Assembly: GCA_014380815.1 (NCBI GenBank)
Contig: JACMJB010000017.1
Location: 1 to 47,321, forward strand
Direction: 5' to 3'
DNA length: 47,321 bases
Origin: Armatimonadota bacterium
GTDB lineage: Bacteria; Armatimonadota; Armatimonadia; Armatimonadales; Armatimonadaceae
This document shows positions 1 to 47,321 of this stretch, piece after piece. Under the pieces are notes generated by a model. It was not told the origin of the DNA and ran no database searches. It was given only the letters and a program-made list of their open reading frames with translations. The translations under genes and the position numbers were made by a program. How positions within the stretch are numbered: the stretch's first letter is position 1; every line of letters begins with the position of its first letter.

Positions 1-122
1 CGCAGCTCGCTCGTGGGTTTGGAGAGGGCATTCGTGAATTCAAAAAATCCATGAATGGCGACGAGCCAGAGACCCCCGCGAAGCCTGCTGCTCAGAGCGA
101 ATCAGACACCCCGGCGAAGTAA
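1..122 (+). CDS. tatA: TatA/E-type twin-arginine translocase subunit, C-terminal fragment
   Basis: Partial gene cut by the left window edge; the reading frame begins at base 3 and ends in TAA at 120-122. The 39 visible residues begin QLARGFGEGIREFKKSM, the conserved end of the TatA transmembrane/amphipathic helix region (LARGxGxGIxEFKK), followed by a short charged and Ala/Pro-rich tail typical of TatA. TatA proteins oligomerise in the inner membrane to form the translocation path for folded Tat substrates. Two proteins in this window carry apparent Tat signals, the phosphoesterase at 32272 and the DUF1501 protein at 43821. secG follows 26 bp downstream, so the two may be cotranscribed. The N-terminal membrane helix lies outside the window; TatA and TatB/E cannot be fully separated on this tail. 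Confidence 0.8.
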   Translation, partial: QLARGFGEGIREFKKSMNGDEPETPAKPAAQSESDTPAK

Positions 123-148
123 GCCGACTCGAGCGTAAAGGGAATCCG

Positions 149-400
149 TTGCAGATATTAGTCAACTTATTGACCGGCATCCTGGTGGTGCTGTCGCTGT
201 GTCTGATCACCGTCGTTGTGATGCAGACCCCTAAGTCCGAAGGGTTCGGCGGTGGGGTACAGAATACCCCCGGTGGCACATTCCGTGGCAAAGCGGGCTA
301 CGATGAGATGCTGTCGAACTACACGCGCATGATCGCTGTCGGCTGGTTCGCTTCTGCGTTCTTGCTCGCGATCTTCCATAATCTGACCAAGGCCAGCTGA
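149..400 (+). CDS. secG: SecG preprotein translocase subunit
   Basis: An 83-residue protein with two hydrophobic segments (about residues 2-23 and 59-78) separated by a Gly-rich loop (SEGFGGGVQNTPGGTFRG), the classic SecG topology. SecG joins SecYE in the Sec translocon and helps SecA-driven export across the inner membrane. The start is TTG at 149, preceded by AAAGGGA about 6 nt upstream; no ATG lies further upstream in frame near it. It follows tatA closely and is closed by a strong hairpin terminator at 425-460. Length and loop match bacterial SecG (about 70-110 residues). Confidence 0.9.
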   Translation: MQILVNLLTGILVVLSLCLITVVVMQTPKSEGFGGGVQNTPGGTFRGKAGYDEMLSNYTRMIAVGWFASAFLLAIFHNLTKAS

Positions 401-424
401 TCGCCTCTGCTTTCCGCCGGGCGA

Positions 425-460
425 ACAAAACCCCGCAGGATCTTTTCTGCGGGGTTTTGT
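425..460. terminator. bidirectional rho-independent terminator
   Basis: Perfect 14-bp inverted repeat (425-438 with 447-460) with an 8-nt loop. The outer ends of the stem are A-rich on one side and T-rich on the other, so a U-tract exists on either transcript. It separates secG (plus) from the small convergent minus-strand gene at 472-555. Confidence 0.85.
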
Positions 461-471
461 CAGACGGTAGG

Positions 472-555
472 TTATTGCTTCGGGTCCGGCTCCGCTGTCG
501 CCGAAAGCAGCGTGTAAAACAGGATCACGATTATCAGATAGATCGCCGTCGTCAT
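472..555 (-). CDS. 27-residue single-span membrane peptide, unknown
   Basis: Minus-strand frame ATG at 555 to TAA at 472 encoding 27 residues: MTTAIYLIIVILFYTLLSA, then a short polar tail ATAEPDPKQ. Residues 4-19 form one hydrophobic helix, so the product should be an inner-membrane micropeptide. A good ribosome binding site (GAGGGAAC) lies about 6 nt upstream of the ATG, and the shared terminator at 425-460 follows the stop by 12 nt. These flanking signals are the main support. KdpF-like or other small membrane subunits are similar in size, but no kdp or respiratory genes adjoin it and I see no diagnostic motif. Function unknown. Confidence 0.5.
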   Translation of the reverse strand: MTTAIYLIIVILFYTLLSATAEPDPKQ

Positions 556-689
556 CGTAGCGTTCCCTCTTCCCCGAGAGATGGATTACAGCGAGCTGGT
601 GCACGAAGCACCACGTCGCCACAGTTACCATACCCAGTTGCGCTAACCACCAACACTGGTGAAAGTTCCCGATCTTCGGGACTCAATAC

Positions 690-1385
690 CTAGTACCGGC
701 GCATCATCCCGATCACCCGCCCGACCACCTCTGGACTCGGGCTGGCCAATCCCTCGCCTGTAGCGGCGAGCAGCAGGGCGTTGTCCAGCGCCTCCGCGGC
801 ACGCCCCACCGTGATGTCGCCCTGATGCAGGGTCACGATAAGCTCCCCGGGAATCGCGCTCTGCTGCGGGCGGACCACCAGCAGATCTCCGGGGACAATG
901 GGTTCCCCATAAACTCCAGTTGCACCGACCCGAATCACAAAACCGTTTTCCAGGGCAGACCCCGCGACCTCTTCGGAGACGGTGATGTATCGCTCGACCT
1001 CGACGCCGGTATTCAGCTTCTCGCCCGTGACCCCGACCCCCGACCCGCTCTGCCACACGCCGCTTCTGCGGACCAGCGGCAGCCGCACGGAAGACTCTGT
1101 TTTGCCGGTTCCGGTTCGTGCGGATGTGACCGTGCCGCCGGTCACCCCACTGATATCGGCCTCCCGTGGGTCCGGAGCGGTGATGCGGATCGAACGGGAG
1201 GTACGCTCACGGGTCATAAACCCTTTCCGCACCAGGGCGTCCAGATGAACCGTTACCCCGCGAAGACTGCCTATTTCAAACGCATCGCCCAGTTCACGAA
1301 TCGTTGGAGGAAACCCATTTTCTTTTTGGAAATCAATAATGAATTCCAATATCTTTCGCTGCTTTTCCGTCAGCCCCTTAGCCAT
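690..1385 (-). CDS. lexA: LexA-family repressor lacking the self-cleavage residues
   Basis: 231 residues. Residues 1-65 are the LexA winged helix (LTEKQRKILEFI, GFPPTIRELGDAF, SLRGVTVHLDALVRKGF), which binds SOS operators. A linker of about 50 residues, longer than in E. coli LexA, leads to a C-terminal S24-type fold (FVIRVGATG, IVPGDLLVV, GDITVGR). In active LexA the Ser of the GxSM motif and a Lys 37 residues later cleave an Ala-Gly bond after RecA activation. Here Gly157 sits at the Ser position, Gly194 at the Lys position (also 37 apart), and the aligned cleavage site is Thr120-Gly121. Self-cleavage should therefore be absent. It may still dimerise and bind DNA. Start ATG at 1385; the promoter at 1416-1444 carries a palindrome that may be its own operator. 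Family assignment is firm; loss of SOS-type induction is inference. Confidence 0.85.
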   Translation of the reverse strand: MAKGLTEKQRKILEFIIDFQKENGFPPTIRELGDAFEIGSLRGVTVHLDALVRKGFMTRERTSRSIRITAPDPREADISGVTGGTVTSARTGTGKTESSVRLPLVRRSGVWQSGSGVGVTGEKLNTGVEVERYITVSEEVAGSALENGFVIRVGATGVYGEPIVPGDLLVVRPQQSAIPGELIVTLHQGDITVGRAAEALDNALLLAATGEGLASPSPEVVGRVIGMMRRY

Positions 1386-1415
1386 TTTATGTCTATAGCC
1401 CTTCCGTTAGGGTGA

Positions 1416-1444
1416 ATTATACGCGCAAGCTTGCAGGCACGCAA
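1416..1444 (-). promoter_or_regulatory. lexA promoter with palindromic operator candidate
   Basis: On the minus strand, -35 TTGCGT (1444-1439), 17-nt spacer, -10 TATAAT (1421-1416, perfect consensus). The spacer contains the 10-bp palindrome GCAAGCTTGC at 1425-1434, ideally placed for a repressor to block RNA polymerase, consistent with autoregulation by the adjacent LexA-like protein. It does not match the E. coli (CTGT-N8-ACAG) or B. subtilis (GAAC-N4-GTTC) boxes. Confidence 0.65.
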
Positions 1445-1701
1445 GGGACGTAAGCAACTTTAATGCCAAGCGATACTTAATCGGGGTACGGTATCTAAAA
1501 TATACCAAAAATCTTTGCGTCCATCCCTTGCCTCTCCCTGCGCCACGTTCCTCCCGTTTGCGCCGAAGGGCATTGACGCAAAGGAAAAAGGGCATACTTG
1601 CGATAAGATAAGCTAAGCAGTCATCGCCCGTTCTGCTCCGCTCCATTTTCTCACGGTGGGGTCCCTTCCCCTCGTGCCTCACATTAGAGAAGCCTTACGA
1701 G

Positions 1702-3579
1702 ATGAAAAACGTTTCGCCAGCGAACCGTCGGTCTGCCCCCGGTATTGCTGCTGCCTCTGTTAGAAACCTCCTCCTTGCGGCTGCCGCTGTGACGGCATCA
1801 TCGCTGGCTCTGACGCCCGCGACTGCCTCGCCCGCCCGCCCGCTGTGGCAGCCGCCCTCAGAAGTCGCCCCCGTGCCCGCGCCGGTGATTCGAGCCGTCT
1901 CCATCACTGGCAACAAAGAGCTTCCCACCGGTTTGATCTCCGACGCCGCCGCGAAGAGCATCTTTGGAAAGCCCGGAGACGAAGCGGCGGTTCGAGCGGC
2001 GGTCCTGGCGGTCATCCAAGTCTACCGATCCCGTAGTCTGCCGGTCGCACAGGTCGTCAGCACGGAGGTAACCTCGGACGGGGTCCTGCGCCTCACGATC
2101 GCCGAAGGAACGGTCCGCCGTATTGTCGTCCGAGGCAACGCAAAAACCCGCACGGGTATCATCCTCAAGGTACTGGAAACGAAGCCGGGGAGTGTCTATC
2201 GCTCTGACCGGGCGAAAAACGACCGGAACCAACTGGCAAGGCTCGGCATCTTCGCGGATGTGATCGTCGCGCCGGTCGTGCCGGGGGCCGCTGATACCCC
2301 GGACCCCACGACCCCGGCCACCACTGCGGGGGGCAAAGCAGGGGATAAGGCGGCGAATGAGGGTACGGTGCCCAACCCAACGGCCCCTCCGCCCGGCACG
2401 AGCAAAGGAAACGAGGAGGTTGGTGGGATCGGAAACCCTCCTCCCGCCCCGACGCCCGCATCTGGCGATAAAGCCGCCGAGGCGGCAGCGCCGCCGACCC
2501 CGGCGACCCCTCCGCCCACCGCCGACGAAGATGTGGTCGGACTGGTGGATGTGGTGGTACGAGTGAAGGAGGTCCGTACCGGCAATGTCGCCGCGACGTT
2601 CGGCTACAGCGACAACAGCGGTCTAAATGGCTTTCTGGACCTGACGGAGAACAATATCGGGGGTTCCGCCCAGCGGATCGCGGTTCAGTGGCAGCGGCTC
2701 AGCATCCTGCGGACAGACCAGTTTGGGAATCAGTTCCAGGATGGTGCGCGCCAGGCGTTCAACATCTCGTACGCTCAGCCCGCGCTGTCGTCCCGCTCCC
2801 TGGCCTACGGAGTGGATCTCTACAACAAGCAGACGGTCTTCCAGCCCTTCTTCTCTCGCAATCAGGACTCCATCCGCAACTACGAGACGCGCCGTGGCGG
2901 CAGCGCTCGCGTTGGTCGCCTGATCTCGCGCAAAGCATCCCTTTACCTATCGGTGCGTAACGATAGGATCGGCTACGAAGACTTTCTCAACATACCCTCC
3001 GATCTGAATGTGCCCCAGGACCTGATTGATGGCGCCGATTCCACGATCGGCGCGGTCGGCCTCAATCTGGTTCTCGACGGTCGAAACGACGCCGATAACC
3101 CGCGATACGGCTACCTGAACTCGTTTATCGTGGAGCAGGCGGGGAGTTTCCTGGGGGGTAATCGCAACTTCGGGCAGGCCCGCGTGGATCTCCGGCAATA
3201 TTTTGCGCTGCGCCCCGGCGCAACGCCTCCGGTTTTCGCGGTCCGCCTTTTGGGAGGGACGTCATTCGGCGGCAACGTTCCGCTCCCGGAATACTTCTTC
3301 CTTGGCGGGTTCGATCTGTTGCGCGGCTATAACCTGTACTCTATCTACGGCGAGCGGATGGTCCTTGGATCGGCGGAGTTCCGAGCGCCCCTGTCCGAAG
3401 GGGTCCAGGGCGTTCTCTTTGTAGACAGTGGCAGCGCCTTCGGCTCCGCGAATTCGTTCTCGCTCAAGACCGGAGCCGGGGTAGGACTGCGCTTTCTGAC
3501 GCCCATCGGGCCGATTCGCGTGGATATCGCCCAGGGAAATCGGCTGCAGACCTATATCTCCCTGGGGCAATCGTTCTAG
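1702..3579 (+). CDS. Omp85/BamA-family outer membrane protein with POTRA insertion
   Basis: 625 residues with an N-terminal export signal (basic start, then LLLAAAAVTASSLALTPATA). Two POTRA-like domains follow: about 66-140 (VSITGNKELP ... LTIAEG) and about 141-290 (VRRIVVRGNAKTR ... RLGIFADVIVAPVV, resuming at VGLVDVVVRVKEVR). The second is split by roughly 80 residues of Pro/Ala/Gly/Thr-rich low complexity (about 194-276). Residues 291-625 are the 16-strand barrel, with the loop-6 LLRGY signature near 541 and a terminal aromatic (GQSF) matching the beta-signal recognised by Bam machinery. Omp85 proteins insert or export proteins at the outer membrane; with only two POTRAs this could be the BamA equivalent or a TamA/FhaC-like relative. 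Start is ATG at 1702. It stands alone, convergent with the phosphate transporter 10 bp downstream. Confidence 0.85.
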   Translation: MKNVSPANRRSAPGIAAASVRNLLLAAAAVTASSLALTPATASPARPLWQPPSEVAPVPAPVIRAVSITGNKELPTGLISDAAAKSIFGKPGDEAAVRAAVLAVIQVYRSRSLPVAQVVSTEVTSDGVLRLTIAEGTVRRIVVRGNAKTRTGIILKVLETKPGSVYRSDRAKNDRNQLARLGIFADVIVAPVVPGAADTPDPTTPATTAGGKAGDKAANEGTVPNPTAPPPGTSKGNEEVGGIGNPPPAPTPASGDKAAEAAAPPTPATPPPTADEDVVGLVDVVVRVKEVRTGNVAATFGYSDNSGLNGFLDLTENNIGGSAQRIAVQWQRLSILRTDQFGNQFQDGARQAFNISYAQPALSSRSLAYGVDLYNKQTVFQPFFSRNQDSIRNYETRRGGSARVGRLISRKASLYLSVRNDRIGYEDFLNIPSDLNVPQDLIDGADSTIGAVGLNLVLDGRNDADNPRYGYLNSFIVEQAGSFLGGNRNFGQARVDLRQYFALRPGATPPVFAVRLLGGTSFGGNVPLPEYFFLGGFDLLRGYNLYSIYGERMVLGSAEFRAPLSEGVQGVLFVDSGSAFGSANSFSLKTGAGVGLRFLTPIGPIRVDIAQGNRLQTYISLGQSF

Positions 3580-3589
3580 GCGGTCCGGC

Positions 3590-5059
3590 TCAGTTGCCGA
3601 GGGGCTTCGTGCGATCCAGGCGCGGTTCAAGGATGAGTGTGGCCTGGGAGGCTTGCTTGCGTATCGCCCCGCCCGCTGTCAGCGCGAAGAGTGATCCGGC
3701 AAGCAGCATCGTCACCGGGAGGGTGAGGACCCAGGCCAGGGCGATGTTGCGGATGGTCGCGCCCTGCAGCCCGGATCGGTTCGCGGCCATGGTGCCCGCT
3801 ATACCCGAGGACAGCACATGCGTAGTGCTGACCGGCAGACCCAGATGGTCCGCGGCGTAGATGGTGGCGGCAGCGACAATCTCCGCTGCGGCGCCCTGCG
3901 CGTAGGTAAGATGGGTCTTGCCGATCTTCTCGCCGACCGTCACCACGATGCGCTTCCAGCCGACCATCGTGCCGATCCCCAGGGCAAGAGCGACGGCGAA
4001 CGGCACCCATCCCGCCACAAAGTCCGTGAGCCGATTCAGCGCTTTGCGATCTTTCTTGAAGGCACTCTGCTCGTCCGGTGATCCGAAAGCACCCGGATTC
4101 TCCTTCTCAAACTTGCCCAGGGCACTATCGGCCCGAAGGACCGCTGCGCGGACTTCGGTTCGCTGCCCGCTGGAGAGAGCAGAAACACCCTCCGTGGATG
4201 CGAGGGTGCTCGCGATCCCCGCCAGAGTCTGCGCGGTCTCCGCGCTCGCCGGGGCGATCTTCGCCTCCAGGCGGCGGACAGCCGCTAGAGTCTCCTGCAT
4301 TTGGGCCGGGTTGATCTGGTCACTCACTGCAAACTGAGCGGGAAGGATGCCGATCAGAATCAGCATAATCAGCCCCACCCCTTTCTGCCCATCGTTCGAG
4401 CCGTGGAAGAAGCTCACCAGGGTACAGGTCAGAAAAAGCAGGCTGCGAATCCAGAGCGGCGGCGGCGCGTCCCCCTTTGGCTCGTCGTACAGGCGACGGT
4501 CCTTGATCAGCGCTTTGCACAGCAGCAGCAGGGCGGCGGCAACCCCAAACCCAAACAGCGGCGACGCGAGCAGGGAAAGGCCGACCTTCTGCGCCTGCGC
4601 CCAGTTCACCCCGGAGCCGAGGCCGTTTCCGGAAAGCAGCGAACTGGCCACGCCGACGCCCAGGATCGAGCCGATCAGCGCGTGAGAGGAGGAGGAGGGG
4701 AGTCCGAAATACCAGGTCCCCAGGTTCCAGATAATGGCGGAAAGCAGCAGGGACAAGACCATCAGCAGGCCCACGGACTGGCCCATCTGGATAAGCAGGT
4801 CCACGGGGAGCAGGTGGACGATCCCAAAGGCCACCGCGGCCCCGCCGACGGTTGTCCCGAAAAAGACGCCAAAAAAGTTCATGATCCCGGACCAGACGAC
4901 CGCGACGCCGGGTTTCAGGGATTTCGTGTAAATAACCGTCGCAACGGCGTTTGCCGTGTCGTGGAAGCCGTTCACAAATTCAAAACCGAGAGCGATCGCC
5001 AGGCAGAGCGCAAGGAGAGCCAGTGTGCCCCCGCTTACGACGGTTCCAAATATCTCCAA
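3590..5059 (-). CDS. pit: PiT-family inorganic phosphate transporter
   Basis: About 489 residues of mostly hydrophobic sequence with the duplicated PiT signatures: GFEFVNGFHDTANAVAT near the N-terminus, GLPSSSSHALIGS, FFHGSNDGQKGVG in the second half, and GLPVSTTHVLSSG near the end. PiT carriers bring metal-phosphate into the cell using the proton or sodium gradient. Between the repeats lies a soluble, helical, charged segment of about 110 residues (QMQETLAAVRRLEAK ... KKDRKALNRL), as in many long bacterial PiT proteins. I place the start at TTG 5059, because AAAGAGGGA lies 6 nt upstream of it; an in-frame ATG at 5086 would put that ribosome site inside the gene. No phoU-like gene adjoins it. 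Confidence 0.9.
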   Translation of the reverse strand: MEIFGTVVSGGTLALLALCLAIALGFEFVNGFHDTANAVATVIYTKSLKPGVAVVWSGIMNFFGVFFGTTVGGAAVAFGIVHLLPVDLLIQMGQSVGLLMVLSLLLSAIIWNLGTWYFGLPSSSSHALIGSILGVGVASSLLSGNGLGSGVNWAQAQKVGLSLLASPLFGFGVAAALLLLCKALIKDRRLYDEPKGDAPPPLWIRSLLFLTCTLVSFFHGSNDGQKGVGLIMLILIGILPAQFAVSDQINPAQMQETLAAVRRLEAKIAPASAETAQTLAGIASTLASTEGVSALSSGQRTEVRAAVLRADSALGKFEKENPGAFGSPDEQSAFKKDRKALNRLTDFVAGWVPFAVALALGIGTMVGWKRIVVTVGEKIGKTHLTYAQGAAAEIVAAATIYAADHLGLPVSTTHVLSSGIAGTMAANRSGLQGATIRNIALAWVLTLPVTMLLAGSLFALTAGGAIRKQASQATLILEPRLDRTKPLGN

Positions 5060-5186
5060 GGACAGTCCCTCTTTTCCGCCCCCCATGCGGGGCCGCAGGT
5101 GCAGATGATTTTTCTTGTTTGTCGCGGATCTGACACCTGGCCCTTTGGGTAAGTTACGCCCGTGAAATCACTTGTTTTCGTGGGTC

Positions 5187-6326
5187 CTAGCCCGCTACGA
5201 TCTCCACATTGGCGCGCGGAACGGTGACCGAGGCGCCGTTTTCGTTCAGCGTTGCCTCCAATACGCGGACCTCCGCGCCCGAACCGATGCGCACCAGCGG
5301 TTGGGGAAGGGCGGAAACCGTTGCCAGCTTGCCAAAATAGGGTTCACGGATGATCCGGATCGCGGTCCCGACACCCAGACTGAACGCCGCTTCGCCATCG
5401 GTGGTCACGGACACCGCCGCGACCGCTGTGCCGGGGGCATCGGCGACGATGATCTCCGGTCGAATGACCCCGGCACGGATCTGGGTCGCACCGGAAAGGG
5501 AGGCTTCGCGCCCTGCCAGACCGTTTAGCAGGGTGAAGGTCCGATCCGCCATCGCGATAGTGCCGAAGCCCTCGGTGATCACCAGCGTGAGCGGGATGTT
5601 CTCATGCCCGGTGATCGCGACCCCGATGTCGTACCCCAGATACTCGACCAGGTCCTTATCCACGATGCCGCCGACCACGATTCCGGTAATACCCACCTCC
5701 GCGGCTTTTTTCAGGGCGGCGCCGGAGATATTCGCGCCGCCGATAATCACCTTCCCCGCCATCTCCGGCGTGATGTCCGCTTCGGTAAGAAGCGAGTCGG
5801 GGCGGGGGGAGACTGGCAGAAGCGGGGCGCGTCGCTCGCCGCCGATTCCGAAGATGCCCTGGATAAACGCGCCGCGTGCCTCGATGACGACCCCTTCGCC
5901 CGGCATCACCTCCGTAACAATGCCGGGAATATAAGCCGTGATCTCGATGGGGGTGGGGGATTCGCGGACCCCGACATTGCCGGAGACCGGTGAGATGATC
6001 TCGATGGTGCCGGTCGCGCTGGATTTGCAGTCCGATTTGAAGAGGCCCAGGAACCCCTTCGTCTGCGCCAGAAGCTGACCACGCTCTACGGAATCCCCGA
6101 TCCCCGCAAGCAGCGCGGCGGGAACATCCGCAGGCTCGACGCCAAGCTGCGCGGCGACCTTGACCGTCTGCATCATGCCGGGAAGCTGAGCACGGGCAAC
6201 AACGGTGCTGGGCTGGACCGCATCCCCTACCGCCACAAGAACCTGGCCTGCAAGGGGGAGGCGGCGCGTTTTTGTGATCGTGGTGTGGGCGCTGACGGTC
6301 AGACCCGGTGTGTAGGCGGACCCCAT
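5187..6326 (-). CDS. Unknown protein with barrel-sandwich and KOW-like segments
   Basis: 379 residues, not recognised as a named family. The N-terminal 30-110 region (LPLAGQVLVAVGDAVQPST, GIGDSVERGQLLAQT) resembles barrel-sandwich hybrid folds (lipoyl/biotinyl or RnfC N-domain type): paired G-D-x-V turns with no lipoyl-lysine motif. Residues about 105-150 repeat this character (SPVSGNVG, PGIVTEVMPGEGVVI). The middle (GKVIIGGANISGAALKKAAEVGITGIVVGG ...) looks like an alpha/beta unit. The C-terminus (VRIGSGAEVRVLEATLNENG, ending VPRANVEIVAG) resembles a KOW/SH3-like module. No signal peptide or membrane helix is evident. The gene starts 3 bp after the methyltransferase at 6330-7265 and is surely cotranscribed with it. 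Function unknown; a scaffold or nucleic-acid/ribosome-associated role is speculation. Confidence 0.75.
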   Translation of the reverse strand: MGSAYTPGLTVSAHTTITKTRRLPLAGQVLVAVGDAVQPSTVVARAQLPGMMQTVKVAAQLGVEPADVPAALLAGIGDSVERGQLLAQTKGFLGLFKSDCKSSATGTIEIISPVSGNVGVRESPTPIEITAYIPGIVTEVMPGEGVVIEARGAFIQGIFGIGGERRAPLLPVSPRPDSLLTEADITPEMAGKVIIGGANISGAALKKAAEVGITGIVVGGIVDKDLVEYLGYDIGVAITGHENIPLTLVITEGFGTIAMADRTFTLLNGLAGREASLSGATQIRAGVIRPEIIVADAPGTAVAAVSVTTDGEAAFSLGVGTAIRIIREPYFGKLATVSALPQPLVRIGSGAEVRVLEATLNENGASVTVPRANVEIVAG

Positions 6327-6329
6327 GGT

Positions 6330-7265
6330 TTAAGCGGTCGCCTCCAGGGCAACTGGTTCGGTCTGGTGAGCGGCGGGTTTGCGTCCCCAGACTAGGTGAT
6401 AGTACAGAAGCGCCTCGGTCGCCTGACCGATCTCCAGATGCGGGGAAAGATTGCCAAGCAGTTCCGCCAGGGTGAATCGAACAAAGTATATGCCGCCCGC
6501 ATGGTGCCCCTCACGCTCCGCCATCCAGGACTGCGGAACGCCCCATCGGTACGCGGAAAGCGCCATGCGCCCGCCGCGTTCCCGGCTTTTGAGCACACGG
6601 CTCATCTCGCCCAGCGCGCGGGCGCGGGCCTCGGCGGTGGGAATGTGCTCGTACACCCCGAACGAACCGACCCGGTCGAAAGCCTCGGTCTGCAACGGCA
6701 GCCGCGAAAGGTCGGCCTGAATGAACAGCGTCTTCTGGGCGAGCACCGGGGAGAGCTTTGTCTTCGCGACCCGCAGGGACTCTTCAGAAAAGTCCGCGCA
6801 GATCAGGCCACGCGAGGCCGCTGCAAATGCCGCCGTCATTCTGCCCGTCCCGCAGCCGCCTTCGAGCATTAGGTGATCGGGGTCTGGAGAGAGATAGCGG
6901 AGCGAGAGCGGAAGTTCGGCGCTGGTAAAGAGCCTGAGACCAAGCATACGGTCGTAATCGGCGACCTGGGCATCGCGGGCGGCCATCTCGCGACGCTTTT
7001 CCGCGATCTCCCCCTTATCCTGGGCAAGCGTGGCGGCATCTTTGGCCTCCCGAAGGGAAGCTGGCAGGAGGCAGGGAACGCCGCCGCGTACGGGATAGGC
7101 AATACCGGACTCAGAGCCGATCAGAACACCCTCGTCGGTGGTTCCATCCCATCCCGACAGCGGCTCGCCCGTATCCGGGCTGGTGAGGAGCGATAAAAGT
7201 TCGCGGCGAATCGGCGAGAGGGAATGGGGGGGGCCAGCTGGCACCTGAAAAGTAGCGTCAGTCAC
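6330..7265 (-). CDS. SAM-dependent class I methyltransferase with Trm112-like N-domain
   Basis: 311 residues. Residues 15-75 (LLSLLTSPDTGEPL, SGIAYPVRGGVPCLLP) resemble the Trm112/UPF0434-like module often placed ahead of methyltransferases, though its paired Cys are not kept. Residues 130-230 are the Rossmann core: motif I MLEGGCGTGRMTAAFA, acidic end of strand 2 (ICADFSEESL), motif with D in FIQADLSRLPLQTEAFDRV, and YEHIP. This is the Methyltransf_11 pattern. The substrate cannot be told from sequence. It is the first gene of a pair with the unknown protein at 5187-6326 (3-bp gap) and lies downstream of typA, separated by a terminator at 7281-7313. Start ATG at 7265. Confidence 0.85.
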   Translation of the reverse strand: MTDATFQVPAGPPHSLSPIRRELLSLLTSPDTGEPLSGWDGTTDEGVLIGSESGIAYPVRGGVPCLLPASLREAKDAATLAQDKGEIAEKRREMAARDAQVADYDRMLGLRLFTSAELPLSLRYLSPDPDHLMLEGGCGTGRMTAAFAAASRGLICADFSEESLRVAKTKLSPVLAQKTLFIQADLSRLPLQTEAFDRVGSFGVYEHIPTAEARARALGEMSRVLKSRERGGRMALSAYRWGVPQSWMAEREGHHAGGIYFVRFTLAELLGNLSPHLEIGQATEALLYYHLVWGRKPAAHQTEPVALEATA

Positions 7266-7280
7266 GGGGAATTGTAACGT

Positions 7281-7313
7281 AAAAACCGGGCGGGCGTCAA
7301 ACGCCCGCCCGGT
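7281..7313 (-). terminator. rho-independent terminator after typA
   Basis: Perfect 13-bp inverted repeat (7285-7297 with 7301-7313), 3-nt loop, followed on the minus strand by a T-run (complement of the A-run 7281-7285). It lies 15 bp beyond the typA stop and isolates the downstream methyltransferase operon. Confidence 0.85.
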
Positions 7314-7328
7314 GATCGTGGTGAGAAA

Positions 7329-9182
7329 CTAGCGGCTCTGCTCCTGCTTTTCGGAGCGGCGACGCAGCTTCGCATCCAGTTCACGCTTGCGCATCCGCAC
7401 ATTCCGGGGCGTCACTTCCAGCAGGTCGTCGGGACCGATCTGCTCAATGCAACGGTCCAGACTCATGTCTATCGGGCGTGTCAGCCGAACCGACACATCT
7501 GAGTTGGAGGACCGCATGTTCGTAAGCTGCTTCATCTTGCAGACATTGACCTCGAGATCCCCTTCTCGCTGGTGCCTTCCAACGATCATCCCTTCGTACA
7601 CCTCTACCCCCGCTGCCAGGTAAAGCTCCCCCCGCTCTTCAGCATTGAACAGGCCAAAAGCGGTGGTCTGCCCCGTTTCGGAGGCAATCAGCGAACCCTG
7701 CCGGTTTCGCGTGATTTCCCCTGCCCAGGGTCCGAACTTTTCGAAGAGGGTGGAAAGAACGCCCGTGCCACGAGTCAGGGTCAGGAAGGCGGAGCGGAAG
7801 CCCAGGAGGCCGCGGGTTGGAATCACAAACTCCAGGCGGGTTCCGCCGCGCTCGCCCGCGCGCATATCGAGAAGCTCGCCCCGTCGTGATCCCAGCGCTT
7901 CCATGACCGCGCCCTGATACTGCTCGTCCACGGAGATCAGCACGCGCTCATACGGCTCCTCTCGCTGCCCATTCTCCCCCGTTCGGAAGATGACCTGGGG
8001 CATGGAGACCTGAAGCTCATAACCCTCGCGGCGCATCGCCTCGATCAGGACCGCCAGGTGGAGTTCCCCACGTCCGAAGACAACAAACGAGTCCGGCGAA
8101 TCCGTCTCCTGCACCTTGAGCGAGACATTCGTCTCCAGTTCCTTCATCAGGCGCTCCCGTAGCTTGCGGGAGGTGGAGAACTGCCCTTCGCGGCCTGTGA
8201 ACGGCGAGGTGTTTACGCCGAAGGTCATCTGCAGGGTCGGTTCGTCCACGTTCGGAGCCGGCAACTGCTGCGGGTTATCGCCGGTGGCGATCGTCTCGCC
8301 GATGGTGATCTCCGGCAGCCCGGTGACCGCGATAATATCTCCAGGGAGCGCCTCCTCAACGGGGACCCGCTTCAGACCCTCGTAGACAAAGACGCCCTGC
8401 GACCGTGCCTGATATGATGTGGCGTCGCGTCGGAAGATGGTGACTGCCTGGCTCGGCTTCAGCGAACCCGCGAAAACCTTGCCGATCCCCAGCCGTCCCA
8501 GATAGGGATCGCCGTCAATCGTCGAGATCAGCGCCTGAACCGGGTCATCCGGCCCCCCCAGTGTCTTCGGCGCGGGGATATGATTGACGATCGTCTCGAA
8601 CAGAGGCTGAAGATTGGTGGGCGGCTGGGAAAGATCGGTGGTCGCCTTGCCTTCGAGGGCGATGGCGTAAACAATCGGGAAGTCAAGCTGCTCATCGGTC
8701 GCGCCAAGGGCCGCGAACAGGTCGAAGGTCTGGTCAATCACCCAGTCGGGTCGGGCATCGGGGCGGTCAATCTTGTTGACGACTACAACGGCTTTATGCC
8801 CGGCCTGCAGGGCTTTCTCCAGCACAAAGCGGGTCTGGGGCATCGGTCCATCCACCGCATCCACCAGTAGAAGGACGCCGTCCACCACCAGCATGACGCG
8901 CTCCACCTCGCCGCCGAAGTCCGCGTGCCCCGGCGTATCCACGACGTTGATCTTGTGACCGTTGTGGGTGATCGCGGTGTGCTTGGAGACGATCGTGATT
9001 CCGCGCTCTTTCTCCTGGTCCATGCGGTCCATGACGCGCACCGCGATCTCCTGGTTCTCACGGTAGACGCCCCCCTGTCGGAGCATGCCGTCAAGCAGGG
9101 TGGTCTTGCCGTGGTCAACGTGGGCGATGATCGCGATGTTGCGTAAGTTGGTGTTATTCTTGGTGCTGGTTGCGGTAGTCAT
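7329..9182 (-). CDS. typA: TypA/BipA translational GTPase
   Basis: 617 residues from ATG at 9182. It has the EF-G-like GTPase domain: P-loop [15 protein letters not shown], switch [32 protein letters not shown], and NKIDRPDAR. Domains II, III and V and the BipA C-terminal domain follow ([22 protein letters not shown]; ending with Arg/Lys-rich residues). TypA binds the ribosome in place of EF-G/EF4 and helps ribosome assembly and stress or low-temperature growth. An upstream in-frame ATG at 9224 would add 14 residues, but it lies immediately after a terminator-like hairpin and lacks a clear ribosome site; the 9182 start fits the family better. The leader is unusual (see hairpin at 9226-9272). 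Divergent from the GGDEF-EAL gene. Confidence 0.95.
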
Positions 9183-9225
9183 GGTTCTGGGTGCTTTGTG
9201 TCGAAAGGGAAGAGCGGCGGACATG

Positions 9226-9272
9226 AAAAAACCCGTGCCGAGAGGAGGGCATTGCCCTGAATACGGCGCGGG
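9226..9272 (-). terminator. Terminator-like hairpin in the typA leader (possible attenuator)
   Basis: On the minus strand, 9-nt arms at 9272-9264 and 9240-9232 (one mismatch) enclose a second hairpin AGGGC-AAT-GCCCT (9258-9246). The outer stem is followed directly by six T (9231-9226), the form of an intrinsic terminator, yet it sits only about 44 nt upstream of the typA start. Either it attenuates typA or it ends an undetected minus-strand transcript from 9276-9524. Confidence 0.6.
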
Positions 9273-9286
9273 CCGAAATCGGACTC

Positions 9287-9315
9287 ATGGTATCACGAAC
9301 GGACCTGACGGGCAA
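9287..9315 (-). promoter_or_regulatory. possible typA promoter
   Basis: Minus strand: -35 TTGCCC (9315-9310), 17-nt spacer, -10 TACCAT (9292-9287); both hexamers match consensus at 4 of 6. Predicted start near 9280, just ahead of the leader hairpin. The rest of 9316-9524 holds no gene I can support; a weak plus-strand match (TTGCAT at 9436-9441) may serve the GGDEF-EAL gene. Confidence 0.35.
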
Positions 9316-9524
9316 CCGATGGGATACGACGTGAGAAAACATCTAAGAATCAGGGGCCACTGCGGAACAACCAAAGTAATAAGATCCGGGGCAGGTTCTG
9401 CGACAGGTCCCGCCCGAGAGCACACTGAGATCCCTTTGCATAGTGTAAAAATATCGCGTAACGAACAAGAGCCAGCAGGAAGATACTCCCCGATCTCCTG
9501 CTCGGCGGTCAGCGAAAAACGGTA

Positions 9525-11531
9525 ATGGAGGTCAACACGGTTGATTTACCGACGGACACCGCACGAATCGCAGTGCTTCACGGATACGGAGTGCTGGATT
9601 CCGACCCGGAAACTGCGTTCGACGATCTGGCACGTTTTGCGGCAGAAAGCTGCCGTACTCCCTTTGCCGCAATCAGCTTTGTGGACGAGAGCCGTGAGTG
9701 GGTGAAAGCCGCCTGGGGGTGGCGCGGAGAAACCATCCCCCGAGACCGCTCATTCTCCGCGCTCGCCATTGATGCCGGCGCCCCGTTTTTCCTGATCCCG
9801 GATGCCCAGCAGGACGATTTTCGCACCGAGTTTCCCCAAGTCCGACACGACCCGCAGGCTGCGTTTTACGCGGCGGTCCTGCTGGTCGCCCCCACAGGGG
9901 AGGCCCTGGGCACGCTTTCGGTCTTTGACGACCGACCGCGCCTGCTGGACGATGCCCAGGTGGCGATGCTGCAGGCCCTGGGACGTCAGGTGATGTCGCT
10001 TCTGGACCTGCGGCGTGAGGTTCGGAATCTCACAACCGCGCTCAGTGCCCGCGTCCGCGCCGAACAGAGTGCGCAGTGGCAGGCAGGACACGACAGCCTG
10101 ACCGGCCTTCCCAACCGCGCCCTGTTCCTCCAGCGGGTGGAAGACGCCCTTGCCCGGACAGGAGGAACGGGAGATGCCAGATCCAGCAACCCGCTGACCG
10201 GCAGAGCCGGGTTTCCCGCCAAAAAGAACCTCGCGGTGCTGTTCGTTGATCTGGATCGCTTCAAACGGATCAATGACACTCTTGGGCATTCTGCGGGAGA
10301 TAGTCTCCTGCGCGAGGTAGCCGCCCGCTTCTCCGGCTGCCTGTGCCCGGAGGACACCCTGGCCCGGCTTGGCGGAGATGAGTTCACCGTTCTTTTAACG
10401 AACGTTCCGAATGCCAGCTATGCTGCGGGGGTCTGTCAGATGCTCTTGCGGACCCTGCGCCGCCCGATCATTCTGTGTAACCAGGAGCTGTACGTGGGGG
10501 CCAGCATCGGGATCAGCACCTTTCCGCAGGACGGAGAAGACGCGCAGACCCTGCTGAAGCACGCTGACATCGCCATGTATCAGGCAAAAGAGCGGGGCGG
10601 GTACCAGGTTTATTCGCGCCTGATGAACGCGGATGGCTACCAGCGTCTTATCGAGGAAGGCGAGCTTCGCCAGGCAATCGAGCAGGATGAGCTGTCCCTC
10701 CTCTACCAGCCGCTGGTCAATGCGGTGACGGGGGCGGTACAGGGGGCGGAAGCACTGGCGCGGTGGAAGCACCCCCAACGGGGCCAGGTTCCCCCCGCGC
10801 ACTTTATCGCGCTCGCGGGACAGGCCGACCTGATCGTGCCGCTCGGAGAGTGGGTGTTTCGGCGTGCGTGCGCGGACGCCTCTTTCTGGCGCAGGAACGG
10901 GCATCCGGGACTGCGCGTCTCGGTGAACCTTTCGGCGCGTCAGCTCTCCCAACCGCGCCTCGCGGAGTTTTTGGAAGCGCTCTTGATCCAAGAGGGAATT
11001 CCTGGCTCCGCGCTGGAACTGGAGCTGACCGAGACGGCGCTGTTCGGCAGCGGCGATGCCACGCCCGCAACGCTGCAGCACCTGCGCTCCCTGGGAATCC
11101 GGGTGTCGGTGGACGATTTCGGGACCGGCTATTCGTCGCTCGCTTATTTGAGGCGCTTCGCCGTGGATGCTATCAAGATTGACCGCGCCTTTGTCGCGGG
11201 ACTGGGGCAAAATAGGACCGATGAGGCGATTGTTCGGGCGCTGATCGAGATGGCGCATGCCCTTCGAATCCAGGTGATCGCGGAAGGGGTCGAAACCGCG
11301 GAGCAGCGTGATCGCCTCCTGGTGCTCGGATGCGACACAATGCAAGGCTACCTGTTCAGTCGCCCGGTGACCGCTGAGGGGCTTCGCACGGTATTCTCGT
11401 CCGCGGAACGCTCTCCGGTGGCATCGGTCGCTGCCGTGCAGAGTCCGAACCGCAGGGGGGGAGCGGGCACCCCTCGCCGCCGCCCGCCCCTGCTCGTCGC
11501 TACCCTGACACAGCCGAAGCAGGATTCCTGA
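9525..11531 (+). CDS. GAF-GGDEF-EAL cyclic-di-GMP enzyme
   Basis: 668 residues, apparently cytosolic (no signal or membrane helix). A GAF sensor (about 10-165; RIAVLHGYGVLDSDPETAFDDLA) is followed by a short coiled linker, a diguanylate cyclase domain (about 185-350) with intact GGDEF at 283-287, and an EAL phosphodiesterase domain (about 365-620) with EAL at 409-411, DDFGTGYSSLAYLRRF, and AEGVET. Both active sites look complete, so it could both make and degrade c-di-GMP, with GAF choosing the direction. The RxxD product-inhibition site expected five residues before GGDEF is CPED here, so feedback inhibition should be lost. A short insertion (GGTGDARSSNPLTGRAG) precedes the LAVLFVDLDRFK strand. 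The 3' end overlaps the convergent gene at 11500 by 32 bp. Confidence 0.92.
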   Translation: MEVNTVDLPTDTARIAVLHGYGVLDSDPETAFDDLARFAAESCRTPFAAISFVDESREWVKAAWGWRGETIPRDRSFSALAIDAGAPFFLIPDAQQDDFRTEFPQVRHDPQAAFYAAVLLVAPTGEALGTLSVFDDRPRLLDDAQVAMLQALGRQVMSLLDLRREVRNLTTALSARVRAEQSAQWQAGHDSLTGLPNRALFLQRVEDALARTGGTGDARSSNPLTGRAGFPAKKNLAVLFVDLDRFKRINDTLGHSAGDSLLREVAARFSGCLCPEDTLARLGGDEFTVLLTNVPNASYAAGVCQMLLRTLRRPIILCNQELYVGASIGISTFPQDGEDAQTLLKHADIAMYQAKERGGYQVYSRLMNADGYQRLIEEGELRQAIEQDELSLLYQPLVNAVTGAVQGAEALARWKHPQRGQVPPAHFIALAGQADLIVPLGEWVFRRACADASFWRRNGHPGLRVSVNLSARQLSQPRLAEFLEALLIQEGIPGSALELELTETALFGSGDATPATLQHLRSLGIRVSVDDFGTGYSSLAYLRRFAVDAIKIDRAFVAGLGQNRTDEAIVRALIEMAHALRIQVIAEGVETAEQRDRLLVLGCDTMQGYLFSRPVTAEGLRTVFSSAERSPVASVAAVQSPNRRGGAGTPRRRPPLLVATLTQPKQDS

Positions 11532-12048
11532 CACACCAGCCAAGCACCGCCGCAGTCTCCATCACAGACAGTGCGGAGATCGCTGCTGCGGCTCCCGGGT
11601 CCGTCCGTCCCTGATCTGCTTCCTGGCAAAGCCCAATGAAGGCTCCCGCATCCCAGTGGTCCCACCCGCGAATCGGCTCTGGCATATCGTCTTTGGAGAG
11701 CGTCGTGAGAAGTTCCGCATAGAGGGGGTGCGCCCCGGTCCGCCGCATCCAATATCCTGCGTTCGACCAATCCCCCTCGCGCCGGTGGACCAGCAGGTGA
11801 AGATAATCCGCCGTCTGTTCTCCTTCGTACTGCTGCGCGGGCAGATGGGCGCGCTCCAGATCATCATTGAGCAGGTGCAGCGCCGCCAGAATGGTCGGGG
11901 ATGCGGCTTCCGCCGAAACCGCCTCTTCGATTGCTGCTGTGGCCTCAGCGCTCCAGCGCCCCTTGGGAACCAGCGGAGGTGTGTCGCGTGCCAGCAGGGT
12001 TTCGGTGATCTGAAACAGACGGGTACCCGGCACGAAAGGGTTGCTCAT
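11500..12048 (-). CDS. Conserved hypothetical with HRREGDWSNAxYW motif
   Basis: 182 residues from ATG at 12048, which has AAGGA 7 nt upstream; an in-frame ATG at 12069 overlapping the preceding gene is possible but has no ribosome site. The protein is soluble and helical. Its centre carries YLHLLVHRREGDWSNAGYW followed by MRRTGAHPLY and later WDHWDAGAFIGLC, a His/Arg/Trp-rich pattern that I recall as a conserved but functionally uncharacterised bacterial family also present in eukaryotes. Third gene of a minus-strand set with 12062-12742 and the FAD reductase. Its last 32 bp overlap the convergent GGDEF-EAL gene. No function is proposed. Confidence 0.7.
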   Translation of the reverse strand: MSNPFVPGTRLFQITETLLARDTPPLVPKGRWSAEATAAIEEAVSAEAASPTILAALHLLNDDLERAHLPAQQYEGEQTADYLHLLVHRREGDWSNAGYWMRRTGAHPLYAELLTTLSKDDMPEPIRGWDHWDAGAFIGLCQEADQGRTDPGAAAAISALSVMETAAVLGWCVRNPASAVSG

Positions 12049-12061
12049 GCGCTTGTCCTTG

Positions 12062-12742
12062 TCATCCATCAGTGGCGGCGAAACCGCCGAAAAGGCGGGC
12101 CGATCCGTGGACCATGGTCTGATCCGCGAAGACCGGTCCCTGCTGGGTCACGGCATCCTCGCGGGGAACCGCCAGCTCGATGACGAGACCCAGTTCATCA
12201 GTGCGAACGACCTCGCTGCGATACACCCGAAGCGGAGTCCCGTCTGTCAGGGCATCGTCGCGGTGCGACAAGACCCGAGCGATCGCGACATAATCGTTGG
12301 GAAACTGCCCTGCCCTGACGAGTCGGACCGGGTTCGAGGAGAGATCCACCTTGTCCAGGTCTTTGATCTGCTCTTGCATCGTCTCCGCGCCGCCTGGAGC
12401 GAGCGTCGCCAGACCATACAGCGTCACATCCACGGACTTACCAAGGTGGCTCTCGTAGCGGGCGCGCTGATCGGTATAGTCTGTCGGGCAGAACGTGATG
12501 CGCCGCTGACCGAGAGCCATCTCCGCGAGCCAGACGCCCTGCACCCGGTCAAAGATCACCCGCCGCAGAGTACCGGTGACCCGCTGCTGCGTCGAAAGCG
12601 AGGGGATCGCGTCGCTGGGTGGGGTCGCACCGGGGGGCGGTGCGTGTCGCCGCGCGACCGCGCGCAGCACCAGGAGGGTCGCGCCGACCACAAGGGCGAA
12701 CAGCAGGAACTCCAGCGTACCCGGTGGAAGCAGTCCATACAT
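12062..12742 (-). CDS. Membrane-anchored hypothetical protein
   Basis: 226 residues. One N-terminal membrane helix (about 9-29, LEFLLFALVVGATLLVLRAVA) is followed by a Pro-rich linker and a soluble domain of about 170 residues without recognised motifs (TLRRVIFDRVQGVWLAEM, VDVTLYGLATLAPGG, LRVYRSEVVRTDELGLVIEL). The stop codon lies within 15 bp of the start of the gene at 11500-12048, so translation is probably coupled. It starts 34 bp after the FAD reductase. The topology predicts a cytoplasmic or periplasmic soluble part, depending on orientation; the Arg-rich flank after the helix (RAVARRH) favours a cytoplasmic domain. Confidence 0.65.
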   Translation of the reverse strand: MYGLLPPGTLEFLLFALVVGATLLVLRAVARRHAPPPGATPPSDAIPSLSTQQRVTGTLRRVIFDRVQGVWLAEMALGQRRITFCPTDYTDQRARYESHLGKSVDVTLYGLATLAPGGAETMQEQIKDLDKVDLSSNPVRLVRAGQFPNDYVAIARVLSHRDDALTDGTPLRVYRSEVVRTDELGLVIELAVPREDAVTQQGPVFADQTMVHGSARLFGGFAATDG

Positions 12743-12776
12743 ATCGCCTTATTGTACCCCGTACTCTGTACCCGGT

Positions 12777-14111
12777 TTACCGCAAATCTTCGAGTTTCAT
12801 CTGACCTGCCTGCAGGGCGCTCTGATGCGGAGCGACCAGCGCCCGCGCGCGTATCAGCCGCTCCAAAAGATCGGAGGCCGCGGTCTCGTCCTCCGCCTTT
12901 GAGAGCACAATGCCCATGGCAATCGTTCCGTCCGGGCGCAGGTAGACCTCCGTAAACCGCTCGGTGTCAGTCCCCATACTGCCGATCACAAACGAGGATT
13001 TTCCGGCCTGGGGGTCGCCGCGAAGCGTCATATGAAGGTCGAATTCGTCCGAAAAGAAGTAGGGGAGGTGATCGTAGGCGACCCGCTCCGAGGGGAATTT
13101 CGCCGCCATGTTCGCGCCGACGATCTGCCCATGCCACTCGGCATTTTGCCAGTGTTCAACATGCCATGTTTTCTCCAGAACGGGGTCCTGAAAGCGGGCG
13201 ATGTCCCCCGCCGCGTAGATATCAGCGGAAGCGGTCTCCAGAAAGGCGTCTACGGAAACCCCTTCTTGATCGTCCGTCAGAAGTCCCGCCGCTTTGGGCA
13301 GATCGAGGTTCAGCTTCGCGCCGACCCCGGCGACCACAAAATCACAGGGGACTGTCTCCCCGCTCTTTGTTTTCACGCCCGTCGCTTTCCCGCTGCGATC
13401 CAGGGCGATCTCGGTGACCCCATCCTTGAGCAGAAACCGAACCCCCTGTGCCTCGAAATAACGCCGCAAAAACCCGCCGAACGCGGCAGAGGTATTCTTG
13501 CTCCAGGGGTGCTCATTCGTGTCAACAATGGTGACCTCAAGCCCTTTTTGGCGACAGACCGCGGCGGCCTCCATCCCAATGTAACCGGCCCCGATGACAA
13601 CGGCTCTGGCGCCAGGCTGGAGGTGACCACGCAGTGTTTCGCTGTCCTCGCGGGTCCGCAGCGTCAAAACGTTCGGGGCACCGGCACCGGGGGTTTGAGC
13701 CGAATCCAGCGGTTTGGCGCTCGCGCCCGTGGCAATGCAGAGCTTGTCGAAGGAGAGCGTTTCGCCGCTGTCCAGCGTAATCGTCTTAGTCGGCAGGTCG
13801 AGTCCCGTCGCGCGGACACCCAGCCGGAGTTCGATATTTTGTGTCGTGTACTCTTCTTTGGGCGAGATCTGCGCTTCCGTGAAATCGGAATCGCCGCGCA
13901 GAAACTCCTTAGACAATGGGGGACGATGGTACGGAACGTTCGATTCTGCGCTCAGGATAACAATGCGCCCGCCGGGATCTCGTTCGCGAATCGCTTTCGC
14001 CGCGGTGGCGCTCGCCAATCCGCCTCCGATCAGAACATACTCCGCATGATCTGCTTTAGTCGGACCTGCTTCGACTGATGATGACTGAACCGATGATGGC
14101 TGAGGGGACAT
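12777..14111 (-). CDS. FAD/NAD(P)-dependent reductase of the ferredoxin-reductase/AIF type
   Basis: 444 residues. FAD-binding Rossmann motif near residue 27 (VLIGGGLASATAAKAIRE), the conserved YHRPPLSKEFL of ferredoxin/rubredoxin reductases, CIATGASAKPL, a second NAD(P)-binding motif near 168 (AVVIGAGYIGMEAAAV), and the second FAD motif ADIYAAGDIARF. A C-terminal reductase domain (about 330-430) ends the protein. Such enzymes pass electrons from NAD(P)H to a ferredoxin, rubredoxin or Rieske-type partner; no ferredoxin or oxygenase gene lies nearby, so the partner is unknown. The N-terminal 20 residues are Ser/Pro-rich and probably disordered. First gene of the minus-strand run 14111-11500. 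Confidence 0.88.
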   Translation of the reverse strand: MSPQPSSVQSSSVEAGPTKADHAEYVLIGGGLASATAAKAIRERDPGGRIVILSAESNVPYHRPPLSKEFLRGDSDFTEAQISPKEEYTTQNIELRLGVRATGLDLPTKTITLDSGETLSFDKLCIATGASAKPLDSAQTPGAGAPNVLTLRTREDSETLRGHLQPGARAVVIGAGYIGMEAAAVCRQKGLEVTIVDTNEHPWSKNTSAAFGGFLRRYFEAQGVRFLLKDGVTEIALDRSGKATGVKTKSGETVPCDFVVAGVGAKLNLDLPKAAGLLTDDQEGVSVDAFLETASADIYAAGDIARFQDPVLEKTWHVEHWQNAEWHGQIVGANMAAKFPSERVAYDHLPYFFSDEFDLHMTLRGDPQAGKSSFVIGSMGTDTERFTEVYLRPDGTIAMGIVLSKAEDETAASDLLERLIRARALVAPHQSALQAGQMKLEDLR

Positions 14112-14286
14112 AGGGATTCTCGTTCCGATCTGGATGGGGGACTTCCGCGCAAACTAAACGGTACAGGGTTCATACCCGGATTCCCCCCAAATGCAGGAGT
14201 TGTACGCGCCGTTTATCGGCACGCCCATGTGGGTAACAGAGCAGGGCAGAAAAATCTTAAGCTGACACCATACAAAGGAAAAAACA

Positions 14287-14790
14287 ATGGCACTTGGTAA
14301 TGACCTTCAGGATCGCATCGCGCGGTATATTGACGACGCAATCGCGCTGGAAGCCGCGGGGGTCACGAGCCTGAAAGATATGGTCTCTGAAGCGACAGAT
14401 CCGGTGGATGCCGCGCTTTTTCAGGAGCACCTGGCGGAGACGGAGCTTCAGAAGCAGCATCTGGAGGCGCGTCTACAGGCTCTGGGCGGTCACCACAACA
14501 GCTTGAAAGACGCGATGAACAAGATCGGGGCCGCTGCGACCGACCTGCTGCACGTCGGCAAGGATTCCGGCGACAAAGCAACGCGCAACCTGATCCAGGC
14601 GTACGCCATCGAGAACCTGGAAGTCGCCATGTATGAGTCGCTGTACGCGGCGGCGTCCGAGGCGGGTGATACCGAAACGGCGGCCCTTGCCAAGCAGATT
14701 CAAGCCCAGGAAGAAGCGGCGGCAAAGAAGATCTTCCCGCGCATCAGCCCCGTAGCGAAGTCCGCCGTAATCCACGGCGTCCAGTCCTGA
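14287..14790 (+). CDS. YciF/DUF892 ferritin-like stress protein
   Basis: 167 residues forming a predicted four-helix bundle, with paired acidic/His positions (DDAIALEAAGVTSLKD, QEHLAETELQKQHLEARL, IENLEVAMYESLYAAASEAGD, QAQEEAAAKKIF) matching the DUF892/YciF ferritin-like family. Members are small cytosolic di-iron-type bundles linked to stress responses; activity is poorly known. AAAGGA lies 6 nt upstream of ATG 14287. The gene is monocistronic, with a strong terminator at 14819-14850. The upstream 175 bp contains no other gene. Confidence 0.85.
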   Translation: MALGNDLQDRIARYIDDAIALEAAGVTSLKDMVSEATDPVDAALFQEHLAETELQKQHLEARLQALGGHHNSLKDAMNKIGAAATDLLHVGKDSGDKATRNLIQAYAIENLEVAMYESLYAAASEAGDTETAALAKQIQAQEEAAAKKIFPRISPVAKSAVIHGVQS

Positions 14791-14818
14791 TCTCTGGCAG
14801 AATCCACGAGGAACACAA

Positions 14819-14850
14819 ACGGCCCCCGGCACGATGGTGCCGGGGGCCGT
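14819..14850. terminator. strong hairpin terminator between the YciF-like gene and fabI
   Basis: Perfect 14-bp inverted repeat (14819-14832 with 14837-14850), 4-nt loop, followed on the plus strand by TCTTTT. It sits between two convergent genes and can serve both, though the minus-strand U-tract is weak. Confidence 0.85.
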
Positions 14851-14862
14851 TCTTTTGCTGCT

Positions 14863-15660
14863 CTATTCGGTGATTGTCTCAGCGGGGGTGGGCATGCCGA
14901 GCATATGGTAGCCACTGTCCACGAACAGTACGTCGCCGGTGACTCCGCGCGACCAATCAGAGACGAAGAACGCGCAGACATCGCCCACCTGATCTATGGT
15001 CGTGCCATGACGAAGCGGGCTGGATGCGGCATGAAACTTCATCATGTTCGAGAACCCGGAGATACCCTTGCCGGAGAGCGTCTTGGTCGGACCGGCGGAG
15101 ATCGCGTTGACCCGAATCCCATCAACACCCAGATCGTTTGCCAGATATCGGACCGAGGACTCCAGCGCCGCTTTGGAGATGCCCGCGGCATTGTAATTGG
15201 GAATGACGCGCTCGCCGCCGATATAGGTGAGCGTGACGATGGAGCCACCGCGGGTCATTAGCGGGGCGGCGTGCCGGGCGGCGGTAACCAGGGTGTAGCT
15301 CGAAACCTGCAGCGAGACCGCGAAGTCGTCGTAGGAGACATCCACGTAACGCCCGGAAAGCCCCTTGGCGAACGCGACGCAATGAATAACGAAGTCGAGC
15401 GCCCCAAACTGCTCCTTGATCTGCTGATGCAGCGCAGTCACCTGGGCCTCATCCGTCAGGTCACAGGGTGCGATCAGTGGCACGGCCCCCTCGTCGAGCT
15501 TCGCGGCAAGCTTGCGAACGTCTTTCTCCTCGCGCTCGCCAAGGTAGGTCAGGGCCAGGGTCGCCCCCTCGCGCGCCAGGCTCTGGGCGCAGCCCCAGGC
15601 GATTGACCATTCGTTGCGCACCCCGTAGATGAGGCCCTTTTTACCATCCAGCAGACCCAT
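14863..15660 (-). CDS. fabI: Enoyl-[acyl-carrier-protein] reductase (NADH)
   Basis: 265 residues with FabI hallmarks: cofactor loop GVRNEWSIAWGCAQSLA, acidic CDLTD, FVIHCVAFA, LTYIGGERVIPNYN, and the active-site Tyr-x6-Lys (YNAAGISK) that separates FabI from generic short-chain dehydrogenases (Tyr-x3-Lys). The substrate-binding loop ISGFSNMMKFH and the end GDVLFVDSGYHMLGM are also conserved. FabI performs the last reduction in each round of type II fatty acid elongation. Start is ATG 15660. A near-consensus promoter at 15730-15758 predicts a leader of about 60 nt. Confidence 0.95.
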   Translation of the reverse strand: MGLLDGKKGLIYGVRNEWSIAWGCAQSLAREGATLALTYLGEREEKDVRKLAAKLDEGAVPLIAPCDLTDEAQVTALHQQIKEQFGALDFVIHCVAFAKGLSGRYVDVSYDDFAVSLQVSSYTLVTAARHAAPLMTRGGSIVTLTYIGGERVIPNYNAAGISKAALESSVRYLANDLGVDGIRVNAISAGPTKTLSGKGISGFSNMMKFHAASSPLRHGTTIDQVGDVCAFFVSDWSRGVTGDVLFVDSGYHMLGMPTPAETITE

Positions 15661-15729
15661 GAAGTTGGTTCGATCCCTTCGTCGGCGCGCGGGCGATGCC
15701 CCCTCCGCCGTTTTTCTTGCTTCTGCGCG

Positions 15730-15758
15730 ATTGTAGCATGCGGGACTGGAGGCGTCAA
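15730..15758 (-). promoter_or_regulatory. fabI promoter
   Basis: Minus strand: -35 TTGACG (15758-15753), 17-nt spacer, -10 TACAAT (15735-15730). Each hexamer matches sigma70 consensus at 5 of 6. Predicted start near 15723. No palindrome is evident in the spacer. Confidence 0.75.
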
Positions 15759-15777
15759 AAACCAGGGCGCCGAACGG

Positions 15778-16464
15778 CTACCGTGCGGACGGCAGGACCC
15801 AGACTTCCGTTTCTGCCGGCAGGCTGTCAAGCGAAACGGTCACGACCGGCGAATCGAAGCTGCGGACCGGTATCTCACGGGGCAGGAGAGCGAGAAAATC
15901 CGGCAGAGGGCGCAGATTGAGATTGATCTTCTCGTTGCCGAAGTGCATTGGAACCACGACCCGTGGGCAAAGCGCGGTGACGAAAGCGACCAGGTCTGGC
16001 AGGGCGAGCGTCGGGGGGCCGCCGGCAAGTGCCAGCAAAACGTCCACCGGTCCGCAGGCCTCGATCTGCTTGGCAGACAGCCGGTGACCGCAGTCGCCCA
16101 TATGAAGGACGCGGATGCCCTCCACGGTGACACCCACCATGGCGATCGGTTCCTGCTGCGCGTCGTTCTCGAACACGCGAACCGCGGTGAACGGTAGGCC
16201 TTCGACTATTCGAGGCTGGCTCTCTCCAAGAAGCGCCAGACCATCCAGCAGAAAGGGGGAACTGCCGCTGGTCCTTCCCCGCACCCCGCTGACATGGGAG
16301 TGGTACTTTTCATTTTGATGCGAGACCGCCACAATATCCGCCCAATCGTCGAGGGGACCGTAGGTGCCGACATCGGGGGCGCGGTAGGGGTCCAGAATCA
16401 CGCGGATAGCAGGTGCCTCACTCTCCACAAGAAATGCCGCGTGCCCATACCAGATGAGTCTCAT
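15778..16464 (-). CDS. MBL-fold (UlaG-like) protein with variant metal motif
   Basis: 228 residues from ATG 16464 (MRLIWYGHAAFLVE), the standard opening of UlaG-like/Lactamase_B_3 proteins. The fold motifs follow: strand GVTVEGIRVLHMGDCGHRLS (metal Asp), and a late His in VVVPMHFGNEK. The usual HxHxDH zinc motif is replaced by His49-Gln-Asn-Glu-Lys-Tyr-His55-Ser-His57, so the second His and the Asp are missing or shifted. Hydrolase activity may be altered or the metal site remodelled. A longer in-frame ATG at 16530 would add 22 charged residues unlike the family; GGGAG lies about 11 nt upstream of 16464. Lies upstream of fabI on the same strand, but fabI has its own promoter. Confidence 0.78.
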   Translation of the reverse strand: MRLIWYGHAAFLVESEAPAIRVILDPYRAPDVGTYGPLDDWADIVAVSHQNEKYHSHVSGVRGRTSGSSPFLLDGLALLGESQPRIVEGLPFTAVRVFENDAQQEPIAMVGVTVEGIRVLHMGDCGHRLSAKQIEACGPVDVLLALAGGPPTLALPDLVAFVTALCPRVVVPMHFGNEKINLNLRPLPDFLALLPREIPVRSFDSPVVTVSLDSLPAETEVWVLPSAR

Positions 16465-16631
16465 AAAAGCAGGTTCTCCCGCTTCTGATTTCCGTCCTCG
16501 TCGGCAAAATCCTGCCTCCGAGGAACTCACAAGTCCGGAAAATGGGTAAAAGCGATGATATACTCGGTAACGTTTTAGTGGTGCCGCCGCTGCACTATCT
16601 GAATTTGACGGTCCGCAAAAAGGATTAACGC

Positions 16632-17051
16632 TTGAAGATTACCTCTAGTTTTTTCGTCGCCGTTGCCACGCTCGCGCTTTTGACGACGGGCGCGGCGGTC
16701 CAGGGGCAGCAGATGCCGGGGGGCGCAAACGGCCCTTCGGGGCAGCAACAGATGGAAAAGGAGCTTGGGATCACGCCGCAGCAGAAAACGAAGCTGGACG
16801 CGATCGGTAAGAAGTACCTGCCGAAGCTGTCCGCGGTACAGAAAAAATACACGCCGCAGGCACAGGCGCTTCAGAAGCAGATGGTTGCCCTTCAGCAGAA
16901 GATGCAGGCGCTCAATCAGAAGGCGTTCGCGGAGGCAAAGCCGACGCTGGATGCTCGCCAGAAAGAGATGGATACGGTGCTGACCGCGACCCAGAAGGCG
17001 AAAATCAAGCAGATTCAGGCCGCACAGTCCCAGGGCGGTATGAGACGCTAG
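16632..17051 (+). CDS. Periplasmic Spy/LTxxQ-like protein
   Basis: 139 residues with a signal peptide (about 1-24, VAVATLALLTTGAAVQG) and a mature part of Gln/Lys/Ala-rich helices. It contains ELGITPQQKTKLDAIGKKY and, near the end, VLTATQKAKIKQI, the LTxxQ motif of the CpxP/Spy superfamily. Such proteins are periplasmic stress-induced chaperones or metal/stress sensors, but sequence alone does not prove chaperone activity. Start is TTG 16632 with AAAAGGA about 7 nt upstream. A second related gene starts 35 bp downstream. Confidence 0.75.
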   Translation: MKITSSFFVAVATLALLTTGAAVQGQQMPGGANGPSGQQQMEKELGITPQQKTKLDAIGKKYLPKLSAVQKKYTPQAQALQKQMVALQQKMQALNQKAFAEAKPTLDARQKEMDTVLTATQKAKIKQIQAAQSQGGMRR

Positions 17052-17086
17052 AGGGTATCCCGCGTCGTTCGGAAAGGGTTTGAAAC

Positions 17087-17560
17087 GTGAGGAGAAGTCT
17101 TCTGGTGGCAGTTCTGCTCTGCGGGGCCGTCACGATTGTCCCCCAGGCAGTGCTGGCTGCCCAGCCTCCTGCGAATGCACCGCAGCGCGATTACAAAAAA
17201 GAGATCGGTGTGAGCGATGCGCAGGATGCCAGGATCCAGGCAATCAATCGCAAGTACCAGGAAAAGGCCCAGGCCCTCGATCTGCAGATCCGCCAACTTC
17301 CTGCTGCTGCCAACAAAGAGTATGAAGCGTTGCTGACCCCGGTTCAGCTCAAAAAAGCCAAGCAGATCCAGGAGAAATACAGAGTAAGGCAGAGCACGCT
17401 GGTGAAGCAGCTGCAGAACCTGCAGATTCAGGGCAACAAAGAAGTGGACGCCGTGTTCACGCCGGATCAGGTGAAAAAGATCAAGCAAATTCAGCAGGAA
17501 CAGCTTCGGGCGGCACAACAGCAAGCGTCCCCGGCAGCGAGTCCTCCGCCCAAAAAATAG
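17087..17560 (+). CDS. Periplasmic LTxxQ-like protein, paralogue of the upstream gene
   Basis: 157 residues, GTG start at 17087 with GGAAAGGG upstream. Signal peptide about 1-24 (LLVAVLLCGAVTIVPQAVLA), then helical Lys/Gln-rich sequence with LLTPVQLKKAKQI and VFTPDQVKKIKQI, two LTxxQ-like units, and a Pro/Ala tail. The same heptad-like spacing and EIGVSDAQDARIQAIN opening as its neighbour indicate tandem duplication followed by divergence. Together with 16632-17051 it forms a two-gene operon ended by the terminator at 17580-17619. Likely a periplasmic envelope-stress component. Confidence 0.7.
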   Translation: MRRSLLVAVLLCGAVTIVPQAVLAAQPPANAPQRDYKKEIGVSDAQDARIQAINRKYQEKAQALDLQIRQLPAAANKEYEALLTPVQLKKAKQIQEKYRVRQSTLVKQLQNLQIQGNKEVDAVFTPDQVKKIKQIQQEQLRAAQQQASPAASPPPKK

Positions 17561-17579
17561 GCGACGAACCCGATCAAGG

Positions 17580-17619
17580 AAGCCCCCGCGGAACGCATCG
17601 CGTTTCGCGGGGGCTTTTC
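17580..17619 (+). terminator. rho-independent terminator
   Basis: Eleven-bp perfect outer stem (17580-17590 with 17606-17616), an inner AACGC/GCGTT stem, then TT and a short T-rich tail. It closes the LTxxQ operon and lies 14 bp from the convergent pyrG stop. Confidence 0.8.
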
Positions 17620-17632
17620 GTGCTATCGAAGA

Positions 17633-19430
<1,798 letters not shown>

Positions 19431-19471
19431 ATCCCCAATCCCTGCCTGGCAAAATACGGTACGATAACCCC

Positions 19472-20320
19472 ATGGCACGTCGTGGAATGTATTGCAGCCT
19501 CGCTTTCGGCATGGGGATTCTGATCGCTGTGGGATGCGGCCCGCGCAAATCGCCGCGCGAAATCGAGATGGGGTCCAACGTCGAGGACGCGCCAAGCCCC
19601 GCCGCCTCCGTGCCGGCGGCAGCCGGTGATAGCACCAATGCCTTTCCGAGCATCGCGCTGGATTACCCGCCACCAAGCGACATCCCCGGCATTGACGGTG
19701 CCGAGACCGCCGCCGCCACCGACCCGAAATCCGCTTCCGCCGCGCTGAACCTGGGATACGCCTACTACAAGTCGGCGGCCTACTCGCCCGCTGTCGAAGC
19801 GTTCGAGAAAGCTGCCGCGCTCTCGCCCACGCGCCCGGAGCCGCTGCTGTTTGGGGGGCAGGCTTACATGGGACTGGGCACTCTGGACCGTGCGCTGTCA
19901 TCATTCACAAAACTGACTGCTCTGAAGAATGTCTCTCCGGACACGCGGAGCACGGCCTATCTTCAAATGGGGAACTGCCTCTTTCAGCAGCAAAAAGACA
20001 AAGCGGCGAAGGCGGCGTTCCAGAAAAGCGTCTCGCTAAACTCGAAACAGGGTGCGGCGAAGATCGCGCTTGGTGCCTTCGCGGCTCTTGAGAAGCAGCC
20101 CGCGAAGGCGAAACCGCTGTTCGAGGGGGCGATCCGCGACCTGCCCTCGAGCCGCCTGCGTGCAAAAGCCTATGCAAGTCTGGGCCTCCTCGCCGAGCAG
20201 GGGGGAAACCCGGCCGCTGCCCTGGCAAACTACCAGAAGGCGATTGCCGACGATCCGCGCAGCGGGGCCGCCATCGCGGGAAACGAACGGCTCTCCAAGA
20301 AGCCGAAAGCCGCACCCTGA
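19472..20320 (+). CDS. TPR-repeat lipoprotein
   Basis: 282 residues from ATG 19472. A short signal with a lipobox (LIAVGC, Cys about 22) predicts lipid anchoring. After a Pro/Ala-rich linker, residues 85-275 contain tandem TPR-like helix pairs: SAALNLGYAYYKSAAYSPAVEAF, PEPLLFGGQAYMGLGTLDRALSSF, STAYLQMGNCLFQQQKDKAAKAAF, AKAYASLGLLAEQGGNPAAALANY. TPR lipoproteins act as scaffolds for envelope complexes; the partner is unknown. A TACGAT hexamer ends 6 nt before the ATG and there is no ribosome site, so the mRNA may be leaderless. The frame remains open upstream across the antisense of pyrG, which is coincidental. Confidence 0.8.
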   Translation: MARRGMYCSLAFGMGILIAVGCGPRKSPREIEMGSNVEDAPSPAASVPAAAGDSTNAFPSIALDYPPPSDIPGIDGAETAAATDPKSASAALNLGYAYYKSAAYSPAVEAFEKAAALSPTRPEPLLFGGQAYMGLGTLDRALSSFTKLTALKNVSPDTRSTAYLQMGNCLFQQQKDKAAKAAFQKSVSLNSKQGAAKIALGAFAALEKQPAKAKPLFEGAIRDLPSSRLRAKAYASLGLLAEQGGNPAAALANYQKAIADDPRSGAAIAGNERLSKKPKAAP

Positions 20321-20353
20321 AGCCGCGGGGCCGAAGTTCTAAGACCTGCGGCT

Positions 20354-21844
20354 CTAAGCCCCGCTCAGCCTGCCCGAGGCGATCGCTGCCTGGTAGGCAT
20401 CGTCCCACTGCGCCCGTGCCAGCGGGTCCGGGGTGTAAGCCTCTACGGGGAACGAGGCCCGGACTATGGCCCGAAGCTCCCCAAGCGACCCGATGCGGCC
20501 CTGGGCCATCGCCTGGAGCAAAACGCTACCGGTGGCGGTGGCCTCGATGGGGCCGGCGAGGACGTGACGTCCCGTGGCATCGGCGGCGATCTGGTTCAGC
20601 AGCCGGTTCTGCGTCCCCCCGCCAACAATGTGCAGTGTATGGATGGCCTGCCCCGTCAGCCGCTCCAGCGTCTCCAGCACCGCGCGATATTTCAACCCCA
20701 GTGAATCCAGGCAGCAGCGAATGGTCGCACCGACCCCCTCCGGTGGCAGCTGACCGTTCTGCAGGCAAAGTTCACGGATGGCTCTGGGCATATCCGACGG
20801 GGCCATCAGAGATGGGTGATCGGGGTCCACGATGTGGGAAAGGGCGGGGGCCTCGGCGGCAAGGCGCGTCAGCTGCTCGTAGGTGCGCTCGGAACCCAGG
20901 CGCGCATAGGCACGCCGACACTCCTGGACCAGCCACAGCCCCGCGATATTTTTGAGAAGCCGGATCGTTCCGCCCACCCCGCCCTCATTCGTGACATTCG
21001 CCGCCGCCGCTTCGGGAGTCAGAATCGGACGCGGCACCTCGACCCCAAGCAGTGACCAGGTACCCGAGGACAGGTAGGCCCAGCCGCTTCCTTCCGCGGG
21101 CACCGCCGCCACCGCGCAGGCCGTATCGTGCCCTCCGGGCGCGATCACCGGAACTGCTCCCGCTCCTGTCAGGTCCGCCTCAGTGGGGGTCAGGGTGCCA
21201 TATCCCGCGCCCGCTGGCAGGACGGCTGGAAGAATATCGGCAGGCAGATCCAGGGATTTGAGAAGATCTGTGGCCCAGGTGCGGGTCGTCGCATTCAGCA
21301 TCTGAGACGTCGAGGCGATCGTATACTCGCTCTCGGCTCGGCCCGTCAAATAATAGTGCAGCAGATCGGGCATGAAAAGCAGTGTCCGGGCCGCCTCTAG
21401 CACTCTTGGGGAGCGTTCTCGAAGCGCCGCAAGCTGGAACAGGGTGTTGATTGGCATGGTCTGGATTCCGGTGCTGGCAAATACCTCCTCCTGTGGGACG
21501 CGCGCAAATACTTTCTCGATCTGCCCCTGGGTCCGCGGATCCCGGTAATGGAACGGCAGTCCCACTAGCTCGCCGCCCGGTCCCAGAAGCCCGAAGTCCA
21601 CGCCCCAGGTATCCACGCCCAGCGCACGGAGCCTGCCGCCCTCGCTTGCCTTCCCGATCGCTATCCGGCACTCCGCGACCAGGCGCGGCAGGTCCCAGTG
21701 AAGTGAGTCACCCATGCGAATCGGGCCATTGGGGAAGCGGTGCACCTCCCCCAGTGTCAAATGGTTTGCCTCGGACAGCGTTCCCACGACACCCCGCCCG
21801 CTCTCCGCTCCCAAATCCAGCGCCAGAAACCGCTCCTGAGACAT
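20354..21844 (-). CDS. rhaB: FGGY-family carbohydrate kinase, rhamnulokinase-like
   Basis: 496 residues from ATG 21844 (MSQERFLALDLGAESGRG). FGGY/ASKHA kinase features: N-terminal ALDLGAESGRGVVG phosphate loop, GVDTWGVDFGLLG with catalytic Asp, APGGHDTACAVAAVP, YLSSGTWSLLGVE, and C-terminal IVGGGTQNRLLNQIAADATG adenosine motif. RhaB phosphorylates L-rhamnulose. The GVDTWGVDFG and SSGTWSLLG forms are typical of rhamnulokinase rather than xylulo- or glycerol kinase. No rhaA or rhaD adjoins it, so the substrate is not confirmed by context. AGGAG lies about 11 nt upstream; a longer frame to 21943 is unlikely. Divergent from the gene at 21971. Confidence 0.85.
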   Translation of the reverse strand: MSQERFLALDLGAESGRGVVGTLSEANHLTLGEVHRFPNGPIRMGDSLHWDLPRLVAECRIAIGKASEGGRLRALGVDTWGVDFGLLGPGGELVGLPFHYRDPRTQGQIEKVFARVPQEEVFASTGIQTMPINTLFQLAALRERSPRVLEAARTLLFMPDLLHYYLTGRAESEYTIASTSQMLNATTRTWATDLLKSLDLPADILPAVLPAGAGYGTLTPTEADLTGAGAVPVIAPGGHDTACAVAAVPAEGSGWAYLSSGTWSLLGVEVPRPILTPEAAAANVTNEGGVGGTIRLLKNIAGLWLVQECRRAYARLGSERTYEQLTRLAAEAPALSHIVDPDHPSLMAPSDMPRAIRELCLQNGQLPPEGVGATIRCCLDSLGLKYRAVLETLERLTGQAIHTLHIVGGGTQNRLLNQIAADATGRHVLAGPIEATATGSVLLQAMAQGRIGSLGELRAIVRASFPVEAYTPDPLARAQWDDAYQAAIASGRLSGA

Positions 21845-21933
21845 CGCTTCGCTTGCTCCTTGAACCCGGCTGAGTTGTCCCTCAGGGTAGCCCAATCTTC
21901 GGACCAGCGTCAAGGCATTTTCTTTCGGTCGAA

Positions 21934-21963
21934 TTGACACCATGCCGCGCGGGTGGATATACT
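21934..21963 (+). promoter_or_regulatory. near-consensus promoter of the small gene at 21971
   Basis: TTGACA (21934-21939, perfect), 18-nt spacer, TATACT (21958-21963). The expected transcription start, about 7 nt downstream, coincides with the GTG at 21971. Confidence 0.8.
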
Positions 21964-21970
21964 GGAACTA

Positions 21971-22252
21971 GTGAATGTTCAGATCCACCTCACCCTTGGT
22001 GAGACGAAAATTGACGAGACGACCAGCGGCGACACTGCCGAAACGGTCGTCGCGAACATCCGGGACCGGGTCGCCAAGGAGATGGGCTTTCTGGTCGGCG
22101 GATTCATCAAGCGGATGTCACCGCTGGATTTTGCCCGCGAGGCCACCCGCCGCTACAACGCGGCAGCGAAGGACACGGCTCCCGCCCCCGCGACCTGTGA
22201 GGAGTTTTTACGCATGGCAGTCTCCAAAGGCTTCGCGAGCATTGACGAATGA
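21971..22252 (+). CDS. Small conserved hypothetical, probably leaderless
   Basis: 93 residues beginning at GTG 21971 (VNVQIHLTLGETKIDET). No membrane helix or signal. The N-terminal strand-rich part, the central helix TAETVVANIRDRVAKEM and the segment GGFIKRMSPLDFAREATRRYN suggest a compact alpha/beta fold. Not assigned to any family I recognise. There is no ribosome binding site; the promoter -10 ends 7 nt before the GTG, so translation probably starts on a leaderless mRNA. A GTG at 21953 is in frame but would lie within the promoter spacer. The Lon-N-domain gene starts 36 bp downstream, so the two probably share a transcript and perhaps a pathway. Confidence 0.65.
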   Translation: MNVQIHLTLGETKIDETTSGDTAETVVANIRDRVAKEMGFLVGGFIKRMSPLDFAREATRRYNAAAKDTAPAPATCEEFLRMAVSKGFASIDE

Positions 22253-22288
22253 ACCTGCGAAACGCAGAAGAGCGAACAGGCAACAATT

Positions 22289-23047
22289 GTGGACAACCCT
22301 GTGAACCCAGACCCGGAAAATGACCCCGAGGCCGCGCTTGTCCCCAGCACTCCACTGACGGAGCTGCCGCTCTTCCCGCTCGACCTGGTTTTGTTCCCTC
22401 AAATGATCCTGCCGCTCCACATCTTTGAGGAGCGCTACAAAGAGATGGTCAATCACTGTGTCCGGGAATCGCTGCCGTTTGGCATTGTTCTGGCGACGGG
22501 CGCCGCGCCTGACACCGGGCGGATCGAGACACATGACATCGGCTGCACCGCCCGAATCCTTCGAGTGGAGCGACTGCCAGACGGCAAAATGAACATCGAG
22601 ATCATCGGCGAGAATCGGTTTCGAATCCTCGATACCCATGAGAGCCTGCCGTATCGAACCGGGCTGATCGAACTGCTCGCCGACCTGTCCGCCGACGAGT
22701 CCGCGGTTGTCCCGCTTGCCGGCGAGGTGCAGCGACTGCTCAAAGATTTCCTGGCGCGGTCCCTGGCATTGATGGGGCAGAATATCGGGGAGTTCGAGCT
22801 TCCGGACGAGCCGGAACCGCTCTCGTTCACCGCCGCCTGCGTTCTGCCGCTGGAAAATGACGAGAAACAGCTGCTGCTGGAGGACACGGATACCGCCGCG
22901 CGTCTTTCCGAAGAAAAAGAGATCTTGATGCGGGAAGTGACCCGTCTGCGCCGCGCCGCGGAAACTTCGCCGGAATCTGAACCGGGCGAGACCGAATGGC
23001 ATCCGGTCAAAGCGGACCGATACGAGGACTATCTGTCCGCGAACTGA
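22289..23047 (+). CDS. Lon N-terminal-domain (LAN) protein
   Basis: 252 residues. Residues 24-215 match the Lon substrate-binding domain found as a stand-alone protein: ELPLFPLDLVLFPQMILPLHIFEERYKEMV, then FGIVLATG, HDIGCTARILRVERLPDGKMNIEI, GENRFRI. It lacks the AAA+ and protease parts of Lon. Such proteins are widespread but of uncertain role; substrate recruitment is a common guess. The C-terminal 40 residues are charged and probably disordered, including a helix of LSEEKEILMREVTRLRRA. Start GTG 22289. Its last 41 bp overlap the convergent HAD gene. Confidence 0.85.
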   Translation: MDNPVNPDPENDPEAALVPSTPLTELPLFPLDLVLFPQMILPLHIFEERYKEMVNHCVRESLPFGIVLATGAAPDTGRIETHDIGCTARILRVERLPDGKMNIEIIGENRFRILDTHESLPYRTGLIELLADLSADESAVVPLAGEVQRLLKDFLARSLALMGQNIGEFELPDEPEPLSFTAACVLPLENDEKQLLLEDTDTAARLSEEKEILMREVTRLRRAAETSPESEPGETEWHPVKADRYEDYLSAN

Positions 23048-23861
23048 GGCGCTGCGTTCCATCAGACAGTGCCGCCACCGCCCGCGCGAAACTGGTTTCC
23101 GGGTCCCCCGGCGGCGCACTTCGATCCGCCGCTGCCCGGACATGCGGTTTCGCGTCGGTCATGGCAATGCCGCATCCCGCCCATCGCAGCATCGGCAGGT
23201 CATTGTCTCCGTCTCCAAAGGCCAGCGTCTCCTGCTGGGAGACCCCGATGCGCTCAGCCACGACTGCAAGCCCAGTGGCCTTGCTGACTCCCGCCGCCAT
23301 AAACTCCAGATATTCCGGGTCCGTGATCGTGAGGTAAAGATCGGGATACCGCGCCCGCATCTCCTCCTGCAGGCGCGTGATCTCCTCTGGCTCCGCGATC
23401 CAGAGGATCTTCAAGGCGGCCTGCCCGCCGAACCGCTGAAGGTCACCGGCCAGGCTGACCCCGCCGCCGGTGCGGCCCTCGTAGACGCTTGTCCAGGGAG
23501 TCTTCTCGCGGACATACACCGCGCCATCGGTATGGTAATAGTTTTGCGTCATACCGCGCGCGTGGCCGTCCTCGAGGATCCGGGCCGCGCTCTGGGCTGG
23601 AAGGAGCCGCTGGTGCAGCACCTCGTTTGTCTCTGCATCCTGCACCAGAGCGCCGTTACAGGACACCATGCATCCGCTTAGACCGAGCTGCCGATGATAT
23701 CGCAGCATGTTTTCATGCCGTCGCCCGGAGGCGAGCATAACCTGTACTCCTGCCTCCCGGAGGCGCCGCACCGCCGCCGCGTTCGCGGCGCTGATGGACT
23801 TATCCGGTCCGAGCAGAGTGCCGTCAAGGTCAACGGCAGCGAGACGGTAGGGGGAGAACAT
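23007..23861 (-). CDS. HAD-superfamily Cof-type phosphatase
   Basis: 284 residues. HAD motif I is LAAVDLDGTLL near residue 8 (nucleophile and acid Asp), motif II MLASGRR, Lys in the GVSKATGLAVV stretch, and motif IV AFGDGDNDLPMLRWAG. A C2B-type cap lies between, as in Cof/YidA phosphatases, which dephosphorylate sugar phosphates or flavin and nucleotide cofactors; substrate unknown. Last gene of the minus-strand run HIT-UDG-cyclotransferase-HAD (21-bp gap from the cyclotransferase). The C-terminus past residue 255 is longer and less conserved and overlaps the 3' end of the Lon-N gene. Confidence 0.88.
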   Translation of the reverse strand: MFSPYRLAAVDLDGTLLGPDKSISAANAAAVRRLREAGVQVMLASGRRHENMLRYHRQLGLSGCMVSCNGALVQDAETNEVLHQRLLPAQSAARILEDGHARGMTQNYYHTDGAVYVREKTPWTSVYEGRTGGGVSLAGDLQRFGGQAALKILWIAEPEEITRLQEEMRARYPDLYLTITDPEYLEFMAAGVSKATGLAVVAERIGVSQQETLAFGDGDNDLPMLRWAGCGIAMTDAKPHVRAAADRSAPPGDPETSFARAVAALSDGTQRLSSRTDSPRIGPL

Positions 23862-23882
23862 GTCGGTCTTTCTCGCGGACCG

Positions 23883-24740
23883 CTAGGGACGCAGTTTCAG
23901 CTTGATCTCGTAGACTTTAGGCCAGAGCTTACCCGTGACAAAAAGACGCTTCCCTGCCGGATCGTAGGCGATGCCGTTAAGGATATCGGTCTCGCTGGTC
24001 TGTTCACTGACGGGAAGCAGACCCGTCAGGTCTATCCACGAGGTCACCCTGCCGGTCTGGGGATTGATACGAGCGATGCTGTCTGTCTTCCAGACATTGG
24101 CATAGATCTCGCCATCAATGTATTCCAGCTCATTGAGCCGGTCGAGCGGAAGGCTGTCGGCAAAGGTGACGCGGATCGTGCGCTGGACTTTCAGGCTGAC
24201 CGGGTCAAGAAAACGAATCTGGCTGGTGCCATCGCTCAGGATCAATGACCGGTCGTCATCGGCGAGTCCCCAGCCCTCCCCCGTGTAGGAAAAATCGCCG
24301 GTTTTTTGGAAGGTGGCACGGTCATAGATGAACCCTCGGTTTGACTGCCAGGTAAGCTGGTATAGCTTGTCCTGAAATTCGGTCAGCCCTTCGGCGAAAT
24401 ACTCGCTGGAAACATCCACTTTTTTCAGCACCGTGCCGGTGGCGAGATCCACCTCACGCAGGCTGGAGCGACCGTTCAGACCCGTACTCTCCAGAAGATG
24501 ACCGTTCGTGTAGACAAGGCCCTGGGTAAACGCGGAACGGTCATGGGGGTAGGATTTCACGACATCGTAGGTGTAGGTGGGGGCGGTAATGGCTGCCGGG
24601 GGCGGTGTCGGCGTACCGTTGCCCTCCGCGACCAGGGAGCCACTGGAGCAGCCGCCCAGACTAAGCAGAACGGCGAGGAACCCCGCGGCAGGCGTATAGA
24701 AGGAACGATGGATAGCTGAAACAGTGAAGACGCGTCGCAA
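23883..24740 (-). CDS. Glutaminyl-peptide cyclotransferase (bacterial beta-propeller type), lipoprotein
   Basis: 285 residues. TTG start at 24740 with AAAGGG 6 nt upstream. Signal with lipobox (LLSLGGC, Cys about 31) predicts a lipoprotein exported to the envelope. The mature part has the repeats of glutamine cyclotransferase PF05096: PHDRSAFTQGLVY, LLESTGLNGRSSLREVDL, YFAEGLTEFQDKLYQLTW, GEGWGLADDDRSLILSDG, LNELEYIDGEIYANVW, and ILNGIAYDPAGKRLFVTGK. These form a five-bladed propeller that cyclises N-terminal Gln to pyroglutamate, protecting exported peptides. Cotranscribed with UDG upstream (33 bp) and HAD downstream. Confidence 0.88.
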   Translation of the reverse strand: MRRVFTVSAIHRSFYTPAAGFLAVLLSLGGCSSGSLVAEGNGTPTPPPAAITAPTYTYDVVKSYPHDRSAFTQGLVYTNGHLLESTGLNGRSSLREVDLATGTVLKKVDVSSEYFAEGLTEFQDKLYQLTWQSNRGFIYDRATFQKTGDFSYTGEGWGLADDDRSLILSDGTSQIRFLDPVSLKVQRTIRVTFADSLPLDRLNELEYIDGEIYANVWKTDSIARINPQTGRVTSWIDLTGLLPVSEQTSETDILNGIAYDPAGKRLFVTGKLWPKVYEIKLKLRP

Positions 24741-24773
24741 GGGGTACCCTTTTCTGTGGCTACGGAGGTGGTT

Positions 24774-25457
24774 CTAGAATAACGTTTTGGGCGGTTCTTT
24801 CTTCGCCTCTACTACCTTCAAGCGCGCCGCCTCGATATCCTTCACCAGCGAGGCCCTTGCTTCGTCGTAGGCCTCGCCCTGCTGTCGGAGGATGTAAGCG
24901 GGATGCAGACCCGCGATCGCATAACGTGCGTACTTGGAGTCGAAGAATCTACCCCGCTCCTGCATCATCTTGAACCCCTTCTTGATGATGGCGTTTGCGG
25001 CGGGGGACCCCAGACACAAGATCACCAGCGGCTCGATCACGGTAAGGGTCGGCTCCAGCCACAGATTGATGCAGGTACTGGCCTCATCGGCGCGCGGGGG
25101 GCGATTCTTGACCCGGCCTGTCTCGTCGGTCTCGGTCGGGCGACAGCGGACGACGTTGGTGATGTACACATGACGCCGGAGCATCCCGCACTCACGCAAG
25201 CACTCATCGAGCAGTTTGCCCGCCCGCCCCACGAAGGGACGACCGGTTTTGTCCTCGTTTTCCCCGGGGCCTTCGCCGACGATGACCAGCGGGGAGTTGG
25301 CATTTCCCTCACCGAATACCACGTTGGTACGGCTCTCACAGAGATCGCAGGCGACGCATACCGAGGCTTTTTCGGCAAGTTCCCCCACACGAACCTCTTT
25401 GACCGAAGGCACTTTTTGCGCCGCCGCCTCTGATGACTCTTCCGACGCTTCCCGCAT
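24774..25457 (-). CDS. Family 4 uracil-DNA glycosylase
   Basis: 227 residues. It has the motif VIVGEGPGENEDKTGRPFVG (the catalytic-loop GEAPG form of families 4 and 5), the C-terminal HPAYILRQ motif, and four Cys consistent with the [4Fe-4S] cluster of family 4 enzymes: Cys37 and Cys40 (CDLC), Cys105 (VVRCRP) and Cys129 (STCINLW). The enzyme removes uracil from DNA to start base-excision repair. The N-terminus carries about 25 acidic/polar residues before the domain. It follows the HIT gene by 9 bp. Although a DNA-repair gene, it shows no obvious LexA-type box, as it is inside an operon. Confidence 0.92.
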   Translation of the reverse strand: MREASEESSEAAAQKVPSVKEVRVGELAEKASVCVACDLCESRTNVVFGEGNANSPLVIVGEGPGENEDKTGRPFVGRAGKLLDECLRECGMLRRHVYITNVVRCRPTETDETGRVKNRPPRADEASTCINLWLEPTLTVIEPLVILCLGSPAANAIIKKGFKMMQERGRFFDSKYARYAIAGLHPAYILRQQGEAYDEARASLVKDIEAARLKVVEAKKEPPKTLF

Positions 25458-25466
25458 TCCGTTCCG

Positions 25467-26006
25467 TTATCCTTGCCCTTCGTTGATCTCGACGGATTCT
25501 GCTGACAACTGCGCAGCCAGCCGCTCCCACACCTGGCTGAGCGTCTGCGGCATCACTTTAGTATCCGCTAGCACCGGCATGAAATTGGTATCGCCATTCC
25601 AGCGCGGCACAACGTGCAGGTGGAGATGCGAGGCGATCCCCGCCCCGGCCGCACTCCCCACATTCATGCCGATATTGTACCCATCGGGGCGCGATAGCTC
25701 GGAAAGCGACCCGGTCATTCGCGTGGCGGTCGCCATCAGTTCGGCCTGCTCCTCCGGTGACAGCAGCCGGGGATGATCCAGATGACGGTAGGGCACGACC
25801 ATAAGGTGTCCGTTGTTATAGGGAAATGCGTTCAGGATCACAAAGCAGGTAGGGCCTCGCTCCACGATCAGGTTCTCACGGTCCCGCGATTCCAGTGGTT
25901 TGTCGCAAAAGATACAGCCGGTCCCGGCACGCTCGCTGCTGCCTTCTTCCTTCTTGTCATCGCCCGAAATATACTGCATTCGCCAGGGTGCCCAGAGCCG
26001 ATCCAT
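25467..26006 (-). CDS. HIT-family nucleotide hydrolase/phosphorylase
   Basis: 179 residues. Histidine triad HLHLHVVPRW at 127-131 with the nucleophile His129, plus NAFPYNNGHLMVVPYRH, typical of the HIT subfamily close to Ap4A phosphorylase/Fhit. Opening LWAPWRMQYI and the CIFC motif (Cys31, Cys34) match this group. Probable role: cleaving dinucleoside polyphosphates or nucleoside phosphoramidates. First gene of a four-gene minus-strand set; divergent from the stalk-domain protein, with the shared 26007-26203 region holding that gene's promoter. Confidence 0.92.
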   Translation of the reverse strand: MDRLWAPWRMQYISGDDKKEEGSSERAGTGCIFCDKPLESRDRENLIVERGPTCFVILNAFPYNNGHLMVVPYRHLDHPRLLSPEEQAELMATATRMTGSLSELSRPDGYNIGMNVGSAAGAGIASHLHLHVVPRWNGDTNFMPVLADTKVMPQTLSQVWERLAAQLSAESVEINEGQG

Positions 26007-26050
26007 TCCCGTGTTTTACCCGTTATTTCCCGCCTTTATTCGGGAAGGGC

Positions 26051-26079
26051 TTGACAGGATTTTTTCCCCTGTGTTATCT
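26051..26079 (+). promoter_or_regulatory. promoter of the stalk-domain protein gene
   Basis: TTGACA (26051-26056, perfect), 17-nt spacer, TTATCT (26074-26079). Arms ACAGG/CCTGT at 26054-26058 and 26068-26072 form a short inverted repeat across the spacer, a possible operator. The leader to the ATG at 26204 is about 118 nt, with no gene in it. Confidence 0.7.
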
Positions 26080-26203
26080 TGAGTCGGCAAGGATGCGCCC
26101 TGCCTGCTCGCGACTCCAATATCGCGCTTGAATTTGAAAGATACTATCATTGTCCGTAGTCCGTCCAGCCTGACGTTCCGCGGCGATTTCCACGTAGGGG
26201 GAC

Positions 26204-27934
26204 ATGAAACCGATGGCTCTGCATCGACGGCTTCCAAGGACGGCTGCATCTGTCGCGCTGCCTGCCGCGTCACTATTCTCCGCTGCCGCCCTTGCGGCGA
26301 CGATCGCGCCCGCCGCCGCGCAGGCGCCCTCAAGCGCCGCTGAGCTTCGGGTTCTTTCGCCCCGAGCGGGAGATTCGGTCGGCTCGAACGCCTTCTCGCT
26401 CGATGTATCGTTCCAGGCGAAAAGCAAGGCGTTCCCCGTGGTCACCGCGGAACTCTGGGTGGACGGCGCCCGCTGGGTGCGTCAGGATCTCGCGGTGCCG
26501 CAGATCAAGAATGTCCTGAAGTTCGATGTAGATGCCTCTACGCTCTCTGCCGGGACCCATGCCATTACGGTGAAAGTCTTCAGCGCGAACGGTCACGCTT
26601 CCCAGGTACAGCTTTCCATCGAGGCGGGCAACAACGAGGGTGTCTCATCCGGGGCATTCAGCGGTCCAGCGATGCGTTTCCTATCGCCCGGCAACGGCAG
26701 GCGGGTTTCCGGCACCGTAGAGATCTCGATTGATGCGAAGCCGCAAAGTGGTCAGAACCCCTATGTCACATTCTATGTGGATAAGAAGTTCAAGACGCTC
26801 AAGAACTACCCGCCGTACTCGCTGACCTGGGATAGCACCCAGGTTTCGAACGGATTCCACACCATCGAAGCGACCGGCTACCTTGATGCCGCGGACGCCT
26901 CCACGACCACAAAGCTGAAAGTGTTTGTGGACAATCCGGGGGGTAACACGGTCCGGATCAAAGAAATCCCCGACCTGCGGAAGACTTCGAAGGCGCTGCC
27001 GAACATGGGAAGCGCTTCAGACGTGGTCGCGCCGCTCGCTCTGAACGCGCCGAAGACAGAAGCCCTGCAGACCCTCCCCGGCGCGCCCTCCGCTGCTGTC
27101 ACGGCGAAGGATGCGCTAAAGGCCGCCACCGCCGAAGATGGCATCCTGTCTGCCGCAAGCCAGACCGTTCGGACCGTCTCGCCGCTGGACTTTGGAACGG
27201 ATACCGCGCCAACACCGACGGCGTCCGTGGATGCTGTTGCGAAACCTTCAACACCGCTTTCGCTTCCTGAGATCGCACCCGCACAGATCGCGGAGACCTC
27301 CGGCGCGGTTTCAACCGTCTCGAGGGTGATGAATGCCCGCCTGGCAACCCCTTCGATCCCGGAGCGACGAGCCACAGCTGCTGCTCCCTCCATGATCCGC
27401 TCCTCGGTCTCGAGACCGGTCGCTGCCATCACAAAATCAAGTCCGAGAGCGGAGCCGCTGGTCCTCGCCCCGCGCGCTCGCGTCCTGGGCACGAGGGTCA
27501 GCCCCGTGGCATCCTCCTCGGTTCGGAAGAGTGCGGGAGGCCCGCGCGCCGCCATGCGACCGATCGCTCCGCTGTTCGCTCTCAAGACGATGCAGGTCGC
27601 GTTCGACGGAGATCAGATCGCCTTCGATGTCGCGCCGCGCGTCGAGTCGGGCCTTCCGCTTGCCCCGTTCCGGCAGATCTTTGAGCACACGGGCGGTCAG
27701 GTGCAATGGGTCGGCTCCACGAAGGTAGTCCGCGCCGTGAATAGCGATCGCGAGGTCGTTATCCGGGTCGGACAGAACCAGGCGACCGTCAACGGCGAGT
27801 CCTTCAAATTGGACCGGGCCGCTTTCCTGGAGCAGGGACGCACCATCGTGCCCCTTTCCTTTGTCGGCAAAGCGCTCGATGTCAATGTTCAGTACGATCC
27901 CGTGACCGGTCGCCTTCAGATCACCAGTAAATGA
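26204..27934 (+). CDS. Secreted Ig-like plus copper-amine-oxidase-N (stalk) domain protein
   Basis: 576 residues. A long Ala-rich signal peptide (about 1-40) is followed by two Ig-like beta domains: about 45-140 (LRVLSPRAGDSVGSNAFSLD ... GTHAITVKVFSANGHA) and about 148-245 (MRFLSPGNGRRVSGTVEISI ... GFHTIEATGYLDAADAS). Residues 250-460 are Ala/Ser/Pro/Thr-rich and probably disordered. Residues 463-576 match the copper amine oxidase N-terminal-like stalk domain (LAPFRQIFEHTGGQVQW, REVVIRVGQNQATVNGESF, RTIVPLSFVGKALDVNVQYD), a wall/envelope module. Function is likely structural or adhesive at the cell surface. ATG 26204 has AGGGGGA just upstream. Closed by a terminator at 27952-27987. Confidence 0.82.
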   Translation: MKPMALHRRLPRTAASVALPAASLFSAAALAATIAPAAAQAPSSAAELRVLSPRAGDSVGSNAFSLDVSFQAKSKAFPVVTAELWVDGARWVRQDLAVPQIKNVLKFDVDASTLSAGTHAITVKVFSANGHASQVQLSIEAGNNEGVSSGAFSGPAMRFLSPGNGRRVSGTVEISIDAKPQSGQNPYVTFYVDKKFKTLKNYPPYSLTWDSTQVSNGFHTIEATGYLDAADASTTTKLKVFVDNPGGNTVRIKEIPDLRKTSKALPNMGSASDVVAPLALNAPKTEALQTLPGAPSAAVTAKDALKAATAEDGILSAASQTVRTVSPLDFGTDTAPTPTASVDAVAKPSTPLSLPEIAPAQIAETSGAVSTVSRVMNARLATPSIPERRATAAAPSMIRSSVSRPVAAITKSSPRAEPLVLAPRARVLGTRVSPVASSSVRKSAGGPRAAMRPIAPLFALKTMQVAFDGDQIAFDVAPRVESGLPLAPFRQIFEHTGGQVQWVGSTKVVRAVNSDREVVIRVGQNQATVNGESFKLDRAAFLEQGRTIVPLSFVGKALDVNVQYDPVTGRLQITSK

Positions 27935-27951
27935 AGCGGCGCTGTGAAGTC

Positions 27952-27987
27952 AAAAAACCGCGTCCCAATATTCGGGACGCGGTTTTT
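27952..27987. terminator. bidirectional rho-independent terminator
   Basis: Fourteen-bp inverted repeat (27953-27966 with 27974-27987), A-run on the left and T-run on the right. Serves the stalk-domain gene (plus) and the convergent FmdB-family gene (minus). Confidence 0.88.
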
Positions 27988-28005
27988 GTTTACAAACGGA
28001 CGATG

Positions 28006-28311
28006 TTACGATGTTGTGGAAGCGGTCGTGGGGGTGGCTGCGGCGGGGGCTGGTGTCGCAGCAGGCTTCGCCTCGGGGGCGGGGGCACTTTCGGGGGCGG
28101 CGGGGGCACTGGAACCCTCGGAGGCAGCAGGCTTTGCTGCGTAATCGTTGATGTAGAAGCCGGACCCCTTAAACTGAATCCCGACCGGGTAGATGATCTT
28201 CTTGACGGCGGCGCCGCAGGTTTCGCACTCCGCGACGGCGGGATCGCTGATCTTCTGAAATCGTTCGAACTCATGGCTGCAGGCCGTGCACCGGTAGCCG
28301 TAGGTGGGCAT
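28006..28311 (-). CDS. FmdB-family zinc-ribbon protein
   Basis: 101 residues. N-terminal zinc ribbon with two CxxC knuckles, MPTYGYRCTACSHEFE and CETCG, separated by about 23 residues, then IIYPVGIQFKGSGFYINDY, the standard FmdB/CxxC_CXXC_SSSS ending. The remaining 40 residues are Ala/Pro/Thr-rich and disordered. FmdB-type proteins are tiny putative regulatory or zinc-binding proteins of unproven function. ATG 28311; it runs divergent from murQ and ends in the terminator at 27952-27987. Confidence 0.88.
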   Translation of the reverse strand: MPTYGYRCTACSHEFERFQKISDPAVAECETCGAAVKKIIYPVGIQFKGSGFYINDYAAKPAASEGSSAPAAPESAPAPEAKPAATPAPAAATPTTASTTS

Positions 28312-28387
28312 GTCTTGATAGTACCTCGCTCAAGTATCTGAAGAGATGCCCTTATTTTATCACAGGAAACGAACGGCCCCTACTCGC

Positions 28388-29311
28388 ATGTCCGACCCAA
28401 CCACCACACCGGCTCTGCCGACCACGGAGCTAGCCAACCCGCGTACGGAAGGTTTGGACCAGCTGGCTACCGAAGCAATGCTCGCCCGAATCAACGACGA
28501 AGATGCGACAGTCGCCACCGTCGTTCGCGGGGTGCTGCCGCAGATCGCCCGTGCGGTGGATGCGGTCGCGGACTCTCTTCGGGGCGGTGGACGGCTGATT
28601 TACGTGGGGGCCGGGACATCCGGTCGGCTTGGCTGCCTGGATGCCGCGGAGTGCCTGCCCACCTTCGGGGTCCCCCCGGAGCAGGTTTTTGGGATTATCG
28701 CGGGCGGGGAGCAGGCGCTGCTTCGAGCCGTCGAGGGGGCGGAGGATGATGGGGATGCTGGCGCAGCCGCGATGGATGCGGCGCGGGTGGGACCCGGGGA
28801 CGCCATTGTCGGTGTCTCCGCATCTGGCGGCGCTCCCTATGTCCGATCCGCCGTTCGGAGGGCAAAGGAGAGGGGGGCGTCGGTAACGATCAGCGTTGCC
28901 AACTCGGCAGATGCGCCGCTCTCCGGCGACGTGGACATCGCGATCGAAGCGGTGAGCGGTCCGGAGGCGATCCAGGGTTCGACGCGCCTGAAGGCGGGAA
29001 CCGCGCAGAAGCTGATTCTAAACATGCTCTCAACCGGGGCGATGGTGCGTATCGGGAAGACCTATGGCAACCGAATGGTGGATGTCCAGGCGACTAATGT
29101 CAAGCTCGTGCGCCGCTCCCTCCGTCTGATCCGCGAGATTGGCGGGGCCGACAGCGACGAGGCCGCCAGTGAAGTTCTCCGAAGAGCCGATGGATCCGTC
29201 AAACTTGCCATCGTTTTGGCACGGCTTGGCCTTGAACCGGAGGCAGGCCGCTCCCGCCTGCGGGAAGCAGGCGGCTTTCTGGCCGTCGCCCTCGGTGAAA
29301 CGCCCGGATGA
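28388..29311 (+). CDS. murQ: N-acetylmuramic acid 6-phosphate etherase
   Basis: 307 residues from ATG 28388 (MSDPTTTPALPTTELANPRTEGLD); an upstream in-frame start at 28346 is possible. SIS-domain protein with RLIYVGAGTSGRLGCLDAAEC, GVSASGGAPYV, GPEAIQGSTRLKAGTAQKLILN and MVDVQATNVKLVRR, the MurQ signature. Glu in AAECLPTFGV and Glu in AVEGAEDD match the catalytic pair in E. coli MurQ. It cleaves the lactyl ether of MurNAc-6-P to GlcNAc-6-P during peptidoglycan recycling. The stop codon overlaps the start of the next gene (ATGA), so translation is coupled. No murP or anmK is nearby. Confidence 0.94.
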   Translation: MSDPTTTPALPTTELANPRTEGLDQLATEAMLARINDEDATVATVVRGVLPQIARAVDAVADSLRGGGRLIYVGAGTSGRLGCLDAAECLPTFGVPPEQVFGIIAGGEQALLRAVEGAEDDGDAGAAAMDAARVGPGDAIVGVSASGGAPYVRSAVRRAKERGASVTISVANSADAPLSGDVDIAIEAVSGPEAIQGSTRLKAGTAQKLILNMLSTGAMVRIGKTYGNRMVDVQATNVKLVRRSLRLIREIGGADSDEAASEVLRRADGSVKLAIVLARLGLEPEAGRSRLREAGGFLAVALGETPG

Positions 29312-29736
29312 CTTCGCTCACGCCGGAAACCCTGACGCAGATCGTGCTGGTGCTGGGCGTGTTGTGCCTGCTGCTCGCCGTGATTCTCGCGCTTCTGCTT
29401 CGGCGCCTCCGCAGGCTTTCCATCCTCCTCAGCGACACGGAATTCCAGAACCGATCACTCTCCAGTACGTATGGCCGGATCACGGAACAGTGGTTTCCGC
29501 TGATGGATTCCTACCCCTACGATCCGCAGGGTTTTCGGTTTCTAGGCAGCCCGATTGACGGTGTCCAGTTCGAGGAGGATCGGATCGTCTTTGTCGAGTT
29601 CAAGGCCAACAAAAGCCGCCTTTCACCGAACGAAAAGCGCCTGAAACGGCTGGTCGAGGAGGGCTATGTTTACTGGGAAGAGTTCCATTTCACCGATCTC
29701 GCAGAAAAGGACAAATCCGCCCAGCCCGGCGACTAA
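29308..29736 (+). CDS. Membrane-anchored Holliday-resolvase-related nuclease-like protein
   Basis: 142 residues. N-terminal membrane helix (about 10-30, IVLVLGVLCLLLAVILALLL), then a domain matching the Endonuc_Holl family (PF10107, relatives of archaeal Holliday resolvase): YGRITEQWFPLMDSYPYDPQGFRFLGSPIDGVQF, then IVFVEFKANKSRLSPNEKRL. Asp of SPID and Glu/Lys of VEFK form the expected PD-(D/E)xK active site. Activity of this family is unproven. It overlaps murQ by 4 bp (ATGA), and a zinc-ribbon membrane protein gene starts 22 bp later. Why a nuclease-like membrane protein is coupled to cell-wall recycling is unclear. Confidence 0.8.
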   Translation: MTSLTPETLTQIVLVLGVLCLLLAVILALLLRRLRRLSILLSDTEFQNRSLSSTYGRITEQWFPLMDSYPYDPQGFRFLGSPIDGVQFEEDRIVFVEFKANKSRLSPNEKRLKRLVEEGYVYWEEFHFTDLAEKDKSAQPGD

Positions 29737-29758
29737 GCAGCGTGCCAGCTTCGCGGGG

Positions 29759-30418
29759 ATGCAATGGGTGGGTACGTTCCTCACCTTCGGAGGGGCGTTC
29801 GCGCTGGTCGTAGGGGGTGTTCTGCCCTGGATGCGGTTCTCCCTGTTTGGCATCGCAGTGGGGGTGCCAGGCGTGACCGGGTGGGGGGCGGCAACCGCGA
29901 CGATCGGCCTGCTCACGCTGTCTGCCAGTCTCCTCCGACGGCGCGCACCGCTTCTCGTGTCCGTTTTGGGAATGGTGGCACTGATCGTGGGGCAGCGAGC
30001 ACAGCAGGAGACCGGACCGGGTTTCCTGAAGCGTCTCCTTGCTTTCGAAAACGCGATCGCACCGGTGAACGCGCGTCTGGCCCAGGTGGCACTGCCGCCT
30101 ATCGAGCCGTTCGGGGCAGGCATCGGTCGGTCAAGAGACTACCTGGGTCCAGGACCGCTATGGACGGTGGTCGGCGGGGCGACCCTGGCGATCGGCGCAG
30201 CGTTGACTTTTGCTGGCGGGAGGCTTGGCCGCTCCTGTGGTCATTGCGGCGCACTCTGGCGCACGGGAAGGTCGGTTCGGTTCTGCCCGGCCTGCGGCAC
30301 CGATGCAGGCGGGCCGGTCCTCTGCCTGCAGTGCCGAACCCCGCTGGAGTCCGGGGACGGCTTCTGCGCTGTCTGCGGAATCCCCAGCGGAACCCCCAGT
30401 GGAACTCCTGCTGGCTAG
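29759..30418 (+). CDS. Multispanning membrane protein with C-terminal double zinc ribbon
   Basis: 219 residues from ATG 29759 (an in-frame ATG at 29666 would add 31 residues overlapping the previous gene). Predicted membrane helices at about 5-25, 45-60, 66-80 and 145-165 (LWTVVGGATLAIGAALTFAGG). The C-terminal 50 residues hold a double zinc ribbon: CGHCGALWRTGRSVRFCPACG and CLQCRTPLESGDGFCAVCG, four CxxC pairs for two zinc ions. The role is unknown; zinc ribbons on membrane proteins often mediate protein contacts. Third gene of the murQ operon. Its stop overlaps the convergent gene at 30415 by 4 bp. Confidence 0.7.
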   Translation: MQWVGTFLTFGGAFALVVGGVLPWMRFSLFGIAVGVPGVTGWGAATATIGLLTLSASLLRRRAPLLVSVLGMVALIVGQRAQQETGPGFLKRLLAFENAIAPVNARLAQVALPPIEPFGAGIGRSRDYLGPGPLWTVVGGATLAIGAALTFAGGRLGRSCGHCGALWRTGRSVRFCPACGTDAGGPVLCLQCRTPLESGDGFCAVCGIPSGTPSGTPAG

Positions 30419-32145
30419 TGCTGCTGCCGCCGTGGGGAAAGTCGGTAGAGGATCAAGTCCTGGTAAGCGCCGACTCGGTGACGCTGATACCGGCTCAAAA
30501 ACGCCTCGATCTGACCGGGGGAGACTCCGTAGCGCCGGGCCAGTGCGCGCTGTCCCTCCCCTGGAGTGACCACCTCGGACAACAGAAAAACGCAGTTCCC
30601 ACGACCCAGGACCTTTCCAACCGTCTGTTGCAGGGAAGCGAATGCCTGATCCGGGTCTCCGTTCGCCTCCGCGAATGCCTGATGAAGCACGAGAACCTGC
30701 ATACGGGCGAAGTACGGAACATACACCTCCGCTTCCGCTGCCTTTCCCGTGCCGGTTGCCAGGAGGATCCCGCCGCGATCCGCGATCGGGCGGACTGCCT
30801 GGGCAAGACCAAGATGGGGGTTCCGCGTGGTTTCCTGTCGCGGCTGGATCGCGGCAGAATAGTTGATCACGCCCAGTGTCAAAACGATCAAGAATAATGC
30901 TGCCCGGACACTTTTGGTGCGCGCGGCGCTCTGCCATCCGAATGCGAGCAGCGCAATAAAGAAGAGGCTCTGGACGCACCAGAAAACATAATAACCAGGG
31001 TCCCAGATAGTGAAAAAAGCCGCATACAGGATCAACCCGCTCAGAGCGACAGCACCTCCAAAGCTCGGCGGTTGGATCGTAGGACCCGATCGCGGGATGC
31101 GGCCCCGGAACCACCCGTAGATGCCCGTAGCCGTCAGAACCGTCCAAAGCAGCAAGGACACCGAGGAAGCTGGACCTCCCCAGATAAGGCTGCCCCCCGG
31201 AGCGCTGAGATCCTGACCGGTCAAAAACTTCCATTCCGCCCGGGCATCCTTAAAAAGGTTCTCTTCAAGGGCAAAACTCCACCAGGTGTCCTGGCGCGCG
31301 TAGGAAAGAAGCCACGCCTGCATTTCCGAGAGGGTCCCCAGCCGCTTCACAAGGATCAGAACCAGCACATAGGGAATCGCGACCGTCGCCGTGAATGCGG
31401 CGAGCAGGGCGATGGCACGGCGAAGGCGCGCCTTCAACGGCGCTGCGGGCAGGAAGGCGGCTCCCAACGCCACCGGGAGAAACAACACGTGACTCTCGTG
31501 CAGCAGACAGACGGCGCCCAGTGCCAGCCCTGCCAGCCCTGCGTACCGCTTGGGAAGGGAGCCGGAGGAGGGCGACGCGCGAGCGGCACGACTCAAAGCC
31601 CATAAAACGAGCGGCAGGAGTGCCGTCGCCGCGACGTTGGCTCGACCATCCGTGCTGGCAAACCACCATCCCCAGCTTCCTCCAAGCGCCGCTGCCGCAA
31701 GAGCAGAAACATAACGAGAGCGGGTCTCTTCGTGGATCCAGACCGCGAACAGACCGACGCCGAGCGCTCCAAAACCGCAGGTGAAGACCTGGAGTGCGGT
31801 CAGGGTCGTGGCCTCTGAATCAACCAGGCATACCAGTGTCTCGTGGCTAATCCATCCCAGGCAGTTGAAAAGCAGATGGTGTGGATGAAACAGCCAGCCA
31901 GCTCTGCCGGTCTCCTCGAATCGGCGAATGTTAAGGGCGTATGCAACGGAGTCGAAGGAATGAAAATGCGTCAGTGTGGCAAGATAGAGCGAGAAAGTCA
32001 CACCGATCAACAGCAATACCGAGCCTGCGACGACCGCCGCGCGAGCAGACACGCCGAGGGACTCCCAGGAGCGCCTTGAGCGGATGCCTTTCGCTCTGAG
32101 GGGAGCCGTGGGTGCGATACCGGTTGCGGATTGGGATGGGATCAT
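30415..32145 (-). CDS. Multispanning membrane protein, glycosyltransferase-39-like
   Basis: 576 residues from ATG 32145 (a longer in-frame start at 32175 is possible). About 10-12 hydrophobic segments, a first luminal loop with LATLTHFHSFDSVAYALNIRRFEETGRAGWLFHPHHLL, and a soluble C-terminal domain of about 150 residues (GGILLATGTGKAAEAEVYVPYF ... RRYGVSPGQIEAFLSRYQ). The Asp in the first loop after helix 1 and the multi-pass topology resemble GT-C fold dolichyl-phosphate mannosyltransferase-like (GT39/PMT_2) proteins, which glycosylate envelope molecules using lipid-linked sugars. The family match is by architecture, not by a decisive motif. No glycan cluster adjoins it directly. Confidence 0.6.
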   Translation of the reverse strand: MIPSQSATGIAPTAPLRAKGIRSRRSWESLGVSARAAVVAGSVLLLIGVTFSLYLATLTHFHSFDSVAYALNIRRFEETGRAGWLFHPHHLLFNCLGWISHETLVCLVDSEATTLTALQVFTCGFGALGVGLFAVWIHEETRSRYVSALAAAALGGSWGWWFASTDGRANVAATALLPLVLWALSRAARASPSSGSLPKRYAGLAGLALGAVCLLHESHVLFLPVALGAAFLPAAPLKARLRRAIALLAAFTATVAIPYVLVLILVKRLGTLSEMQAWLLSYARQDTWWSFALEENLFKDARAEWKFLTGQDLSAPGGSLIWGGPASSVSLLLWTVLTATGIYGWFRGRIPRSGPTIQPPSFGGAVALSGLILYAAFFTIWDPGYYVFWCVQSLFFIALLAFGWQSAARTKSVRAALFLIVLTLGVINYSAAIQPRQETTRNPHLGLAQAVRPIADRGGILLATGTGKAAEAEVYVPYFARMQVLVLHQAFAEANGDPDQAFASLQQTVGKVLGRGNCVFLLSEVVTPGEGQRALARRYGVSPGQIEAFLSRYQRHRVGAYQDLILYRLSPRRQQH

Positions 32146-32202
32146 AACGCGACGTTGAAGCGTACCCCGATACAAGTGGTAGAAAACCGCTCGGGCGTGG
32201 CA

Positions 32203-32232
32203 TTGACAATATTTGGACTAATGCGGTAGTCT
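32203..32232 (+). promoter_or_regulatory. promoter of the phosphoesterase gene
   Basis: TTGACA (32203-32208, perfect), 18-nt spacer, TAGTCT (32227-32232). Predicted transcript start near 32239, giving a leader of about 33 nt. The weak -10 makes this moderate. Confidence 0.55.
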
Positions 32233-32271
32233 GTAAGTACTTCGTGCAGCAAAGCGTAAAGGAATCGCCGA

Positions 32272-33219
32272 ATGTCGTCCCTGTGCCCCAACAAGATTCA
32301 GCGCCGCAAGGCCACCCGCCGCCTTTTTCTTCGACTCTGTGGTACGCTTCTCGGCGCGGGTGCAGCGGTGGCTGTCGAGGCTCGCTATATCGAGCCAAAC
32401 GCCCTTGATGTCACCCGGCACGAGGTTTTTTTGCCGGATCTTCCCGCTGCGATGGAGGGGGTGACTGTGGCGCAGCTTACGGATCTTCACCGGGGACCGC
32501 ACACCCCCGACGCGACCATTCATCAGGCGGTAGCTGCAGTGGTCGCCTTGAAGCCCGATCTGATCGTCCTCACTGGTGATTTCGTGGATGGTGACCCTTC
32601 CGATGCCGTCCCGCTGCGCGAGATGTTCCAGCCGCTGCGGGCACGACTCGGTATCTGGGGATGTCTGGGAAACCATGACTACTATGGCAGTGTGGACCAG
32701 GTGGCGAAGACGCTCACGGATTCAGGGGAGATAAGACTGCTGCGAAACGAAAGCCACCTATTGGCTCCGGGTTTCTGGATCGCCGGAATCGAGGACACGA
32801 GCCAAGGTTATCCGGATACGCCCCGCGCGCTCGCGGCAATCCCACCGGGCGCTGCCACCCTCTTCCTGACCCACAACCCGGTTGGGGTTTGGACCTGCAC
32901 GAACAGGCCCTTGCTCGCGCTTGCCGGTCACACCCATGGTGGGCAGATCCGCATTCCGGGTCTACCGCCGCGCCTCCCTCCCGGCATGCAGGGGTTTCCA
33001 CTCGTGGCGGGTTGGGGGCTATTCGACAGGGCGCGCCTTTACATCAGCCGGGGAGTCGGGATGAGTATGCTGCCGCTGCGCCTGGGGTCCTATCCCGAGG
33101 TCGCGTTCTTTACGCTGCGAAGGGGAGACTCACCGCCACGCACCCTGCCGACACTTGCGGGGCGCGCGGCTCGGAAAGCGGAGCGGGTGCTTCGTTCGGC
33201 GGCCCATCATCTCGCCTAG
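32272..33219 (+). CDS. Tat-exported metallophosphoesterase (YkuE/YaeI-like)
   Basis: 315 residues. N-terminal twin-arginine signal (TRRLFLRLCGTLLGAGAAVAV) predicts Tat export of a folded, metal-loaded enzyme. Calcineurin-like motifs: QLTDLHRG, LIVLTGDFVDGD, GCLGNHDYYG, LFLTHNPVG and LAGHTHGGQ. These complete the two-metal site. Relatives include YaeI/YkuE, which hydrolyse phosphodiesters and UDP-sugar or lipid pyrophosphates at the membrane. The substrate is unknown. Consistent with tatA at the left of the window. Closed by a terminator at 33237-33287. Confidence 0.9.
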   Translation: MSSLCPNKIQRRKATRRLFLRLCGTLLGAGAAVAVEARYIEPNALDVTRHEVFLPDLPAAMEGVTVAQLTDLHRGPHTPDATIHQAVAAVVALKPDLIVLTGDFVDGDPSDAVPLREMFQPLRARLGIWGCLGNHDYYGSVDQVAKTLTDSGEIRLLRNESHLLAPGFWIAGIEDTSQGYPDTPRALAAIPPGAATLFLTHNPVGVWTCTNRPLLALAGHTHGGQIRIPGLPPRLPPGMQGFPLVAGWGLFDRARLYISRGVGMSMLPLRLGSYPEVAFFTLRRGDSPPRTLPTLAGRAARKAERVLRSAAHHLA

Positions 33220-33236
33220 CGGGTGAGGACAAAAAG

Positions 33237-33287
33237 GACCCGGAAGCCTGGCAAAAAATCCGCCAGGTTCCGGGTCAAGTTTTGTTT
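33237..33287. terminator. terminator between the phosphoesterase and pepF
   Basis: Arms GACCCGGA (33237-33244) and TCCGGGTC (33269-33276) plus an inner GCCTGGC/GCCAGGT stem, A-rich loop, then AAGTTTTGTTTT. A second small hairpin (TAAGAA/TTCTTA, 33351-33368) overlaps the pepF stop. Confidence 0.75.
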
Positions 33288-33349
33288 TCTCGTGCAGTGT
33301 AGTGTAGCGGCAATTGGTATGCCGCTGACGCCCCAAGCCGGGAATTTTG

Positions 33350-35197
33350 TTAAGAACCGGTATTCTTAGCGGCTTCCGCTGCCAACGATTCAAAGCGGGT
33401 CACCTGCGCCTCAAAGGCTGCGAGAGCGCCCTGCCAGAAATGGGCATCCGCCAGATCCACGCCAAGGGGATGCACCAGTTCCTGCGGCGATTGGGAGCCA
33501 CCGCTTCGCAGCAGGGACAGATAATTCGGAGCAAACGTGGCGGCACCCTGCGCCTGATACTGAGTGAACAGTGCATAGGCGAGCATTTCACCGAACGTGT
33601 AGGCGTAAACATAGAACGGGGTGGCAACAAAATGCCGAACGTAGCTCCACCACAGCGCATGTCCCGGTTCCAGTGTCACCGAACCACCGAACATCTCGCC
33701 CAGCTTTTCCTGCCAGATCTCTCCGTACCGCGCGGTGGAAAGCTCGCCATTTTTGCGCTCGGCGTGGATCGCCTGCTCAAACCGGTAAAGGGCTGCCTGC
33801 CGAAAGATGGTGGCGATCGCCTGATCAATCTGCTGAGCGGTCGCAGCGAGCTGTTGGGTCAGATCCTTTTCTTGTTTTTGCTGCGACTCAAACACCAGCA
33901 TCTCGGCGAAGGTCGAGGCCACCTCTGCCATCGGCAGCGTGCCGTGAAAGTTCAGCAATGTCTGATCCCGTGAAACGAAGGAATGAATCCCGTGCCCCAG
34001 TTCGTGCGCGAGGGTGCGCACATCGCTCGATTTCCCCAGATAATTGACGAAGATATAGGGATGCAGATCGGGCGTGACGTAGGAACAGAACGCACCGCCT
34101 CGCTTGGTGGGGCCGGTCGCCGCATCTACCCAGCCATTGTCGAAAAAGGCGGCAGCGGCGGCGGCGTACTCCGGGTGAAACTCCCGGAATGCGGAAAGGA
34201 CTCTCTCTTGAGCGCTGCCAAAGGAGATTGGCGTCTCCTTCAGGGCAATTGGAGCGTAGCGGTCGTAATGCGCCAGTTTATCCAGCCCAAGCAGGTGGCG
34301 TTTCGCCTCGTAATAGCGCGCGACGAGCGGGTACCCGGCAACTGTGGTCTCGACTACCAGATCCACGATCTCGGGAGCTAGTTCGTTGGAGATATGGCGC
34401 GCCTGTTCCGGATATTCAAAGCCGCGCAGCCGGTCATCGGTCGCTTTATCCTGGATCAGGGTGTTGAAGATAAAGGTCAGGGTCCGGGCATGGGGGGCGA
34501 GACCCCTCGTAAGCGCCTCTGCGGACGTTTCGCGAACCGAACGGTCCGAATCCTGCTGAAGGTCTAAAACCTCTGAGAGCGTCAGCGGCCTCTCCCACCC
34601 CTCCATCGAAAAGTGAAAATTGGAGATCATCTCCTCGTAGAGTCGGATGAACGCGCGCCGCCCCGTGTTCGCCTGCTCTTCCAAAACGCGCTCCTCAGCT
34701 TCGGAAAGCCGGTACGCCGCCCTTGCGGATACTGTCCGCAGGAAATGCCGGTAGGCCGCAAGAGCGGAGGCCTCCCCAGCGCGATCCAGCACCTCCGTAG
34801 GGACCTGAGCCAGCTCGATATCGAAAAAAAGAAGTGGCAGAGTAGCCCCTGTTGTCTTCTCGCGAATCCGCTGCAGGAGAGCACCGTTCTCCGGGCTACT
34901 GTCGGCGGCAAAGCGCAAATTGATATAGCCCATCGGCTTTGCGGCGGCCTGACTGATCCGTTCGTACTCCTGAATCGCGGTGGCAAGCGCTGCGGGTTCG
35001 TCCGCGACCAGGGCCGCGACTTTCCCTTTGTATCGCTCGGCGAGACCCTTCGAATCCAGATGCACCGTATCCAGCATCTCGAAGAGACGCGGGTCGTCTG
35101 GCCCCTCGAACAGGTCCGAGAGATCCCAGTGGGGAGGGGGTAGATCCGTGCTCACAGTCAGACTCGTCATATTTGTTAGATTCGGTGGAATGGTCAC
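33350..35197 (-). CDS. pepF: Oligoendopeptidase F (M3B metallopeptidase)
   Basis: 615 residues. The zinc motif HELGH (His398, His402) sits in TLAHELGHGIHSFVS, with a third ligand Glu in the downstream AEVASTFAEML stretch. The N-terminal M3B lobe (WDLSDLFEGPDDPRLFE) is complete. PepF cleaves short peptides in the cytosol, about 7-17 residues. No signal peptide is seen. I use GTG 35197 with AAGGA 12 nt upstream; an in-frame ATG at 35170 lacks a ribosome site. The 410-bp region upstream is divergent and holds a strong plus-strand promoter and structured sequence, not a gene of this strand. Confidence 0.93.
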   Translation of the reverse strand: MTIPPNLTNMTSLTVSTDLPPPHWDLSDLFEGPDDPRLFEMLDTVHLDSKGLAERYKGKVAALVADEPAALATAIQEYERISQAAAKPMGYINLRFAADSSPENGALLQRIREKTTGATLPLLFFDIELAQVPTEVLDRAGEASALAAYRHFLRTVSARAAYRLSEAEERVLEEQANTGRRAFIRLYEEMISNFHFSMEGWERPLTLSEVLDLQQDSDRSVRETSAEALTRGLAPHARTLTFIFNTLIQDKATDDRLRGFEYPEQARHISNELAPEIVDLVVETTVAGYPLVARYYEAKRHLLGLDKLAHYDRYAPIALKETPISFGSAQERVLSAFREFHPEYAAAAAAFFDNGWVDAATGPTKRGGAFCSYVTPDLHPYIFVNYLGKSSDVRTLAHELGHGIHSFVSRDQTLLNFHGTLPMAEVASTFAEMLVFESQQKQEKDLTQQLAATAQQIDQAIATIFRQAALYRFEQAIHAERKNGELSTARYGEIWQEKLGEMFGGSVTLEPGHALWWSYVRHFVATPFYVYAYTFGEMLAYALFTQYQAQGAATFAPNYLSLLRSGGSQSPQELVHPLGVDLADAHFWQGALAAFEAQVTRFESLAAEAAKNTGS

Positions 35198-35266
35198 CGT
35201 TTTGTTCGTTCCTTTGTGGGTTTCCCCCCTCTAGACGCGGCTCCCGCACGGTTGATTCCCGAAAGC

Positions 35267-35296
35267 TTGACAGCAGGTCAGATAGTACGCTATCAT
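35267..35296 (+). promoter_or_regulatory. strong promoter of the HNH leader or small RNA
   Basis: TTGACA (35267-35272, perfect), 18-nt spacer, TATCAT (35291-35296). Predicted start near 35303, more than 300 nt before the next start codon. Confidence 0.75.
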
Positions 35297-35302
35297 TTAG
35301 TC

Positions 35303-35533
35303 GTCGCACTGCAAGTTGTGAAAAACCGCGCAAGACTTTCAAAACGAATGACGCCAGAACCTGCAAACCTGATCGCTGGCCGGAGGAATGTTGCGGCAAC
35401 GCAGTACCGGGTCATGCGGTGCTGTCAGCATCTACACACGCGTCAGCATCAACAGACTTTCCAGAGGGTTTTGTTTGCGACCCGATAAATCAAGCCTGCC
35501 CTCCAGAGTTCTGGTGAGTGGGCTTTTGTTTTC
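35303..35533 (+). ncRNA. Candidate structured RNA or regulatory leader
   Basis: About 230 nt without a convincing reading frame. Pairing seen by eye: 5' GTCGC (35303-35307) with GCGAC (35477-35481); AAAACC (35322-35327) with GGTTTT (35467-35472); GTTGC-G-GCAAC (35390-35400); CAGTACC/GGTGCTG (about 35402-35424). At 35492-35525 an AAGCC/GGCTT stem with an apical CCAGA/TCTGG hairpin is followed by TTTGTTTT, like a terminator. A 6S-type RNA, an attenuated leader of the HNH gene or chance structure all remain possible. I found no tmRNA, RNase P, SRP, T-box or cobalamin signature. Confidence 0.35.
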
Positions 35534-35609
35534 AGGGTCCACGCAGCGATAGGGGTAACAACAAACCGAGGAATGTAGACTGGGGTGTGGGAAGGAGCGC
35601 CCTCAAGGG

Positions 35610-36221
35610 ATGAGCCAAGAAGTACTGGTACTGAACAGCGACTACGAACCGCTAAACGTGTGTAACCTGCGCCGAGCGATCATCCTTGTCTATTTGGGCA
35701 AGGCGGATATCCTGCATGCGCGCGACGAAGAGATGGCAGCGGCGGCAGCCGAGGGCCTTTCCAGCCTTGCGGGGCGAACCATGCTCGAAACTGCCGAAGG
35801 CGAATCCATCGCGGCCCCATCCGTCGTCAAGTTGCGCCACCATGTCAAGCGCCCATTGCCGGAGCTAAAGCTGTCTCGTCGCTCGGTCTTCGCGCGGGAC
35901 AACTTTACCTGCCAGTACTGCGGGAGCCAGGGCAAAGACCTGACTATTGACCATGTGGTCCCAAAGCGGCACGGCGGCGGTATGCAATGGGAGAATCTGG
36001 TGGCCTGCTGCCGTCGCTGCAACACCAAGAAGGGCGATAAAACCCCGGAAAAGGTGGGCATGAAGCTGCTGCGCGCGCCGCGGCGCCCCCGCTACACACC
36101 CTATATCTCGCTGAACAAGTACGTGGCCGGTACCAAGCATGTTATTTGGCGCGATTACCTGCCGATCTTCACCGATATTCCGGCATCCGCTGCAGGTAGC
36201 CCCGGTGCCGTGACTCAATAA
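35610..36221 (+). CDS. HNH endonuclease
   Basis: 203 residues. The N-terminal part (VLNSDYEPLNVCNLRRAIILVYLGKADILH) is typical of the stand-alone HNH proteins of Cyanobacteria and Deinococcota. The HNH core follows near residues 90-145: RRSVFARDNFTCQYCGSQGKDLTIDHVVPKRHGG, with the HNH His in IDHV and a zinc site of CxxC plus CCRRC (Cys pairs). It is a nicking or repair-type nuclease of unknown substrate. GAAGGAG lies upstream, about 13 nt from ATG 35610. A long leader (see 35303-35533) precedes it. A hairpin (36241-36274) follows. Confidence 0.88.
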   Translation: MSQEVLVLNSDYEPLNVCNLRRAIILVYLGKADILHARDEEMAAAAAEGLSSLAGRTMLETAEGESIAAPSVVKLRHHVKRPLPELKLSRRSVFARDNFTCQYCGSQGKDLTIDHVVPKRHGGGMQWENLVACCRRCNTKKGDKTPEKVGMKLLRAPRRPRYTPYISLNKYVAGTKHVIWRDYLPIFTDIPASAAGSPGAVTQ

Positions 36222-36240
36222 TACACGCTCAGTGGCGGCA

Positions 36241-36274
36241 CCAGAACGCCCCTCCCTGCGGAGGGGCGTTCTGG
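36241..36274. terminator. strong 14-bp inverted repeat without a U-tract
   Basis: Perfect arms 36241-36254 and 36261-36274 with a 6-nt loop, between the HNH and xer genes. No run of T follows, so a factor-dependent terminator or RNA-stabilising hairpin is as likely as intrinsic termination. Confidence 0.5.
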
Positions 36275-36322
36275 TACTGTTAGGAGCCGCGAATCCCGAA
36301 CACCGACCCTAAAAAAGCAGCG

Positions 36323-37237
36323 ATGGATAACCACATTGAGGCATTTGTCGCTCACCTCAAGACAGTCAGAGGGGCAAGTGTACTGACGGTCAAAGCCTAT
36401 GCCGAGGACCTTTCTCAGTTTGTGGAGTTTGCCCGAAGCCAGGAAACGCTCCTGGATGCGAAGGCAATAGACACCGCTTTCCTCCGCTCCTATCTTTCCT
36501 CCCTCAGCACGGACCGTGCCCTGGCACGTGCCAGCATCGCGCGAAAGGCTGCCTCGCTGCGGGCGTTCTTTCGTTACCTGGTACGACGCGGCGTGTTGAC
36601 CAGTTCGCCCGCACAAAACCTCGCGACACCTCGCAAAAAAACACCGCTTCCAAAGTTTTTATCCGAGGATGCCGTGGCACTTCTATTAAATGCCCCAGAT
36701 CCGTCGCGACCAGACGGGCTGCGCGACCGTGCGATCCTTGAAACGCTGTATGCCTCTGGAATTCGGGGGGGCGAACTGGCCGCGCTGAGTGTCGGTGACA
36801 TTTTGCGCGAGGGCGAGACCGGTGAGGCCACGTTGCGGATTCGTCTTGGAAAGGGCAACAAAGAGCGTCTTGCCCTTCTGGGCCGCACGGCTCTTGCTGC
36901 ACTGGACACCTATCTCGAAAGAGGGCGTCCCATTCTGCTCGCAGGCGGCAGTCGTGCCAACGGCGCTCTATTTCTAAACAAACTAGGCGGCAGGCTGTCC
37001 GACCGGGGTGTCCGCCGCGTTTTTGACAAGTACTGTGACAATGTCGTATCGGTGCATAAGATCACACCACACACGTTGCGTCACTCCTTCGCGACCCATC
37101 TGCTCGACAACGGAGCAGATTTGCGCGTGGTACAGGAGCTTTTGGGGCACTCCGACCTCTCGACCACACAGATCTACACCCATGTCACCACTACACGCCT
37201 CAAAGAAGTTTACGACCGAGCAACTGGGGTGGAATAG
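36323..37237 (+). CDS. xerD: XerC/XerD-type tyrosine recombinase
   Basis: 304 residues. SAM-like N-domain (2-90) and catalytic domain with all six residues: Arg148 (GIRGGEL), Lys177 (GKGNKER), His250 and Arg253 (HTLRHSFATHLL), His276 (LGHSDLSTTQIYTH) and nucleophile Tyr285. Length and the absence of extra domains match chromosomal Xer rather than phage integrases. Xer resolves chromosome dimers at dif near FtsK. Whether this is XerC or XerD is not resolved. No dif-like site was seen here. No ribosome site is evident ahead of ATG 36323. Confidence 0.88.
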   Translation: MDNHIEAFVAHLKTVRGASVLTVKAYAEDLSQFVEFARSQETLLDAKAIDTAFLRSYLSSLSTDRALARASIARKAASLRAFFRYLVRRGVLTSSPAQNLATPRKKTPLPKFLSEDAVALLLNAPDPSRPDGLRDRAILETLYASGIRGGELAALSVGDILREGETGEATLRIRLGKGNKERLALLGRTALAALDTYLERGRPILLAGGSRANGALFLNKLGGRLSDRGVRRVFDKYCDNVVSVHKITPHTLRHSFATHLLDNGADLRVVQELLGHSDLSTTQIYTHVTTTRLKEVYDRATGVE

Positions 37238-37293
37238 GGGAGTCGCCTGCCGCTGAAATATTTTACTAAAAACTCGTCAGCGGCTGGATCTGT

Positions 37294-37302
37294 TGTTATA
37301 AT
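37294..37302 (+). promoter_or_regulatory. extended -10 promoter of the glycosyltransferase run
   Basis: TGT-TATAAT at 37294-37302: perfect -10 at 37297-37302 with an extended TGN. The -35 is poor (TCGTCA 17 nt upstream). The leader to 37387 is about 80 nt. The rest of 37238-37386 contains nothing else. Confidence 0.55.
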
Positions 37303-37386
37303 ACAGAGAGGGACCGGGCGAGAAGCCAATTTGCATTCAGATCCCCTCCAAGATGCAGTCCCTCGCTCTGGACACCTCGAGTCATA

Positions 37387-38550
37387 ATGAATCTCGGATT
37401 TGCGCTGGAATATTCACTCGGGCACCGTACCCACGCCCAGAACCTGAAGACGGCTTTGAGCAGCCGTCCCACGGAAATCCGGCTTGCGGGGATCAAGCCG
37501 ACGTATGTTGACGTGTCTTTTGACGGTATGAAGGGAGCCTGGACTCGCCTGCCAGGTATCCGTTCGAACTGGTCCCTGCGGGCTTCGCTTGGCGCGTTTC
37601 TGGGCCTCCGACCTCATACACGGCGACTGGATGGCGCGCTTTTTCATACCCAGGTGACCTCTCTGCTCTCATCGGGCTTTATGCGCCGTGTGCCGTCTGT
37701 CATCTCATTAGACGCGACACCAATTCAGTACGATGCGCTTGGTGCCTTTTACGGCCACGCTCCGAGCGGAAATGCCCGCCTTGAAGCGCTGAAAAAGGCC
37801 CTCAACAACCGCGCATTCGAGGCAGCCCGGTCGCTCGTTACCTGGTCCGAGTGGGCGAAAGCGTCCCTGATTGACGATTACGGAATACCGCCGGAAAAGG
37901 TTGTGGTGATCCCACCAGGAATAGATATCGCGCGCTGGGGCCAGGTCGGCGATTCGGGACGAAAAGCAGGCGCGCCGGTGAGACTACTGTTTGTTGGGGG
38001 AGATTTTGAGCGAAAGGGGGGCAGCCTCCTTCTGCGGGCATGGAAAATGCTTCCAGCGGCACTGCGGCGCTCCGCGGAGCTTCACATCGTCACCAAAACC
38101 TGGACCGAATCGCAGGAACAGGAGCGACGCCAGGAATCCCCGGAGGACTTCGCAACGGTTTTCGTGCATCGCGGTCTGCAGCCGAACTCGGCGGAACTGA
38201 GAGATCTTTACCGGAACGCGGATCTTTTTGTGTTCCCGACACAAGGTGACTGTTTGCCGCTGGCAGTTTTGGAAGCGATGGCATCCGGTTTGCCGGTCAT
38301 CACGACCTCGGTAGGCGCGCTGCCGGAAGCGGTACAGCATGGGCAGGCGGGATGGGTGATCCCGGTTGACGACTGCACCTCGCTAACAAGCGCAATCGAG
38401 GCACTGGTCAGCGACGAAGCGCTGCGCCGTACGCTCGGCAAGCAGGCGGGTGAAACCGCGCGGGCGCGGTTCGACGCGAAGCGCAACTATCCTGCCCTGA
38501 TGGAAGTGGTGACGCAGGCAGCGTCGTCTCCAGTACATCAACATCACTGA
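37387..38550 (+). CDS. GT4-family glycosyltransferase
   Basis: 387 residues. GT-B fold: the N-terminal half opens LGFALEYSLGHRTHAQNL; the C-terminal domain (about 198-375) contains VRLLFVGGDFERKGGSLLLRAW and the E-x7-E signature region TQGDCLPLAVLEAMASGLPVI. Predicted to transfer an activated sugar in envelope polysaccharide or glycolipid synthesis; donor and acceptor unknown. Start ATG 37387, without a clear ribosome site. First gene of a run with short gaps (24-40 bp) extending through 45296; the next gene is a second glycosyltransferase. Confidence 0.85.
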   Translation: MNLGFALEYSLGHRTHAQNLKTALSSRPTEIRLAGIKPTYVDVSFDGMKGAWTRLPGIRSNWSLRASLGAFLGLRPHTRRLDGALFHTQVTSLLSSGFMRRVPSVISLDATPIQYDALGAFYGHAPSGNARLEALKKALNNRAFEAARSLVTWSEWAKASLIDDYGIPPEKVVVIPPGIDIARWGQVGDSGRKAGAPVRLLFVGGDFERKGGSLLLRAWKMLPAALRRSAELHIVTKTWTESQEQERRQESPEDFATVFVHRGLQPNSAELRDLYRNADLFVFPTQGDCLPLAVLEAMASGLPVITTSVGALPEAVQHGQAGWVIPVDDCTSLTSAIEALVSDEALRRTLGKQAGETARARFDAKRNYPALMEVVTQAASSPVHQHH

Positions 38551-38574
38551 GTGAGAAAAGCCGAAGGTGAGTCA

Positions 38575-39741
38575 ATGAAGATACTGATGCTGATACCCAG
38601 CGTTCTGAAGCGCGACATCACCCCCGCCGTGGAGCAGGACAAGCATCCCCGTATGGATTACTATGCTCTCGCGGACGCACTCAGGCAATCCCGGGATTAC
38701 GGGTCCCGCATCGGCCAGAACGAAGTCGCGCTTTTAGATTATGGAGCACTGGAGGCAGATGGAGGCAAAAATCTGCCCTTTCTGGTCCGTCTGGCGCGGC
38801 GAGTGGCCGGGCGCGACGCCGCCCTCGCGATGCTGGGCTTTCTTCGATCCGCAGAACACGACACGGTCTTTACAAACGGGGAAAACATTGGCATCCCACT
38901 CGCCCTCTTGCTGCGAACGCTGCGGTGGCGAGGACGGCGGCGTCCCGGACACGTGACTATCGGGCACCGCCTTTCAACCGGTAAGAAGCGTCTCTTCTTT
39001 CGCACCTTGGGGGTGCATCGTGAAATGGATGGGATCTTTGTTTATGCAACGATCCAGGAAAACTATGGGCGAGATGTCCTTGGCATTCCCCCCACCAAAT
39101 TAAAGCGCATTGCATTCCATGCCGACGACAAGTTTTACCGACCGTCGCTGGCGGAGCGTGCAGAAAATGAAAGCATCGTCAGCACGGCGGGACTGGAAGG
39201 CCGAGATTACCCGACACTTCTCACGGCAGCCGCGCGTCTGCCAGAGGTAGCATTTAGGATGACGGGCGCTTCACCCTGGTCCAAACGAAAAAACGAAACT
39301 CACGGGCGCACTCTCCCCGCAAATGTCGCCGTCCGATGGTACGAATACGAGGAACTGCGCCAGCTATACGCCGAGTCCGACGTTGTGGCGGTCCCTCTTT
39401 ACGAGACAGACTTCCAGGCGGGAATAACCACGATCCTGGAGGCGATGGCGATGGGTAAGACGGTCGTCGTGACGCGCACGACTGGCCAGACCGACGTAAT
39501 CACCCATGGTGAGAACGGTTTGCTCGTTCCGCCGAATGATCCGGATGCCTGGGAGGCCGCACTTCGGCTTCTTCTGGCGAACCCCGAGGAACGCGAGCGC
39601 CTGGGGGGAAACGCTCGTCAGTGGGTGGAGCAGCATGCCACGCTGGATCAGTGGGCGGATGTTGTTGCTGCCTCGCTCATCAATAGCTGCCCAGACCCTC
39701 AAAGGGAAGCGACGCCGGGGCTGCATCCCGCCGCGTTTTAG
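38575..39741 (+). CDS. GT4-type glycosyltransferase
   Basis: 388 residues from ATG 38575 (MKILMLIPSVLKRD), with GAAGGTGAG just upstream; an in-frame start at 38551 would add 8 residues. GT-B layout with the conserved region YELRQLYAESDVVAVPLYETDFQAGITTILEAMAMGKTVVVTRT, where Glu in TTILEAMAMG corresponds to the catalytic-site Glu of GT4. It is only distantly like its upstream neighbour, so the two are not recent duplicates. The pair likely adds successive sugars to one glycan. Starts 24 bp after the previous gene. Confidence 0.82.
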   Translation: MKILMLIPSVLKRDITPAVEQDKHPRMDYYALADALRQSRDYGSRIGQNEVALLDYGALEADGGKNLPFLVRLARRVAGRDAALAMLGFLRSAEHDTVFTNGENIGIPLALLLRTLRWRGRRRPGHVTIGHRLSTGKKRLFFRTLGVHREMDGIFVYATIQENYGRDVLGIPPTKLKRIAFHADDKFYRPSLAERAENESIVSTAGLEGRDYPTLLTAAARLPEVAFRMTGASPWSKRKNETHGRTLPANVAVRWYEYEELRQLYAESDVVAVPLYETDFQAGITTILEAMAMGKTVVVTRTTGQTDVITHGENGLLVPPNDPDAWEAALRLLLANPEERERLGGNARQWVEQHATLDQWADVVAASLINSCPDPQREATPGLHPAAF

Positions 39742-39781
39742 TGCTGCATTCGGGCTGAGTTTTTGGCTTTGGGGAATTCTT

Positions 39782-40717
39782 GTGAAGAAGTTTTTTATCG
39801 TTCTCTTACTACTAGTCACCGCCGCATCACTTGCGGGGAATCTCTTTCTTTACCAGCGATACTCCACAAGTCGTCCGGTGATGCAGATCGGAACGGATGG
39901 CATTAGTGTCAAGGAGTACCGCGACTCCCTGGAATATCAGTTTGGGAAGCCGGTGCTGACCAAGATCGCGATCACCAAAATTGTGATGAACGCGGCGAAA
40001 AAAGCTGGGGTCACTCCCGGCGAAAAGGACGTGGACAGCCGTCTCTCGGATATCGAGCGCCGGATGCCAGAGCGATTGGAGATGGCCCGCAAAGACCCCG
40101 TTAAGATGGCGGATCTTCGCCGTGACCTGAAAGCAGACATCGCACTTGAAAACCTGAGTATGAAAGAGGTGAAGCTGAGCGAGACAGAGATTCGCGACTT
40201 TTACCGCAGGAATCCAGCGCGGTTTCGGGTGCCGACCCAGGCGCAAACAACCATGATCGTGGCCCAGAACAGCGTTGACGCCGCAACCGCAGAAGCGTTA
40301 ATGAAGGAGAAGGGGATGACTCCCGCCAATATTGCCTCCAGCCAGCCGCGGCTTCGAGTCGTCGGACTGAATTTCAGCCCTAACTGGGGCGCGCTGCCCG
40401 CGGAAGCACGGGCACGACTGAGCAGCGCGGTGATGGCGACTTCGGTGGGCGGCATAAAAAAAGTGGCGATCCAGAACCTCTTCTTCGTGGTGCGGGTAGA
40501 CAAACGCGCCAGCGAAGGGGTCGTCCCGTTTGAGAAGGCTCGTTCCCAGGCGGAGCGCTTCGCGCGTCTCGCCAAAGCGCCTCGTCGCGAGGTGGTTGTA
40601 ACGCGCCTTTACAAGGAAGCCAACGTTCAGTTTGAGATGCCCCGATATGCGAGTTATTTCCAGGAAATAGAAGCGGCCTCCCGAAATGTGGAGAGTGCAG
40701 CACTGCAGACGCGATAA
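39782..40717 (+). CDS. SurA/PrsA-like periplasmic chaperone, degenerate PPIase
   Basis: 311 residues from GTG 39782 with GGGGA 7 nt upstream (a frame open to 39506 is antisense-free but unlike the family). An N-terminal membrane helix or signal (VLLLLVTAASLAGNLFLY) is followed by a SurA-N-like helical domain (IAITKIVMNAAKKAGVTPGEKDVDSRLSD) and a parvulin-like part (about 140-245) in which I cannot find the usual catalytic pattern. A C-terminal helix (PFEKARSQAERFARLAK) resembles the SurA/PrsA end. It may be an inactive-PPIase chaperone for exported proteins. It lies between the glycosyltransferases and the PSCyt1/DUF1549 gene. Confidence 0.65.
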   Translation: MKKFFIVLLLLVTAASLAGNLFLYQRYSTSRPVMQIGTDGISVKEYRDSLEYQFGKPVLTKIAITKIVMNAAKKAGVTPGEKDVDSRLSDIERRMPERLEMARKDPVKMADLRRDLKADIALENLSMKEVKLSETEIRDFYRRNPARFRVPTQAQTTMIVAQNSVDAATAEALMKEKGMTPANIASSQPRLRVVGLNFSPNWGALPAEARARLSSAVMATSVGGIKKVAIQNLFFVVRVDKRASEGVVPFEKARSQAERFARLAKAPRREVVVTRLYKEANVQFEMPRYASYFQEIEAASRNVESAALQTR

Positions 40718-40773
40718 GATCAACACACGACCAAATCTGCGGAACCAGATGGGTGACGATTAGGCAAACCGAA

Positions 40774-43700
40774 ATGCGACGACGCTTCAGTTGGCTTGGA
40801 AAATTCTGCACGGTGCGCGGCGCGGTCTTTGGACTAACGGCAGCTCTTGCGCTCCTGCTTGCCGCCTCGGAGCGGCAGGCCGTCTCCAGCAATGAATCGA
40901 AGGCTCCGCCCGTCTCCGCCGAGGCATCGGCGTTTTTTGAGACCAAGGTCCGCCCGGTCCTTGCGGACAACTGTACCATGTGCCATGGGCCTGAAGAAAA
41001 CCTCGGTGGCCTCAGGCTCGACTCCCGAGAGGCACTGCTTCGGGGAGGGGACTCCGGCCCGGCAATGGTCCCCGGTGATCCCGACCGCAGCCTTCTCCTA
41101 AGCGTCGTGCGCCACTCGGGCAAGATCAAAATGCCGAAGGGTGGCAGATTGAAAGACGCCGAGATCGGAGCGCTGGCGGACTGGGTGCGCAGCGGCGCTC
41201 CGTGGCCCCGCACGCAGAGGGCTGCGTCGCTTTCCGAAACGTTCACTGTGGCAAAAGAGCCTGCGCTGACCCCGGATCAGCGTCGGTTCTGGTCGCTCCG
41301 ACCGGTCCGCAGCCCCCTCCTCCCCCCGGTCAAACACCAGACCTGGGGCCAGTCGCCCCTCGATCGTTTCGTGCTGGCAAAACTGGAAGCAAAAGGGCTG
41401 AAACCGGCCCCGCCTGCGTCTAAGCGCGCTCTGATCCGGCGGGTGACGTTCGATCTAATCGGTCTTCCCCCGACACCGGCCGAAGTGGACGCCTTTCTCT
41501 CGGACCGGACGCCGGAAGCGTTCGCGAAGGTCGTGGATCGGTTGCTGTCATCGCCAAGGTACGGGGAGAAAAGCGCGCGCCACTGGCTGGACGTGGCCCG
41601 CTATGCGGATACCAAGGGCTATGTTTTCACCGAGGACCGAAACTACCCGAATGCGTATACCTACCGGGACTGGGTGATCGAAGCGCTGAACAAAGACCTG
41701 CCCTATGACCGGTTTATTCAGTTGCAGCTTGCCGCGGATCGTCTGCCGCTCCCCTCCAGCGGCGACAAAAAACAGCTTGCCGCGCTCGGATTTCTGACGG
41801 TGGGGCGACGCTTCCTCAATAATACACACGACATCATTGATGATCGAATTGATGTGACAATGCGGGGTTTTCAGGGGTTCACGGTTGCGTGCGCGCGCTG
41901 CCACAACCACAAATTCGACCCGATCCCCACGAAAGACTACTACTCACTTTACGGGGTTTTTGCCTCGACCCGGGAAACCGAGCCGATCATCGCCCCGGAC
42001 GCTGTTGCCGCGCCTTATGCGGCCCATGACGCCAAATTCCAGTCGGCACGCGGAGAGGCGGAAGCGGTTGTCCGCACCCAGACCGCACGGCTTCGCGAGG
42101 CCGCCAAAACAAATTCGTCGCTCGAGGGGCCGATCAAGCAGGCACTGCAGGCGGTGCGACTGGGCGAGCTTCCTCAGGGGGATCATCTGCTGAAGCTGGA
42201 AGCGGGATTCGAGCCGCCGGAACGAAGGCGGCTCGTAGCTCTACGCTCGCAAATAGAGACGCTGAGACAGACGTATCCGCCAGCCCCGCCGAAGGCGATG
42301 GCGCTGACCGACCTGGAGACACCGGTGACCCCACGAGTCTTCAAGCGCGGCAATGCTTCGAATCCCGGCGATGTGGTGCCGCGCCGCTTTCTACTGGCAC
42401 TGTCGCCAAAAGACCGACCACGCCCCGAGTGGAACGGGGGCAGCGGGCGGCTGGAACTCGCTCGTGCGATTGCGTCAAAAGAGAATCCCCTGACCGCTCG
42501 CGTGTTTGTCAACCGGGTCTGGATGCAGCATTTTGGAGCCGGAATCGTGCGGACGCCGTCGGATTTCGGCAGGCAGGGGGAGCGGCCGACCCACCCGGAA
42601 CTGCTGGATCACCTGTCCGCGCGGTTCATGGAAAGCGGCTGGTCCATCAAAAAACTGCATCGCCGGATTCTTCTCTCCAGCACGTACCAGCAGAGCAGCG
42701 AGATCAACCCCAAAAGCGTTGCCGCCGACCCGGAGAACCGGTTTTTGTGGCGGATGAACCGCCGCCGTCTGGATCTTGAACAGATGCGCGATGCCCTCTT
42801 CCTTGCTTCCGGGAAACTCGACACCAGCAGCCTCGGCGGGCCATCCGTGGAGCTTTGGGAAGCGCCGTTCAGCGTGCGCCGAGCGGTCTACGGGCGGGTC
42901 GAGCGCCAGAATCTGCCGGGAACGTTTCGTACCTTCGACTTCGCCAGTCCGGATGCCACCAGTGCCCAGCGGTTCCAGACCACGGTTCCGCAGCAGGCGC
43001 TGTTTTTGATGAATAGCCCCCTCGCGATTGACCAAGCGCGCGCCCTCGCAGGCCGGACGGAGGTGATGGCAAAGCCAGCCGGGGCTGCCCGTATCCGGCA
43101 GTTGTATCTTCTGCTGTTCAGCCGGCTACCGACCGCCGGGGAAGTGGCGGTTGGGGCGCGGTTTCTTGGGAACTCTGACCCTGAGGAGTCCCCGCCGGAG
43201 ATGTCCGGTTCCCCGTGGCGCTATGGTTACGGTGAGTACGACGCTGGCGCCGCGCGCACGGCGAAGTACCAGTCGCTGACCCATTTCACGGGTAAGTGGT
43301 ATCAGGGCAACAGCCAATTTCCGGACTCGGCTTTGCGATCTTTGCTGCTGAACGCAGGGGGCGGCCATCCGGGTGGCTCGGCGAGGCAGGCAGCAATTCG
43401 GCGATGGACGGCTCCCATCAGCGGAACCGTCGCCATCACGGGAACGCTTCGGCATGCTTCAAGTCAAGGCGATGGTATCCGGGGGCGCGTCGTATCCAGC
43501 CGCCTGGGCCTGCTTGGGGAGTGGGTGGTTCACCACGGTTCAGTCGCTGCGGCAGTGGCAGACGTTGCGGTCATCAAAGGAGACACGCTGGACTTCATGG
43601 TAGATTGCCGGACCGGTGATGCCTTTGACAGCTTTGCCTGGTCTCCGGTAATCACCAGAGCGGGCAGTGGAGACGCCTGGCAAGGAGAGTCTCAATTCGC

Positions 43701-43797
43701 TGGCCCGGCAAAGAGCCCACTTGCCAAGCCGCTGACAAAATGGGAGCAGTACGCTCAGGCGCTCTTGATGACCAATGAGTTCACATTCCTCGACTGA
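40774..43797 (+). CDS. PSCyt1 (heme c)-DUF1549-DUF1553 protein with inserted C-terminal domain
   Basis: 1007 residues from ATG 40774 (in-frame GTG at 40753 possible). Signal peptide about 1-34 (VRGAVFGLTAALALLLAAS), then a cytochrome-c-like PSCyt1 domain with heme motif Cys67-x2-Cys70-His71 (NCTMCHG) and an axial-ligand-type Met (KMPKGGRL). DUF1549 (about 190-400; GLPPTPAEVDAFL, HWLDVARYADTKGYVFTEDR, CARCHNHKFDPIPTKDYYSLYG) has a second CxxCH. DUF1553 (about 560-800; LARAIASKENPLTARVFVNRVWMQHFG, RRILLSSTYQQSS) follows. Residues about 810-970 are an inserted beta-rich domain before the normal DUF1553 end (KWEQYAQALLMTNEFTFLD). Function unknown; usually paired with DUF1501, as here. Confidence 0.9.
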   Translation: MRRRFSWLGKFCTVRGAVFGLTAALALLLAASERQAVSSNESKAPPVSAEASAFFETKVRPVLADNCTMCHGPEENLGGLRLDSREALLRGGDSGPAMVPGDPDRSLLLSVVRHSGKIKMPKGGRLKDAEIGALADWVRSGAPWPRTQRAASLSETFTVAKEPALTPDQRRFWSLRPVRSPLLPPVKHQTWGQSPLDRFVLAKLEAKGLKPAPPASKRALIRRVTFDLIGLPPTPAEVDAFLSDRTPEAFAKVVDRLLSSPRYGEKSARHWLDVARYADTKGYVFTEDRNYPNAYTYRDWVIEALNKDLPYDRFIQLQLAADRLPLPSSGDKKQLAALGFLTVGRRFLNNTHDIIDDRIDVTMRGFQGFTVACARCHNHKFDPIPTKDYYSLYGVFASTRETEPIIAPDAVAAPYAAHDAKFQSARGEAEAVVRTQTARLREAAKTNSSLEGPIKQALQAVRLGELPQGDHLLKLEAGFEPPERRRLVALRSQIETLRQTYPPAPPKAMALTDLETPVTPRVFKRGNASNPGDVVPRRFLLALSPKDRPRPEWNGGSGRLELARAIASKENPLTARVFVNRVWMQHFGAGIVRTPSDFGRQGERPTHPELLDHLSARFMESGWSIKKLHRRILLSSTYQQSSEINPKSVAADPENRFLWRMNRRRLDLEQMRDALFLASGKLDTSSLGGPSVELWEAPFSVRRAVYGRVERQNLPGTFRTFDFASPDATSAQRFQTTVPQQALFLMNSPLAIDQARALAGRTEVMAKPAGAARIRQLYLLLFSRLPTAGEVAVGARFLGNSDPEESPPEMSGSPWRYGYGEYDAGAARTAKYQSLTHFTGKWYQGNSQFPDSALRSLLLNAGGGHPGGSARQAAIRRWTAPISGTVAITGTLRHASSQGDGIRGRVVSSRLGLLGEWVVHHGSVAAAVADVAVIKGDTLDFMVDCRTGDAFDSFAWSPVITRAGSGDAWQGESQFAGPAKSPLAKPLTKWEQYAQALLMTNEFTFLD

Positions 43798-43820
43798 AGA
43801 CGAGGGGGGCAACAGGCGAA

Positions 43821-45296
43821 ATGATGTCACAGTACGACCATGAACAATCGCTAAGAGATCAGTTCTTGACCCGACGGCAACTGCTGGGGCGCCTGGGAAA
43901 CGGTTTTGCGATGCTCGGACTGACCGGAGTTCTGGGGGCGGAGGGAATGCTGACAGCCACTCCCGCCGAGGCGAGTGGTGCCTCGAACCGACTGAACCCA
44001 CTTGCCCCGCGAATGCCGCCGCTTCCCGCAAAGGCGAAGCGGGTCATTTTTCTGTTTATGAACGGCGGGCCATCCCATGTGGATACGTTCGACCCGAAGC
44101 CGATGCTGACCAAATACCACGGCAAGGCCCTTCCGCTCCCAAACCTTGCGACCGAGCGAAAGACCGGGGTCGCGCTGGGGTCGCCATTCGGATTTCAGAA
44201 GCACGGGAAGAGTGGAATCGAAGTCAGCGAGATCTTCCCCCAAGTGGCAAAGCACGTGGATGATATGGTGGTCATTCGCTCCCTTCACGCGGACGTACCG
44301 AACCACGAACCCTCGCTGCTGCTGATGAACTGCGGAGATGCGCGCCAGATACGCCCGAGCCTGGGTTCGTGGGTGACCTATGGCCTGGGGACCGCAAACC
44401 AGAATCTGCCGGGTTACATCGCGATGTGTCCGGGCGGGTTTCCGATTCAAGAGACGCAGAACTGGCAGTCGGGTTTTCTGCCGGGCGTTCTCGCTGGTAC
44501 CTACATTGACCCAAATCAGACCAACATCGAAAAAATCGTCGAGCACATCCGCAACAATTCCGAGGGGACCAAGCAGCAACGGGCGCAGCTTGATCTGGTT
44601 CAGTCGCTGAATCAGCAGCATCTGGAGCAGCGCCAGCACGACGCCCCCCTGGAATCGCGAATCCAAAGCTTTGAGCTTGCCTACCGGATGCAGTCGGAGG
44701 CGAGCGACGCTTTCGATGTCGAGCGGGAACCACAAAGTATCCGAGAACTCTATGGCGAGGGCGCCTATGCCCGTCAGTGCCTGATCGCGCGACGGCTGGC
44801 GGAGCGCGGTGTCCGGTTCATCCAGCTGTATCACGGCGCGGGTCAGCCCTGGGACAACCACGACGACATCGAATCCGGCCACCGAAATCTCGCCAGAGAG
44901 TGCGACCAGGCGATCGGCGCACTGCTGACCGATCTCAAACAGCGCGGGATGCTGGACGAAACGCTGGTGATCTGGGGCGGAGAGTTCGGGCGGACACCGA
45001 CGGTGGAACTGCCAACACCGGGCGCAAATGCCGGAAAGCAGAACGGGCGCGACCATAACCACTATGGCTTCACGATGTGGATGGCGGGCGGCGGTGTGAA
45101 GGGAGGAACCGTCTACGGGGCGACCGACGAGTTCGGTTTCAAGGCGCGGGAGAACCCGGTCCATGTCCATGATCTCCATGCGACGATCCTGCGCCTGCTG
45201 GGCTTCGACCATACAAAACTGACCTACCGCTACGCGGGCCGGGATTTTCGCCTGACTGATGTCCATGGTAATGTCATCACCGATCTGATCGCCTGA
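43821..45296 (+). CDS. DUF1501 protein, Tat-exported, alkaline-phosphatase-fold-like
   Basis: 491 residues. Tat signal TRRQLLGRLGNGFAMLGLTGVLG near residue 18 predicts export. The mature part is DUF1501: VIFLFMNGGPSHVDTFDPKP (first metal-type Asp/His), VVIRSLHADVPNHEPSLLLMNCG, PGYIAMCPGG, GEFGRTPT, GRDHNHYGFTMWMAGGGVKGG, and VHDLHATILRLLGFDHTKLTYRYAGRDFRLTD at the end. The fold relates to sulfatases and alkaline phosphatases; activity unproven. Starts 23 bp after the PSCyt1/DUF1549 gene, a pairing seen throughout Planctomycetota and related phyla, so the two probably act together in the envelope. Confidence 0.92.
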   Translation: MMSQYDHEQSLRDQFLTRRQLLGRLGNGFAMLGLTGVLGAEGMLTATPAEASGASNRLNPLAPRMPPLPAKAKRVIFLFMNGGPSHVDTFDPKPMLTKYHGKALPLPNLATERKTGVALGSPFGFQKHGKSGIEVSEIFPQVAKHVDDMVVIRSLHADVPNHEPSLLLMNCGDARQIRPSLGSWVTYGLGTANQNLPGYIAMCPGGFPIQETQNWQSGFLPGVLAGTYIDPNQTNIEKIVEHIRNNSEGTKQQRAQLDLVQSLNQQHLEQRQHDAPLESRIQSFELAYRMQSEASDAFDVEREPQSIRELYGEGAYARQCLIARRLAERGVRFIQLYHGAGQPWDNHDDIESGHRNLARECDQAIGALLTDLKQRGMLDETLVIWGGEFGRTPTVELPTPGANAGKQNGRDHNHYGFTMWMAGGGVKGGTVYGATDEFGFKARENPVHVHDLHATILRLLGFDHTKLTYRYAGRDFRLTDVHGNVITDLIA

Positions 45297-45316
45297 CGGG
45301 CCTGGAGAGGCATCGG

Positions 45317-45345
45317 TTGCCGTTCTCCTGGCCGCGCCGCATAAT
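45317..45345 (+). promoter_or_regulatory. hisG promoter
   Basis: TTGCCG (45317-45322), 17-nt spacer, CATAAT (45340-45345). Predicted start about 45351-45353, so the hisG ATG at 45354 would be at or within 3 nt of the mRNA 5' end. Confidence 0.65.
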
Positions 45346-45353
45346 ATGGTGCT

Positions 45354-46226
45354 ATGATTTTGAAACTCGGCCTGCCGAAAGGCAGCCTCCAGGATGCAAC
45401 CTTTAAATTGTTCGCCAACGCAGGCTGGGAGATCCGGGTGGATTCCCGGTCGTACCAGCCCACGGTGGATGACCCTGAAATCTCCGCGCTGCTGATCCGT
45501 CCGCAGGAGATTCCGCGCTACCTGGAGGACGGCATTTTGGATGCCGGGTTGACCGGCAAGGACTGGATCGAAGACAACGGGGCTGATGTTCACGAGGTCT
45601 GCGAGCTGACCTATTCCAAGGCGACTCGAAATGCTATCCGCGTGGTGCTTGCTGCGCCGCAGGACTCCCCTATCGAGGGACCGAAGGATCTGGCGGGCAA
45701 GCGGATCGCGACCGAATACGTGCAGCTGACGGAGCGATACTTCAGATCCCATGGCGTTCCCGATGTCAAGGTCGAATTTTCCTGGGGTGCATGCGAGGTG
45801 AAGGTGCCCGTCCTTGCGGATGCGATCGTGGTGAACACCGAGACCGGTTCGAGTCTGCGCGCCCACAACCTTCGGATCGTGGATACGCTGCTGACTTCGA
45901 CCACGCGATTCGTCGCGAACCATGACGCCTGGGCTGATCCGCTCAAGCGCGCCAAGATCGAGGACATGGCGCTCCTTCTAACCGGTGCGCTCAACGCCCA
46001 CGCGCTCGTGGGCCTCAAGATGAATGTCTCGGAGAGCAAGCTGAGCGAGGTTGTGGCGCAGCTTCCCTCGCTGAAACGCCCCACGGTCTCGCCGCTGTAC
46101 GCCGATTCCGGATTTGCCATCGAGATCATCATCGAGGAAAAGCAGGCTCGCGATCTGATCCCGCGCCTGAAGCGGGCGGGAGCGGAGGGACTGGTCGAGT
46201 ATCCGCTGAACAAAGTAGTCTATTGA
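45354..46226 (+). CDS. hisG: ATP phosphoribosyltransferase, long form
   Basis: 290 residues. Opening [24 protein letters not shown], the PRPP-binding region ([21 protein letters not shown]), and a C-terminal regulatory domain (about 215-290; [46 protein letters not shown]). This is the long HisG form, a self-sufficient hexamer inhibited by histidine that does not need HisZ. It joins ATP and PRPP in the first step of histidine synthesis. No ribosome site precedes ATG 45354; the promoter geometry implies a leaderless mRNA. No other his gene is adjacent; a dehydrogenase gene follows 30 bp downstream. Confidence 0.95.
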
Positions 46227-46256
46227 CCCTCACATTTCTTCAAGGAAGCAGAACAA

Positions 46257-47321
46257 ATGAGCAGCGAGAACGGCGCCTCGTCCGGCGCGACGCTCCGAGT
46301 GGGGATTATCGGAGCCGGTAAGCCCTGGAAGACGGAGGGCAGCACGGGCTTCGGAATGTCACGAGCGCATGCAGATGGGTACAACTGTCTTCCCCAGTGC
46401 CGGATCGTCGCGGTGTGCGATCTGATTCGGGAGCGCGCCGAAGAGTTCAATGAGACCAAAGTGGGCGGGCAGGCGGAGATCTACCAAGACTATCCGACGA
46501 TGCTCTCGGAGGCCAGTCTCGATATGGTCTCGGTCTGCACCTGGCCCGACCTCCACGCCCCGGTGGTGCTCGCCGCCGCCGCCGCGGGGGTCCGCGCGAT
46601 CCACTGCGAAAAGCCTATGGCCGCGACCTGGGGCGAGGCCCGGCAAATGGAGCAGACATGCCGCGAACGCGGTGTCCAGCTCACGTTCAACCACCAGCGG
46701 CGTTTTCTGGACACGTTTCAGGCCGCCCGCCGGCTGCTGAAAGAGGGGACAATCGGCGAACTCAAGCGGATCGAGGGTTCGTGTGGGGATCTCAGCGATT
46801 GGGGAACGCACTGGCTCGATATGTTTGGCTTCTATAATGATGAAGTCCCTGGTGAGTGGGTCATGGCCCAGGTAGATGTCCGGAGGCCCCGGCTGGTTTT
46901 CGGGGTTCCCGTCGAGTCGCAGGGGATCTGCTGCATCCGTTACCGAAACGGTGTCCATGCGCTGCTGTACACCGGTGAAGAAGCGGCGGAGATCGTTGGT
47001 TGCGCGAACCGTCTCATCGGCACGGAGGGCGTGATCGAGGTGCACAGCGAGGCCCCGAATGTGCGTTATCGGACGAGCCAGGACAATAAATGGCAAACGG
47101 TGGAAACAACAGAAGGACTGCATGATGGCGTCGCCAACATCCGCTCGGTGGGGGATGCGGTGGCGGCTCTTGTTGAAGGGCGCCGTCCGTTGCACAGCAG
47201 CGCCCACGCGATCCAGTCCACCGAGATCATCTTTGCGGCCTACGAGTCCGCGCGGCGCCGGGGGCGGATTGACCTTCCACTGACCGGGGTGGAAGACTCA
47301 CCGCTGCGCGCGATGATCGCG
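46257..47321 (+). CDS. Gfo/Idh/MocA-family dehydrogenase, 3' end beyond window
   Basis: 355 codons are visible; the frame is open to the right window edge. ATG 46257 has AAGGA 9 nt upstream. N-terminal Rossmann domain: LRVGIIGAGKPWKTEGSTGFG, CRIVAVCDLIRERAEEF, VSVCTWPDLHAPVVLAAAAAG, and the catalytic IHCEKPMAAT (EKP with the conserved Lys). A Gfo/Idh/MocA C-terminal domain follows (RRLLKEGTIGELKRIEG, LIGTEGVIEV, HDGVANIRSVGDAVAAL). Oxidoreductases of this family use NAD(P) on sugars, inositols or nucleotide sugars; substrate unknown. Close to hisG (30 bp) but unlikely to be functionally linked. Confidence 0.9.
   Translation, partial: MSSENGASSGATLRVGIIGAGKPWKTEGSTGFGMSRAHADGYNCLPQCRIVAVCDLIRERAEEFNETKVGGQAEIYQDYPTMLSEASLDMVSVCTWPDLHAPVVLAAAAAGVRAIHCEKPMAATWGEARQMEQTCRERGVQLTFNHQRRFLDTFQAARRLLKEGTIGELKRIEGSCGDLSDWGTHWLDMFGFYNDEVPGEWVMAQVDVRRPRLVFGVPVESQGICCIRYRNGVHALLYTGEEAAEIVGCANRLIGTEGVIEVHSEAPNVRYRTSQDNKWQTVETTEGLHDGVANIRSVGDAVAALVEGRRPLHSSAHAIQSTEIIFAAYESARRRGRIDLPLTGVEDSPLRAMIA

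Follow-up and report, generated by a model that had tools for sequence, protein, structure and literature searches.

The LexA protein of Synechocystis sp. PCC 6803 lacks both the Ala-Gly cleavage site and the catalytic Ser, and it is thought to remain uncleaved (PMC3091678, PMC7567884). This regulator represses genes unrelated to the SOS response in a graded fashion, possibly through phosphorylation (PMC3091678, PMC7567884, PMC4759255). Other bacteria harbor more than one LexA, or unusual versions of it. Leptospira interrogans carries two lexA genes, whose products LexA1 and LexA2 share low mutual identity (PMC3789691), and the non-canonical LexA proteins of Bacteroidetes are divergent S24-domain repressors. 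Duplication of lexA followed by divergence of the recognized motif is a described route (PMC8565304).

The DNA analysed here, referred to as the window, is a whole stretch of 47,321 nucleotides (contig JACMJB010000017.1) from the genome of an Armatimonadota bacterium, and it encodes a LexA-like protein for which the non-cleavable LexA of Synechocystis 6803 is the nearest precedent. The reading favored here, with a probability of about 0.68, is that this protein is a neofunctionalised paralogue derived from the type-A LexA lineage of the phylum, which has lost RecA-stimulated self-cleavage and now persists as a dimeric repressor with a LexA fold, working outside the SOS switch. A literature search retrieved nothing relevant on LexA in Armatimonadota, and no precedent for a fully dead LexA paralogue residing beside an intact LexA.

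The LexA-like gene and its domains

The first-pass annotation had placed a LexA-like repressor at this locus. The open reading frame is real, with its ATG start at position 1385, but the annotation gave no strand; the gene lies on the minus strand, and the plus-strand frame over the same interval is meaningless (Table 1). The winged-helix DNA-binding domain is clearly recognized, PF01726 (LexA_DNA_bind) scoring 60 bits against a cut-off of 23.7. The match to Peptidase_S24, at 23.3 bits, falls exactly at the Pfam cut-off, and the three orthologues described below score under it or give no match at all. TIGR00498, which models the lexA functional equivalog with a curated cut-off of 110.95 bits, gives 88.9 bits for the window protein and 85-91 for its orthologues, all of them below that value. 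In a sequence comparison with solved structures, LexA proteins match best, with that of T. maritima (3k2z) on top.

A structure model of the window protein was built from a 5-row alignment. Its mean pLDDT of 69.7 corresponds to moderate confidence, and residues 109-127, the cleavage loop, are the least confident part, with values below 50. When this model is compared with the PDB using Foldseek, LexA structures rank first (E 1e-12), the DNA-binding domain reaching a TM of 0.88 to 1lea and the C-terminal domain about 0.6 to LexA C-domains. The Pfam match at the cut-off and the Foldseek results, at the moderate confidence of the model, support retention of the S24 fold, in keeping with the first impression that both the winged helix and this fold look intact.

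Table 1. Features of the LexA paralogue locus, in window coordinates
Feature	Position	Strand	Basis
Non-catalytic LexA paralogue gene, 231 aa	690..1385, stop codon included	minus	ORF list, Pfam, TIGR00498, orthologue alignment
LexA winged-helix DNA-binding domain, residues 3-61	1203..1379	minus	PF01726 60 bits, genome search, alignment
Degenerate cleavage-loop region, residues 109-127, T120-G121 tentatively replacing Ala-Gly; unconserved among orthologues	1005..1061	minus	alignment, model
Degenerate S24 (LexA C-terminal) domain, residues 129-198 (Pfam span)	792..1001	minus	PF00717 23.3 bits
Gly157 codon, nucleophilic Ser position (E. coli S119), within conserved RVGA[TS]G[VI]	915..917	minus	alignments
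Gly194 codon, general-base Lys position (E. coli K156); orthologues Q, Q, L	804..806	minus	alignments
Putative promoter, TTGCGT-N17-TATAAT	1416..1444	minus	upstream of paralogue gene; read by eye
secG, tail-to-tail neighbor, kept beside the paralogue in relatives examined	149..400	plus	PF03840 50.6 bits
tatA-like gene, 3' end, conserved neighbor in relatives examined	3..122	plus	TatA_B_E match in a relative

Loss of the self-cleavage residues

Alignment with cleavable relatives is gap-free at the Ser motif, where RVGATGV stands opposite RVKGDSM, and ITVGR pairs with ATVKR at the Lys motif. The Ser-Lys dyad is thus absent, being replaced by Gly157 and Gly194 as had been read from the sequence at the outset, and the spacing of 37 between the two positions is correct. 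The three orthologues combine Gly at the first position with Gln, Gln or Leu at the second. The Gly/Gly state is therefore conserved at the Ser position, which is Gly in all four proteins, but not at the Lys position, which is not always Gly.

The scissile bond has disappeared as well, neither Ala-Gly nor Cys-Gly being present. At best it corresponds to Thr120-Gly121; the numbering proposed for this pair is right, but its equivalence to the scissile pair is tentative, because an insertion lies in this stretch, the orthologues differ from one another here (TG, DG, GG and ND) and the model has its lowest confidence there (pLDDT below 50). A catalytic dyad relocated elsewhere in the domain was also considered. 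The C-terminal domains of the four orthologues contain no invariant Ser, Thr, Cys, Lys or His, so that a relocated dyad is ruled out as a common feature. As all the catalytic features are lost in the four orthologues and no invariant nucleophile or base replaces them, the window protein very probably cannot cleave itself, as originally suggested.

Probable SOS control by an intact LexA

The same genome encodes a second LexA (contig C432), the cleavable one that it had seemed worth looking for, with intact VAAG, GDSM and TVK motifs and a TIGR00498 score of 218.8 bits, together with UmuD and UmuC (contig C395) and RecA (contig C167). Promoters of lexA genes of this second type, type B, share the sequence GCAAAC-N4-GTTTGC, and predicted boxes with 0-1 mismatch lie upstream of lexA, cinA, ruvB and gyrB in this genome. 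The cinA box is at C167:6217, and recA follows further along the same contig, at 8126. A few other strict sites are found at genes with no SOS role. At two mismatches the pattern is too degenerate, with 140 sites barely above the 126 of the control, and the regulon of the intact LexA therefore rests on the sites with 0-1 mismatch. The predicted boxes comprise L086 (C432:7569), L081 (C167:6217), L083 (C179:8381) and L084 (C411:781).

By its residues and boxes, the intact type-B LexA evidently runs the SOS response of the cell. The idea that SOS-type control would need another mechanism, such as degradation or a partner protease, does not follow, since a cleavable LexA with predicted boxes at SOS genes is present. 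Most likely, the window protein, a paralogue from the other LexA lineage, does not run this response and represses something else.

The recA contig also encodes a 479-aa protein (C167:1261-2700, minus strand) in which a YhaM-like OB/HD exoribonuclease is fused to a LexA-type S24 domain. Its NF010007 score of 118.6 bits is below the cut-off of 460, and its S24 domain has intact GLVAAG, GDSM and VIKRF motifs. Full-length fusions keeping AAG, Ser and Lys occur in four relatives (G005, G001, G016, G013), and the S24 part is degenerate in a fifth (G015; L164-L168 for all five). The nuclease could be released or inactivated through RecA-stimulated self-cleavage. No match for such a fusion was found in the literature search.

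Orthologues, phylogeny and selection

Three further orthologues, 56-58% identical, are found in the same Armatimonadota family, making four in total from three genera. All of them have full-length open frames, lack the AG site, and share the motif RVGA[TS]G...EP..PGDLL and the C-terminal strand VVGRVIG.RRY. The distribution is patchy: the dead paralogue occurs in 4 of the 12 genomes of the family, LexA in all 19 genomes of the order, and every LexA examined in the order is intact except for these four. Among 51 LexA proteins extracted from the phylum, 47 retain Ser and Lys together with an AG (or GG) site, the other four being the dead clade; in 22 additional type-A proteins the Lys is always kept, and a strict Ser-motif pattern is matched in 18. 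In a search of 291 genomes of the phylum, the four non-catalytic members are the only ones at high score among the matches listed, and a scan of genome contigs yielded these three relatives again and, besides them, a single type-A LexA of the cleavable kind. The best listed matches in phages, plasmids and viral contigs are distant (< 30% identity) or absent, the exception being a short stretch of the DNA-binding domain matched at 49%, so that nothing in them points to a mobile origin.

The four dead orthologues group together in the tree (support 100/100). Their clade, whose stem is 1.36 changes per site long, falls outside type B, itself a well-supported group (98/98). With 495 contigs and 2.46% contamination, the genome is a fragmented MAG, and a foreign contig or erroneous catalytic codons might have been suspected. 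Independent MAGs, however, show the same residue state, and G000 pairs with G006, and G001 with G007, in the paralogue tree as in the intact-LexA tree, which argues against misbinning; a binning or assembly artefact is in practice refuted.

The gene is under purifying selection. For the closest pair of orthologues, dN/dS is 0.245/1.33, about 0.18, with 0.04 for the DNA-binding domain and 0.25 for the C-terminal domain, compared with 0.036 for the intact LexA pair from these two genomes; the figures are rough, as dS is high. Selection on the C-terminal domain is relaxed, which leaves some room for slow decay. The patchy occurrence, the long stem and the weak S24 scores would fit a decaying duplicate on its way to becoming a pseudogene, but this explanation is very unlikely given the full-length open frames retained in four genomes at 56-58% identity, a dN/dS far below 1 with a strongly conserved DNA-binding domain, and the acquisition of a new conserved motif along with conserved synteny.

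Two LexA lineages and candidate operators

Two LexA lineages occur in Armatimonadota and differ in their recognition helices, which are SLRGVTVHLDAL in type A and SSC(S/T)V-like in type B. The recognition helix of the paralogue, GSLRGVTVHLDAL, is the same as in the cleavable type-A lineage, and its DNA specificity may be conserved like the helix itself. GTAGAC is found in the promoters of cleavable type-A lexA genes, where it often takes the form GTAGAC-N18-GTCTAC or AGTAGACG-N3-GT-N2-GT around the -10 box. In L012, L016, L018, L049 and L095-L116, a candidate type-A operator upstream of lexA overlaps the promoter core. The orthologue in G006 keeps GTCTAC just past its TATAAT; the promoter of the window gene does not, and motif comparison found no GTAGAC operator overlapping it. 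In the genomes with the non-catalytic protein, GTAGAC-N18-GTCTAC and AGTAGACGNNNGTNNGT are no more frequent than a reversed-pattern control or than in family members without the paralogue. Gapped inverted or direct repeats common to the four paralogue promoters are no better than those in shuffled sequences, and these promoters share no dyad. The promoter and genome motif searches thus yielded no operator or target of the paralogue. Separately, one genome of family f2 (G014) encodes three LexA paralogues (L014, L043, L077) with different recognition helices and the dyad intact in all.

LexA dimerises through its C-terminal domain. Since the paralogue keeps a LexA-like C-terminal domain, with the VVGRVIG.RRY strand conserved, it might act as an SOS modulator that competes or heterodimerises with the intact LexA, keeping some SOS genes partly repressed or delaying their induction. 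Such a role is quite unlikely: the helix shared by the dead paralogue and type A (SLRGVTVHLDAL) differs from that of the intact LexA (SSCSVQKHLNQL), the two belong to separate lineages, the type-A operator is not enriched, and most genomes of the family lack the paralogue.

Genomic neighborhood and proposed role

In the relatives examined, the paralogue adjoins tatA, with secG between them or nearby. In the window, a gene for an Omp85/POTRA outer-membrane protein (1702-3579, plus strand; Omp85 120 bits) is divergent from the paralogue, and the 316-bp intergenic region between them would permit control by the latter; the relatives examined did not show this arrangement. It could also be envisaged that damage or stress induces the targets because another protease, Clp or Lon, removes the repressor; some LexA-like regulators are controlled in this way. 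LexA-like repressors outside the RecA self-cleavage paradigm do exist, IrvR being one (PMC7101444), but no degron or partner protease was identified and the neighborhood offers no pointer, so that this alternative is decidedly unlikely.

The favored model, that of a repressor outside the SOS switch, proposes that the paralogue arose from the type-A LexA lineage of the phylum and would bind DNA via its unchanged recognition helix, with the residual S24 domain serving dimerisation. It would repress genes unrelated to the SOS response and would have no DNA-damage switch, the separate intact type-B LexA presumably handling that response. Being non-cleavable, it would have to be tuned by its synthesis rate, degradation, modification or a ligand, and not by DNA damage. 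A more speculative proposal, on balance unlikely, is that the former active-site pocket has been rebuilt, as RVGA[TS]G[VI]xxEP[VI][VL]PGDLLV, into a sensor of a ligand or partner. The protein would then represent a new LexA-fold class beside an intact LexA, sensing something other than RecA filaments.

Comparison with known systems

The type-A LexA proteins of Armatimonadota (L012-L028, L049, L095-L116) have the same helix and domain order as the window protein and are its apparent parent lineage. They are cleavable by their residues, keeping AAG, Ser and Lys, and many have GTAGAC in their lexA promoters, whereas the window protein has neither. A coexistence of divergent LexA copies recalls Leptospira, although LexA2 there has retained its Ser-Lys dyad as well as a Cys-Gly bond (PMC3789691), all of which are lost here. 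The Bacteroidetes proteins resemble the paralogue in their motif divergence after duplication, but their scissile bond and dyad are preserved and they regulate the SOS response (PMC8565304), while the window protein has neither bond nor dyad.

The locus indicates that a duplicated LexA can lose its whole switch (Ser, Lys and cut site) and yet be selectively kept beside an intact LexA, and it suggests that what the S24 domain does for DNA binding and dimerisation is separable from its protease role. Within a single phylum, type A (cleavable), type B (cleavable) and dead type A make up a natural series for testing how a non-cleavable LexA is turned off.

The LexA of Synechocystis 6803 comes nearest, as it combines a LexA fold with the absence of Ala-Gly and catalytic Ser, sits on a long branch of the LexA tree and has non-SOS targets. 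The window protein parallels it in the residue loss and may do so in its targets. The Synechocystis protein is described as that organism's LexA, in which Ser is changed to Asp and AG to GG (PMC3091678), whereas the window protein is a paralogue standing beside an intact LexA, with both Ser and Lys gone.
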